From positions 122,805 through 186,804 of the forward strand of contig JAVKOQ010000089.1 in assembly GCA_031835245.1 (NCBI GenBank): a stretch of 64,000 nucleotides of DNA. The letters are read 5' to 3'. The position numbers were made by a program, and so were the translations under genes. The stretch's first letter is position 1; every line of letters begins with the position of its first letter. The stretch is from Balamuthia mandrillaris. Taxonomy: Eukaryota > Discosea > Longamoebia > Balamuthiidae. The notes under the pieces are model-generated. The model did no database searches, was not told the DNA's origin, and worked only from the letters and a program-made list of their open reading frames with translations. Below, one piece after another: positions 1-64,000 of the stretch.

Positions 1-1
1 G

Positions 2-589
2 ATATACAAAGAAGACGAGAAGTCTTCAAAAACGAAAGAAAGATATACTTCTGACGAAGAACGATCCTTGGATTACAGCTCAACGGACAGAGAAGAAGAG
101 GAAGAAGAAACAAGCGAAAGCGATATAGAACGGGTAGAGCGTTCCTCCAGTGGTCCTGTATTAACAAAACGCACGAGAATGAAGAAGAAAGAGGAACCGA
201 TGTTCAAACGACTCACAAAGACGAGATCCGTTGCTGGGATAAGAACGCAACAAGAAGAAGAAGAAGAAAAAGAGAAGGCAAAGTTGAGAAAGAAGAAGAG
301 AGCAAGCTTTGGACCAGACATGCTTTGGCGGAGGAAGAAGGAAACCGATGATGAAGAAAGCGAGGAGGGATCACCAACAATGAAGAAAAAGAAGAAGAAA
401 CGAAAGCGACGAGAACGAGTAAACAGTTTGAAGCATGCGTTAACTTGCTCTTGGGGTCAACATCACCATCACGACATGAATGAATCACCAGAAGAACGAG
501 AAGAAGAAGGCGATGACAAAGTAAAAGCGAAGAAAAAGGAAAAGACAAGGAAGAAAGAGGAAGAAAAAACAAAGCAAAGAGAAGGTTAA
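2..589 (+). CDS. 3' part of an unknown charged, low-complexity protein
   Basis: The reading frame is open from the first bases of the window to a TAA at 587-589, so this is the C-terminal exon of a gene that begins upstream. About 195 residues are visible. They are dominated by Glu, Lys, Arg and Ser, with basic Lys/Arg clusters that could act as nuclear localisation signals and an acidic-basic alternation typical of intrinsically disordered or coiled nuclear proteins. No domain is recognised. The in-frame codon often taken as a start near 68 is TTG, so it is not a real start. The gene converges on F-box gene A, whose stop lies about 75 bp downstream on the other strand. Function unknown. Confidence 0.6.
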   Translation: MYKEDEKSSKTKERYTSDEERSLDYSSTDREEEEEETSESDIERVERSSSGPVLTKRTRMKKKEEPMFKRLTKTRSVAGIRTQQEEEEEKEKAKLRKKKRASFGPDMLWRRKKETDDEESEEGSPTMKKKKKKRKRRERVNSLKHALTCSWGQHHHHDMNESPEEREEEGDDKVKAKKKEKTRKKEEEKTKQREG

Positions 590-662
590 ACTTGCTCTCT
601 TTCTTATTTGTATAGTAGTATTTATAAACTCAAAAACAAGCAAAGAAAAAGAGAAGAAAGCG

Positions 663-1502
663 TTACAGAGCATCCGCAGTAAGTGGTTTCCAAGGAGAAT
701 ACCGTTTGTCCAAACAAATGAAGCGGGTGGCGCATCCTCCTCTTTCAAAATAATCGTTCAACTCTTCCACATCGTGCAACCAAGCGGGCAAGCTTCGCTC
801 ACTGTAGTTCGGAAGAATGTACACTTCTTTCACGGAGGAAGGAAGTCCTCTTTTCAACATTGTTGCGAGGTCACAGAGAAAGATGGTGCTGAGCAAGTAC
901 AAGCGCCGAAGAGAGGAAGGAAGATCGGAGAAGCTCGCTTCTATCTTGGTGCTGCTAAAAAAACTGCTTCCAACCCTGCAGTCCAACAAGCAAAAGCTTC
1001 TCAACGTCCTTGGCAAGCTCTTACACAGCCGATTCACCGTTGGAACCCAAAATTCTTCCTCGTCGAAAAGAGTGCTGTCCTCGTGTGTCTTTTTCATCGA
1101 TAGGTGCCAGCGGGGGTCTCCCCCCAGAGAGAAGACGTGCAAATGGGGAGGAAGAGCATGCACCACTTCGCCAAAGCGTTGCAACAAGTCGGGATGGCAG
1201 TGATGGAGGAGGAGGGTGTGCAAGCCACGGGGGAGCAGCTCCAGGAGGCGCTGGTCCAACTGCCTGCAGTACTCCGCGGAGAAGGTGTGGAGGGCTGGGG
1301 TTTGTTGGGAGAGGGAGAGGAAGCCCTCGGCCGTGAAGTTGCCACAGTGAGAGAGGACCAGCTTGCGGAGGGTGGAGGGCAGAATGCCCAACACCTTGTT
1401 GTTCAGTTTGTGGCAGTACGCGAAGTCTTTTGTTCGTTTGCAATGCGTGTGAGAGAGCAGAAAGAACATAAGAGGAGAGAACAAGGGGGAGGGAGAAGCA
1501 TT

Positions 1503-1534
<32 letters not shown>

Positions 1535-2315
1535 GAGAGAGAGGAGAAAAGAAGGAAGCAGAGAACCAACCCAAGACCTGAATGGAGGAAGAGATGGAGG
1601 AGAGGCGGCGCAACAAGGAAGTGGCAGCATTGTTGCTGAGCCTGGCGGGCATGCGGAAGTAATAGAGCTGGGAGAGGGCCAAGGAGCGGAGCTCCCCGTT
1701 GCTCAGGCTGATGGCCAAGAGGTCCTTGCTGTCCAGGTAGGAGAATATCACTGCCAGCATCTCCGGTGGAAGTGTCCCCACCCCTTCTTCTTCTTCCTCC
1801 TCTTCCTCCTCCACCTCCGCTTCTTCTTCTTCTTCTTTTTGTTCTTGTTCTTCTTGTTGTGCTTCATCGTGGAGAGGTGCCATGGCTTGTTCTTTGTCTT
1901 CTGTCCCATGTGGTTCTGCGCCTCCTCCACTTGCTCCTTCTCCTTCTTTTTGGTCTGCTGCTTCTGCCGCTTCTGCTTGGTTTTGTGGTGGTGTTGTTTG
2001 TTCTTCCTCTTCTACTCCTTCTACTTCTGCTTCTGCTTGGTCTTGTGGCAGTGGAAGGGGGAGGGCAGCTTGTTCTTTTTGTTGTTGTTGTTGTTCTTTG
2101 TGCCGCTTTCTTCTGAGTTTTGTTGCCATCTTTCTTCTTTGTTCCCTTCCGACCTCCCACTCATCCTCCTCTTCATCTTCATCCTCTCCACATTCCTCCT
2201 CCTCCTCCTCCTCCTCCTCCTGCTTCTCCCCTTCCGCTTCCTCCTCCTCCTCCTCTGCTTCCTCCTTCCTCCTCGCCTCTTCTTCTTGGCTTGTTATCTC
2301 CTCTTTTCTTTCCAT
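663..2315 (-). CDS. F-box protein A, LRR-like (inverted paralogue of 11660-13345)
   Basis: Two exons, complement 2315-1571 and 1426-663, joined phase 1 give 502 residues. The 144-bp intron (GT at 1570, AG at 1427) is a multiple of three and lacks stops, so the frame stays open through it; splicing restores a clean leucine-rich segment (VLDFAYCHKL). The first ~175 residues are a Glu/Lys/Gln-rich acidic region. An F-box follows (LPPEMLAVIFSYLDSKDLLA, about residues 180-230), then irregular leucine-rich repeats. F-box proteins recruit substrates to SCF (Skp1-cullin) ubiquitin ligases; the repeats would bind the substrate, which is unknown. The ATG lies 22 bp from a TGTCGACA box. A second copy on the opposite strand 9 kb away is nearly identical in the middle but differs in the C-terminal third. 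Confidence 0.85.
1503..1547. repeat. (GA)n tract in the F-box A intron
   Basis: Imperfect GA dinucleotide run inside the intron. On the coding (minus) strand it reads (CT)n, as in almost all other intronic repeats of the window. Confidence 0.8.
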
Positions 2316-2336
2316 TTTTTATTATTTGTGAATTAC

Positions 2337-2344
2337 TGTCGACA
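2337..2344. promoter_or_regulatory. TGTCGACA box upstream of F-box A
   Basis: Palindromic octamer ending 22 bp upstream of the minus-strand ATG at 2315. It is one of about ten exact copies in the window, all intergenic. The role is inferred from position and recurrence. Confidence 0.5.
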
Positions 2345-2453
2345 AAACTTTACTCAGATGGCAAAATGTCCCAATTTATCGATATCAACGGAAATTATCG
2401 ATAACCTGGAAAAGTTGTTCACAAAATGGCAAATATTCAATAAATATTAACAA

Positions 2454-2461
2454 TGTCGACA
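2454..2461. promoter_or_regulatory. TGTCGACA box, distal copy
   Basis: Second octamer in the 190-bp gap between the 5' end of F-box A and the 3' end of the gamma-glutamyltranspeptidase gene, 139 bp upstream of the F-box ATG. Confidence 0.45.
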
Positions 2462-2507
2462 ACATTCACGTTCATCGCAGAAGAAGAAGACTGTCGCATT
2501 CTCTGGT

Positions 2508-4162
2508 TCAACAACGCGCGATAGCCAGGCCATCACCACGAGGATCAGAGCCACCCCACATCACCCATCTCCCTTCCCTCTCTTTCTTCGCCAGAATAAT
2601 TTGGCCTCTTCCAAACAACGAACGCTCGTTGCCGCTGATAACAAAGCCTCTTCCCTCCTCTCCCTCTTCTGCTTTCCTTTCTTCCACGCTGTGGCCTTTT
2701 TGCTTTAATCCCTTGATCACTTGTTCCGAGATTCCTTCTTCCAATGCCACTCTGCTTGTCGTTGTTCCTTCTCCTTGTTGACCGATGGAAGTGGTTGCCA
2801 AAATACAACAGCGAGGAGCGTCCAGCGCTTGTTGTGGGTCCATCTTAAAATCGATCATGTTGAGAAGCACTTGAAGATGTCCTTGTGGCTGCATAAATGC
2901 GCCCATCACGCCGAAACAGCAAAAGAGGTCTTCTTTTTGTTGTCCGTTTGGAGGTATTCTTGTAGCCATTCCTTTTTTTTGTTTTTTTGTTAGTTCCCAT
3001 TACAGAATAAAAGAAAAGGCAGAGAAGAGCAATACGAACCGGGAATAATGGTATGATAGGGCCGTTTGCGAGGAGCTAAGGCATTGGGATGGCCTTCCAA
3101 CATGCTGAAATTGTGCCCTCTGTTATGTAACGTAAATCCACATCCTTTTATATTGTTGAAACGATATATGTGAGAAAACTCAAGCAAGAAGAAAGAAGAG
3201 CACTGACAAACCTTTAGGAATGATGCCAGTCCCAAAGCCCATGTAGTTAGAGTTGATGAAACTGCAAGCATTTCCTTGCTCATCCACAACCGCCAAGTAA
3301 ACAGTGCAAGAGCTGTTCTCAGGGTGTCCTCTTTGTATTTCTGTAGATGCTTTCTCTGAGCTAAAGTACCGTTCGACTCTTTCTTTGGCATATTCTTCGG
3401 ATAATAATATTTGCAATACTTGTTCGTAGGATGCATCATCTTCGTTATTGTTCGAAGAAGAGTAAAATGTCGGATCGCAGATAAAATGATTTCCATCCGC
3501 AAATGCCAAACGAAGGCTCTCGATCACACGATGCAACTGCTCCACCGAGTTGTGTTCCACCTCTTCCTCTGTTGCTTTCTTCTCCTTCTCTTTGATCGCT
3601 TTCCACAAATTCAGAGCCATCAACGCTACAATACCCTGTCCATTTGGGGGCAATTCCCACACTCTCACTCCTTCATACTCCACTGAAACTGGTTTCACCA
3701 ACTGTTGTTCTTCCGATGTAAGGAGATGATCCTTCAAGTCTTGCAATGTCATCGTCGATGTATCGTCATTCTCTTGAAGAGCAGCAACGATTGCTTCTGC
3801 AATTCTTCCCTCGTAGAAGGCTTTCTTTCCATGTTTCGCCAACTCGCGAAACGTTCTCGCCAGTTCTGGCATTCTCATGAGCTCTCCTGCTCTTGGAGCC
3901 CTCAAACTCACGTTCGCTTTGGTTTTGTCTCCGCTGCTCTTATCGTCACCATCATTATCTTGAACGAGCATTTCAGCAGCGTTTGGACCGCCGTTGAGTA
4001 GCTGTGTAAGACCGGATGACCATAGATGAGCGGTGATAGGCGCGACGGGGTAGCCTTCCTCTGCCAGTTGGATGGCTGGCTGAAGGATGTCCCCCAGGGC
4101 GAGCCTACCGCTCCCAAAGTGGGCCACTGTATCCACCCATCCTTTTCGAGAGAGAGAGAGAG

Positions 4163-4202
<40 letters not shown>

Positions 4203-4815
4203 AGACTTTGTGAATAAGATGAAAGAAAGCACAAGCAAACCAGCAGCAGCTCCAGGAACAGTGACGGTGTGGACGGAGTATGGCGGCAGCTGCGTTTGGT
4301 CCTTTGACTTGAGAACCCCCAACTCTCGCAACAAAGGAATGGAGAGAGCGGCAGGAGCACGACCACTGCCGTTCAGCCCTCGAACAGTACCAGACCCTGC
4401 GTCGTAGTACAGGCAGAAGCAGTCTCCTCCTATTCCCGTGCTCGTTGGCTCTGTCACCTTTGGTTGGGATGTTAACAAACGCAACAATGAGAAGAGAGAA
4501 GCGAGAAGGACAGAAGAGAGAAGTAGAGAAGAGGAGAACGAGAAGAGAGAAGAGAACGAGAGAAGAGGGAAGCAACGAGAAGAATACATTGAGAGCAGCA
4601 GCAGTGGCGATAGCAGCATCAGCAGCGTTGCCCCCCAGTTCAAGTATTTTGAGGCCAGCTGGTACGTATGGAAACAAAAGTCAGGCCTGAAAGAAAGAAA
4701 GAAACAAAGTTCGCAATGTTGAAAACAAACCAGCAGCAGCCAAGGGCTGGGTGCACGCCACAATGCCCTTGGTGCCCAACACAGGCGACCGTCGTGACCT
4801 CCAGCTGCCCTCCAT
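2508..4815 (-). CDS. gamma-glutamyltranspeptidase, YwrD-like subfamily
   Basis: Six exons (complement 4815-4731, 4658-4588, 4457-4241, 4141-3212, 3144-3040, 2971-2508) join in phase to 623 residues, a little longer than the usual 530-580. N-terminal landmarks include [20 protein letters not shown] followed by [12 protein letters not shown]. The autoprocessing and active-site region reads [17 protein letters not shown]; by family alignment the Thr would become the N-terminal nucleophile of the small subunit. [18 protein letters not shown] and [10 protein letters not shown] follow, the signature of bacterial YwrD-type enzymes rather than membrane-bound animal GGT. No signal peptide is visible, so a cytosolic location is likely. 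The family hydrolyses or transfers the gamma-glutamyl group of glutathione and similar peptides. The Cys before the nucleophile, where Asp or Gly is common, is a small oddity. The start is set by a short leader before [20 protein letters not shown], the normal family N-terminus. Confidence 0.9.
4148..4200. repeat. (GA)n tract in a GGT intron
   Basis: Almost pure GA dinucleotide run in the third intron; (CT)n on the coding strand, next to the 3' splice site. Confidence 0.85.
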
Positions 4816-4853
4816 TCTCTGGTGTCTGTTCAAGGTGGAGGTTGATATAACCA

Positions 4854-4965
4854 CGTCGACACGGATATGTCGCCTTAATTCCGTCGACAAATAATCACAG
4901 ATATGTCTATGCTTACCACGTCGACAGTAAATTTTTGATGTCGACATTTAGACTTATTTGTCGAC
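4854..4965. promoter_or_regulatory. cluster of five GTCGAC boxes in a bidirectional promoter
   Basis: Five GTCGAC cores (about 4855, 4883, 4920, 4940, 4960), one of them a full TGTCGACA at 4939-4946, lie in the 199-bp gap between the divergent GGT (ATG at 4815, minus) and CHFR (ATG at 5015, plus) genes. This is the densest cluster in the window and sits where a shared promoter must be. Confidence 0.6.
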
Positions 4966-5014
4966 GAAATTTTTCTGCTAAAAAACAACATAACAAAAAT
5001 AAAAAAAGAAAGAG

Positions 5015-8000
5015 ATGTCGAATGCGGTGTTGGACACTACGGCGGATAAGGAGGAAGGGGAAGAACGAGACGAGCGCGGACACGAATCTCTGCAACGACA
5101 ACAACAAGGACGACTGTGGGGCCGTCTCGTGGCCATCAACAAGAGCTTTGAAAATGTGGACCTGGAGGAGGACCTGTGGATGGGACGCCACAAGAGCTGC
5201 CACCCGTTGTGTCGCTTTGAGGAGGACCGCAAGATCAGCGCCAAGCATTGCCATTTGTTTCGCGAGGAGGAGGAGGGGACGAACGGCCGAAGGGGTGTGT
5301 GGCTGGAAGACCTTAGGTTTGTATTCTCCACTTCACTTGACTTCTCTCCTATCTCCTCTCTCTCTCTCTCCTCAGTCTCCTAATCTTGGAAAAAAAAAAA
5401 CAAACAGTTCAAATGGCACCTACGTGAATGGCAAAAAGATCGGCAAAGGCAATCGAGTGGTGTTACGACACGGTGATGAGATCTCTCTCGTTTACCCGGC
5501 CTTCAACACTATGCCCAAGTCATCTCGTTCGTCTCTTCTTCTTGTTGTTGTTGTTGTTCTTCGTCTTGTTCTTCTTCTTGTTCTTCTTCTTCTTCTTCTT
5601 CTTCTTCTTCTTCTTGTTCTTCTTCTTCTTCTTCTTGTTCTTCTTCTTCTTCTTCTTCTTCTTCTTCTTCTTGTTCTTCTTCTTCTTCTTCTTGTTCTTC
5701 TTCTTCTTCTTCTTCTTCTTCTTCTTCTTCTTCTTCTTCTTCTTCTTCTTCTTCGCTCTTCTTCTTCTTACTTTCTGAACTCAACAAACAAAAAAATATA
5801 ATATGATGTGTAGAGTATGCTGCATACGTTTTTCAAGACTTGACACGATCGGAAGAAACCACAAAGGAAGAGGAAGAAGAAAACATTGCAACTCAACCTT
5901 TGGACGAGGAAGAGGGAGAAGAAGGAGCAAAAGCGAACGAAGAGCCTCAGCAACAACAAGCCGAAGAAAAAACGCTGGTGGCCCCAGATGAAGTGGATGA
6001 CGAAGCCAAAACAAAGGAGCCGATGCAAGCAACAGCTACAACCGAAGAGCCCGATGGCAACTCTCCAAACAAGAGAAAGGTTCGTTGTGTTTGCGTTTAT
6101 TTCATTCACTTGCTTACTGGTTGTGTTATTCTTAAATAGAGAGAGGGTGTAGAAGATCCAATAACTATCAATTCTACTTCATCTTCATCGACAACTTCCT
6201 CTTCTTCTACTAGTTCTTCCTCTTCTGCTGTTGACGACGAGGCTGAGCGCGACAGAAAGAAAATGAAGGTTTGTTTGATGTGATCACTGTTGACGTTGCG
6301 GTGAAGAAAACTGAAGACATTTCTTGTTTCTGTGGCAGAAAATGGAAGCAATTTATGAGTCCGAGTTGGTTTGCGTATGCTGCCATGAATTGCTGCATAA
6401 GTGTGTAACGCTCATTCCTTGTCTACACAACGTCTGTGCCTATTGCTATGGAGAATGGAGGGCACGTTCTCCTGTTTGGTACTTTTTGTTCTTTGCTACT
6501 ACTATATCTTTCTTGTTGTTGTTCATGTTCTTGTTATCGTTCTTCATCTTCTTCTTTCTTTCTTCTTGTAATTTCCTATTTGTTTGTTGCTGATGCATCA
6601 CTCATTGCTCAAACTTCAGTCCGCAATGCAGAGGAAAGGTTAAAGGATTGAGTCGAAATCATGCTATTTGTAATCTTATAGGTACACTATTACCACTTCT
6701 TTGGTTCGTCAACACCTTTGGGGTTTTAAAAAGGCTCTCTCTCTTTCTGCAACAAAAGAATCATACTTGGAAGCCAATCCAGACAAGAAGAGAGATGAAG
6801 AGGAGTTGAAAGACATGGACGCAAACAGCAAAATTACAGACGAAATGGTAGCATTCCTTTTATAGTTGTGTCTTGCTTTTTCTTTAATTTCTTGTTTGAT
6901 ATGCTTCTTCCAATTTCTTTCTCGTAGTTTCTCTCTTTCTTTCTTCATTTCGTTATTTCTTTCTGGGTTATGGAACCGTACTAACTTGTGTATTACAGTT
7001 ACGCAACAAAATTTCTTACAGAGATGATGACGAAGATGAAGAAGATGACGAAGAAGAAGAAGAAGAAGAGGAAGATGATGACGGTGGAGACAGGTACATA
7101 GCACCGGCTCCGGTCGTGAGGTGGGGTTTTCCCAGCATGCCTCTCCCTTCTTTTGGCATGTCTTTCTTCCCTCGTCCCGCTGTGTGCAGTGAGTGCACCA
7201 CTGCAAGTACGGCTTTATTTTAAGCATCCTGTCGCTTATCATTATAACTCTGTTCTCTACTCCGTTGCTTGTCCTTCTTATCTCTTGACCCCTTCTTTCT
7301 GTTTGTCTGCTTCTTTCCACATATTCTCTGCGCCTCTTCGCTTATATGGCCAGAATCTAACTCATATTTCAACAATAACAGGAATTGGCGATGGTTTCAA
7401 GTGTCCAACAGGTGGCGCCCATCATACTTGTACAAGCTGTCTTCGGGTGCCTATATCTGCTTTCTTAGTTATTTTTTGCATTATTATTAATGTATCTTTG
7501 TTGTACCAGTCCTTTCCTAACCGTACGGATGTACCTGTGACTGTTCAATGTACTTCCCGTTCTTATTCCTTTTTTCTAGTTTTCTTCTCTTCTTCTCGCT
7601 TCTCTGCTTCTCTACTCTGTTGTTCACATGTTCATTGTTGTCAAAAAAAAAAAGGTGAACTTTGCCATCGTTATTACTGTGACAACTATTGGGGTTGTAC
7701 CGCTGGCGCAGGCAGCTCGTTGAAACCTCTTTCTGAACACACATTCACTTCTCTACCTTCCAACTGTCTAAAGTTTGTTCTCTCACTCTTCCCATTCTTC
7801 TTCTTCTTCTTCTTCTTCTTCTTTTCTTATTCCTTTTTTCTTCTGTGGTTCCAATACTCGATTTTTTTTTCAAGCCACAATCAAGCAGAGCAAGACATTC
7901 TTCTCAAGTATCTCAGTAACCAGGGAAAGGGCGTATCTGACCTTTGGGCGGACTGTCTTAATTCTCTGGACTCTGGAGACATGATATTCAGTTTCGTTCT

Positions 8001-8399
8001 TTTCTCTTTTATTTTTTAAACTTTTTAACTCCGATAAACACCAACAAATGCTGGCCAAAACAAAAATAGGCGATGTGCTAACCCGGATAAATGTGCAGTC
8101 GACCAACAACAGCTGCGAGAGCTGCGCCCAACACGTCTTCAAGTCCCTCGTCTATCCTTATCGCAGCAGCATCGACGCGGAAGATCTCCCCGAGGAGGCC
8201 AAAGGCCGGCCCGACTGTCACTGGGGACAAAACTGCCGGACCCAACGTAACGTTTCGAGTCTTCCTTTTCTTCCTTTTTTCCCTCTCTTCCCGTTTCTCA
8301 TTTTTTTTTTCCTTTTGGTTACGATGCCACCGAACAGAACATAATATCTCCCATGCCAAACGTTACAATCACATCTGCGAACAAACGCGATTCGCATAG
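5015..8399 (+). CDS. chfr: CHFR-type E3 ubiquitin ligase (FHA + RING + Cys-rich + PBZ)
   Basis: Fourteen exons (5015-5316, 5408-5526, 5814-6079, 6140-6268, 6339-6478, 6620-6681, 6759-6847, 6999-7206, 7382-7446, 7510-7549, 7655-7772, 7875-7990, 8070-8246, 8338-8399) join in phase to 630 residues; human CHFR has about 664. An N-terminal FHA domain (GRHKSCHPLCRF, then SSNGTYVNGKKIGKGN) binds phosphothreonine. An acidic Ser/Gln-rich linker leads to a RING finger (ELVCVCCHELLHKCVTLIPC ... PVCPQCRGKVKGLSRNH). The Cys-rich region follows (KCPTGGAHHTCTSC; CELCHRYYCDNYWGC), then ILLKYLSNQGK and a terminal PAR-binding zinc finger (RPDCHWGQNCRTQ ... KRYNHICEQTRF). In animals CHFR delays mitotic entry by ubiquitylating mitotic kinases and binds poly(ADP-ribose). 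Every domain is intact. The second donor (about 5526) is the least certain junction. Confidence 0.93.
5534..5772 (+). repeat. (TTC)n/(TTG) microsatellite in CHFR intron 2
   Basis: About 240 bp of CTT/TTC units broken by regular TTG units. It fills most of the second CHFR intron and creates long Leu, Phe and Glu open frames that are not genes. Confidence 0.9.
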
Positions 8400-9387
8400 T
8401 TTGGATGCTCTAACCTTTGCTTTTTTCGTTGCGTTGTTTTTTTTTTTTTCTTATGTTTCCGGTTGCTGCCCTTCCCCCCCGCGGCCGTTTTGGCCATAAA
8501 AGCGACGCCTTCCTGGTCCACCCCAAGGAGATCACTGCCCTACCTTGGGCAAATACACAGATCGTTTCTGCAAATGGGAAATTTCTCATCAATTTGATTG
8601 CCTTTTTATAGAAAACATATCTCGTCAAACTTCAATTTTCCTAATACATCCTTGTATGGCTAATATGGATCTCCGATACGAACCATATCGGGCGTAAGCC
8701 GATAGAAAATGCCGATGAAATTTGCTGTTTATGGAAGGCAAGAGCATAGGTGGAACGTTGTTTAAAACCCAGCCAGCGTAGCAAGCGCGCAATCCAACGG
8801 GCCGATGAGAAATTTGAGGATTTCCTTCGTTTCTTTTTGGTGGAGCAAAAAAAAAAAGGCGAGAAGGAGAGAGAGAGAAAAGCGAATATTATTATTGTTT
8901 TTTTTTTGGGAAGCGCGTTCGGAGAGGAGAAAGAACGGTCCAACCAAGGGGGATTGGTGGGGGGTCACGACGCTTTAAATACAAAAAAACGAGAAAGAAA
9001 GAGCTCGGGGCTTGTGTGACCTTAAAGGTTGGTATTATTATCGTCCGTCAGGACCATCTTTTTTTTTTAAAAAAAAAAGAGTTTTCATGTGTGTGGTGTT
9101 TCCATCTCTGTTTTGATATCCAGAGGAGAAGGAGGAGGAGGAGAAGAAGAAGAAGAAAAAAAAAGATAGCCGGAAGATAACATATTTTTGTTTGCTGAAG
9201 GAAAAAAAAAACAAAAGGAAACATCCTCCCCCTCTGGAGTGGAACAAACAAAACGACGGTGGAGCCACCACACCAGCATCGGCGTGACGAAGAGGAGGAA
9301 GCACAAGAAGAAGCTCACATAGCAGAGGAAAGCGGCTCGTTGCCAACAGAAGAAGCACAACACCATCGAAGCAGCAGAGAGGACGAC
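8400..9387. other. intergenic DNA between CHFR and the GATA factor
   Basis: No gene could be supported. There are T and A homopolymer runs (e.g. 8436-8450, 9058-9080). A plus-strand ORF at 8417-8611 has no recognisable family. The frame leading into the GATA gene is open from about 9200, so part of 9200-9387 may belong to that gene. Confidence 0.5.
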
Positions 9388-10055
9388 ATGCAGTATGAAG
9401 GAAGAGCGGCCTCTCGGGAACCGGTCAGCATGTCGCGCCACCACCAACACCATCTTCACCATTTGACCGGAGAGGAGGAAAGCGAGGGATTCCTTTCTGC
9501 TTCTTCTTCATCCGTCGCTTCGTCTGCTGCAGCTGGTTCTTCCCTGGGCGCTGGCACGGGACTTGCTGATATGGAGGGGCTGATGTCAAGCTTCAAGTTG
9601 ATGGCTAATACGCCCACTGAATTGGAAACCCGTTGGCAAGAGGTCTCCTTTCTTTGCTTTCGTTTCGTTCTTCCTTCTTGATGTTTCTATCTGCTTTCGA
9701 CTTTCTTTTCTCTCTTTATCTTTAACCTTCTTTTCTTTTTTTTTTATAAAAAGGTTTTGTTGCTTTCGTTGAGACTGACGGAAACTTCACGACAAGCGAT
9801 GGTGAGGGAGCTCTCTACCACTGAACATAGACAAGCTTTGGCGGATGCAAACTTGCTTCACTCTCTGTTGACTGCACGTGCTGGAATCCTTGTCTGCTAT
9901 CACTGTGGTTCGCATTCTTGGTCTTCTACTTGTTTGTTTTAGCCTTTTCTTATGCGTATTTGCTTACATAACTATTCCCTTTGGGTGTATTTTTAAATAG
10001 GTACAACTGCCACTCCACAATGGCGGACTGGACCTACTGGCCCTAATCAGTACCT

Positions 10056-10095
<40 letters not shown>

Positions 10096-10991
10096 TCTCC
10101 TCTTTGTATCCAATGATTCACACAACAAATAGATTGTGCAATGCATGTGGCTTGCGCTATGCCAAGGAGCTGAAAGCACAGGGAAAATCTCTGCCAAAAG
10201 TGGAAGGCACAGAGGCAGGTCTTTTTGGTGGTCGCCGAAAGAGTTCTTCCAAACGAGAACGAACCGAGTTTCAATGGACCCGAACTCCACTAAGAGATAT
10301 TCCAGTCTCTCACAGCGCTCATGAAGAGCCGGAAGAAACATGGACAGATGCGGACAGTCGACATGAGCAACTTCACTGTCGTCCCATTTTTGAGCAAGAG
10401 CGACATATGGATGCTTCAGTTTCTTCTCCATCTGCTTATCATGGCACAGAGTTAATGCATCACGACTTGCCTACTGCGAACAAGAATGACATTAACAACA
10501 GTAATGTCAACAAAGGAACGAGAAATAGAGCCATCAGAGGAAAGAAACGAACTGCGTTTACTTATTCCTTCCCTATAGATTTTGAAAGAGAAATGCAGAA
10601 AGAGAGGGAGAAGAAGGAAGGAGAAGAAGATGAAATGGCAGTCGCCAACGAAGAAGAGACCGAAGATGATGAACCTTCATTGGAAGTAAAGACTACAAAG
10701 AAACAGTCTCACAGAAACAAGAAGAAGGCCGATAAGAAGCAGGCTAAGCACAAAAAGCAAGACAAGAGAACATCATCACCGGAGAAATCTCCCTCACCGG
10801 AGCAACCCCATTTCTTCACTTCCAGCTCATTTCAACCCATTCATAATTCGTCTTCAGAGGCACAAGAACACAACAAAGATGACGAAGGCGACGAGTTAGT
10901 CATCAAAGAGGACAAGAATGATAGGCAAACGTCACCATCCACACCAAGTGGATCTCCAACTAAGTTGAACCTCTCGTTCGTTCTCAACTGA
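9388..10991 (+). CDS. GATA-type zinc-finger transcription factor
   Basis: Four exons (9388-9642, 9754-9907, 10001-10049, 10133-10991) join to 438 residues. A single GATA finger is split over three exons: CYHCG, then TTATPQWRTGPTGPN, then QLCNACGLRYAKEL. The spacing is C-X2-C-X18-C-X2-C, as in plant, fungal and amoebozoan GATA factors, and WRTGP is the hallmark loop. A Leu-rich stretch precedes the finger (VLLLSLRLTETSRQAM). The last exon is a long, charged, disordered tail with basic blocks suitable for nuclear import. The protein probably binds GATA sites in the nucleus; targets are unknown. The first ATG in frame is 9388, but the frame stays open upstream to about 9200, so the N-terminus could be longer or include another exon. 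Confidence 0.88.
10058..10099 (+). repeat. (CT)n tract in a GATA-factor intron
   Basis: CT dinucleotide run in the third intron of the GATA gene, serving as an extended pyrimidine tract before the 3' splice site. Confidence 0.85.
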
Positions 10992-11659
10992 GAATGCAAG
11001 AGCGAGAGGAGAGTTTTGTTTTGGCACCTTTTTTTTTTCAACAGTTTTGCTTTTTTTGTTTTGTTTGGAGAGAGAATTTGGTTTTGAGAAGTTGCTGCTT
11101 TATTAACTTTTCTCTTCTCCCTTTTTTTTTTCTCAGTTTTTTTGTTTTTGTTATTTCTGTTTTTTGTTCACACAACTTGCACATTCATTTTTTTGTTTTA
11201 TTTTAAAGTTTTTGTTTTGTTGTTAAGTCAACGACAACTTATTTAAAAGTAAAGTATCACAATTTTGAAGTTTCACAGCGCATCCATTGTTTCTCTCTCT
11301 TGTCCTCCCCATCCTTCCATTACTTCTTGTCATACCGATTCCTTTCGTTCACCTCTATATCCTTTTTTTTTTTTGGGAATGCGCGGACACATCACGATGA
11401 CCAGCACAGGCACTGTCCCCGTTGGCCAAGCTTGCTTCTCCTCATTTTTCCTACCCTCCTTGTACTGGGCGCACCGCCGAACAAGAGGACAAAAGGACGA
11501 AAGAGAGCAAGCGCTATGGCAGATAATAGCGTCTGCGATTATCGGTACATTTTTCTAGTTTCATGATATTTGTCGACATATTATCGATGTTTCGAGATAA
11601 TTGAAAGTATTGCAACAATTGTGGAAAGGTGAAAAATATATTTGCAACTATCAGAAAAG
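10992..11659. other. intergenic DNA between the GATA factor and F-box B
   Basis: T-rich 3' flank (runs at 11031-11038, 11121-11131) then mixed sequence with no convincing coding frame. A TGTCGACA box lies at 11571-11578, 82 bp before the F-box B start. Confidence 0.5.
11571..11578. promoter_or_regulatory. TGTCGACA box upstream of F-box B
   Basis: Exact octamer 82 bp upstream of the ATG at 11660. Its paralogue F-box A carries the same box 22 bp upstream, so the element accompanies both copies. Confidence 0.5.
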
Positions 11660-13345
11660 ATGGATAGAGAAGAAGAAGAGGAGAGGAAGGAGGAAGCAGA
11701 GGAGGAGGAGGAGGAGGAAGTGGGAGAAGAGAAGGAGGAAGATGAAGATGAAGAGGAGGATGAAGATGAAGAGGAGGATGAGTGGGAGGTCGGAAGACAA
11801 CAAAGAAGAAAGATGGCAGCAAAACTCAGAAGAAAGCGGCACAAAGAACAACAACAAAAAGAACAAGCTGCCCTCCCCCTTCCCTCATCACCACCACCAC
11901 ACAACCAAGCAGCAGCAGAAGAAGTAGAAGAGGAAGAACAAACAACACCACCACAAAACCAAGCAGAAGCGGCAGAAGCAGCAGACCAAAAAGAAGGAGA
12001 AGGAGGAGAAGAGAAAACCAAAGCAGCAGAACCACATGGGACAGAAGACAAAGAACAAGCCATGGCACCTCTCCACGATGAAGCACAACAAGAAGAAGAA
12101 GAAGCAGAAGAAGCGGAGGCGGAGGAGGAAGAGGAGGAAGAAGAAGAAGAAGGGGTGGGGACACTTCCACCGGAGATGCTGGCAGTGATATTCTCCTACC
12201 TGGACAGCAAGGACCTCTTGGCCATCAGCCTGAGCAACGGAGAGCTCCGCTCCTTGGCCCTCTCCCAGCTCTATTACTTCCGCATGCCCGCCAGGCTCAG
12301 CAACAATGCTGCCACTTCCTTGTTGCGCCGCCTCTCCTCCGTCTCCTCCTCCATTCAGGTCTTGGGTTGGTTCTCTGCTTCCTTCTTTTCTCCTCTCTCT
12401 CCTCTCTCCTCTCCTCTCTGCTCTCTCAATGCTTCTCCCTCCCCCTCTCCTCTCATGTTCTCTCCTCTCTCTCACATGAGTTTAAACTCACGCATTGTAA
12501 ACACAACTAAAACAACAAAAGACTTCACGTACTGCCACAAACTGAACAACAAGGTGTTGGGCATTCTGCCCTCCACCCTCCGCAAGCTGGTCCTCTCTCA
12601 CTGCGGCAACTTCACGGCCGAGGGCTTCCTCTCCCTCTCCCAACAAACCCCAGCCCTCCACACCTTCTCCGCGGAGTACTGCAGGCAGTTGGACCAGCGC
12701 CTCCTGGAGCTGCTTCCCCGTGGCTTGCACACCCTCCTCCTCCATCACTGCCATCCCGACTTGTTGCAACGCTTTGGCGAAGTGGTGCACGCTCTTCCTC
12801 CCCATTTGCACGTCTTCTCTCTGGGCGGTGGGTTTAGCAAGCTATCGATGGCAAGGAGGAAGCAGCAAGAATGTGATGCTAAAGATTGTTCAGACAATGA
12901 AGAAGAAAGAGTGCCAACGGTGAATCGGCTGTGTAAGAGCTTGCCAAGGACGTTGAGAAGCTTTTGCTTATTGGAGTGTGGCGTTGCGAACAGCATTATG
13001 TGCAATGAAAAGGTAGAAGCGAGCTTCTCCGATCTTCCTTCCTCTCTTCGGCGCTTGTACTTGCTGCACACAATCTTTCCGCGCTGCAAGGCGAGCATCG
13101 CAGAGCTGTTGAAGAGAGGTCTTCCTACCTCCGTGCAAGAGGTGTTCATTCTGCCGATGCGTCTGCATCCCAACCGTTACAGATGCGTGCCATCTACATC
13201 GGATACAGACCGAGAATTGGGCGAGTGGATGAGCCTTGTGGAAGGGTTGAATGACTATTTTCGAAGAGGAGGATGCGCCACTCGCGTCATATGCCTGGAC
13301 AATTGGTATTCTCATTGGGAACAGCTTACTCCGGATGCTTTGTAA
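11660..13345 (+). CDS. F-box protein B, LRR-like (inverted paralogue of 663-2315)
   Basis: Two exons, 11660-12365 and 12522-13345, give 509 residues. The 156-bp intron sits at the same codon and phase as in F-box A and is also readable in frame. Order: acidic Glu-rich N-terminus, Gln/Ala-rich linker, F-box (LPPEMLAVIFSYLDSKDLLA) and leucine-rich repeats ending in CFLxDN-like strands. The central part (F-box to LSLGG) is almost identical to copy A at the DNA level, including intron flanks, while the segment after it is clearly diverged and slightly longer. The expected role is an SCF substrate receptor. The ATG at 11660 is chosen because the upstream in-frame start at 11642 is TTG. Confidence 0.85.
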   Translation: MDREEEEERKEEAEEEEEEEVGEEKEEDEDEEEDEDEEEDEWEVGRQQRRKMAAKLRRKRHKEQQQKEQAALPLPSSPPPHNQAAAEEVEEEEQTTPPQNQAEAAEAADQKEGEGGEEKTKAAEPHGTEDKEQAMAPLHDEAQQEEEEAEEAEAEEEEEEEEEEGVGTLPPEMLAVIFSYLDSKDLLAISLSNGELRSLALSQLYYFRMPARLSNNAATSLLRRLSSVSSSIQVLGWFSASFFSPLSPLSSPLCSLNASPSPSPLMFSPLSHMSLNSRIVNTTKTTKDFTYCHKLNNKVLGILPSTLRKLVLSHCGNFTAEGFLSLSQQTPALHTFSAEYCRQLDQRLLELLPRGLHTLLLHHCHPDLLQRFGEVVHALPPHLHVFSLGGGFSKLSMARRKQQECDAKDCSDNEEERVPTVNRLCKSLPRTLRSFCLLECGVANSIMCNEKVEASFSDLPSSLRRLYLLHTIFPRCKASIAELLKRGLPTSVQEVFILPMRLHPNRYRCVPSTSDTDRELGEWMSLVEGLNDYFRRGGCATRVICLDNWYSHWEQLTPDAL

Positions 13346-13430
13346 CTCCTCTCTTTCCTTCTCTTTCAAGTTTATCCATCCTCTTCTTTTGTTCATTTAC
13401 AAAAAGAACCAAGTCGTTCTTCCATTTTAT

Positions 13431-14442
13431 TTACTCATCAACAGGCCAACCCCCGTTATTCCACGGATTCCTCTTCTGTCCTCGATTCTCTCTTCCTTGC
13501 CTCCACCTCCTACTCCTCGCTCCCGCCGATGCTTCCTCCTTCTTTCTCCTTCCTCCTTTGTTTCTTCCTTGTTCATCCCCCTCTTCTTCTTCTTTCACAT
13601 CCTGTAACACAAGATCGCCAGCCAATTCAAAGGCTGCTCGGAATGGCAACAGCTTCTTCTCCCTCTTATCATCCAATACCGCGAACACAACCCTCTCAAA
13701 GCCATATCCGTTCTCCTCTTCTTTTCTCAAGCAGTCTCGAAAGTATCTCGCCACATCGACGGCTCTGTTTCGAAAGACGCCACACCCAAAGGCGCCCAAC
13801 ACCAACACTCGGTGCTCGTGGTGCCGCGCCACGCAGAGGATGCGGCGTATGCGCTCCTTCATCACGACCGCTATGGCTCTCTCCACGTCCTCCTGCCTGC
13901 AACGAGGGAGCAGCTGCGAGCGAACGGCGCCGGCGTTGACGGCGGGGCTGCTGATGAAGGAGACCAAGTAAGGCTCATCCAGGAGGAGGCCCTCGTCGTC
14001 CCTAAAGACCGGCACTTGCGGCGAATAGATCATATGATGCGTGTAGAGGCAGTGATGGGAGAACGCCTCCGAAGAAGACGAGGCAGAGGAAGAAGCACCA
14101 CTTGAAGAAGAACGTGAACGACGAGGGCGGGAGGCTCGAAGAGAGGCATGAGCAGAGTACATGGCGCTGGCGATGGGAGAGGTGAGCGTGGCGTAGAGGC
14201 CGCTGCTTCGCGCCAGGGACTCCTCCTGCGCGGAGGAGCCTTTGAGGAAGCCCCCGCCGGGGTTGTGCGCCGAGGCAAAGTTGAGCACGCATACGTCGCG
14301 CTCGCCCTCCTCCACCAGCCGTCTGGCCGCCTCCAGGGTGGTGCAGTTCTCCACCTCTATGATGGGAAGCTTTGGCTTGTTATCCTTCTGCTCCGCTTCT
14401 TTTTGTTCTCCTTCTACTTCTTTTTCTTTTTCGACTTCTTCT

Positions 14443-14474
<32 letters not shown>

Positions 14475-14798
14475 ACTTTCTTCTTCTTTTGCTCTTTCCT
14501 CGTCGATGGTGTTCTTCTCCGCTTCGCCTTCTTCTCTTTCTTCTTCTTCTTCTTCCTTTAGCGTGGTCTCCGCTTCGTCCGTTGTTGGCGCCGAGTCGTT
14601 GGCTCTCTTCCGTCGCTTGGGCTTTTTGGGCTTCCATCGAACGTCAGGCACGTAGAGAATGGTCCCTTCGACGGCCGTCTGCAGGTCCTCCTTGACGCTG
14701 ACCCTCTTTCCGTTCTGGCTGAGGTACTTCCCTTCCTCCAAGATCTGCAGGGTGTGAACAGCGAGTGAGGCGCGATGCGACTTGCCAGCCGAACTCAT
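13431..14798 (-). CDS. poly(ADP-ribose) glycohydrolase, bacterial/TIGR02452 type
   Basis: Intronless, 455 residues. The macrodomain carries the PARG signature: NPGGGFLKGSSAQEESL, with GGG at 181-183 and QEE at 191-193, where the Glu pair is catalytic in bacterial-type PARG. Later landmarks are MIYSPQVPVFRDD, SFISSPAVNAG and LVLGAFGCGVFRNRAVDVA, which match the TIGR02452/DUF2263 family. The family removes poly(ADP-ribose) from proteins by hydrolysing ribose-ribose bonds. An acidic insert (about residues 80-140) splits the N-terminal part of the fold from the catalytic loop and is probably a surface loop. No transit peptide is obvious. CHFR 5 kb away ends in a PAR-binding zinc finger, so both relate to PAR signalling, but proximity alone does not prove a link. 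Confidence 0.88.
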
Positions 14799-15557
14799 GT
14801 TTTATTTTTGTGTGGGGGTTTTGCACAAAAAGTCCAAAAAAAAAAAAGAAGACTTTGGGGTCTTTCTTTCTTTCTAAATTTATTTATAGGATGAAGGGAT
14901 GGTAAAAACAACAAGAAAAAAAAAACAACAAGTTGAGAAGAAAGCGGGAAGGCAGCAGAAATGAAGTGGACACCACCACCACCAGTCGTAGTTGCTCTTT
15001 GTTTTTTTTCACTTCCCTTTTGTTTTTGTTTTTGATGAATATTTTCTGTCAGGTCGTCATGGAAGAACATATTTTTGTCGAATTATTCAATTTTTTGTGG
15101 AAAAATTTATGAAATAAATATTTCACTTAATTTTGAAAGATAAGTTCATGACGACATTAAAATAAACTTTATATAAAGTATATTTTAAGTTTATTTTAAT
15201 GTCGTCATGAATCTATCGAGCGGAGAGAGCGTGAAATGGCCGAAAAAAGACACAACAGGGAAGAAAGAAGCAAGCCTTTTCGGTCGCGACCGAACAGGGG
15301 CAAGATTGATTTGACACGGTATGGGTGAGAGAGAATTGAAAAGGATGGCTGTCGGCACGCATTCGCTAGGTAACGGAACAGAAGCAGAAGAAGAACGGTC
15401 ATTCGTATGATTATGTGGATTCATTATTACGAAAACATAATAACGGGACGTTGACCAAAGCAGAATGAAGAGGAACACCTGAGAATAACGAAAAACAAGA
15501 AGAGTCACACCCATTCCATAGAGTACCCCTGTGCGGCTCAACGGCCGATAGGAAACT
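14799..15557. other. intergenic region between the PARG and receptor-kinase genes
   Basis: An AT-rich stretch (about 15060-15200) with a perfect inverted repeat at 15145-15211 and three GTCGTCATG-type sites. From about 15205 onward a minus-strand reading frame is open (described separately), so the right part may be coding. Confidence 0.5.
15145..15211. repeat. perfect 25-bp inverted repeat (hairpin or cruciform)
   Basis: Arms 15145-15169 and 15187-15211 are exact reverse complements, separated by a 17-base AT-rich spacer that is itself partly symmetric. Each arm carries GTCGTCATGA near its outer end; a third site, GTCGTCATGG, lies at about 15053. It sits in a promoter-like intergenic position upstream of the PARG gene. 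Confidence 0.85.
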
Positions 15558-15835
15558 TTGAAAAAAGGTTCTCCTCCCATGACCAGCCCATCAACGAGGC
15601 TCTCCAACCAACGAGGCTTTCGGTCTCCGCTTTGGTTATTACCGTTGTGGTTGCTGTGTTTGCGGTGGAGCGATGCAACAACACTTTCTACTTTGGCTTC
15701 GTCTGCGACCACCTTAGACGCTTCTTCTTCTTCTTTTTTGAGGGTGGCAGAGATAACATGGGTCGTGGTGGAGGAGGAAGAGGAGAAGGCCTCCACCGTA
15801 ACGGCAGGGATGGCGGTGGGGGTGGGGGTGTACAT
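15205..15835 (-). CDS. possible small membrane protein, antisense to the receptor-kinase 5' end
   Basis: A minus-strand frame is open from 15835 to 15191. The first ~140 codons read like ordinary protein: Ser/Thr-rich, then KKEEEEASKVVADEAKVE, RKPRWLESLVDGLVMGGE and a hydrophobic stretch GVLYGMGVTLLVF. A plausible 111-bp intron (GT after YSQ, pyrimidine-rich, ending CCTAG) would follow, with a short last exon. No family is recognised. It overlaps, on the other strand, the open frame that would be the N-terminus of the receptor kinase. Only one of the two is likely real over 15558-15835, or the two genes start almost back to back. Confidence 0.3.
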
Positions 15836-16142
15836 GGCCGCAAGGGATGAGGCTTGGTTCTTTGCTTCCGCGGATGCCGCTTTCGTTTATCACTTTGGTT
15901 CGTTCTTGTTTTCAAGTTCACAAAGCAAGAAAGAAAGAAAGATTAACACCGGTGTGCTGAACACAGCGACAAAGGAAAGATCCAAAGTGGAGATATTCTC
16001 TCGTACGGCGGCAGGGTGGATCGCCTCGCCTGGCGGCGTGGTTGCCATCAAGGACAGGTTTTATGCGGTAGGGGGACAGTACTCTGAAGTTGAGAACTTG
16101 AGCAGCGATGTTCTTTCTCTTGGTAAAGAACTGTTATTCTGG

Positions 16143-16194
<52 letters not shown>

Positions 16195-16420
16195 CGTCGC
16201 CCTCTTCATGTCTCATCGTTACTTTGGATTGCTTAGACCCTTCGGAGGCATCGACGACGGGATGGACGTTTGTGGAGCCACGGGGAGGAGGAGGCCCAAG
16301 GCCTCAAGGACGCTCTTTCATTGGAGCGGTTGTCGCTCACGGCGCCAACATGTACATATACAGCAGCTTCCCTGGCGCACCCGCTGCCCTTTGGGTCTTT
16401 GACACAGGTTAGCTTTTGTT

Positions 16421-16459
<39 letters not shown>

Positions 16460-16465
16460 CTCTCT

Positions 16466-16496
<31 letters not shown>

Positions 16497-17191
16497 TCTA
16501 GCCTGTTTTTCTCTTTTGTTATACAAAAACAATAACAAGCTATTATGGCTATATAGTAACGAGTCAATGGACCCAAAAGACATCCCCGCCAGCAGCAGCC
16601 AGTTCCATGGTTATAGTGACCAAAGGAACGGCGGCCAGCAACTTTCTGCTCTTCTACGGTTACCTTGAGAATACCGTTGGCTCTCCGCAGCTGTCGCGCT
16701 ACGACCCAGCAAAGGACGAATGGCTTGTGCTGCAGCCGCCAGCGGACGGACGGACGACAAGGACTACGTTGGAGGGTCAGTCTGCTGCCGCTTCCTCTCT
16801 GGCGCTGAGGGGACGCGACGACGTTCTTCTCTTCGATGAGCCCGGTCTCGCACTTTTCATCGTGGATGACGCGGGCTATGCCAGAGTGAACTTTGAGGAT
16901 AACACTTTGAGCAACTATCATATCCAGTACTTGTCCAGTAGGGAGCGTTGCAACTCCAGCATTATACTGCATTCTCCCACTAACGCACCTTATTGTGGTA
17001 TGTGCCATTTTTTCTTTTCGGATGTTGTTCAAACCGTTTCAAGTTTACTCATCAGCTCTGTTTTTGTATTTGTGCATGGGCAAGTAGTCATGGATGGAGA
17101 TATGGTGGAGATGAGGTTGAAATGCCACTATGAAGGAGGCTGTCCTCCCTTTGTACCATCTTCCACATGTCCTGCCTACAAGCCCTATCGG

Positions 17192-17223
<32 letters not shown>

Positions 17224-17561
17224 TTTGCTCTTGCTCCCTCTTGCTCCATTACATTCGCCTCTTTTTTTTGTCAAAACCCACTGAACTCTATAACGAACAG
17301 ATGTCCATCGATGCTATGTGTGGCTGATTTAAGCGAATGTCAAGGCCTCATAAAGAGTTGTGGCGGAACTCATTTGTGCTCAAACGGTGACTGTGTGACG
17401 AGCTGCTATTCCTGTAACGTTCCAGAGAGGAGAGTGTTGCCATGCGCAGCAGGAATGATTCGATGTTGTGACGGCTCGTGTCGGCATGGATTGGAGCAAT
17501 GCCTATCTCACCATTGTTCATGGCCTGCTCCCTTTAGGTGCCTCTTCCTCCCTCCCTCCCT

Positions 17562-17608
<47 letters not shown>

Positions 17609-20600
17609 CTATCTGGTTTGTTTTTTCTCTGCTAATCGAGTTCTGATGTTAGGTGCTTGAGTGATCAATGTGCAGCATCAAGCGAAGACTGCGCGGTTTC
17701 TGCAAGTTGTGGACTAGGAATGGAGTTGTGTGAAGATGGCGTTTGCAGAGAGCTTTCGCAATGTCCTGCTGTTTCCACCGAGATGTGTCCGTTATCTAGC
17801 ACCCTTTGCCCCGACCTTAGTTGTGCCCCACAGGTAAGTTTTTCCTCTACTTCCGCCTATTTCTTATGTTTCTTGTACTGCTTCTTCTCCTCTATAGTTT
17901 TTTTCTAGTCTCTCACCTTTTGTCAAACAGGGGACGGAATGTAACGCGTTCCAATCTTATTGTGGAAAGAACAAGATCAAGTGTTGGGATGGGTCCTGCA
18001 TTCCAAACGACAGACTGTGCCCTCACCCCTCGCTTGCTATCCAAACTACTCCGTACTCTGTCACTGCTTATGATTTCTCCACTGTATGTCTTCTTTCGCT
18101 TTTCTTTTCATGTTGTTTGCTTTTGTGCTTATGAATGTTCTGTCAATTTTGGTATTTCAGAAGTCATTACCATTGGTAGATTGGGAGACGGGCGAAGTAA
18201 TGGGTGGTGTAAGGCTGAACACCTCCAACCTTACTTCTGGTGTGGAGGTATCCGTGAGCAAAGCGGACTTGTCTGTGGTAAGACAGGCCAGCTTTGCAGG
18301 TAGCAAAGAAAACATGCATCATATTCTGGGTCCGTGTTTCCAAGTGTTATCCTCACCAGATAACGAAGTCGGCGCATTAGTGGAGATGGAGTTGACGACA
18401 AACATTGCCAGGCATCTGGTGCGCATTTTTTTTTCATGTTCTTGCTTCTGCAGTTCTTCTTCTCTTAATACTTTTCTTCTTTTCCTCTGGTTCTCCTTTT
18501 CCATCTTCTTCTTATCGGTTTCTTGAAATAACTCGGTTCCTTTGGAAAAATAACGTTGGCACGATGCATTCTAGCGGGCCAACGAAGTACATATGGTGCT
18601 TATGAACAATAGCCAGCAATGGCAACGGATACCTACTACAACAGATAGAGCGTCCTCACAGACTGATCCCGAAACAACTACCGTCTCCATTTTTGCGTCT
18701 TCACCGGATGCGTTTGGGACTTACTGTGTAGCCTACTTTGGAGACACAAGGATCGCCGTTTCTGTGACGGTTTCTGGTCCCTCCGTCATAGTTCTCTCCA
18801 AACCGACAACCGTAACGGTATGCATATCTTCTTTTTATCTTTCTTTCCTCCTTGCTTTTCTTGAAAATGTCTTCATTTTTATCTCATCGCTGATGTCTCC
18901 ACCAATAGATATCGTTGCACCTGTCGGCTGCAGTTTGGGACGATGTTGTATTGCCTTTCTCCATTGGTGGTACCGCAGTGAACCAGCAAGATTATTTTCT
19001 CATTTCTTCTCCTCACTTTCTCCAAATGATGGTACTCCCACATCAGACACCTCCTCTTCCTTCTTCTTCAAGGCCGGAACGTCTTCTTCATCGCCTCACA
19101 CAATATTATTTCCAGCCTTGAAGGAGTTTAAGGGTTATCGTACCTTAGAACTGCTTCTCACGGAGGAGGCCGTGCCTTCCCAGCTCTTTATCTCTCCTAA
19201 AGCAAGGAACACGACCATTCTCTTGACCAAGGAATTGCAGAGCATCGTCACTCCACGAATGAAGGTCATCTTCTCTAGAGACAGTCTTCTTCATCGCCTG
19301 GTTCCTTTGCATGGAACGGGGAGAGAGGAACAACCTCAACTCGAATTAGCGGTCAAGATCGTTGGAGTGGCAGAAGTGAACAGAGACGGGAAAGCGGTGG
19401 TCTATCATACCTTTACGCACGGACATTCCTTCAACACAGAGTCAATACAACCACGAAGCTTAGTGTTGTCAACGGCTCACTTCTCGTTGGGAGAGAGCGG
19501 AAAGAACACATCCTTGAGGGCTGCGTTCAAAGTGTCTTCTACTGTTTCCTCCTACTCCTATCTCTTCTTGTTGACTCCTTCCTCATCAGTTCCTCAAACG
19601 CTCGCTCTGGACACGTTGAGCATGGACGTAGAGATGAAAAGATGGAAGCTTCACGCGTCAACAGCGTGGTTGGAGGTCATCACCCATTTGACTAGCAACG
19701 ATGGTCCCCTGAACGTAATACTGCAAGACGAGGAAGAAGGAGAACAAGAAGGCAATGAGCGAGTACCACATGGATCAACGAAATCTTTTGCTTCTCCTGT
19801 GTTTCGGTTGAGCACCACCAACACAACTTTCACGTTTCAAACAAGGAGTGATGATGGCATTCAAGAAGAACAGGTGCCTCGCTTTTCTGAACTGAATGAC
19901 GAAGGCAACGAGAATGGATTGGAAGTGGTAGTAAGGATTCCTTTGTTCAAATCTACAGCAACGACCAACAAAAGGATTCGCTATAGCACCGACATTTCCT
20001 TGCAAACACTGCTTGCTTTGTCCAAGGATGATAGTGATTTTCTTGACGGAGGAGGAAGAGACACAGAGGACGAGGAGTACCAAAAGAACAAGACGATCAT
20101 TATGTCAGTCAGTCTTTCAGTGGTTGGAATGGTGTTGCTGCTCACTGGAGCGGGAGCTTTGCTGCTGTTTGCGTGGCGCCGAGTGAAGCGAAAGTTCTCC
20201 ATAATGATCATCGACAGGGAGACCGCTTCGTCAGATATGGAGCTTGGCCCACTCCTGGCTGAAGGGACTTCACCCACCGAGGAGGAGGAGGAGGAGGGAG
20301 AGATGCAAATAGAGTGCAAGCTGTTTCTCCACAGCGACGGACAGAAGGAAAAAGCAGAACATAGAGACAAGACCGCAGCAAGTTGCGCTCAATCCGCGAT
20401 ATGTTTGGAGTTTGATGAAATAGAGATCGGTGCATGCATCGGACAAGGCTCCTTCGGAGTGGTCCATGTAGGAACTTGGCAATGGACCGACGTGGCTATC
20501 AAACTCATCGACACCATCCGACCGGAACTACTGGAAGACTTTGCCAGAGAGGCAGAAGTCATGCAACGGCTGCCGCCACATCCCAACGTGGTGCTACTGT

Positions 20601-21316
20601 TTGGGGTGTGCATGGATGCGGAGAATCCCTTGTGCATTGTCACGGAGTTCCTCCCCAACGGCAGCTTGTTGGATCATCTCCACGACATCAAGAAAAAGGG
20701 AGCACGAATGGAGCACGGAGACATGATGAGGATAGCAAAAGGGATAGCAGCCGGAATGATGCATTTGCATGCGGAGAGGATCTTGCATTGTGACTTGGCT
20801 GCTCGCAACGTGCTGTTGACGGGAAACTTGGAGGCCAAAGTTAGCGACTTTGGCATGGCCCGGGTGCTCCGCGAAGGTCAGGCCCAGCACCAAACTAATT
20901 CTAATGAAGGACCAGTTCGTTGGATGGTACTGTTTCTTTCTATTCTCGCCTTACTTTATTCAAGTCTTACTTCTCTTCCTCCTTCTTCCATGCGCTGCGA
21001 ACAGGCGCCAGAGAGTCTGAGAGAAAGAGTCTATTCCGAGAAGACCGACGCTTGGAGCTTCGGGGTAGTCTTGTGGGAGATTGCCACCGCTGGTAAAGTG
21101 CCCTTTGCGGACAAGTCCAACGCGCAGGTATGCGTGGAGGTCTTGTCCCAGGGGCTGCGGTTGGCGGCCCCAGAGGACGCTCCTCTTGTGTTTAGGCATC
21201 TGATGGAGGCGTGCTTTCGGGAGAATGCAGAAGAGCGGCCCAGTTTTGCCATGATGTTTGAAATGTTGAAACAAGCCAGAAAGGAAGTGAAGCGGAAGTT
21301 TACTTCGTCGTTCTAA
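15558..21316 (+). CDS. receptor-like protein kinase with kelch-like and Cys-rich ectodomain
   Basis: Exons 16237-16407, 16557-16997, 17088-17190, 17301-17537, 17653-17833, 17931-18083, 18161-18418, 18575-18817, 18909-19031, 19073-20926 and 21005-21316 join in phase, after a first exon ending at 16122. The ectodomain starts with kelch-like blades (GGVVAIKDRFYAVGGQ; then LWVFDTV), followed by Cys-rich modules (CCDGSC, CWDGSCI). After a long Ser/Thr-rich region comes one membrane helix (MSVSLSVVGMVLLLTGAGAL) and a kinase domain: GQGSFGVVHVG, VAIK, HCDLAARNVL, DFG, PVRWM-APESL. The catalytic loop has HCD instead of HRD; LAARN resembles tyrosine kinases while the P-loop is TKL-like. It is probably a surface receptor that phosphorylates cytosolic targets. 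The start is unresolved: 15558 opens the frame, while 15847 with a spliced signal-like peptide is an alternative. Confidence 0.8.
16144..16190 (+). repeat. (CT)n tract in a receptor-kinase intron
   Basis: Uninterrupted CT run; similar tracts lie in later introns of the same gene at 16420-16500, 17199-17223 and 17549-17606 (the last preceded by CCCT units). Confidence 0.85.
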
Positions 21317-21423
21317 CCCAGAAGTTTTATTATACACTCTCTTTCGTGGAATCATCATCAAATCAGTTTCCTAGCTCCTCTAGATGCTGCTTTGCTTCTC
21401 TCCAACCAAGGCAAGGAAGCGGC

Positions 21424-21470
<47 letters not shown>

Positions 21471-21661
21471 CAAGGGGCAGCCAGGGGGATGAGGACAAGG
21501 AGGACAAGGGAGACGATAGGAGCGAGGACGAGATCCAGTTATCTCGGAGAGGAGCGAGGACAGGAGAGCACAAAACCGTTGACCCCTCAGCAAATATCTT
21601 TTTTTTGGTTTAACGGACAAAAAGCGTAGCGAAAGAGTAGCAGCAGTGGCGCGAAGAAGAC

Positions 21662-21710
<49 letters not shown>

Positions 21711-21837
21711 TTTTCTTCTAGTTTGTTTTTCCCTCCCTTTGCATCACGTTGCGTAGAAAGAAGGGGTTGCTTTTTTTTTTGGGGTGTGGTTGAACGTGTG
21801 AGGTTAACCGTTTTTTTTTTCATTGCTGTCGGTGAGA
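21317..21837. other. intergenic DNA with two (GA)n tracts upstream of the BAH/JAMM gene
   Basis: Pure GA runs at about 21428-21470 and 21667-21705 lie 370 and 130 bp upstream of the next ATG. On the coding strand they are purine-rich, the reverse of the intronic (CT)n runs, as is a similar tract just before the BET start. No gene could be supported. Confidence 0.55.
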
Positions 21838-22251
21838 ATGAAAAGCACGGCATTAGCGAAGAAGAAGAAGAAAGCAGAGGTAATGAGACACTCTCGTTGC
21901 GTTTCATTCTCATGTTTCACAACTAACACGTCCTTCGTTGTCAGCCCGCAAGGAAGCCTCCTCCTGAGGGCGCTTGGTACACCTGCCCGCAGGGCATACG
22001 TCTCTCTTGGTGTGACCAGAACGATCCATGCCTTTTCTGTGCAGACTACATCGACTGCCAGAAGAAGAGGATGGGTAACGATTTCGTTTTTGCTTCATTA
22101 AAAGCTGCTCTCTTTCTCACAGTCTCTGTCTTTTCTCTTCTTCGTCTTTTGTTTAAATATTCACTCTCGCTCGCTTCCTCACTTTCTCCTTTCTCTTTTC
22201 CTTCTTCACTTTCGCCTTATCTCGCTTCTCTTGTCCTCTTTCCTCTTACTT

Positions 22252-22287
<36 letters not shown>

Positions 22288-24269
22288 CTCGCTCTCGCTC
22301 TCGCTCTCGCTCTCTCTCGCTCTCTCTATTCATAGCGTCTATTAAGAAACAGGCATGTAAAGAACGACCATCCGGTTTGCGGTACATAATTTTTCAGCTG
22401 TTATGCAGCACCTCGCAAAGAGCTTACTTCCCTCCTACTCTTTAGCATGCCAAGAAACGCAAATAGCAAAAAACGAGCGTTGGAACAAAATGGAAAGAAA
22501 CCTAAGAAGAAGGCTAAAAAGAAACCAAAATATAACTATTCTAGTGAAGATGAAGAAGAACCAGTCGAAGAGGAGGAAGAGGAGGAAGACGAGTACTACA
22601 AACCAAAAGCGAAAAAGCCACCATCAAAGCAGGCAAAAGCTAAGAACGGAGATACAGGTTCGTTACGTAGAGATAAAAAACGAGCGATAAAGCAAGGTAT
22701 AGAAGAGTGTGAGATAAGTTTCTTACTGATGTACCTCAACAGTGCAGTGGGTGGGACGAGCGACTAAAGACGACGCCTCTCGCAGAAAACTATATAAACG
22801 GTTTGAGATGAATGGAGAGAAATACATACGAGGCGATTTTGTCTATCTTGCTGCGCCACAAGAAGGTTTCCCTTCGTTCTCCTTCTTTTGCCTTCATGTT
22901 GCTGTTTTTCTTTACTTTGCCCTCCACTTTTGTTCGTGAGGCTTATTCCTTGATGATCTATCACAGCTTGTGATCGAGGTGTAGCGTCTTACGTTGCTCA
23001 AATCTTGGAAATGTGGGAAACTTACGACAAACAAATGGTAGTCTCAACAAGATGGTTTTATAGACCTGCAGAGATTCCTTCTGAAGCCGTATGTGTAAAC
23101 TCATTCTCTCACTCTCTCTCTCTCTCTCTCCTTCTCCTCTAAATGTCCCTCATTCTTTTGGCTTAAAATCAACTTCAGTTACAAGCGCTCGTCTCAGAGG
23201 ATAGCGGCTCGGAAGGTAGCTTGCTTGGGTTAGGATCCTCCGAGCAAGAGGTGTTTGTGTCAGATGACACGGACGAAAATCCTGTATCCTCTGTGGAAGG
23301 CAAGTGCTTCATCAAACATGTTAAAGAAATAAGTACGTATAAGTTCCTCGTATGTACGTGTTGCTGCTTTAAAAAATAGTATCTCTTAGTTTATATTTTC
23401 CTGCTTTGCTGAATAGGCAATGTCAAAGAATGGGCGAAGCAGAAGGACCATTATTACTATCAGCGGTGGTACTCTGAAGGTCGCTTTGGGATAGTTCACG
23501 AACCATTGAAAGGTGCCTGAAAGCCTTCACTGTTATCTCTCGTTTCGTCTCATCCTCTCTATCTCTCTATCTCTATCTCTCCATCTCTTTTTAGCTTCAT
23601 TTTCTTTAAAATCACGTTTCACTTGTTTTCTTATTTTTTTCCGTTGTTGCAAAAGGAAACTTTGACGAACCGCTGGCAAAATCCAATCCGTACTTGGATA
23701 ACTCCTACAATAATCATGTCTACATTACAGAGGAAGAATTTCAACGGCAAAGACTTGCCATTCATGCTCAAAACGGCCATATCGAGGCGATCAAAGGAGA
23801 TGAAGGTAAAAGCGCAAGTGAAACGAAAGAAGGAAGTCTTGGCGATGAGTCAAGTCAAAATTCGAATGATGGAGAAGAACAAGACGAAGAAGAGGAGGAT
23901 TCCACTAAAAAGCGAAGAAAACGAAACAAAGGCAAAGAAGTGATGGATGCGAAGCATAGTAATAATGATAATGGATGGGATAGAGGAGAGCTTATCTACG
24001 AGAGCAACGTAACCGATGATAGGGACCCATTGACGATGATTCCTTGCACTAGGTTCTCTCGTGGCCCCACTTTTGACTACTTTGGCCTTAACTATCATGC
24101 CTCGAATGGCTTTGGAGCGCAGCCATTCGCCGTGCATGTGCGATCCAACGTGCTTCTTATGATCGACTTTCATGCCCACCTCCTAGACCATGAGGTTATT
24201 GGCTTTCTTGGCGGCTTTTGGGATCCTGTTATTAAAGGTTCTCCAGTGACCTCTTTATTAATTTCGTTG

Positions 24270-24341
<72 letters not shown>

Positions 24342-27300
24342 ACTCGGGTTTATTTGGTCAACAGAATTAGTAGTAGCAGAGGCGTTTCCGTGTGACTCAT
24401 TAGAAGGGACGGAGACAGATGGCATGAACGTGGAAATTGACCCGGTATCCGAACTTAAGATGGCAGAGGAGATTCGTAACAAAAACATGTGCATAGTCGG
24501 GTGGTACCACTCACACCCGCTTTTCCAACCCGACCCTTCCGTTAGGTACAATTTATTTCAGCTCGCTTCTTTCTTTTATGTCGTTTCTTTCTTTTTTCTC
24601 GTCTTTGTTATTCGTTCCGTTGTAAATTTCCTTTTCCAACAACCCCAACACCTCAGGGATATACAAACCCAAAAGAACTATCAAACTCTTTTTAGAAATG
24701 GCAAGTCAGAACCATTTATTGGTGCTATTGCAGGTATCAAACATACGCTCCAATTTGTCTTTTTTTTTTTCATTTAATTGTTGTCTGTTTGTTTGTTTGT
24801 TTTTGTTGACTCAACCATCGCACTAACGAATGGATAGCAACATATGATGCTCGGCTACCTACCGAGCAAACAGTTTATAACTGGTTTTGGGTCAAACAGA
24901 ACTCACAAGAAGAGGATGAACTAACCGGCGATGGTACTTTCCGGAAACGACGGCGCAGAACGAAGAACAACGCTGCCTCCTCCCATCTCCCCATGAGTAT
25001 TTCCTATCAGATTATACGAGAAAAAACGGTTCCTGAATCCCTTGAACGTGCTATGGTACTTATTGTCTCTTTTTCTTTCTTTGTTAGTGTTGCTGTTCTT
25101 GTAATGTTTGATAATTACTCTTTTTTATCGTATTGAAACGAGCTAACATCGCCAAAAACACGCAGCGAGTTGTGGTGGACAAATGTAAGTCGAACAAACA
25201 TCGAACGGACTTTAATGAGATTTGGCGATTTCAAACGATACGAGAACAAATTAAACAAGGGGCAGTACCTGCCGAGAAGAATGTAAAGAAAGAAAAAGGA
25301 AAACGGTCGTCATTACCTTCTTCGTCGGAGGAAGACAATAAGACAATGAAAGTGGATGTGCAAGCTCGAAACGAAGAAAGCGGGGATGGAGCACAAAACG
25401 AAAATGATGACGCGGGGACTGATTTGTTGAAAAACGAAGAAGATAAAGGGACAGAAGATACCTTCGCCAAAGAAAAAGGAGAACAGGAGAAGGAAGAAGA
25501 AAGAGATGCAAACAAACAAGAACAAGAGGAGGAAGAAGAACAAGAGGAACAAAAAGAAAAACACGAACAAAACGAGGATAAGGCGCAACAATATAGCGAA
25601 GATCCCCAGGAGGCAGCGCAACCAATGCTAGAGGAAGAAAGCAAACCTAACGCAAAAGAACACAAAGCGGAAAACGAAATAAGCGACGAAACAGAGGGCA
25701 AAGAAGAAGAAGAAGCAGAGAAGGAGGACCAGGAAAAAGAAGTTTATAAAGAAGAAAAAGAACAACAAGCGCGAAACAATTGTGAAGAACACAGGCAAAA
25801 TGTGGAGCAGAGAGAAGCCAGGGATTCATTAGAGGTGATGGAAGTGGAGGTAACACCATCATCGCCTAAACATGCCCCCATAGCTACTCCCGAGCACCCA
25901 GCAAAAGTACTAAGCGAAGCATCAAAGCAAGACCTCCTTGGCAGCAGTATCCCTCCTTGCTCGCGACCATTTAACTTGCCAGAACTTCCTTCCTGGTTAC
26001 CTTCCTCTTCCCCCAGTGCTTCCACTTTCTCAATTCCCTCTTCCTTTCTGCATCAGCAACAACCATCGCAACGAGTGCAATCACGCCTACAACCTCTTTC
26101 TCTTTCCTCTCCACAACACGAGATGCATTATAGGCCCAGGTTGACTGTTGCTGCTGCCACATCGTCTTCCTTTCATTTACAATCACACTATGAGGGCAAA
26201 AACGACAGCACATACTTTCAACATCAACGAGCTGCTCATCACTCTACTACTGCTTCATCTCTTTGCGCCCACTCACTTAGTACTGCGTTTTCTCCACCCC
26301 CCAAAACAACTCATACGCATGTCAGCAACTACTGCACATCGACCTCTGGACCCTCTTCCACTGCTGCGTTTGCCTCCTCTTTGGCAGGACTCCCTCCTTT
26401 GCGTCCAAAGTCTACTTCTTCCGTACAGACAGCAACACGGCCTTCGACTTCTGCCCCATTTTCCCCATCTTCTTCATCTCCCTATATGATGACGCCACCT
26501 TCACCGTCATCGCGTTTGATTGGTCAACAACATATGCAATCTTTCCCTCAAACTTACCACAACTCGGCGATGTATGCTATGTTTGACCTTGCAGCAGCAC
26601 CACACCTTGCCAACAATGATCTTAATGATAGCCGTCATCGCCATCGTGTGCATCAAGATTCACGTCCTCATTCTTCTCCTGCCTCTCCTTATCCTCGTGC
26701 TTACCTATCTCAGCGGCAACAACTCCCACAACAAGCTGCTAGTTACTCCAGTTTTTCATATCCATCCTCTCCTGTCACAGTTCCACAGCGTCACTACAAC
26801 TTTACCAATCATCACCACAACTATGAATCAATTCCTCATTCCACTTGTTACAATTCTACTTCTTTCTCTACTCACAACAACCACAACGGTAACAGCAGCA
26901 TCAACCACAACAACCATATTTATTCTAGGACGCCTTATTGTCATCAGCATCGAGCATCTGCTCCAGCCTCCATTTCTCCCTGCAAATCTGATTCTCACGT
27001 TTTAAATCTCAACCATTCCTCCGCTTCTTACCAAGAAGATGACACCGCTTATCTTCACCATTATCTTCAAGACTGCCAACAAACGCAACGACAACAACAA
27101 GCAAAAGAAGATACTTTGCTGGACCCTACTCTCTTTTACTCAGCTGACAATCCTCCTCTACTCCAACAACAGCAACAAACACCTTCAGAGACGGAGATAA
27201 TAATGCGTTCAGAACGGAACAGCAAGCCCATAAAAGCGGCAAGAGAAGAAGCAGAAGAACAAGAACGGCAACAACAAGAACAAGAACAACAACAACAAAA

Positions 27301-28087
27301 CGATTATCGGATAGCTCCAATCTCAAACCTGATCCCGAAAGTAGAAGAGCGAGAAGGGAAAACGAACGAAGATGAACGTGTCGAAAAGACAGAGAACGAA
27401 AAGAACGAAAAAGAAAACCAAGAGAAGGATTATGCGGAAGTAAAAGAAGTTACAGAAGAGGAAATAGCAGAAACGGAGAAAGGAGATTATGAACCAGAGG
27501 AGGACGAAGAGAATATTGGAGAATCTTCTTTGCAGGATGAACAGGTAGAAGAAACCATACAAGAAGAGGAAGAGGAAGTAGCCACAACACCAAGGCGAGG
27601 AAGAGGCAGACCAAGAGGCAGCACAAAAGCTAGGGGCAGAGGAAGGGGAAGAGGCAGAGGAGGGCGAGGAAGCAGAGGCGGAAGAGGAAGCAGAGGTGGT
27701 AGAGGACAAGGCAGAGGAGGAAGAGAAGGCACAGCAACAACAGCAGAACAAGATGCCGATGTAGAAATCGAACGAGAGCATGAAGAGAGTGAACATGACA
27801 GGAAAGAAGAGATGGAGAGACACAACGATGGAGAGTATGGTGATGAGCGAGAACACCGGCTAAGAACACCGTCACCAGCGCCAAACAGCAAGCAACAAAA
27901 TGAACAAGGATCGAGCAGCAGTAGCGCGTTATCGTCCAGCGAAGAGAATCAACAACAAATAAGCAAGTTAGAGAAGCTAAAACGTGCGTTACGCGTACGT
28001 CTGCCGACGGCCATGGCCGAAGAGGAGAAAGATGCCTTCCTGCAAAGCATCATCGACTATTTGACCGCCGATTGGTATCAATGCTGA
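21838..28087 (+). CDS. BAH + JAMM/MPN metalloprotease + AT-hook protein (histone-deubiquitinase-like)
   Basis: Thirteen exons (21838-21879, 21945-22074, 22336-22381, 22446-22657, 22743-22865, 22967-23088, 23179-23332, 23417-23512, 23656-24237, 24365-24545, 24657-24733, 24838-25055, 25166-28087) join in phase to 1634 residues. A small Cys-rich module (WYTCPQG ... WCDQNDPCLFC) and a basic/acidic linker come first. A BAH domain follows (YIRGDFVYLAAPQEACDRGV ... WFYRPAEI). The MPN domain (about 430-640) has the full JAMM zinc motif: Glu in HEVIGFLGGFW and HSHPLFQPDPSVRD, closest to MYSM1/MPND deubiquitinases. The ~970-residue tail is acidic, Gln- and His-rich, with an AT-hook (GRGRPRGST) and an RGRG/GGRG block near residue 1470. 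JAMM enzymes cut ubiquitin isopeptide bonds; BAH and AT-hook point to nucleosomes, so H2A-type deubiquitination is a reasonable guess. The combination replaces the SANT/SWIRM of MYSM1. Confidence 0.88.
22256..22327 (+). repeat. (CT)n/(CTCG)n tract in intron 2 of the BAH/JAMM gene
   Basis: CT dinucleotides turning into CGCTCT units, ending just before the acceptor at 22335. Confidence 0.8.
24272..24342 (+). repeat. (CT)n tract in an intron of the BAH/JAMM gene
   Basis: CT run with TTTC breaks between the two exons that carry the JAMM Glu and HSHP motifs. Confidence 0.8.
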
Positions 28088-28188
28088 CATCTATATAACA
28101 AAGGTTTTTTCTTTTTCTTTTTTTTTTTGTGTGTGTTTTGGTTTCAACATGGTTCGCATCTTTTATCAGGGAAGCAGCTCTTATGCGT

Positions 28189-28220
<32 letters not shown>

Positions 28221-28436
28221 TTGTCGACAATAGATTTTGTCGACATTTAACTTTTTTGATTGTTGATTGCTTTGAAACAATTCAATTGAAATCAAATCAT
28301 TGGTCCGCCGGAAGAAATTAAACCAATTATGGGAATGGGTATTGAAATTTCAATACCCCAAAATAAAATAAAAAACGGAAATTAAAGAAAAAAAATTTTA
28401 AAAAAGAAAAGAAAAGAAGAAGAGGAGAAGAGAGAG
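28088..28436. other. intergenic DNA with two TGTCGACA boxes
   Basis: Contains a T-rich 3' flank, a short (CT)n run (28190-28213) and the octamer pair described separately. No ORF of interest. Confidence 0.5.
28222..28245. promoter_or_regulatory. pair of TGTCGACA boxes
   Basis: Two exact octamers, 28222-28229 and 28238-28245, spaced 16 bp apart, about 190 bp upstream of the hydroxylase ATG at 28437. The close pairing suggests cooperative binding (inference). Confidence 0.5.
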
Positions 28437-29587
28437 ATGGAGGCGTGGTGGCAGGGACTGACGGAGCGCTTCTCCGATAGGACGCTCTTTGCGTTCTCCT
28501 CATTGCTGCACTCGGCCGTGTTCTTCGGGCTGAACTTCTTGCTGCACCTGGCGCACCGCCGCAACCTCTTCCAGCGCTACAAGATCCAGAAGCACAAGTA
28601 CCCCTCCCCCGAGCTGCTGCGGAAGGCCCTGTGGAACGTGGTGCCGAAGCACGTCACCGCCCCTGTGGTGCTCTGGTTGACATGGCCCGTTTTTCAGATG
28701 TGCGGCGTCCACACAGGTACTTTTTTCTTTTTTTCATTTTATTTTTTCTTTTTTTTCTTTTTCTTTTTTTCTTTTTTCTTTTTTTTCTTTTTTCTTTTTT
28801 TCTTTTTTTTTCATTTTATTTTTTATTCTTTTTTTCTTCATTTTTTCATTTAATTTTTTTTATTTTTTTATTTTTTCATTTCATTTTTTTTGTTCAGATT
28901 CTTTTCCATCGATGCTGGAAGTAGTTGGGCACATATTCGTCTATATTATCATCCAGGACACGCTCTTCTACTGGAGCCATCGTCTCTTGCACACCTCCAA
29001 ATGGCTCTACAAGAACGTGCACAAGCAGCACCACGAGTTCTACACCCCTGTTGGCATATCCGCTGAATACGCGCACGGTCTTGGTCAGCACTTCTTCCTC
29101 TTCCTTCGTCGCTTCTCTCTTCTCTCTTCTCCCGTTCTGCTCTCTACTTCTCTTCTTTCTTCTCTTTTAGTGTTCTGCGGCTTTCTCTTCCCTCTTCCAC
29201 TCTCCTCGTTCTCTCATTCACCTTTTGTTTTCAACAGAGGATTTCTTCAACACGACGGCGATGTTGGCGGGACCATTGCTGCTCGGCTGCCACCTGTTTA
29301 CATTGTGGGTGTGGGTTTTCCTTCGCATATGGGAGACGGTGGACGCTCATAGCGGCTACTCCTTCCCCTTGTGGCTCTCACCCTGGTCCTTGTTGGAGGT
29401 TGCAGACTCTCATGACTTTCACCACTCCCACAATCAAGGCAGCTTTGGCTCCTTCTTTGGCACATGGGATTGGCTCATGGGCACTGACGTTGCCTTCAAC
29501 GAATGGAAGAAGAAGCAAACTGCTGCGCCAACTACATCTGACCGACCAAAGGAAAAGAAGATTGACGCCGATGCGAAGAACAAGTGA
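28437..29587 (+). CDS. sterol desaturase / fatty acid hydroxylase superfamily enzyme
   Basis: Three exons (28437-28716, 28898-29077, 29238-29587) give 269 residues, the usual size for ERG25/C5-desaturase relatives. The di-iron histidine boxes are present: HRLLH, HKQHHEFYTP and HDFHHSH. Hydrophobic segments flank them (ALWNVVPK...VLWLTWPVF; VVGHIFVYIIIQDTLFYW; LAGPLLLGCHLFTLWVWVFL), so this is an ER membrane enzyme with histidines facing the cytosol. The C-terminus is Lys-rich (EKKIDADAKNK), compatible with ER retrieval but not a canonical KKXX. The family oxidises sterols or fatty acyl chains with O2 and cytochrome b5; EYAH after the second box resembles C4-methylsterol oxidase-like members, but the exact substrate cannot be read from the sequence. 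Confidence 0.9.
28716..28897 (+). repeat. T-rich (TTTTTC)n intron 1 of the hydroxylase gene
   Basis: The whole 181-bp intron is T5-7C units with occasional A, clearly unlike neighbouring introns. Confidence 0.8.
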
Positions 29588-29733
29588 TACTGCAACTGCT
29601 TACAATCTTCTTAGTTTCTTTTTCTCATTTCATTGTGTTTTTATTCTTCCTCAACATCAGCTCAGTTTATCCTTTCTATTACTCTGTTTTCTCTATGGCA
29701 CTGTGTTTGTTCTTGCTTACTTGCTCTCGCTCC

Positions 29734-29788
<55 letters not shown>

Positions 29789-29809
29789 ATTCTTTATTCT
29801 TTTGTCATT

Positions 29810-32800
29810 TTACAACTTAAATACTTCGCTCTTATTAAATAGATAAAACATAGAGACAGTGTGTTCTTTGATGAAGAACATGACTGCAGACGTTATCATC
29901 GAATGCAGCAGTTTCATCTTCAATCCGCGATGGTACATTGGTAACACCTCTCCAAAGATACTTATCACCATTCCACATCTCATTTGGTGGCGATACCGAG
30001 GTAATTGCTTTCCTTCTTCATCTTCCTCTTCGTCGCCTTTATCTTTGAGGTTTCTGATCTCTCGAAAGTCAGAAGTTGGACACAAAAGAAGACCGGCTTG
30101 ATGTCTAACTCGCAAAACTTGGATGGGGTATGTCAACGTTGTGGCTATCATTGATGACAACGCGCCGAGAGACAGGCTCAGTAACGGGAACGACATGTGG
30201 AGTTGAGTGGACTGCAGGAATGGGACCCCATTGCTATCCACTGCGAAGAACTCCATGGCGAATCCTTCCAACATTACGTATACGTTGGACTGCACGACTG
30301 GAAACAAAATCATCACCTAGGACGATGACAGGACATTAGGAAGGGCAGAACAAGGGAGGATTAGAAGAAGCAGAAGGAAACGGGGAATGCATGAAGAAGA
30401 TGGGATGAAGAAAGAGAGAAACAAACCAAGTTAGGGAAAAGACCTCGCCAAAAGCCAACAAATCCTTCTTCCTTCCACAACCGTAGCACTTCATCAGAAA
30501 AACCCACACAATTTTCTGATGAGGGTGACGCAACTTGCAACCGAGTGATAATGACCCAAAGCGGTGTTGACACCAACACGTTCGCCACTCCACCCATAAA
30601 AGCAGGTATCCAGCTCGTCGTTATCGTCCAGTTCTCACCATCTTCATCTGAGGAAGAGGATATAGCCGAAGAAGAGAAAGAAACAGATGAAGAGTAGGAT
30701 GACATGGCGTGAAATACCAACCAAAAGATAAAGCTCGACAGACCGGCAGTCAAAATAGACAACATTCTTCCAGGCACGGATGATGAAGAGGAAGAGGAAG
30801 AAGAAGAATGTTCATGCGGCGTTTGTTGACCGCTATTGTTGGTTTGTTGCACGATAATACCAGCTGCTTGTTGGACGTGTTTCAAAAGGAGGCTGTAAGC
30901 AACGGCTTGACAAACCATTGCTCCCAACGCTCCTCCCAATGCTTTCACAAAGACTGAAGGCTCTTTGCCTTCTTCTTCTTCTTTGTTTCCTGCTTCATTT
31001 TCATCTTCGCGACGATCGTGACGATGAGGAGAAGCATATGAAGGCAGAGATGAAGAAACAATTTTCTTCAACAGAACGCGACGCAAGATGTCCACTTCAC
31101 CGACAGTGCTTTTCCACAGAGGGCCTCCTGTTTGTGCTGGCAAGAATCTGGCATACCCATCTCCTCCTTCTGCTAGCCACTCCGTCACAACTATCCATAT
31201 CCCATCCTCATCATTTACTTCCTTCCATACTTCTCCTTCCTCGTCATCTTCTTTTTGCGAATAGTAATGTCGCAACGCTTCGTCCTCTTCATTGCATTGC
31301 TTCAACACGGCAGCTCTCAGCCAAGTCACTTTTGGTGTGGAGTTGTTGTCGGAGATGCCAAACCGAAGACCGGCTGTTTGCAAGACTGCACCTCCGTAAG
31401 AGGCAGCATCTCCTTCCAGCCCATTCATTACTCGAAGCGAACGTTCTACCATTTGACGGAGTTCTCCTCCTGTTGCCTTCAACATGACCAACTGGTTGTT
31501 CCATGGCAGCATCTCGCGAACGTGTCTGTCATGCAGCGGGCCGCTCCAAAGTTGAGATCGAATTGACCCTGATTCACGAAGAGCGATCACCAGTTCTGTT
31601 TCTTGAAGGAGTGAAGATGACGAGACTTCGCAAAGAGCATACCGGCGCATCGCGTCAGCAATGAACTTGCCCATTACGCATGGTCCCACTCTGCAAGAAG
31701 TTCGACTGTCGCTCAGCAACGTCCTTCCGACTTCTTGTTCTCGATCTTGCAGCTTATTCCTCCTCTTCTTCTTCTCTTTCTGTTTATTCCTACGCTGCAC
31801 CATTTTGTCGTCTGCATCGTTATTCTCTGCTGAAACGATAGACTCGTGTCTATTTTGGATGATGGCCAATAGAGGACCCAACTGCAAAGCGTTCAATCGA
31901 GGTTGCAACCATTCATGAACGCTCTGTTTGGTTGCAGTATGGTGAAGACGCAGCTTCTCCTCCTCCTTCGCTACTTCCACATCCATAATCACAACATTTT
32001 CCTTCATCGCACGAAGAGCGTTCCGCTTTGACTTTGACGGAAGTGTCTCTACTCCATCTATCTCTTCCTTCCATACAAGACCGACCAACCCAAGGTATTG
32101 CATGGAGTGGCCCGCATGAATCACTAATACCGAACCGCTTCTCCCTTCTCCTTCTCCTTCTTCAACGTGTAAGGCATGTGCATGGCCACCAAGAATCACA
32201 TTAATCAGTCCTTTCGTGCGAGCTGCAAGGAACGAGTCCAGTTCAACCCCTCCGTGGCCTAGCAGAATTACCGCATCGCAACCCTTTCTACGCAGCTCCT
32301 TTGCTTCCTCTCTTACCAACTCCAAAATGTGGTTCCTTTCGCTCACTCCAGTGAGCATTGCCGACTCTGCATCCGTATACCCCATCACCCCAATCTTCTT
32401 TGCGTGACTTGCTTCGTCATCGATGTTGACGATGACAGAGGGCTTGACTCCATTCGCTTTGACATTGACAGAAAGCACAGGAAAACCAGCACTTTGCACG
32501 AACGCTGGAATATCCGATAAGAACTCCATGTCATGATTTCCAAGGGCCATGGCCTTATAGCCCAATATCCGCATGAGATGAGCCATCCCCAAGGGACCGT
32601 GTGCAGCGAAGAATTCGGAACCCACAAAAGAATCTCCAGCAGACAGCAGCAACACGGAAGAAGCAGAAGTTGACAATTGGCGATGCATAGTAAGAAGATC
32701 TAGATGAGCGGCGAGCAAAGGAGCCAAAGAGACGTGACCATGAACATCGCTGTTGAAGGCGATGAGGAGGTCTGCAGAGCCAACAAAGGAGGGCAACGGC

Positions 32801-34694
32801 GATGATAATGTGATAATAGGAAGAGAAGTCGAGGAAGAAGATGAGGGAGAGAGAATCAGATTGCTGTCAGGAACCACGATAACCGTTCTCGGGTTGTGAA
32901 CAGCGAGAGAGAGGAAATGAGATTCGTCTGGCGGTTCGTTCGTTTGAGGAGGAAGCAACGCAATAGGAGAAGAGGTTGGGGCGGGTGAAGCTTCAAAGGA
33001 AATACTTCCCAACTCGCACTTGATAGCAACCGCGCTTGTTTGCAAACTTCCGGCGTGGGCGCTTCTTGCTATGTTGCCCGAAGCAGGAGAAGAACAAGTT
33101 GCTATGTTCGAGGCTTTGAGTCGTTCGATGGCCTCATCAGCGAGTTTGGAGAATCGTCCCACAACGTCGTCATTCGCGTCTTTATTGTCTCCCTGCGCAA
33201 CTACAACGTGGCATGATGGACCTGCTTCGGCGGAAAGATGTTCCACAAAGTCCATCACCTTTCCTTCCACTTTGGCCAGAGCTAACTGCATCCTCGTTGA
33301 ATGCATTCCATCAGGATCAAACAATGACCACAACGCGGTGGAGTTTGCCTCCTTCCCTCGTCCTTGTGGGTGAAGGGGAGGATGTCGAAGCAAAGCGACA
33401 AACCCAGAACCCCTGCAATGCAGAAACTCCTCCGAAGAGTCACAAAGACAGGGAGCAAGGCTGGCCTGCCATCCCGTTCGAAACAAGGAGAGGTCCCCAT
33501 GGCAAGTGTCTCTCCCTCCAGACATTGCCAAGGGCAGCTGCATCAGCTGCTGATGAGTGAGGGAAAGGAGATGTTCAGTGTCACGAACGCCGATGGGGAG
33601 GCGGGCTTGCACGTTGTCGCGCAGGTCTAGTATTTCAAATGTTGTCGTCTCGTTGTACTCAACAAATACGTGGGAAAGATACTGTAAGAAGGTGACCACG
33701 AGAAAGTTCAGTGGCGCAGCTGCTGGCGCAAAAGAAAAGCGGAGGATACTAACCTGAACACTATCATAGCCGGCCTCGCGAGCTTTCACACGCACGAAAG
33801 GATTCACCACGTGAATTTGATGTCGTTCAGCTGGCACAGTGCTGCTCTCGTTTGTAACACACCTCCACCCTCCGCCAAAGTGATTGCATGCCTCAACATG
33901 AGTGCTGTTGTTTTCTTAAATGAGCTGCGGAGAACGAGAAAGAGCAAGGAAGAAAAGAAGAGAGGCTGAGGATAGAAGTGAGACAAAGAGAGAGTAAAAA
34001 GAGCAGAACTAAACTGAAAAACAATTGTTTTGCCGAGGTTGTAGAAGATGCCTGTGCCAACGTTGAAGAACATCCAAAACCCTTCTGGAAGGTACTCGCA
34101 GCATCTATGAGTAACTTCTACCCACGACCCCGAAGGTATGCCCTGTGGAAACCTTCTCAGAAAAGGCCCTGATTTGTGCTGTTTCCCCCGTTCCATATCT
34201 CCAAATGCGTGAATGGTGTAACCATGGTCTTCTGGTTTGAGGCTTCTAAATGACTCCAGATAGACATCCCCGAATCTTACCTCAGCCCGTCGCATACGGT
34301 CATGTAAATAACGTGCATACACGGTGCGTATGTCTTGTTTCAACCTGAGCGGGAGATGACGATGGTAGAAGAAGGTGAAGTTTCGCGTGTCGATGGGAAA
34401 GCCAAGGAGATGAGGGCCGCCGTAGACGGAGGAAAGGTAGAGGAGCCACTCTGGTTCCTGGAGGAGCTGCTGCTCGTTCCCAAAGAGAGGAAAGGCCAAG
34501 GCGCGGGTGCCGTAGAAGTTTGGTCCCCATTCAACACAGCTGTGTGCAATCGAAGGTGCCAGAGGCGTTTCTGCGCCTATTGCAGCGCAACTCAAGCAAA
34601 GCAGCGCAAAAACTGTGAGTGCGAGGTGGCGTTGCATCCGTATCGATGCGCATCGGTTCTCCTCCTTCCACCCTAGAACTAGCATCCGCCTCAC
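29810..34694 (-). CDS. secreted-type 5'-nucleotidase fused to a mitochondrial-carrier-family transporter
   Basis: Four exons (complement 34694-34023, 33891-33754, 33681-30427, 30316-29810) join in phase to 1523 residues. A signal-like segment (RHLALTVFALLCLSCAAIGA) lies near residues 20-40; Met20 could be the true start. The first ~570 residues match no family I know. A metallophosphoesterase follows with SDVHGH, SAGDSF, LGNHDMEF, LGHGG and LGGHAHA (about 575-780), then the 5'-nucleotidase C-terminal domain (TSCRVGPCVMGKFIADAMRR ... LRESGSIRSQ ... TEWLAEGGDGY). The same exon runs without a stop into a carrier-like region: VFVKALGGALGAMVCQAVAY, STPLWVIITRLQ, EGFVGFWRGLFPNL, and in the last exon LTYPIQVLRVRHQ. 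The PLWVxxTR form is typical of peroxisomal adenine-nucleotide carriers. An AMP/ADP hydrolase joined to a nucleotide carrier is unusual. The topology conflict between a signal peptide and a carrier fold is unexplained. Confidence 0.82.
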
Positions 34695-34716
34695 CTAGTT
34701 CCGCCGAAAGGCACAC

Positions 34717-34724
34717 TGTCGACA
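34717..34724. promoter_or_regulatory. TGTCGACA box upstream of the nucleotidase/carrier gene
   Basis: Exact octamer 22 bp upstream of the minus-strand ATG at 34694, the same distance as at F-box A. Confidence 0.55.
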
Positions 34725-34842
34725 CAAAACATTTTTTCGATTATTGATCGGATTGATTATTTGTCGCCTAAATTTAAAAGTTTGTAATTTTTTCGAAATA
34801 TTGTGATATATTTCCGATTTAGTATCGCAATAAACCTCCGGC

Positions 34843-34911
34843 GTGCCTAATCACGGCTTGTCTTACGACTCGCTATAAGCAACGGTGCCGGCACCAAAGC
34901 AACCTTACCGC
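34843..34911 (-). ncRNA. candidate omega-RNA / right-end region of the Fanzor element
   Basis: The ~70 bases immediately 3' of the Fanzor stop are GC-richer than the AT-rich DNA beyond about 34840 and contain a perfect 12-base palindrome, GGTGCCGGCACC (34884-34895), flanked by repeated GCAAC words, plus a smaller CGTG/CACG stem. In TnpB and Fanzor systems the guide RNA scaffold comes from the 3' end of the gene and its flank, ending at the transposon boundary. That function is inferred from position; no transcript or boundary is proven here. Confidence 0.35.
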
Positions 34912-36651
34912 CTACCGCCCCCTCACAGAGGAGGAGGAGGTGGTGGTAAGTGCTTGTAACGTAAAAAAGCGGATCAAGATGTTTCGGGAGGCGTTGGCAT
35001 CTCGATCGGCCTGGTAGCCACACTCGGGTTGGGGGCACCGAAAGGTCTTGTTTCCCCCCAACTGGTGGTGGACTTGGCCGCACTTGCCGCAGGTCTTGGA
35101 GGTGTATTCCTCATCGCAGAGGCAGACCGTACAGGACGGAAATTGCTTGGCCTTGTTGAGGAGCCTCTGCCTGAAGCTATAGTGGGACCAGGTGAGCATG
35201 GCTCTGGCCGTTCGTGAGCCAATGCGTCGGTGGCCTCGCCGCACCATCTGCTGGCTCCTGAACTCTGGCAGAAGGATGAGGGAGAAGTTCCTGACCAACC
35301 AAGACACGAGCTTCTTGTGGAGGTCATCCACCAGGTTGCGGATCCTCTGGCGAAGCCGAGCAGCGGCCCTTCGGAGACGGCGCCGTTGCCTGTGGTTGAC
35401 CTTGGTGCCCTTACTCTGCATGCGGTCCAGGCGGTGGCACAGCTTGCCTATCTCGTTGATGTCCGCTTTGCCCCACTCGGTGACCTCCCCGCAGCCGTTG
35501 TAGGTGGTCATGAATGTGCGCACTCCTGGATCCAAGGCGATGATGCCTGCCTCTCTCCTTCGGTGCTCACGGACTTGGCTCTCGCCCATGAGCTTCAAAG
35601 GCTGAGGCACACAGAGGTAGTAATGGCCCAGTCGAGTGTCTTTCACCAGACGAACGGCATAGAGCACCTCCGACGGAACTTTGTAGTTCTTGTCCCTCGC
35701 TTTGATTCGCGTCTCCCCGAAGAAGAGTTGGCGGATGGACTTGCTGTGGTTCCACTCCCTGGCTTGGATGCTGAGAGACTGGCTCTTGTCCTTCCGACCA
35801 CGGAACTTCATCTTGAATCCAGTCCTGCCCGCCGCCAAGCTGGTTTTCACGCCGTTGAAGAAATCATCGACGGCGTCACTGCGAATGTATCGAGGAGTTT
35901 CCAACACCCACGCAAGGCTCTTGTCCTCTCCGTTGAAATTGCCGTTATTCAGGAATTTCTCCCTGACTTGTTCCTTCATCTCCTTAAGAGGCATTCCTTT
36001 ATGTTCACGATGAAACTCCACGGCCTTGTTGTAGGTCCATCGTACTGTGCCGAACCACTTGGCCAGCGTCTTCTTTTGTTCCGAGCGCGGATAAAGGCGG
36101 ATCTTCTCCAATCGCCCCACTACCGGTTTCTCCTCTCCATTCTTGCCTTTTTTGGTGAGCTGTACGGCTGGGCGAGACGGAACGAGTCCCTCGATGAGGC
36201 CTAACAAGCCTTTCTGGTTTTTCTCCTCTTCTTCCTTCTCCTTCTCCTTCTCCTCTTCCTCTTCCTCCTTCTTCTCCTTCTCCTTCTTCTCCTCCTCCTC
36301 CTCCTCCTCCAACACCTTTTCTCCGTTAGGAATGTGCTTGCAGGCGGTGAACCATCCTGAACCACAGGCAAAGGGTTCTTCCAAGCACAAGGCTTCTGGG
36401 CGTATTAATCTTCTCCCGATTTCGCTGGAAAACTGGTTCCAAAAGGGCTGGGCGGGTGCAGCCTGCGGCCTTCCACGCTTCTGTGCCCTTGCCTGAGGTG
36501 CCGCTGGGGCGTTTTCCGCTCTTCTTTTCCGAGTAGCAGTGGGAGTAGAAGAAGTAGTGGTGCGACCCCCTTCCTTGTGGACCCGACCGAAGTGAACGGC
36601 CAACCCGTGAGAGGTAGCAAACTTTTTTCGGCACTGTGGGCAACTTGCCAT
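34912..36651 (-). CDS. Fanzor (eukaryotic TnpB-like, OMEGA) RNA-guided nuclease with N-terminal C2H2 finger
   Basis: Intronless, 579 residues. A classic C2H2 finger opens the protein (C4, C7, H20, H25; C-X2-C-X12-H-X4-H), then a basic Ala/Pro/Arg linker and a Glu/Lys run (about 114-145). The OrfB/TnpB core starts near 180 (IRLYPRSEQKKTLAKWF, RWTYNKAVEFHRE). All RuvC acidic residues are in place: Asp374 in ALDPGVRTF, Glu463 in LLPEF and Asp549/Asp551 in ADRDANASRNIL. The C-terminal zinc ribbon has CGKC (521-524) and CPQPEC (539-544), the second pair being C-X4-C instead of the usual C-X2-C. The enzyme should cut DNA guided by an omega-RNA. No stop or frameshift is seen, so it may be active or recently so. 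The ATG at 36651 is preceded directly by an in-frame TGA, which fixes the start. A possible 5'-UTR intron (GTAGCG at ~36808 to AAAAAG at ~36714) lies upstream. Confidence 0.9.
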   Translation of the reverse strand: MASCPQCRKKFATSHGLAVHFGRVHKEGGRTTTSSTPTATRKRRAENAPAAPQARAQKRGRPQAAPAQPFWNQFSSEIGRRLIRPEALCLEEPFACGSGWFTACKHIPNGEKVLEEEEEEEKKEKEKKEEEEEEKEKEKEEEEKNQKGLLGLIEGLVPSRPAVQLTKKGKNGEEKPVVGRLEKIRLYPRSEQKKTLAKWFGTVRWTYNKAVEFHREHKGMPLKEMKEQVREKFLNNGNFNGEDKSLAWVLETPRYIRSDAVDDFFNGVKTSLAAGRTGFKMKFRGRKDKSQSLSIQAREWNHSKSIRQLFFGETRIKARDKNYKVPSEVLYAVRLVKDTRLGHYYLCVPQPLKLMGESQVREHRRREAGIIALDPGVRTFMTTYNGCGEVTEWGKADINEIGKLCHRLDRMQSKGTKVNHRQRRRLRRAAARLRQRIRNLVDDLHKKLVSWLVRNFSLILLPEFRSQQMVRRGHRRIGSRTARAMLTWSHYSFRQRLLNKAKQFPSCTVCLCDEEYTSKTCGKCGQVHHQLGGNKTFRCPQPECGYQADRDANASRNILIRFFTLQALTTTSSSSVRGR

Positions 36652-37526
36652 TCAGGCCAGCTTCCAGCAGCGTTGTGGAAGAGGCGCACAGAGGTTCGTG
36701 ATGCTGTTCTTTTTTAAACAAAAGAAATCATTAGTGAGTGGTTGGTAACAAATTTTTTTTCCATCATCAAAAAATGTAGTGAGCGAGCAGAGAAAAAAGA
36801 ACGCTACCTTTTCAATCGGAGCGGTGCCCCTGCCTGCTGCTGAACCGCTTCGGTTTCCACCTGTGCCTCCTTCCGCCGCTGGTTTCCTCCTTGTGTAGTA
36901 GAAGCGTAGCAATGAGAAATACGGTGGTGCGTGGAGCTTCGTGGATGTGTGTGTCTGTGTGTTTACTTTTGAAAAGAAAGAAACGACAAGAAAAGAAGAG
37001 AAGAAAAGAAAACGAGTAGCAGAAAAGTGTCAAGGCGAATGACGAGTACCAAAAGTTTATTGGCGGCAGCAGCATGAGCATCCATTCCATTCACCCCACC
37101 CCACACCCCAACCCACCACTTTGCCTTCGAAGACGTGGGAGAAGGAAGGGTTGTTTTGGCGGGAAAAATGCTCATTGGCCCAAAAGACGAATGTCGGGAT
37201 TTCTTTTTTGTTGTCCTTAGATCTTATGATCTTTGCGTCGCCTTACAAGCAACACTGGTGTAACGCAGCGCTTCTCTTCTTCTGGACACAAAACATGGGG
37301 AAGGGAGAAGGCAGAGCAAGCGAAGGGACTACCACACCTTTATCTACAAGGTGCTTGCACAAGCAAGTGCACCCCAACAAGAGCATCAGCAATCAAGCTA
37401 TGCTCATCACGGACTCCTTCATTAGGGGCATTGCCTATCCGCTCTTGCAGGAGGCCACCATGCTGTTGCCTGTTGTTTTTCTTTCGTTCTCGTGCTTCGT
37501 TCCTCTTCTTCATCATCTGTGTTGCA
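36652..37526. other. 875-bp region upstream of the Fanzor gene
   Basis: It lies between the Fanzor 5' end and the 3' end of the next minus-strand gene. No credible coding frame: several overlapping open frames on both strands look like random T-rich translation. It should hold the Fanzor promoter, a possible 5'-UTR intron and, if the element is mobile, its left end. I found no terminal inverted repeat shared with the other side, which is normal for IS605/IS607-like elements. Confidence 0.45.
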
Positions 37527-38453
37527 CTACCAACCACGAGGCAAAAACTGCTCTAACTCCTTCATGACCCGCTGAATGCCAACCACTAAAGGGGACTCCT
37601 GGTATGTCCTGCTCCTCCACTGTTGTTGCTGTTGTTGCAGAGCTGCCTTCTTCCTCTTGATCCGGTGCAAGGAGCCATGCTTGTGGGCCTGCCACTTGAG
37701 GAAGAAAGGCATCCAGCGGGCCATCATGCACAGCAGGCAACCCCAAAGGAAACACCTCCTGGCCGCACTCCACTCCTGCCGCTTCCTCAACCTCTGCCGG
37801 TGGTCATAGTAGACCGAGTAGGTGCAGTAGCGCAGGAGGGCTCCCACAAAACACAAGAGGAAGCCCGCACGCAGGCCATAGCGCAGGGCACCCACCACAG
37901 GGAGGAGGTAGCCCAGGTAGAGGCCCAGCAGGTGGCGTTTGGTGGCAAACTCCACGTCCACCACCGTGCTGCCCTCGTAGTGCACCAACATCACCGCGTT
38001 GCCTTCACTGTTTGTGTTGGCAGGCAAAACAAAAAAAAAGAGAGTGAATACACAAGATTAAGAAAAAGGGTGGGAGAAAGAGTAGCATGCATACAAGATT
38101 TGTTTGTGGAGGTCCCATGCTTGGAGGAGTTCTTTGTGGCGGAGACGAAGGCCCACGTTGCGCAGGTGGAAGAAAAGGGCTTTTTTGGATTGCCAACGGT
38201 CCGGGCGGAGGGACTGCTGCTCCACGTACTGAGGGGAGAGGTAGCCCTTCCACTCGCCATGGCAGAGCTCCTGCCGGATGCGGCGCTTCCAGTGGACCTC
38301 GTCGTTGCCGAGGGCGTGGAACCGTTTGTTGGCGAGGGTGAGGTTCAAGGCGTCGTTCTCGTTGAGGAGGACAAACACGTTGAACCATACCTCATCCGGG
38401 AGGTCGTACAGGATCGACGGCTTCTCCTCCTTCCATCTCTTTCCTCGAAACAT
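37527..38453 (-). CDS. F-box protein with membrane-spanning segments
   Basis: Two exons, complement 38453-38095 and 38007-37527, joined phase 2, encode 279 residues. The F-box is near the N-terminus (ILYDLPDEVWFNVFVLLNE ... LANKRFHALGNDEVHWKRR, residues 14-62). The second half has strongly hydrophobic stretches (LLGLYLGYLLPVVGALRYGL, AGFLLCFVGALL, CFLWGCLLCMMARWMPFF), enough for two or three membrane helices, followed by a basic, Gln-rich segment. An F-box on a membrane protein would place an SCF ligase at an organelle surface, as known for a few yeast and plant F-box proteins. No substrate domain is recognised. A TGTCGACA box lies 91 bp upstream of the ATG. Confidence 0.82.
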
Positions 38454-38543
38454 GGTCTCTTTTTTTTTCTTTTTGTTTATTCAGGACGACATGGGCATAC
38501 TTTTCAAGACGACCTGGAGATACGCTCTCTTGTCTAATAATCG

Positions 38544-38551
38544 TGTCGACA
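38544..38551. promoter_or_regulatory. TGTCGACA box upstream of the F-box/membrane gene
   Basis: Exact octamer 91 bp upstream of the minus-strand ATG at 38453, in the gap shared with the divergent BET gene. Confidence 0.5.
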
Positions 38552-38945
38552 TGAAATTAGGATATCTCATGTCCATTCTCACGTCTTACAAAATGGCAGG
38601 AAAAAAATTCCGAATAAAAATAATATTTTAACGGCTCCAAAACGCACCGCGAAAAAAAAAGAGTCGAAGGGCACAGAGGAGTAGCGGAGAGAGCAAGCAA
38701 GTGCCGAGCCGAACGCTGCCAGTCCAGTTCATCCGCTGTGTTTTTTTTTTTCTAAAAAAACCGCAGTAATTCTTGGAACAAGTGATAGAGAGTTAACGAG
38801 GTGAGTGCAATCAATCAATCAAAAAAAACAATCTGATCAGCACTGAAAACTGGAATTCTTTCTACGCATCAGATTTTGATAGTGATCTGCAAGAAGAACC
38901 AGAGAGTTCTGACGAGTCAGTGTGGGAACAAGCGCTTCCGAAAGA

Positions 38946-38948
<3 letters not shown>

Positions 38949-38981
<33 letters not shown>
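38949..38981 (+). repeat. (GA)n tract abutting the BET start codon
   Basis: GA dinucleotides ending 5 bp before the ATG at 38986. If translated it would encode an (ER)n run in frame with the open sequence upstream. Confidence 0.8.
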
Positions 38982-38984
<3 letters not shown>

Positions 38985-38985
38985 G

Positions 38986-40321
38986 ATGGAGTCAGCATTG
39001 ACAGAGGTAGAGGTCACTTCAACTCCCTCCCAAGCCCAAGAACGGGAACAAGCAGCAGAAGCCCAAGCAGACATCGACAAGAAAGAGAAGAGCACAGAGG
39101 AGGAGAACTGCTCGGAGGCTACGTCGAACGCGGCCAATGGCAACGACCACATGGAGGAAGAAGAAGCAGAAGACAGTGCAAATAAGGAGGAAGAGAAGAA
39201 GGTTCGGAACTCTGTTGCTTCTTTTGTTTCGTGTATTTTTACTCTGCTCTTGTTGCTGTTTGTGCTTCTCTCTTGTCTCGTTTTGTCCTTCCTCTTGTCT
39301 CTCCATTGTATTCTCTCTTTGTCTTGTTAGTTGTCACACTCTTTTCTCTACATGTTTGCTTTTTGTCTTTTCTTTTGCTTTCTGTGTTCCTCTTTTCGTT
39401 CTCTGTCCTCAGTCGGTCCCGGTTCTCTCTTCTTAAATAACCTTTATTTCTCTCAGTCTCCAACTCCTTCCGGAACAACAGCAGAGGACGAGGAAAGGCT
39501 ACAAAAGCAAAGGGAGTTGCAGGAAAAGCTCAAAAAATTGCAAGACATAGAGTCTAAGCTGAGCGCTATTTCCAAAGTATCCCAAACGGCAACTGTTTCC
39601 TCTCCTTCATCTTCCACACGACCCGCCAAAGACTCAAAGAAGAGAGTGCGCCTTCCCTTCCCTGCTTTATACGCTTTCTTCTTGCTTCTCTCTTCGTTTT
39701 AGTAATAGTGCAATTGCAGAAAACACCTCCCGATGAGTCCGACCGAAAAACATCCGACGAAAAGGTGAACAAAAGATCGCAGCGGCCACGGCGCAGTGCT
39801 CAAAGACACAAAGACGACTTGGGGTTTGAGACCGCTGTTACATCGACTGCCAACGCAGATGCTCGTCTCTCCTTTGCCTTGAAGCAATGCCAACCCATTC
39901 TAAAATCCCTCATGAATCACAAGCACAGTTGGCCTTTTCTTCAACCGGTTGATCCCGTCGTGTTGCAGATTCCCGATTATTTTGATATCATCAAACATCC
40001 AATGGACTTGGGCACCATTAAGGTATTCCGTTGGTGCCTCCCTCTTGTTCTAGGCGAACTTTTCTTTTTACCCTCTTTTCTCTGTTCTGATCCTCGTTTT
40101 TTTCTAAATAGCGACGCATGGAGGAGAATTACTACAAAAGCGAGGATGATTTCGCGGCGGACGTACGTTTGGTGTGGAGCAACGCCTTAACCTACAATCC
40201 TCCGGGACATGATATCGCTCTCATGGCGAAGACCCTCTCTGACATTTTCGAGAGTAGATACGCCAAAGCCAAGATCAAAATAGCTGATAGTACTGTGTTC
40301 TTGCTTTCGCTCTCCCTTTTG

Positions 40322-40367
<46 letters not shown>

Positions 40368-41220
40368 TCTTTCATCTCAGGCGGTTCTCTTTCTCACCGA
40401 TAGTTGTGCAACAGAGGAGAGAGCGTTAGCAGCAAGCAGCGCTCGCCGCCAATCTCTGAATGGCAGCAGAGGTAAAGCTGCTCATCCTCCAACCACATCC
40501 ACGGTAACAACTACATCGACAGCAGCCACAACGACTATCAACACTCGGCCGATGACTTACGAGGAGAAGAAGAATCTCAGTCTCAACATCAACAAGCTGC
40601 AAAGCGATGCGCTGGGCATGGTCGTGAAGATTATCCACGATAGCATGCCAGCTCTCGCTGAGCCGGGAGAGGAGATAGAGATCGAGTTGGACGCCCTTAA
40701 CGCCACCACCCTTCGAAGGTTGGAACAGTATGTTAACTCCGCTTTGGGATTGCCCTCTCCTTCTCCTGCTCCTTCTGCGACAAGTAAGAGAAAGTCATCG
40801 TCTGTCAGAAGCAGTAGAAAGAGCAGCAGCAAGAGTGGTAGGAGCAGTTCAAGCGGTAAGAGCAAGAGCAGCGGCAAAAGTAAAACAGCAACAACAAAGA
40901 AAGAAGCAAAGGGCAAAGGCGGGGAAGGAGAAGGAGACAAGGGCACAACTCAACAAAAGATAGAAGATGTGGAAAAACAGATTCAACTGTTGAAAGAGAA
41001 GATGGAAAACGCAGCAGCTGCTGCAACAACAACGATGACGACAGAACCAACGAAGAAGGACGGGAAGAAACCAAAGAGAGACGCAAAGAGAACGCAGCAG
41101 AAGAATAAGGCCAGCTCCAGCGGCTCCGACAACAGCAGTGCATCCAGCAGCGACTCGGATAGCTCCACCGACAGCAACCGCAGCTCTGAGGAGGATGACT
41201 CGGAGGAAGAGGAAATGTAA
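38986..41220 (+). CDS. BET-family bromodomain protein (one bromodomain + NET domain)
   Basis: Five exons (38986-39201, 39457-39645, 39720-40022, 40112-40294, 40381-41220) give 576 residues. The bromodomain is complete: [62 protein letters not shown] with the acetyl-lysine-binding Asn, and FESRYAKA. The NET domain follows ([20 protein letters not shown] ... [19 protein letters not shown]). The end is Ser-rich with an acidic tail ([12 protein letters not shown]) and a basic cluster, as in BRDT/BRD4/GTE proteins. BET proteins read acetylated histones and recruit transcription machinery. A single bromodomain plus NET is the plant GTE and lower-eukaryote arrangement, while animals have two. The open frame upstream of 38986 leaves a possible longer N-terminus. 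Confidence 0.92.
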
Positions 41221-41401
41221 GCGGGAGTACCATAGTTCCTCTCTCCCCTCCTCTTCTCTCTGCTTAACCGAGACGGAAGGCAAGCCCAGGGAGTAGGTCA
41301 GCCTTGTGTCGTTCGTGCTTGTTTGCATTGGCTTTAAAGCAGTTGGGGCCTACAATGACTTGTCTACCAAGTTATTTTCAAAAAAAAAAAGTGCACATTG
41401 C

Positions 41402-42757
41402 TTAATCCGATCCTTCTTCTGCGTCTTTCTTCTTGTTCTTCTTCTTGTGCTTTTTCTTGTGCTTATTCCTCTTCTTCTTCTGCTTCTTCTTCTCCTGTTG
41501 ATCTTCCTGTTCCTCATCGGTGGTGGAAGCTTCCTCTTGTTGTAGTTTCGACTCTGCTTCCTCCTTCCTCTTTTGGATGACAGAAGGGGAGAGGCTCATG
41601 AACCTGCCCTCGCCCGGCGTTGGCTGTGCCGCCATCGTCTTCTGGAGCCATTCCAGGTGGTCAAACTCCAAGTTGCCTCCCAACTCTTTGAGAAGGTTGT
41701 CCTCATCGACATACTCCTTTAGCTCTTCCAGTGTAACCACTCGCACCTTGAGGGAAAAAGGCGTTACTTCACAAAAAGAGAGAAAGAGAGAAGGAGAGAA
41801 AGAGAGAAAGAGAGATAGAGAAAGAGAGAAAGAGAGTAATACCCTATTGATAAGCTTCTCTTTGACTATACCAGAAGCTTTAACCAGACGGATCAACCAA
41901 CGGACATACCACGGGGCGTTCACCAGCAGCACGCCGGGGAAGCGGCCGGGGACATGGTCCTGGAGCTCTCGAGTCAGGTGCTTCATCTCAGCGTTACCAC
42001 CACCTCCTGCCATGTGCACCAGGTCGTTGAAGGAGGCGTTAGTGAAATCTTGGATGAGGAGACAGCCTTCTCTCATGTAGTCGATCCTGTTTGAGCGGAG
42101 AGGAGTTTTGAGAAAGGAGAAAGGAGAAAAGAGAAAGGAAGGAAGAAATAAGAAGAAAGAAGACAGAGGAGACAGAATAGGAAGAAAGAAGTGCAAAGTA
42201 AAAGAACGCACGAATGGTCAAAGATGATATCGCCCATGTAGTAAGTGAACCAAAGGTACTTCTTACAGTCCTGTAGGAAGCTCAACTCAAACTTGGCCGG
42301 AAAGATAAAGTTGACGCCCCGGCCTTGCCTATCCCTGGTACCAGGTACCCACTGCACAAAGCCGGTCTGCAGCATGTCGGCCACCTCCTCCACGTTGAAC
42401 TGGTCGATAAAGTACTTCTCCCTCCACTCTCGGTGGTTCCTCAGCAGGGTTAACGCTCGGTCCGTGTCGAGCTTTCTGGCAAACAAGAAGCGAGCCAAGA
42501 AAGCGTCTTTTATGTTTGGCGGTGAGAACAAGGTAGAGAAGACAGAGAGGAAGCATAGAAGAAGAAGAAGAAGAAGAAGAAGAAGAAGAAGAAGAAGAAG
42601 AAGAAGAACAGGTCGAACCGCGAAAGCCTTCACAGAGTTCAGGGCCCTTGGCTTTCATCTCGTCCAGCGCCTCCGCCTCCTTGGGCGTCAACAACGAGCG
42701 GAACTGCTCGTCCGAGACCTCCTCATGGTGCACCTTTTCGTTGGGCACCGCCTGCAT
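41402..42757 (-). CDS. CRAL-TRIO (Sec14-like) lipid-binding protein
   Basis: Four exons (complement 42757-42619, 42506-42212, 42086-41843, 41746-41402) give 340 residues. The CRAL-TRIO N-terminal helices are clear (DAFLARFLFARKLDTDRALT, LLRNHREW), followed by the lipid-binding fold (REGCLLIQDFTNASFNDL, DHVPGRFPGVLLVNAPWYVR, KEKLINRVRVVTLEELKEYV, LLKELGGNLEF). The last two match the Sec14 gate-helix/ELGG region. The C-terminus is a very basic Lys-rich tail (about residues 315-340) that could bind acidic membranes. Such proteins transfer or sense phosphoinositides and other hydrophobic ligands. The N-terminal segment (NEKVHHEEVSDEQFRSLLTP) resembles the leader of Sec14-GOLD and plant patellin-like proteins, but no GOLD domain follows. 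Confidence 0.9.
41768..41836. repeat. (GAGAAA)n tract in a CRAL-TRIO intron
   Basis: GAGA/GAAA units in the third intron; pyrimidine-rich on the coding strand. Confidence 0.75.
42558..42608. repeat. (GAA)17 microsatellite in a CRAL-TRIO intron
   Basis: Pure GAA triplets on the plus strand, (TTC)n on the coding strand, filling the first intron. Long pure triplet arrays of this kind are expected to be length-variable. Confidence 0.85.
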
Positions 42758-43457
42758 TCTCTCTTTATAGAAAAGATTAAAAAATCAAGCAATAAGAAGA
42801 GCACTCACTCGTACCCTAAAAGTTTCGTTGGAACACCAAATGGATTGTGAAAAAAAAATATAAGAAAAAAAAAAGATGTGTTCTTTCTTTCTCGTTTATA
42901 TTTGTTGCGGAGAGAAAAGTTTTCCGCAAATTAGGAAAAATCCAGCGGGATGCTGTGCAGTGGCTGTGCTGTAAAGAAGCTCATTTGCTGCAGCCGAAAT
43001 GTCGACTGCAAATTCGACACGTCGATAACAATGGTAACGCCTACTTTTCTTCATCTTTTTCTTGGGGACTCCGCACAAATGTAAATCAGCTGCGATTGTT
43101 CCTGGCCCACCGTTCAGGTATTCCCTCCGTTTCGCTACGGCCATTCATCATGCGTCACCACGCTTGTCCTTCAAAGAACCACGAAGCGGCATTGGCTAAT
43201 GCCGCTTCGTGGTTCTTTTCCATTTGGTTCTGAATATTTCATATCCTGATGCATTTTGGAAAGGGTTGCAAGAACTGCCAGCAATAGAGAGAGATAGAAA
43301 GAAAGAGAAAGCCTGCGAGAGAGAGGACAAAGAAACACATATGCCTTAGAGAACGTAGAACAAATTATGCTTATATTGCTTGAAAAACTAACTACATGAG
43401 ATAACAAATAAAAAAATATCAACATATCAAATAAAGAACAATGCAAGGAAGAATGGA
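42758..43457. other. intergenic region with a perfect hairpin
   Basis: No supported gene. It holds a GTCGAC core near 43001, several A-rich runs, and the 46-base hairpin at 43173-43218 listed separately. Confidence 0.5.
43173..43218. repeat. perfect 21-bp stem with 4-base loop
   Basis: Arms 43173-43193 and 43198-43218 are exact reverse complements around GGCT. The stem is GC-mixed (AAGCGGCATT next to the loop), so it would fold strongly in RNA or DNA. It lies between the 5' end of the CRAL-TRIO gene and the 3' end of an acidic-protein gene. No gene function is evident; a small structured RNA or a mobile-element remnant are options. Confidence 0.85.
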
Positions 43458-44291
43458 TTACTTCGTAGAGGCTTTCACAGCAGTCGTGTGAATCATAGGA
43501 GGAGGAGGTGACGAGCTAGGGCGGGGATCAAAGTCATCAAACCCTGCATTGTTGGCTATTTCGCGAATAGGCGGAAGTATCACATCGTCTTGTTCCTCTT
43601 CTGGTTCTCCCTCCTCTTCTTCTTGGTCCGAATAATTGCCGAAGTAATCATGTTCCTCTTCTCGATATCGTGGATAGTAACCGCTTTCATCTTCTTCCTC
43701 TTCCTCCTCCTGTTCTTCCCGGCTTCTGCTCCGTGAGGTTGGTTGGTATTCCTCTTGCTGCTCTTCTTGTTCTTCCACTTTCGCTTCAGCCACATCCTCC
43801 TCTTCCCCATCAGAGTCCTCTGAAGAGCGCCGTGCCCTATCCAAGAACTCTTTGTAACGCTGTTGGAAATGTTGATGGCTTACACGCTCTTCGTCGCTTT
43901 CATCTTCGTCATCGCTGGAATAGATTTTTCGAGGCTCGCCTGCTTGTTCTTGTGCGTCTTCTTGTGGTGGCAGCTCTTCTCCTTCTGAGCTAGAAGAGTC
44001 CTCTTCATCCGATGATCCATAAACAGTCAACGCGTTACGAGGCTCATCAATACTCGAGGGAAAGGCCTTTCTTCCACCTTTGAACATCTGTTCTTCTTCT
44101 TCTTCCTCCTCCTCTGCTCCTCGTTGAAACTTCCTTCCTCTGCCCGTCAAAGAGTCGTCGTCTTGTTCTCTGCAAAGCCTTCGAGAGTAAGGTCGACCTC
44201 CATCCTCCGAGCTGCAATCATGGATGGCCCTTTCCAATGGAGGAGCTCCCGATTCGGGCCGGCTGTACTCTTCCAGCTTGCGTTTGTGCAT
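43458..44291 (-). CDS. acidic, Ser/Glu-rich disordered protein, unknown function
   Basis: Single exon, 277 residues. It begins with a basic patch (MHKRKLEEYSRPESG) and continues as a very acidic, Ser-rich chain with many casein-kinase-2-type sites (SSDEEDSSSSEGEE, SSDDEDESDEE) and a Pro-rich C-terminus. There are no membrane segments and no known domain. Composition resembles nuclear histone-chaperone or splicing-associated proteins, but this is only composition. The codon-clean frame over 834 bases and the consistent amino acid bias support a real gene rather than a repeat artefact. Confidence 0.65.
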   Translation of the reverse strand: MHKRKLEEYSRPESGAPPLERAIHDCSSEDGGRPYSRRLCREQDDDSLTGRGRKFQRGAEEEEEEEEQMFKGGRKAFPSSIDEPRNALTVYGSSDEEDSSSSEGEELPPQEDAQEQAGEPRKIYSSDDEDESDEERVSHQHFQQRYKEFLDRARRSSEDSDGEEEDVAEAKVEEQEEQQEEYQPTSRSRSREEQEEEEEEDESGYYPRYREEEHDYFGNYSDQEEEEGEPEEEQDDVILPPIREIANNAGFDDFDPRPSSSPPPPMIHTTAVKASTK

Positions 44292-44838
44292 GCTTAAGAA
44301 CGGTTCTCAGGTGAGTTCCTATGGAGAGCTGAGAAGAAAGTAAGGTTTGGTTGGTAGGTTACCCCAACGGAGAGGAGAGGAACGAAAGAAAAAGAAGAAC
44401 GGCAATAAGAGGAGGAAAAACGGGGTAAGGTGAGGCCACCTTAAATGGAATTCCTCAAAGCATCAAACATGTCACAGCAAAATCCACCTTAAAAATCGAG
44501 AATCGGAGGAAAACTCGCAAGAAAGATATTTTAGGTGTCGACACGATTTCTTTCGTGAATCCTGAACGGATGCTGCAGCCTTTGACCTCTCGTAGAGTGT
44601 GCTTTCTTGTTATTGCGTTATGCTATTTTTCGCCGACTTCAAGTTGCGTCAGTTCAACGTGCGGCTGTTCGCGCAAATGTCGTTCTGTTTGGGTAATGCT
44701 TCGACAGCACCCCTCCTTTAACAAGAGAAGAGGGTCTTGCCCGGCCCCTCTCGGGCACTTCCCTCCGGGGAGAAACGGATATCTTGGAGCGTAACTCCTG
44801 ATCGGTGGAAACAGTAAAAGCAAAGAGAAGCAGAAAGG
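44292..44838. other. divergent intergenic region before the TLC gene
   Basis: It holds a TGTCGACA box (44536-44543) about midway between the two divergent starts. A plus-strand ORF from the ATG at 44570 begins with a hydrophobic, signal-like stretch (CFLVIALCYF) but no family or splice continuation is seen. Confidence 0.45.
44536..44543. promoter_or_regulatory. TGTCGACA box in a divergent promoter
   Basis: Exact octamer 245 bp from the minus-strand ATG at 44291 and 296 bp from the plus-strand ATG at 44839. Confidence 0.45.
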
Positions 44839-46088
44839 ATGGATAGCGTGGTGTCCCTTTTGCAACGGTGGTTTGCTGACAAGTCGGAGATTTGCCAAGG
44901 TTGGTTTTTTGCCGGCTCCGCTAAGCATTGCTTTTCCCCAACCTTCAGCAGCTTACTCGCAAACAAACAGAAGAAGGACAAAAACGCCCTTGGGGGTTTG
45001 GAGCGCATACCTCAGCGTATGACTATTATGAGAAGGACTACCGGGAGGTCGTTGCTGAACAGGAAAGAGAACGGTGGAACAGCGAAATACTGCGCACCCG
45101 TATGAGAAGAATATGCTTATCTTTCCTTGCGTCATTTTGCTCAAGCTGCCTCGTTCATGTTGTTGTCGGAAAGGTGCTTACCCGCATGTACCGGACACAG
45201 CAAGCCAGCCGAGGGATGACCTTGCTTCCTCCACTCTCGTTGGAAGACTCATACTTCTTGGGCGAAAAGTATGCCTTGTTGTTTTTGTTGCACATGTTCT
45301 TGGTTTTCTTGTACCGCCGCTAGTAGAAAACTTAAACCATAACAACTATCCTTTAGGGCTGCAGCAATGGCGCACGGCACGTTGATGGGTGGACTTGGTG
45401 GCTTCTACATGATACTCCACAAAAGACGTTTCTCAAAGGAAACGGTGTTCACGTATCCCAAAGAATGCGACTGGTTGTGGGCGGCTTCACTGGGTTTCCA
45501 GGTTCTGTCACTCTGCACTCTGTCCTTCGACTACTGGTGCTTCCCTAACCTCTCTTCCATTGAAAGGTCTATGATATGATGGTAATGACGCTACAACGGA
45601 ACAAGCGAGCCACGATATGGTTTCATCACACGTTAGTTATCGTCGGCTGTCTTTTTTCTTTTGTGCGTATCAAAGCTTGCCATCTCTCCCTATTTCTTCT
45701 GCTGCTTAACGTTCATTAGTTTTATCGCATAGGAACCTTTTATCCTGCAATCTTCACGTTTACAGAGCTCACTCTGGTCACCACGAACCTCTCCTGGTAC
45801 CTCGATGTGTTCAAGCTGCGAGGCACCCCAGCCTACACCGCGGCCCTCGTGCTTCGCGTGCTCGCCTTTTATCTCTTTCGGAGCTTCATCGGTCCGATCG
45901 CCGTCTGGTATGGCGCCTATCGAGGGCAGCTCCATCAACTGTTCAGGATGCCAAGGATGGCCACCCTGTTGGTCCTCTTCAACGTGCTCTCCCTCAGCTG
46001 CTTGAACGGGTATTGGACTGTGGCGCTGACGAGGATGTCGCTTCGCTACTTGCTTCCCCCACCAGTGGGTCAAAAAAAATCGCACTAA
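44839..46088 (+). CDS. TLC-domain membrane protein (TLCD4/TMEM56-like)
   Basis: Five exons (44839-44899, 44971-45268, 45357-45501, 45567-45662, 45720-46088) give 322 residues. A short leader is followed by the TLC region: ERWNSEILRTRM, SSCLVHVVVGK, LEDSYFLGEK, CDWLWAASLGFQVYDMMVM, ATIWFHHTLVIVG with the conserved His pair, then FYPAIFTFTELTLVTTNLSW and further hydrophobic helices to the C-terminus. The TLC fold occurs in ceramide synthases, TRAM and TLCD proteins of the ER or plasma membrane. The length and lack of a Lag1-type homeodomain or full ceramide-synthase motif favour the TLCD4/TMEM56 group, thought to affect membrane lipid composition. The 65-bp exon 3/4 intron was placed because it restores the VYDMM segment. 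Confidence 0.82.
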
Positions 46089-46224
46089 AGGCGGCAATAA
46101 TTCGTAAAAATGCAATCAAATTGACTTATTATGGAAATTATTTTCGAATAAATTGCAATAAATCATTCGATAAATGAAAAAAAAAGGCTTGGACTTTCTG
46201 GAGGAATAGTGGGGCAGGAGGAGC

Positions 46225-47325
46225 ATGAAGCTCATGTTGAAGACGTTGGGGCGGGCGTCCCTGGTCTTCTTGTTGCTCGTTACGTTTCTTTGGCTGACGG
46301 CAAGCAAAGACGAGGGCTTGTACGACAGCGCAGCTGAAGAAGCTGGCGGGCGCGTGATCCTGGTGGACGATCGTGACAGGGAGTTTACCCCAACGGAACC
46401 CCTCTCTTCTCTTCTTTCATCACCTCCTTCTGCTGCTTCTTCTTCTTCTCTCGTTGAACCTCCTCCATTCAACGTTTGGGTGTTTGTTGTTATTCCCGCT
46501 GACCGAGGGGCTATGTTGAACTACTACTTCCACCACTACCTCTCTCTCGGCATGCCACCGGAGAACTTCTACATCATCATCCACGTGAAGGATGATACCA
46601 AGCAACGCCAAGGGCTGCTGGAGACGAAAAGGGTGCTCAAGGGCTTGCGGGTTCCTTTCTCTGTGTGGAATGGGGAGTTCACCACGCGAGAGAAGGCCCG
46701 TGTGCTTCGCGTGGCCAAGCAAGAAAGGGGCCTGAAGCCAAGGGACTGGGTGCTACAAACGGACTCGGACGAGCTGCAACAATGGAAGGTCCTCATGCAG
46801 CAGCCAGAGCTGCGCGGTGTGGGTGAAGGAGGAGAGCCCCTGCGTCGCTTTGACACCATACAGGAGGTGCTCTACGAGGTGGACCGGCGGAACTACACCC
46901 ACATCATGGGCTGGATGATGGACAGGCTTACGTTGGATGGCTCCCTGCGCGACCCTCTCCCCTTCCGCCCGGAGGGTCCCTCTCTGGAGGAGCAATATCC
47001 TCTGGGGTGCATGGTCACCAAGCGCATCGCCCACGGGCTGGACGCCAAAGTGGTGGCCCACAAGGTAGCCTACCCTTTGAAAGGAGGCGGAGCCCACATG
47101 ATGGCTCCCAACCCGCAGCTGAGGCCCTGGGAGAGGAAGATGCCAGTGCACCACTTCAAGTTTGTGCCCGAGATGAGGCCCATGCTGGAGGATCGGGTGG
47201 CAGTCTTTAAGAAGAACAACATCTCGTGGTATGATGAGTCGGAAAAGATCCTGGCGCACTTGAACCAGCACAATGGCAAGTTTTGTGTCAACTGTCCTGA
47301 GCTAAACTGCCAACGAAAGAACTGA
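46225..47325 (+). CDS. glycosyltransferase-like type II membrane protein (GT-A, GT92/GT2_4-like)
   Basis: Intronless, 366 residues. A single N-terminal membrane anchor (LGRASLVFLLLVTFLWLTA, residues 9-27) is followed by a Ser/Pro-rich stem and a luminal catalytic region, the layout of Golgi glycosyltransferases. Landmarks are VWVFVVIPADRGAMLNYYFH, LSLGMPPENFYIIIHV, VLQTDSDEL (a DxD-like acidic motif for metal/nucleotide-sugar binding), THIMGWMMDRLTLDG and a C-terminal KMPVHHFKF plus Cys pair (KFCVNCPELNC). These are consistent with the Glyco_tranf_2_4/GT92-type families; donor and acceptor cannot be told. An amoebal surface-glycan or secretory role is likely. Confidence 0.75.
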   Translation: MKLMLKTLGRASLVFLLLVTFLWLTASKDEGLYDSAAEEAGGRVILVDDRDREFTPTEPLSSLLSSPPSAASSSSLVEPPPFNVWVFVVIPADRGAMLNYYFHHYLSLGMPPENFYIIIHVKDDTKQRQGLLETKRVLKGLRVPFSVWNGEFTTREKARVLRVAKQERGLKPRDWVLQTDSDELQQWKVLMQQPELRGVGEGGEPLRRFDTIQEVLYEVDRRNYTHIMGWMMDRLTLDGSLRDPLPFRPEGPSLEEQYPLGCMVTKRIAHGLDAKVVAHKVAYPLKGGGAHMMAPNPQLRPWERKMPVHHFKFVPEMRPMLEDRVAVFKKNNISWYDESEKILAHLNQHNGKFCVNCPELNCQRKN

Positions 47326-47559
47326 GCTTTGTTTGTGAGAAAGAGCGAAAAACAACAAAAACTATTTATTCCTGTTCACTCGTTGTTCTGCCTTCTCTGC
47401 TTGCTTTCTCTATTTCTTCTTCTGCTAAAGGACTCTCTCGGTTTGCTAGCATTCATTCAGCCGTGCCTCTCCTGCTTCTCTCCGCCAATATCTCTGGATC
47501 TCGTCAGCCACCACCTCTCTCCTTCTCTCTTGTTCTCTCTCACCTCCCTCTTCTCTCCT

Positions 47560-47650
47560 CTTTCTTCTCCCTTCTCCCTTCTGTCTTCTCTCTTCTGTCT
47601 TCTCTCTTCTCTCTTCTCTCTTCTCTCTTCTCTCTTCTCTCTTTTCTCTC
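47560..47650 (+). repeat. (TCTCTTC)n minisatell-like tract
   Basis: About a dozen near-perfect 7-base TCTCTTC units with TCTGTCT variants, downstream of the glycosyltransferase gene. Confidence 0.8.
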
Positions 47651-47699
47651 GAAGGGGAAAAAAAGGCGGGAGATGTATGGGTTCGTGTCGTCACGAATA

Positions 47700-47707
47700 T
47701 GTCGACA
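47700..47707. promoter_or_regulatory. TGTCGACA box upstream of the TRF4-like gene
   Basis: Exact octamer 212 bp upstream of the ATG at 47919, preceded 15 bp away by the related GTGTCGTCACG. Confidence 0.5.
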
Positions 47708-47918
47708 TAAAATAAAGGAAAAAACGGAACCAAAAGAAAAAAGTGAGTAGCGGCGGACGAGACGCATGAATGCATCGTGGTCGGATGTTCTGTTGTTTTT
47801 GTTGAACCAATGCTAGCAGACCAAAAGGAAAAACCTTACGAACATATCATATCAACAAAACATCCGATCAAACAAAAAAAAATTAAATTAAATTGGAAAA
47901 GGAAGAAAAAAAAAGCAA

Positions 47919-49334
47919 ATGTCGAGATCAGCAACGGGCAACAACGGGCGCAGCTCCTCCCACGGTGGAGGCTCGCGGCAGAGACGTACGGCGCCTGCCA
48001 ACAAACACAAGGCTGCTATTTGCAAATGGTTTCGAGAACTGACCCCTGAGCAGAGAGGGAACGTGTTGGTTTGGGAGGACAAGGACGGAACAACCTTGCT
48101 CAAACAAATGTACAAAAAGAAGTGGGCAGAAGGCGATGGCTTCTTCCTTGATGGTACGTTCTACCACATTGTTCATTGTTACCCGCTCTACGCTATTCCC
48201 TCTCATCACTCCATTCTTCTCCTTTGTTTGTACCCGCGTCGTCTCTTCTCAGTTCTGGCTTCTTGTTTACAATTGTTCTCGTTCTCGTTCTCGTTCTCGT
48301 TATTCTTGTTCTTGTTTCTTGTTCTTCTTCTTTTCTTTTTTTTTCTTCTTCTACTTCTTCTTCGTTTCCTTTTTCTTGTTCTTCTCCTTCGTACTCATCA
48401 GCCCTTCCCTCATTCACTTCTGACCCAAAATATATACCAGTGGATGATCCACAAGACCGAGTGCAAAGGTTGATGGCACGTGAGCGCGGCGCTAAGAGAG
48501 GCGCATCCCATGCTGGAGGACTTGCCACGGAGGAAGGCTTGCTGCTTCCTGTGGAGAACTTTTGCTTCAACAAACTGTCTCTGTTGGACAATTACTTTTG
48601 TTATCCAGAAGCTGTAATGGAGATGGATGCTCTCTTGGAGGAGAGCGTACGACTGTGTGATACGTGGGAATATTGTGATACTCTCACAGTAGCAAGCTAC
48701 ATACTCGAGGATGCTGACAAGTACGTTGTTCACTCTTTCTGCTTGTTCCGTTTGTTATAACTGCCGTAGAGTGGCCACCAGGCAAGCTTTTCTTCACTTC
48801 ATTCTGATAACAGTTTATTGTCTTTTCAAACAGATTTTTGGAAATGATGGAAGTGGCAACGCGAGGCGGTTTCCTCATGAAACCTTGCTGTGTATCTTGG
48901 GAGGAAAAGGAGAAGTGCTGGGTATGGGAGAGGCCTTCTTGGTTTGAAAATATGGGCTTCTACAGCCTTGGCACATACATTGCTGCCAAGCTGGAACAAG
49001 CCCTTTGGCGGAGATATTGGCAATGGAGTAATCTTGATCCACGTTTGTATTTTCCTCCTCTCTCTCGGCTGTATCTCTCTTCCTTACAATGTATTGCTGT
49101 GCGAATCAGGTAAAATATCTGGGGCTGAGATTAACCGTGCAATTCCAAAGGGAGTTCGTGAACGATTATTTAAGTTCCCACCCAATACACAAGGATTGCA
49201 TTCTAAGGCACATCTTGTCAATTTTTGGAATAGTCTCAATGTTGATGGTAAAGTCCATTTCCTATTTCTTTTTTTTTCTTAAAACGATTATCTCACTTTA
49301 TACTCTATTTCTTCTCTTTTTCCTTTTCGCTCTC

Positions 49335-49374
<40 letters not shown>

Positions 49375-52300
49375 AGAGCGTCATCGGTTGGTTGGAAAAA
49401 TCGGTGATATTGTACAGAACGTGCTCATTGGAGACATGAAAGTAGTCGACTATCAGAAACCACTGACAGCATTGTTGGATTTATTGCTAACACTATTGGA
49501 TGAACGCATGCTGGAAGGATATCACTTTGATGCCGATCCGTTGGTATCTCGTGGTGTCACTTCGTTGCATTCGCGGCGCTGGCACTCGGATGAGAAAAAC
49601 TTTATCGAGTTTGTTTACTTCTCGCCGATGCACAGAGCCTTTGAGCCTTTGGATTATATTGTACGGAAGATGGGCATATGTATACAAAGTGGATATACAG
49701 AAAAAATAGGTACATCTGCCTTACTCTTGTGTTGCAATCTCTTTTTCGTGGTAAATAACTATCTCTCATTGTTTAGCAATGGATTTGATACTGGGAGAAG
49801 AAAACGACAAGATAAAGAAAGGTGGAGCTGCTAGAAGACAGCAAAACGGGAGTAACACGAAGCAGCAACAAAGAAGAAAACGGCGCACGCCACAGCAAGA
49901 TAAGAAACGGAAGCAGCAACTACAACAGGAAGAGAAGGAGAAAAAGGATCAACGTGACAAAACAAAGAAACAAAAAGAAATTAAAACATACATTGAACAT
50001 CTCCTTCGCACAGTTGTTCTTGATCGCACGCAGTCTGCTGTGGTGAGTTTTTATAACTTGTTCATTATCATTTTAAATGGTTTTTTTTAAAATTTGTCAT
50101 TTATTTGGTTAACACACTTTGTCTTTGTGCGCACCAGAATCGAATACACAACGCCAACAAGCCCAGCGCCTCCAAACGAAAACGCGACAAACGCAAAAAG
50201 AAGAAACAGGAAGAGCAACAACGCAAGTGCAAGAGCCAACCTCACTCTCCCACCCAGAGTCCTCGCCAAACCGAGCGCAGCGCACGCAGCAACCTCTCCA
50301 GTCCTCGTAGGAACGAGACGGCCTCTACTACCATCATTACAGAACAACAGGGCGAGACTACGGAAAACAGACAAAAAGACACAACAGGCAATGACATTGC
50401 AAACGAAGGTAACGCCAACAACAACGTTCGCAAAGATACCTCTGCTTCTACAGGCACGGAACGTCAACAACAACTGCTGATGAAAGTAAGCAGCAGAGGT
50501 CCTCGCTCCTCTCATTCACACTCACTTCCTGCGCCTTACTCTCGTCCTCCGAAGGGTATTAGCGAAGAGGACATGCGATCTTCGTCTTCCTCCTCCAGAA
50601 AAACACTATCCACCTCTGGCAACATGATTAACACGTCAGCCAATAATAGTTCTATCAACAAGAAAAAGAAGGCTCGGCCTGTGTCCCTTTCCCTCCCCTC
50701 CACACCTATTATCGCACAACAACATCACAGCTCAACACCTTCAAAACAGCAACACCATTCACTACTGCCCAAATTGCTACCAATGCAACGAGAAAGGACG
50801 ATTCCTAGCCTCTCAGAACGCATTCCCTTGTTCACAGCACACAACAACAATAGCAACAACACAACCCAAACATGGGCATCTACTGTAGCAGCAGCTGCTG
50901 CCACAATGAACGGTGGAGGTTATACCAGCAGCAGTGATAGCAATGCCTACTACTCATACAGCGAGACTGACTCCGATGCCACTCTGAGCTCGGATGAGAC
51001 GGACACAAATACCAGCAGCAGGGACTACTATTACTGGGGCGAGGAAGAAAGCGAGACCGATGACAGCGACTCGGGTTGGGAGCTGGCTGTAAGCCGTCGT
51101 CGCTCTTCCTCATCCTCCAGAAGAAGTTCCTCTGGTGCGCGCACTCCTGCTAACATTCACAACAATAGAAGCAGCAACACACACAACAATCGGCACGACT
51201 CTCTAGCCAGAGGATGGGAGAGCGATGGAGCTCCTTACTATCGCAACAACAACTACAACAACAGCCTCAACAGGAAGGAAGAGAGTCTCTCATCATCGGG
51301 AGGAGGGAGAAGTCCACTCTCTCGCTCCCGTGAGTGGGAGAGCAACGAGGCTTGGGAGTACGAAGAGGAGGAAGAGGAACTGGCGCATTGGGAAGCGTTC
51401 ATGGGCAGTGGAGGTCTTTTGCCTTCTGCTCATCGCACTACTGCCAAATATTCTTCCTCTGCCTCTACTCCTTCAAATATCTACCAGAACAGAGAGCAAG
51501 GAGGCGGAAGGCAAGAGAGCGAAGCTGCTGGTAAACTTGCAGCCAATCGTTCGTTGAGCGGAAACTTTGCTTCTTCTCCCAAAGGTAAAACTCGTCTTCG
51601 TTCAGTCTCCAATGGGCCGGAGCAACTGGAGAGACCCTCCCCTGACTATTCCCTTTTTTCCTTGTCAACAACATCCTCACTTTCATGCCCTCCCTCTACT
51701 GCAACTTCTTCCTCTTCCTCTCCACGTACCATCCCCTCGCGTGAGTCATTGGACTCGTTCTCCAACACAACACCAACAACATTTATTCCCTTTGGCGACT
51801 TTGTTGCCTCAGCCAACAACAAATCGCCACAAACGTCAGTGGTGATATTCTCTCAGAGTACTAACAGTACGGCAACGAGTAAAAACTATGCCGAGGAGAG
51901 CAAACAGCCACAACACAGAGCAATGTCAGCAGGAAACATACGAGTTAACCTGGCATCGAGAGCTGATAGTCATCACCCTACGTCTACCTCTGCCGGTTCC
52001 GCCTCTACCACAAGACGACGCAAACGTACTCGCACAAGAGCACGTTCCCAACCACCCAACAAAGAGCTGTCCATCAGCGAGATCAATAACGCCATCTCCT
52101 CTTCCTATAATAACAATAACACCAATACAAACCCTATACCACCGCGAACCTCCCGAACCACTCCAGCCTCCCCTTCTCCCACTCCACCTACTTCTCCTAC
52201 CACCACGCGAGCTGCTTTGACAGCTGCATTGCTAGCACAAGCTTCTTCTGCAGCTGCTGCTGTGGCCTCTTCTTCCTCTCCTGCACCCTCACTGCTTACA

Positions 52301-55300
52301 TCTTCATCCTCATCTACACCCTCTCTTGCTCATACTAAACAGCCTAGTTCTACATCTTCTTCCCCTGTTTCTCTATCTCCTACGTCCTCTTCTTCATCCT
52401 TGTTGTCCTCCTCTCCGCCTTCCTCTGCCACCATGATGATCATGCATTCTTCGGGCAACCTAACATCGTCGGCTGAGGGAGGTACATCGACAAGCAGCGT
52501 GCCTTCCTCGGCAGAATACCAACAGACCACCAATACCACCAATGCTCCTTCCACCAACCCTACTACGTCTGCTTCCACAAGAACCTCTCCTCTTCGCCCT
52601 TCTGTGACCAAGAAACGCCTTCTTCTCTCCTCCAACTCAACTCCATTCTTCCCCAGCATGGTAAAGTCGCATTCTGTCTTGTTTGTTTGTTTGTTTGTTT
52701 GTTTGTTTGTTTGTTTGTTTGTTTGTTTGTTTGTTTGTTTGTTTGTTTGTTTGTTTGTTTGTTTGTTTGTTTGTTTGTTTGTTTGTTTGTTTGTTTGTTT
52801 GTTTTGTGTTTATTGCTTGCTCAATTCTCTATCTTTTTAAAAAATACAGCGGGCATGCACTGAAAGTGACAGATACTTTCCCGAACTTCAACTGGCCTCC
52901 TCCGCGTTACCTCGTGTCAGTAATCGTGTGGAGCTCCTTCCCTACGAAGACGGTGGGGCCATGCACACCAACTACCTACGCTCATACGATGACGTGGCCG
53001 ATGTTCCTCCAACCATGGCACATCATCAGGGACTAACAACCATGCTTCATAGGGGAGCAGCAGCAACCATAGATGCAGGTGGCGGTGTCATGATGATGGG
53101 AGATCATGCTCTCAATCTTATGCCTCATGCTGCCCTCCTCGACAACCGGCGACGGCGACGATCATCTACTTCTTCTACCACATCTCCTTCCACCACATTG
53201 CTCTCTTCCATCGACCCTGCTGGTTCCAAGAGCAATAGTTGCTTTGGTCGGTTGCAACAACGCTCCAAACGGTCGTTGTCATCCTCTCCGGCTTTCACTT
53301 CTGGTTCCACCTCTGCTTCTTCATCATCTACAGCTTCGTCATCATCATCCACTTCTTCTCCGTCTCCAGCAGGATATCCTCCCAGCGCAATGGATTATCA
53401 CGTGCAACACTGGCAAATGCGACTGCAAATGCAAGAAGAGCGAGAACGAAGACAACGCGCTTTGGGCAGAGGTGAGAAGGTGGGTCCGAAGAGCCGTGTG
53501 TGGCGTGGATCCGGTCCTCCTCCGCCTCATCCATTATTACCTCCTCTTTCTCGTTCCTCTATTGCTTCGTCATCTTCTCGCAATCATGTTGCCTCTTCCT
53601 CCTCCACCCCGACTTCGTTTACTTCTAGTACAACTGGTGGAACTTGGAACAACAACAAAGCGGCGAGTAATACTGATGGAAACAGACCTTCACCTTCCTC
53701 TCACCGCTTTCAGTCATATCCCGGTGGTACTGCTACCAGTAATATAGAGTCTCACGAGTCGCGTTACTCTCGCGTCAGCCATCTGTTGACACAGTCACTC
53801 TCCGACGTGGAACGCGTGCTCTTCCTCCACAAGGAAATAGAGGACTATGTCAACTACACCATTCGCTTAGTGCAAGCCCGCAAGACAGAGCAGGAGGAGA
53901 TGATTCAGAAGATGAGAGCCATCGTATACTCCCTTTGGCCCTATCCTGCCGCCAGAGTGGAGTGCTATGGCTCCTTTGCTACAGGCCTAGCTATTCCTTC
54001 CAGTGACCTAGATATGGTCGTGCTGCTTAGTGCTGCTGCAGCTGAACCCATGTTGACGCCTCGCAGCCCTACTACCACGTATAATTCTTTTCCTTCTCTC
54101 TCTCTCCCTCTCTCTCTCTCTCTCCCTCTCTCTTTCTCTCCCTCGCTGGTGTTGCTCTTCTCTTGCTTACCACAAAAAAAAACAGAGGTGATATTTTAAA
54201 AAGAGGATGGAGCCCGATGAAGCGACTTGCAGAAGAGCTGAAAAAACAAGTTTGGTTACATTCACTTCAAATGATCGAGACAGCAAAGGTTTGCTATCCG
54301 TCTCCTTCATCTTTGCGTCATTCTGTACCTTCCGTTTCGCTAATTACGCACCATCAATAACGAAAACAAGGTGCCGGTGCTGAAAGTGGTCAGCGTCATT
54401 CGAGAAGAACATATCCTCATCGACATCACGTTCAGCATTGATGATCTCCCTACCGAAGGTTGCTCCATGGAAGCATCTGCAGCAGGGGCATCATCGCCTA
54501 CAACTTCCAACAACACTTCCTCTCCTCCATTTGGAGCTGGTCCTCATTGGGAAGCCAGTTTTACAGCCAGGTTAACTTCCTTCATGTTTATTATCATTTG
54601 CTCTTCTATTTTAACACCTGTCTTTTCTTTTTTATCTCTCTTTGTCACTATTTTGTTCTCTCTTATAGTGGCAGACAAGCAGAGTATGGAGTGCTAACGA
54701 ACAGTTCTCCCAACGAACATAGCGGAGTGGCCGCCTCCAAGTTGGTGCGCAGTTACGTGCGCAGCCTTCCTGCTCTCACTCCGTTGGCCCTTGTCCTCAA
54801 GCAACTTCTTCACGACAAAGGTCTCAACAACACCTATACGGGAGGGATCTCATCTTACTGTTTAGTCCTCATGATTGTAGCTTATCTGCGTTTCTCCAAT
54901 GTACCTTACGTGGATCATCAACATTCTTCTGTTTCTTCTTCGCAACAAGACAACGAAAGTGCTGGAATGAAGCGAAATAGAAGAAGAGCAAGCCCGGAAA
55001 GAACTTCTTCTGTTAGGAGGGCGCGTTCTCAAACTTCCTTTTCTGGAGAGGGAGAAGAGAGGGAAGAAGAAAATGGGAGAAGGGGAGGAGCACACGAGGA
55101 AGATACGTTTTGGTCGCCCACTTCAACCGATTTGAGAGAGGAAGATGAGAACTTGGGAGCTACGCTGTTAGGCTTTCTCAGGTTTTTCGGATTGTGGTTC
55201 GATTTTGATCGCATGGGCATCACTTTGCAGAACGGAGGGTGCGTTTCTATTGTTCTTTTCTTGTTCTTTTTTTTTTTGTCCTTGTTCTCTTTATCGTCTC

Positions 55301-55943
55301 CATGTTCATTTTTCTTGCACTTACAAAACACAATCACACAAAAAACAGGGCATATTTTTACCTTGCAGAACCCTCCAACACTCTCGTGATAGCAGACCCC
55401 TTCAATCCACAACGCAACATTGGGCACAGTGTCTTTGGCATGTGGCGCGTCAAGGCGGCCTTTCGCCACGCCTTCTTTGCCCTGACCTCTCCTTACACCT
55501 ACACTCACGCTCCTACCCTCCTCTCCCGCGTGTTGCAGCCTTCCCCGCCAAAACCGCCCTCTATTCCTTCCCCGCTTAACAGTGCCACGATGGGTGCGTC
55601 GCCGCTGGGTTCTTCCTCGTTTTCACTTGCAGGCAATCGGCAGAGAAGCTCTCGTTTGTCTAATTCTTCTTCATCTTCTTCAACTTCGTCAACATCTCCA
55701 AGCGCCACACTTTCACCTTCGTCACCATCAACAACAGTTTCTGCCCCTCCTGCTTCAAGTACCACTCCTAGCAACAACACAACAACCTCAGTATCAACAT
55801 CTACTTCGGCATCAACAACGCCCACGAGACCGCATCGAAGCATACGATCCACATTGCTTCCAAATCCAAGAAGGACGGTGTTGGTGCCACCTCCTTGGGC
55901 TCCTACTCATGCTGCATACTTGCATCTTGAATTTGGCCCGTAA
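47919..55943 (+). CDS. giant TRF4/TENT4-type nucleotidyltransferase (non-canonical poly(A) polymerase)
   Basis: Twelve exons (47919-48153, 48441-48720, 48834-49042, 49110-49247, 49377-49709, 49777-50042, 50138-52660, 52850-54078, 54186-54288, 54371-54570, 54669-55238, 55349-55943) close in phase to 2226 residues. The N-terminal ~490 residues form an unassigned, conserved-looking module (WFRELTPEQRGNVLVWEDKD; ERHRLVGKIGDIVQNVLIGD; HFDADPLVSRGVTSLHSR). A basic stretch and ~1200 disordered Ser/Thr/Asn residues follow. The catalytic domain has VECYGSFATGLAIPSSDLDM and the third Asp in ILIDITF, then a PAP-associated domain with ALVLKQLLHDKGLNNTYTGG, TLLGFLRFFG and LVIADPFNPQRNIGHS. TRF4 enzymes add short 3' tails to nuclear RNAs for exosome decay or to mRNAs. 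Phase agreement across all junctions favours one gene; a split near 50.1 kb cannot be excluded. Confidence 0.82.
52680..52804 (+). repeat. (TTTG)31 microsatellite in a TRF4-like intron
   Basis: About 31 exact GTTT/TTTG units fill most of the 189-bp intron between exons 7 and 8. Confidence 0.9.
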
Positions 55944-56013
55944 TAACTTTTTTGTCTAAAACAATCATATTGGTGCGTTCTTTTCTTCTTTTCTCCTCAT
56001 GGTTCTCCTCTCC

Positions 56014-56044
<31 letters not shown>

Positions 56045-56249
56045 TCTCTCTCTCTTCTCTTTCTTCTCTCTCTATCTTTCAGCAATCCTGCAATGCTTTA
56101 GCAGCAGTTCTTCAAAAAGCTCCTTATAATTTAAGGCGGTTAATTTTAAAAACTATCCGCACCGATTTTAATTTTTCTCTTTTGTTCCCCCGATACAAAC
56201 AAACAGAACGTACGCAAGGAACACACACACCAAACACACAACCACCAAG
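55944..56249. other. short intergenic region before the coiled-coil gene
   Basis: It contains a (CT)n/TCTTCTCT tract (56012-56080) and an AT-rich promoter-like stretch. No TGTCGACA box and no separate gene. Confidence 0.5.
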
Positions 56250-57495
56250 ATGTCTGCGGACTACGATAAGTTGTCGGAGGTATGCTCTAAGAACTACAAG
56301 GAACAGGCCATCTGGTTCTTGAACGCCTTTTGGGATGAGTTCTCTGGCGAGGCGGAGAAGATTTGGGGTTTTGTGCATACCATGGCCGAGCTGGACCACC
56401 AGAAGAAGGCCGAGGGCAGCGCCTTGGACGAGCTGCAAGCGCACCGCTTCTTGGAGAAATACAACGAGACCCTCACTGTACAGTCCATGCGTGACAAGCT
56501 TCGCTCTACCGGCGCCATTACCACTTCTGTACTTTCCTCTCTTTTATTTTTCTCTCTCTTGTATTTTCTCCCTCTTGTTATTTCCTTTCTCTCTCTCTCT
56601 TGTGTGGCTCTCTTTCTTTTCTCTCTCTCTCTCTCTCTTTTCGCTTGTCCTTGTTTTTTTTTTTTTGTTTACTCTCCTCTCGCTTTCTTTCTTTCTCTCT
56701 CTCTCTCTCTCTCTGTTTCTCTGTTTATATGTTAGGGTCTTAACTCACTCCTGTTTACAGGTCAAGTTGGTGCCCCTGCTCCACATCCTCATCTTCAAGT
56801 ACAACGTAGACTGGCACTTCATGGTGAACGCCCCTCAGGGTAACAAGGACGAAATCGCCAAGGCCCAAGCCATGTTGGACGAGGTGCAGGCCGCCTTCTT
56901 CGCCTCCGAGGCCCGCGCTGAGGAGTCCCGCCAGGCCTATCAAGCCGCTGCTGCGCGCGAGCGCGAGGCTAAGCAAAAGGAGCAAGAAGCGCGTGAGCAG
57001 GAAGCCCCCTTCAAGGCCGCTCAGGAGGAGGTCGACGCCGCCCTGGCCGAGGTGAACTCCCAGGAGGAGAGCCGCCGCTTGCGCACGGAGGAGCTCGAGC
57101 GGAAGAGCAAAGAGGGAGGCGTGGTGCAGCAGAACAAGGCCAAAGCTGAGTTGGCGCAGCATCTCGCGGAGGACCCCCTGCCTCTGCGCAAGGCCAAGAT
57201 CACTCTGGAGGCTGCCCTGAAGAAGGCAGAGAAGGCCAGGGCCCCCTTCGAAGCCGCCACCAAGCAGGCGGAGCAGGCCCGCGCCGCAGCGGAGGAGGCC
57301 GCCAGAGAAGCGGAGAGGGCCAAGGCCGCAGCGGAGGAGGCCCTTGCCGAGGCCACCAGGAGGCTGGAGGAGGCGGAGGCTTACTTGGAGGAGGCCAAGA
57401 ACAGGCTGCCCCAGGGACAGATCTGGTGGTTGGACAGGGAGCTGCAGGAGCGCAGAAAGTACTTGCCCAAGGCCAAGGGAGGTATCGACAAGTAA
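56250..57495 (+). CDS. conserved coiled-coil protein of unknown function
   Basis: Two exons, 56250-56528 and 56761-57495, give 337 residues. The globular N-terminal part reads CSKNYKEQAIWFLNAFWDEF, IWGFVHTMAELDHQKK, LDELQAHRFLEKYNE and VPLLHILIFKYNVDWHFMVN. It resembles a family seen in protists and some algae that I cannot name with certainty; it may relate to four-helix or EF-hand-like folds, but no calcium loop is visible. Residues ~140-310 form a long Ala/Glu/Lys heptad-rich coiled coil, ending RQLPQGQIWW-like with a basic tail. Codons are strongly biased to C/G at position three (GAG, AAG, GCC), unlike neighbours, which usually marks a highly expressed gene. A cytoskeletal or structural role is only a guess. 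Confidence 0.8.
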
Positions 57496-58379
57496 AAAAA
57501 AAACACAACCAAAACTGCGAGAAAAAAGAATGCAGGATTCGCCTTTCTTCTTTCTCTTCTTCGTTGGTTCTTCCCCCTTTCAATCATTTTCCCTATGATA
57601 AAAAAATATGTAATCTAGATGATTGTTTGATTTACGATTGGACCCCCGGAAATTTATGGTCAAATGAACCGATATCTCGTGTCGTCATGAGCATTCCTAC
57701 AGGACGACGTGATGGAATATCATCGTTTTCATGCATCGCCCAAAAAAAAAAAAGCCCCCTCCAATTTCGAAGCAGCAACAAAGAAAAGAAAAGAAAAGAA
57801 AAATAGAGGAGAGGGGTGGGGTTCACTACTACTTTTTTTTTTGTCAGCGCCGGCGTTCGTTCCAACGGGTCCAACCTTCGGCCAAGAAACAACCTCCCCT
57901 CCCTCCGCTCGCTTCTTCTGAAAGACACACAAAAAAAAGGTACCGACTGTTATTTTTATGTATGTGGTGTTTTTTAAATGAAGGGAGGAGAAGGGAAGAG
58001 CTTTAATTATTGTTATGAAAGTTAAGTTTTTTTTTTGGTGTTTGGCCGCACTGAAATACTCATTCATTTTGTTGTATTTTTTTTTATATATATAACGGTT
58101 CCCCGTTGTCTTCCTCTTCTTCGCTGTTTTCTCGCAAAGAAGAAGAAGAAGAAGAAGAAGAAGAAGAAGAAGAACAACAAGAAGAAGAAGAAGAAGAACA
58201 AGAAGAAGAAGAAGAAGAAGAAGAAGAAGAAGAAGAAGAAGAACAAGAAGAAGAACAAGAAGAAGAACAAGAAGAAGAACAAGAAGAACAAGAAGGAAAG
58301 ATTTGTTTTATTGTATTTTTTGATTTTTGGGTTTCGCCAAACGAACAGACGACTATATTAAAAAAACTATATAGAAAAG
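57496..58379. other. intergenic region before the TKL kinase gene
   Basis: No supported gene. It contains GTGTCGTCATGAG (about 57680), A and T homopolymers, and the (GAA)n array at 58138-58293 that ends 86 bp before the kinase ATG. Confidence 0.5.
58138..58293. repeat. (GAA)n/(CAA) microsatellite upstream of the kinase gene
   Basis: About 155 bp of GAA triplets broken by CAA at fairly regular steps. It is purine-rich on the coding strand and in the promoter/5'-UTR position. The array in CHFR intron 2 has the same architecture in reverse complement. Confidence 0.88.
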
Positions 58380-58537
58380 ATGGATGAAGAGGCCATGGAG
58401 CGCATGTGGGCGGAGCAGCAGAAAAAGTTCGTGCAGGACAACCCTCACCTCCAACAGGAACAAAACGACGACAGCGAGAGCGGCGCTCCTTCCGGTTTGT
58501 TTGCGTTTTTGTTTTTTTCGTTTGGCTTTTTATTTGT

Positions 58538-58569
<32 letters not shown>

Positions 58570-61500
58570 TTGTATGGGGTCATTCTTTTTGCGACTGTCG
58601 TTGTCTTTACTTTCTTTCTCTGATTCTTTTTCATTTTATTTTTTTAATTTTTCCTTTATATTATATTCACTTTTTATTTTCGGTCTTCATGACAATAAAG
58701 TCGAAGAGGACGACGAAGCCGAACGCTTCTTCCAAGAGCAACAAAAGAAGATCGCCCAAGAGAACGGCCACCTCACGGCTGAAAATGACGAAGGAGGAGG
58801 CGAAGGAGAAGAGGATGAAGAAGAGTTAGACGAGGCAGAGATCATGTGGCGACAAATGCAGGAACGGCTGATGAAAGAGCAGGGCGAGTTGGAGCAGCTG
58901 GAGGAGCTTCGTCAGAAGAACAAGCAAGAGGCGGAGGAGGCCGGCCTGAGCTCTGCCGAAGGCCCCGGTGTGGACGAGGGCCTCCTCTTTGGAGATGACC
59001 TCTGCCAGGTCAAGTACGAGGACCTGCTCTTTGACGAGCGGTCGGTGGTGGGCGCCGGCAACTTTGGACGTATCTTCAAGGGAGAGTACTTGGGCACGGA
59101 GGTGGCCATCAAGAAGTTCTTGATGGACAGCGGCAACCCGGAGGAGGATCGCAAGTACTTGGCTCGTGAAGTGGCCAGTCTTAGGTTCGTAGTTTTGTTT
59201 TTCTTGTCCTTGTTCTCGTCCCTCCTTTTTCTTAATCGTCGAACACACAGAGAGATTCGACATCCAAACGTGGTGCAGTTCCTTGGCCTCTGCGAGCACG
59301 AGTCAGGCTTCTACATCATCACAGAGTGGATCCCGAATGGCGATCTGACACATGAGCTCCGTCGAGACAAGTTCATTTCTTGGCGGCAACGCACCCTCTG
59401 GGCCAAAGATACTGCCGCTGCCATGGCCTATCTTCACGCCCACAACATCATTCACAGGTCTATTTCTTGTCTAGAACTTCTTTTCTCCTCTCATTCTCTT
59501 ACGCTTCTTTCTCTTCTGTCTTCTTTCTATGAACAGAGATTTGAAGGCGGAAAACCTTCTGCTAACGGACAATGGACGGATTAAAGTGTGTGACTTAGGC
59601 TTTTGCCGTCGTACCAAGAAGTTGACTCGCCAAATGTCCATTGCCGGCACATCGCTTTACATGGCCCCTGAGGTCATGATAGGAGCCAACTATGACGAGA
59701 AATGTGATGTATTTTGGTACGCTTTCTACTTTCCTTCTCTTTTCTTTGCACTTTCATTTTCTTCTTCCTACATGTTCTTTGGGTCTTTGTATTGACTGCT
59801 TCTCTTTTCTCCTTTCTATTTAAGTTTCGGAATTGTAATCTTTGAGTTGATAGTGCGTCGCCCTCCGCCCGAACGAAAAATAAGCACTCGCTTTGCTTTT
59901 CCAGAGGGCGAGTTGGAGAGTTTAATGCCTAGCGACTGTACGTTCTTCTCTCTTCTCTTCTTTCTTTCTTTCTTTCTTTCTTTCATAACAACAACAAAAC
60001 AGGTCCACCTAGCTTCAAGAAGTTGTGTTTAGATTGTGTAAAAGAGGATCCACAGAGCAGACCGACCTTCAGCATGATCCTTCAACGTCTTCGTACTCTC
60101 CTCTTCGAACTTCCAGCTGAAGAGGAACCAAAACCAGGAACATGGGTTTCAAAACCCAAACCATCATTGAAAGACGTTGCTGCTGTTTTCGAGGGCAAAA
60201 GTTCTGCTTCGTCATCGCCATCCTCTTCTTCCACTTCTTCATCTTCAAAGAAAGAAATGGTTTCACAACTGCCACCGATCGAGTTGAGTGCTGTAAAGGA
60301 CAAAGTAGAGGATGGAAGCGGAGGAGGCAAAGAAAAAAAGAAAGGCAGCAGCAAAAAGGAAAAGAAAGAGTTGCAGAAACAAGAGAAAGACAAGGAAAAA
60401 GAAAAAGATAAGGAAAAGAAAGGGAAGAAGGGCTTCTTTGAAGCAGCTGAACGAGGGTTGAAGCAGCTGAAGAGCCCGAGATCAAGGGGTGGCGGTAGCG
60501 GCAAAGAATCTTCCAAGAATCAAGAAAAAGGAGGCGGAAGAATTAAACCAGAAACACACGTACCACTTTTACATCTTGATATTCTTTATCGTTTGTTTTG
60601 TTTATGTTTAAGTGTCGGTTTTCAAAGTTTGAAGTTCTTCTGCTAACTTTCCTGTAAAACAAAAAAGCGAAAGGGAAGTTTGGACACAACGAAGACCGCT
60701 CCTCGTTCAGCGCGTGAGCCCAAGTTAGCCCGACCAAAGCTTCCTAGAACATCTTCCTTCCAAAATAACCAGCAAAACATCGAAAATTCCTCTTCGTCTT
60801 CAAAGAAGAAAGCACGACAGGAGAAGATGATAGAGAAAGAGGTCGAGAAGGAAGTGCAGAGAAGATTGGAAGAGGAGAAACGGAGACTGAGAGAGGAGTT
60901 CAAGAAGATGTTGGAAATGGAGAAGAGCAAACTGGCTCAGTCCATGGCTGTTTCGTTTCCCGATCTTGACATTCCTGGGTACGATCCTGCCGCTACTCTC
61001 AATGGTAACTCAGGTAATCTTTTTTCTCTTTTGTTGTAGTTTGTTTATTGTTTGTTTTTATCTTTTCGTATTATTATGAAGTTTTCGTTTAGTATTCTTT
61101 TCTTCCTTTTCAGAATGCCTAACACAAAGTCTTTAAAGAACTTAAAGGTTCAGGCAGACGAGCAAGTCTGGCCATCACCAATCCAGGTCGTTACAGAAGC
61201 TCGTCTCACAACGTTTCGACCACCAGCAAGGAAATCAGCAGCAACAAAGCTGCCTCCACTTCCGACACGGAGGACGACGGCAGTACTGAACGTAGGCTTT
61301 CTTGGGGTCCTTCTAAAGGCAAACAATTAGGTTTCTTTTTGTTTTGCCTTTATTTTCTGTTTTCTTTTTCATTCTCTCTCCCTTTCTCCCTTCTCTTCTC
61401 TCGTTTTTGTTTTCTTTCTGTTATTTTTCAAAAACAACACGAATAAGGGACTGATAATATTTCTAATAGTAACGCTAAGCGGAAAGCTTAAGACGCACAC

Positions 61501-61810
61501 CACCAAGAAAAAGAAGAGAAGGAACAGGAGGAAGAAGTCTCACGAAAAGGTGAGCAAGTCCATGGACGATCTCGCTAACTACGTCGTCTCTCCTCGTGAA
61601 GGCAAGAAAGCGGCGTCAACCAACAGCGCAGAGGAAATACAACAACAAAACGAACAAAATAACAGCAACGAGAAGGAAGAGAAAGAAAAGAAAGGACGGC
61701 GCACACCAAGAACTCCTCGCGCCGGAACTGCCAGCAGCAGCAAAGACCAACAACTGAGCCCAAAAGCATCACCATCTCCTGAAATGGAAAGCAACAACAA
61801 CGAGAGCTAG
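58380..61810 (+). CDS. cytosolic TKL-type protein kinase with long disordered tail
   Basis: Nine exons (58380-58494, 58701-59184, 59251-59457, 59537-59716, 59825-59937, 60003-60559, 60668-61013, 61154-61330, 61470-61810) give 839 residues. An acidic coiled N-terminus (about 1-165) precedes the kinase domain: VVGAGNFGRIFKGEYLG, VAIKKF, EIRHPNVVQFLGLCEHES, IIHRDLKAENLLL, VCDLGFCRR, SIAGTSLYMAPEVM, FGIVIFEL and CVKEDPQSRPTF. The magnesium motif is DLG, not DFG, a change tolerated in some active kinases. The tail is Lys/Glu/Ser-rich with a predicted coiled coil (VEKEVQRRLEEEKRRL) and short phospho-site-like repeats. No membrane segment. TKL kinases are greatly expanded in amoebozoans; the substrate is unknown. 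The last two splice sites are the least certain. Confidence 0.87.
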
Positions 61811-62032
61811 TGAAAACGGAGCGAAACAAAAAAAAAAATGGTGACTTGCACTTCAGCTTCACTTTGGTACTTTTACTTTTATTACTATTATTATTACTTG
61901 AAACGTTCGTTTATTTCTTTTTTATTATTGTAAATGCTCACCAACAACAACAAAAAAAATAAATAAGAAATAGTTGCCTCTGTTGTTTCTTTTCTATTCC
62001 TCTTGGTTTTTGTTAAAGGAGGCTTTCTTTTG

Positions 62033-63991
62033 TTACTCCATAACAGCTTTGATGATATATCCAACAGCAATAACCTTGTTGCCAGAGCAGAGCATTACTC
62101 TGTTGTTGTTCTCCTCCTCTTCTTTCAAATAATAAACAGGTCTCGGCATGTCCAGTCGCACCAAAACGCGACTCCTGTTTGAACTCGCTTGTTGTTGGTG
62201 TTGTCGAGCCGCCACAAAACGACCGGTTCTGGCATCCCACCGTTCTAGCAGCTGAGTGAGAGTGCATTCCTTCCATTTCGTTGTGAGCGTCGGCACGGAA
62301 GCAGAGGCAGAAAGAGCAAAGGAATGCAATGGGATGGAAGCAGATTTGCCTGCAGCAATGAAGGAGCGCTCCACAACGATTAAATCTGCGATGAAGGCTT
62401 TGCTTCTTTGCAGAGCCATCCTCTTTGCTCCCTTCAAGAGTTCCTCTGCAACGGGAGGGCAAAAGAGTAAGATACCATCACCCTCAGCTTCGTCTCCTTC
62501 TTCGCCAACAATGGCATCATCATGAAAAAGGCTACTGGGAGTCTCTTTTCCATCACCTTCTGGTTGCTGTTTGTTTAACAGAAGCGTTATCGCAAGGGCG
62601 AAGAAGCTTCAACACCACTCGATCTGACGGCACTGCACAACCTAGTTTACGATGACTGGCTTTGCTGTTGTCTTCATCATTTCCAGAGGACTGTTGTCGA
62701 TGACAGTGTTCAAAGCTCGTTAGAAACGAAGAAAGAGTTGAGCTGTTTGCCCCTGGAAAGTAGAAACTAAACCGTTTTCCAGCACGTAATAGTCCACTTT
62801 GAACTGTTACCTCAACCGTGATTGAAGATGAAGAAGCACGAGGAGGAGGAGGAGGAGGAGAAGAAGAAGAAGAACAAGGAGAAGTAGAAGAAGAAGAAGA
62901 AGAAGAAGAAGAAGAAGGAGCGTTGGCATTGCTCGTTCTGAACCAAACAGCATGTACGGAGAGTCTTAGCGAAGAGTGTATCATCTTTCGTATCAACGAA
63001 CGATACATTCTGTTTGCCACCAGTTGGATTGCTTCCAACAAAGTGCATCCCTTGTACCATGGCGTTACTTCTAGAGACAGTTTCACAATGTTGACTTGTT
63101 TTTTTCTTTCTCCTTGCGCTTGCCAAGAAGAGTAAGGAACGAATAAGAGAGACTTTGGTCGATAGCCCGATCGTTCAACAACTTGCTCCACTTCCTTCTT
63201 TATCTCCTCGAAGCGTTCTCTCTTCATTCCACCCCCACTTTCGCCTCCGCTTTGGTCCTCCACAACATCCGCTTTGCTCACTGCCACAATCACGTGCTCT
63301 ACGCCCAAGGTTAAAGCCGTTCTGAGCTGCAGAGGGATGCTGTGTGCGGTGCCGCTTAAAGCGGAGAGACCCGTCTCAAACTCACCAGAGAGTGCGCTGA
63401 TGGTAAGCAAAACGGCTGTCGTGGAGCCGTTGGCGTAGTTGTTGGCCCACAGAAGAGAGAGGCATGTGTCCTGAACAAAGGTTTGAGCATTGGAGCGAGT
63501 GGAAGAGTAGACGCTCAAAGAAAGGTCGTAGGGCGTGTTGCTATTGATGAGGTGGGTCAAGAGAGTGCTGTGCAGAGATTGCTTGCCGGAGTAAGCGTGT
63601 CCCATGATCGCTAGGTCGAACGTTACCTTCCTCTCTATGCCTCTTTTCTTTAATGCTTTTTTATGTTTGTTTATTTAGACACAAGAAGAGAGAGAGAGAG
63701 AGAGAAGAACGAAAGATTACCGTAAAGGACCATGGCACGGAGCTGCCAGGTTTGTTGTTCCTGGCCGTCCTCGTCAGTTGCGGTTGCTTCGGCATTACAT
63801 CCGCTTCTTCTTCTATCGGCGAAAGCCAGCTCCAGCGCTTTGGCCTTCCAAAGCGACGCGTCAGCGGCCCACGCCCTCAACGTGCGACTCGTGGCCTGCA
63901 AGGACAGCAGTTCGTTCACCCCTACCGACCGGCATATCCACAGCCCCACCTCGAATGGCATCCTCTTATATCTTCTATCATATTCTCTCAT
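62033..63991 (-). CDS. F-box protein fused to a degenerate eEF1A/Hbs1-like GTPase
   Basis: Three exons (complement 63991-63721, 63634-62616, 62566-62033) give about 607 residues. The first exon is an F-box-like segment (MPFEVGLWICRSVGVNELLS ... ASLWKAKALELAF). The second starts with the GTPase: FDLAIMGHAYSGKQSLHSTL matches the GHVDSGKST P-loop of eEF1A except Gln for Ser/Thr. YNGSTTAVLLTISALSGEFE and VIVAVSKADVVED cover switch II/G4; the usual DTPGH is absent and NKxD is SKAD. SLLFVPYSSWQ and TPWYKGCTLLEAI match eEF1A. Domain II carries Ser and Pro runs. Domain III follows (KAFIADLIVVERSFIAAGKS; RLDMPRPVYYL; VMLCSGNKVIAVGYIIKA). It is probably a non-hydrolysing relative that binds an eEF1A-like partner or ribosome for SCF ubiquitylation (inference). 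The ATG lies 9 bp from the window edge. Confidence 0.78.
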
Positions 63992-64000
63992 GTCCTTGCT

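Follow-up and report, generated by a model that had tools for sequence, protein, structure and literature searches.

A Fanzor2 nuclease with an N-terminal C2H2 finger, apparently carried by an inverted-repeat transposon family of Balamuthia mandrillaris

What kind of element carries a Fanzor gene that begins with a zinc finger, and what could the finger contribute? Fanzors are eukaryotic relatives of the ancestors of CRISPR nucleases. The window analysed here is a 64,000-nucleotide stretch of the Balamuthia mandrillaris assembly (64.8 Mb, 775 contigs). An earlier note, made from its letters alone, described a complete Fanzor nuclease of recent mobile origin with a C2H2 finger fused to its N-terminus. 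Our analysis leads to a reading to which we assign a probability of roughly 0.78. A Fanzor2 out of its IS607 context would be riding a family of inverted-repeat DNA transposons (Fanzor2*), would have gained a C2H2 finger at its N-terminus, and is proposed to act by an RNA-guided mechanism. The label Fanzor2* follows Yoon 2023: the element has inverted repeats and 10-bp duplications, and no IS607 recombinase was found beside the Fanzor2.

The intact 579-residue ORF was found exactly at 34912..36651 (single exon, stop codon included) on the minus strand, where the features of protein, element, target site and candidate guide RNA given below also lie. An in-frame TGA stands immediately 5' of the ATG, so the finger sits at the true N-terminus. 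The protein passed the NCBIfam model NF040570 (guided_TnpB) with 122 bits, against a cut-off of 100. It also matched the Pfam families Cas12f1-like_TNB (PF07282, the zinc ribbon; E 1.2e-15), HTH_OrfB_IS605 (E 7.2e-10; residues 183-213, 36013..36105) and, slightly below the cut-off, OrfB_IS605 (E 1.5e-6). Its best PDB matches are mimivirus L79 and TnpBs, L79 (PDB 9b0l) being the nearest solved protein both by sequence (E 7.1e-26) and with a 45-row profile (E 3e-51); the top protein matches are Balamuthia mandrillaris proteins annotated as 'transposases'. These matches and the neighbouring ORFs bear out the call of a Fanzor nuclease, of type 2 and in eukaryotic host DNA. Within the 187-kb contig, one neighbouring ORF carries 5'-nucleotidase and mitochondrial-carrier domains and another encodes an F-box protein, and copies of the family are scattered over many contigs of the assembly. 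Contamination is therefore not supported and was rejected.

The active site was assigned in an alignment (A1) of 45 rows, in which the window protein is joined by 44 homologues out of the 120 listed (277 found). Of the three acidic positions proposed earlier, two stand in 45/45 rows: D374 of RuvC-I (35530..35532), within a DPG motif (D374, P375, G376) that is likewise present in all rows, and D551 of RuvC-III (34999..35001). The third, E463, was rejected as the catalytic glutamate. That position is Glu in 10/45 rows and Lys in 16/45, against Glu in 45/45 at E514 (35110..35112), and mimivirus 9b0l has a Lys aligned with 463 and a Glu aligned with 514. Moreover, E514-x6-C521 fits the pattern E-x6-C-x2-C ahead of the ribbon, which corresponds to the Fanzor definition ExxxxxxCxxC in the accessible text of PMC10711439. 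Thus, the predicted catalytic glutamate of RuvC-II is E514, the Fanzor-specific E-alt, and not E463. The TnpB zinc ribbon was correctly recognised from the start: C521, C524, C539 and C544 (C521-C544, 35020..35091) are recovered both by PF07282 and in A1. Its C-x4-C half, which had been considered non-standard, is uncommon but not unique, as P0007 has it too (1/43 other rows where the ribbon pattern was found).

The N-terminal extension contains the C2H2 zinc finger (residues 4-25, 36577..36642), a basic KRGRP motif (residues 58-62, 36466..36480), which we take to be AT-hook-like, a PFWN...GWF segment (residues 68-101, 36349..36450) and the acidic Glu/Lys linker already described (residues 113-150, 36202..36315). 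The PFWN...GWF segment is common to many Fanzor2 N-terminal extensions, P69 being conserved in 31/45, W71 in 32/45 and W100 in 33/45 rows of A1. The finger has the spacing C4-x2-C7-x3-F11-x5-L17-x2-H20-x4-H25, the textbook layout of the pattern C-x2-C-x3-F-x5-L-x2-H-x3-5-H, and a rough estimate puts it far beyond what chance would produce in a single protein. It scores below the Pfam gathering cut-off (14.3 bits against 27 in the window copy, 16.2 against 25.2 in P0002), its E-value being 0.071 in the window copy and between 0.015 and 0.016 in sister copies that have G8. Single short C2H2 fingers usually score under the Pfam cut-off.

Within the searches made, the finger is indeed non-standard for Fanzors. 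The strict motif occurs in 1/120 listed homologues, P0002, a Balamuthia protein of the same family, and in 0/43 viral frames read (of 46 viral loci). Residues 1-70, compared with 5.8 billion proteins, matched only Balamuthia P0001 and P0002, among the 50 candidates that shared words. No source of the finger was found. Judged by these searches, the finger appears to be confined to this Balamuthia family. In addition, a literature search returned no paper naming Fanzor together with C2H2, and none naming Fanzor together with Balamuthia. The new part here is the finger, Fanzor2s in inverted-repeat transposons having already been published (PMC10711439, accessible text).

The elements that carry the Fanzor are about 2.5 kb long and are bounded by imperfect terminal inverted repeats. 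The earlier note proposed to look for further copies, and a genome search with the Fanzor gave 87 matches (75 of 580 candidates scored). Of the 20 best-matching places, fetched together with flanks of up to 3 kb, 16 have an intact ORF (568 aa or more); picking the best matches biases this sample towards intact copies. The proposed recent mobile origin agrees with this count, which supports recent activity of the family. Most of the 20 copies begin with TAAGGCGGCGCAAAGATCA... at the left end and finish with ...TGATCTTGGCGCCGCCTTA at the right end, and this end pattern (<=2 mismatches) was found at 255 sites genome-wide, against 0 in a reversed control. At eight left-end sites that lack a full Fanzor (L051-L058), the match to the element covers no more than its first 20 to about 600 bases.

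Exact 10-bp target duplications lie flush with both ends in L013, L015, L016 and L028, and the same holds for L107 and L108, which are short derivatives. Thus, inverted repeats and target duplications, the two marks by which Fanzor2* is recognised, occur together in these six loci; the window copy is without its right end. The duplication of L023 differs at 1/10 positions, and several other copies, including L011, L019, L022, L025 and L027, have no 10-bp duplication pair. The comparison with empty sites was successful for L028, whose target is present once at a paralogous locus on C102; for L016, no empty allele was found in the same genome. In the left flanks, CAG starts at -12 in 10/26 and within -13..-9 in 18/26, control windows giving 0 to 3/26. 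Three of 29 flanks were left out of this count: L010, whose flank is the same as that of L009, and L107 and L108, with <60 bases. At the other side, G is the first base past the right end in 25/30. According to these counts, insertion prefers a CAG target (CA|G).

A transposase was looked for at loci with element ends only (8 left ends and 10 right ends). Twenty long frames from 16/18 of them (all but L111 and L112) gave only host-type Pfam domains or none. None of 68 MULE genome hits lies within 10 kb of 100 listed terminal-repeat sites (of 255; compared by eye). Twelve of the 68 MULE-domain hits (PF10551) start 1279-1314 bases from the contig start, perhaps as a subtelomeric gene family. Some information about the mobilising machinery comes from odd insertions. 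Among 44 loci examined, L010, L014, L018, L058, L113 and L120 have exact 10-bp duplications with one arbitrary end. L010 and L018 carry extra DNA at the left, L014 is truncated at its left end, L058 consists of the left 101 nt only and L113 of a 29-nt right end. L120 (C253:32520-35500) is a 92-bp insert with termini of two origins: on the left the inverted right end of the IS607-type Fanzor2, on the right the end of the inverted-repeat family. CA precedes 5/6 of these insertions. Duplications formed despite one arbitrary end point to one-ended insertion by the mobilising machinery.

Directly after the stop codon lies a conserved segment (34834..34911), ending in ACGCCGGAGGT, a candidate guide-RNA scaffold. 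The 78 nt reaching from the stop codon to GGAGGT have 3 variable sites and are identical in 15/20 copies, the window copy included. This is fewer than upstream of the ORF (3/78 against 69/529, P 0.015) and in the tail (24/96, P 9e-5), and not significantly fewer than in the ORF (122/1743, P 0.36); 241/2395 windows of equal size are as conserved. Genome-wide, a 91-nt version is identical in 32/40 copies scored (75 candidates; biased to the best). Extended by the ORF tail (34834-34960), the segment reaches a folding energy of -52.1 kcal/mol (z -2.44), and the 80-nt core alone (34834-34913) folds no better than shuffles (z +0.52). An Rfam search of the segment gave no match. In full copies (five folded), the segment is able to pair with the right repeat, a pairing that the accessible text of PMC10711439 predicts for Fanzor2*. 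With shuffled tails, folds as low were reached in 138, 127 and 20 of 200 for the three copies compared, and the pairing does not clearly do better than such tails. A solo 119-nt remnant of the segment on another contig (C7:290180-290298, in L021), 85-88% identical, ends exactly at ACGCCGGAGGT. If the scaffold ends at GGAGGT, the would-be guide of the window copy is the adjoining single-copy flank (34814..34833).

The relatives of the protein raise the question of whether this is simply a canonical IS607-type Fanzor2 element. A serine recombinase lies nearby in 45/46 viral relatives and in 5/7 own-genome loci of 44-56% identity (four of the five inspected); the two without it, on C79 and C80, look like fragments. 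The IS607-type Fanzor2 loci of this genome are on C27, C71, C774, C57 and C622. In four such loci (L029, L030, L032 and L033), the recombinase frame overlaps the Fanzor frame, and in L033 (C57:195700-199501) the IS607-type Fanzor2 match is followed ~430 bp later by a right end belonging to the inverted-repeat family. Against this neighbourhood of recombinases, our family has both inverted repeats and 10-bp duplications, and when the 20 fetched copies, with flanks of up to 3 kb, were searched for a TnpA-like recombinase (core domain), no match with an E-value of 1 or less was found. A search for TnpA remnants within the element returned mostly low-complexity sequence among the first 25 matches listed. 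IS607-type Fanzor2 elements are reported without repeats and without duplications in the accessible text of PMC3627910, and none of the own-genome IS607-type ends inspected showed inverted repeats. An IS607 element was thus rejected, and we give this reading next to no credit.

The earlier note had also proposed a tree, and a quick one was built with 63 rows, no Fanzor1 included. The family falls in a group of 29 rows (SH-aLRT 96) with own-genome IS607-type and Lipomyces proteins, the viruses staying outside. Within this quick tree it is placed beside P0071 (83) and not beside the own-genome IS607-type proteins. From this placement, the family looks like a capture that did not branch off recently from the IS607 families resident in the genome.

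Even if the family is of the Fanzor2* type, the window copy could be a dead or altered remnant of it, its right repeat deleted after transposition, so that guide RNA and mobility would be unlike those of the family. 'Complete', as used by the earlier note, is right for the ORF and wrong for the element (34834..37245), since the right terminal repeat is absent. The left terminal inverted repeat (TAAGGCGACGCAAAG..., 37203..37245) is present, next to a canonical target site CA|GTGTTGCTTG (37246..37257). At the other side, the copy stops at breakpoint 34834 directly after ACGCCGGAGGT and gives way to single-copy DNA, whereas the shared tail continues in 19/19 other fetched copies, L017 and L020 then being without its last part. 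No second copy of the 10-mer target GTGTTGCTTG was found in L009. Moreover, the target duplication of the copy on C48 (L010) encloses ~300 bp that correspond to the left flank of the window copy, in pieces matching 37246..37339 and 38548..38750, with ~1.2 kb missing between them. The window locus or its ancestor would thus once have served as a complete donor (transduction), and the right end of the window copy was probably lost after transposition. On the other hand, the ORF is intact and its protein may still be made, and the 3' segment has its commonest form. The break also falls exactly at the end of that segment, and the solo remnant on C7 (85% identical) stops there too; this may mark a functional end and not a random deletion. 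On balance, we lean slightly towards the window copy being such a remnant.

A doubt of another sort concerns the finger, which could be a passively carried, non-functional addition to an ordinary Fanzor2 whose element moves by its inverted repeats with no role of the finger. In pooled pairwise comparisons of the 16 intact copies, its dN/dS (0.457) is above that of the HTH (0.107) and not below that of the whole ORF (0.357), and the other Fanzor2s examined do without a finger. C4, C7, F11, L17, H20 and H25 are invariant in 16/16 intact copies and in 12 N-terminal pieces (L039-L050), although the young age of the copies and the dN/dS of the finger make this invariance weak evidence of constraint. 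Two further observations speak against a passive finger: its first Cys is already at ORF residue 4, and the copies without a whole finger are themselves damaged or partial, being frame-broken (L024, L025, L027), degenerate (L035), deleted or degenerate (L038) or without a match before residue 17 (L036). We consider a finger without function unlikely, while keeping it as a serious alternative. For the finger and the KRGRP motif we infer instead a contribution to DNA or chromatin binding.

Beyond what the sequence establishes, namely the fingerprint of DPG, E-alt, ribbon and RD, the element type, the CAG preference and the candidate RNA segment at the 3' side, the enzyme most likely works like other Fanzor2s, by RNA-guided cutting. 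An RNA from the 3' segment, extended into flanking DNA, would guide the D374/E514/D551 site to cut a matching target beside a short motif, and cutting would favour copying the element back into sites that it has left, in line with the literature on TnpB and Fanzor proteins. The finger and the KRGRP motif would hold the enzyme on DNA or chromatin, and a transposase would act in trans on the inverted repeats. A single C2H2 finger contacts about 3 bp. It is tempting to speculate that the finger reads the CAG of the insertion site, so that the Fanzor would help to choose or hold the target by combining a protein-read motif with an RNA guide, a proposal that we regard as a long shot. In that case, CAG would also be the motif beside the target of the guide. 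The left end (CAG-N9 followed by the element) and the right end (TTAG-N9-flank) would then be spared from cutting, and only the empty site (CAG-N9-flank) would give a full match.

Under the preferred reading of a Fanzor2* with a gained finger, Balamuthia adds to the cases in which an inverted-repeat transposon has apparently captured a Fanzor2, here alongside IS607-type Fanzor2s in one genome. This makes it a useful case for the proposed route from IS607-TnpB to Fanzor2 and then to Fanzor2*. The CAG site and the conserved 3' segment provide concrete predictions for target motif and guide RNA. This natural zinc-finger-Fanzor fusion would, provided that its finger binds DNA, be a ready-made example of how a compact RNA-guided nuclease can be given protein-based targeting.

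Among known systems, Fanzor1 SpuFz1 is likewise an RNA-guided eukaryotic nuclease in a DNA transposon, and its REC domain is reported as larger than that of Fz2 (accessible text of PMC10432273); the Balamuthia protein best matches L79 and TnpBs. The IS607-type Fanzor2s, own-genome and viral (mimivirus L79 included), share with the family the RuvC D/E-alt/D residues, the ribbon and the HTH region. Five own-genome loci of this type are 44-55% identical to it, and the profile match to 9b0l has already been given. Unlike the family, these own-genome and viral loci adjoin a serine recombinase and are without the finger, and the own-genome ends inspected are without inverted repeats. The closest counterpart by description, not by sequence, is Fanzor2*, the Fanzor2s that Yoon 2023 describes from cut-and-paste transposons of molluscs and Chloropicon primus (PMC10711439, accessible text), with the same Fanzor2 fingerprint and with inverted repeats and duplications instead of IS607 ends. 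From these, the Balamuthia family differs in its C2H2 finger, in its 10-bp duplication with CA|G and in its host lineage.
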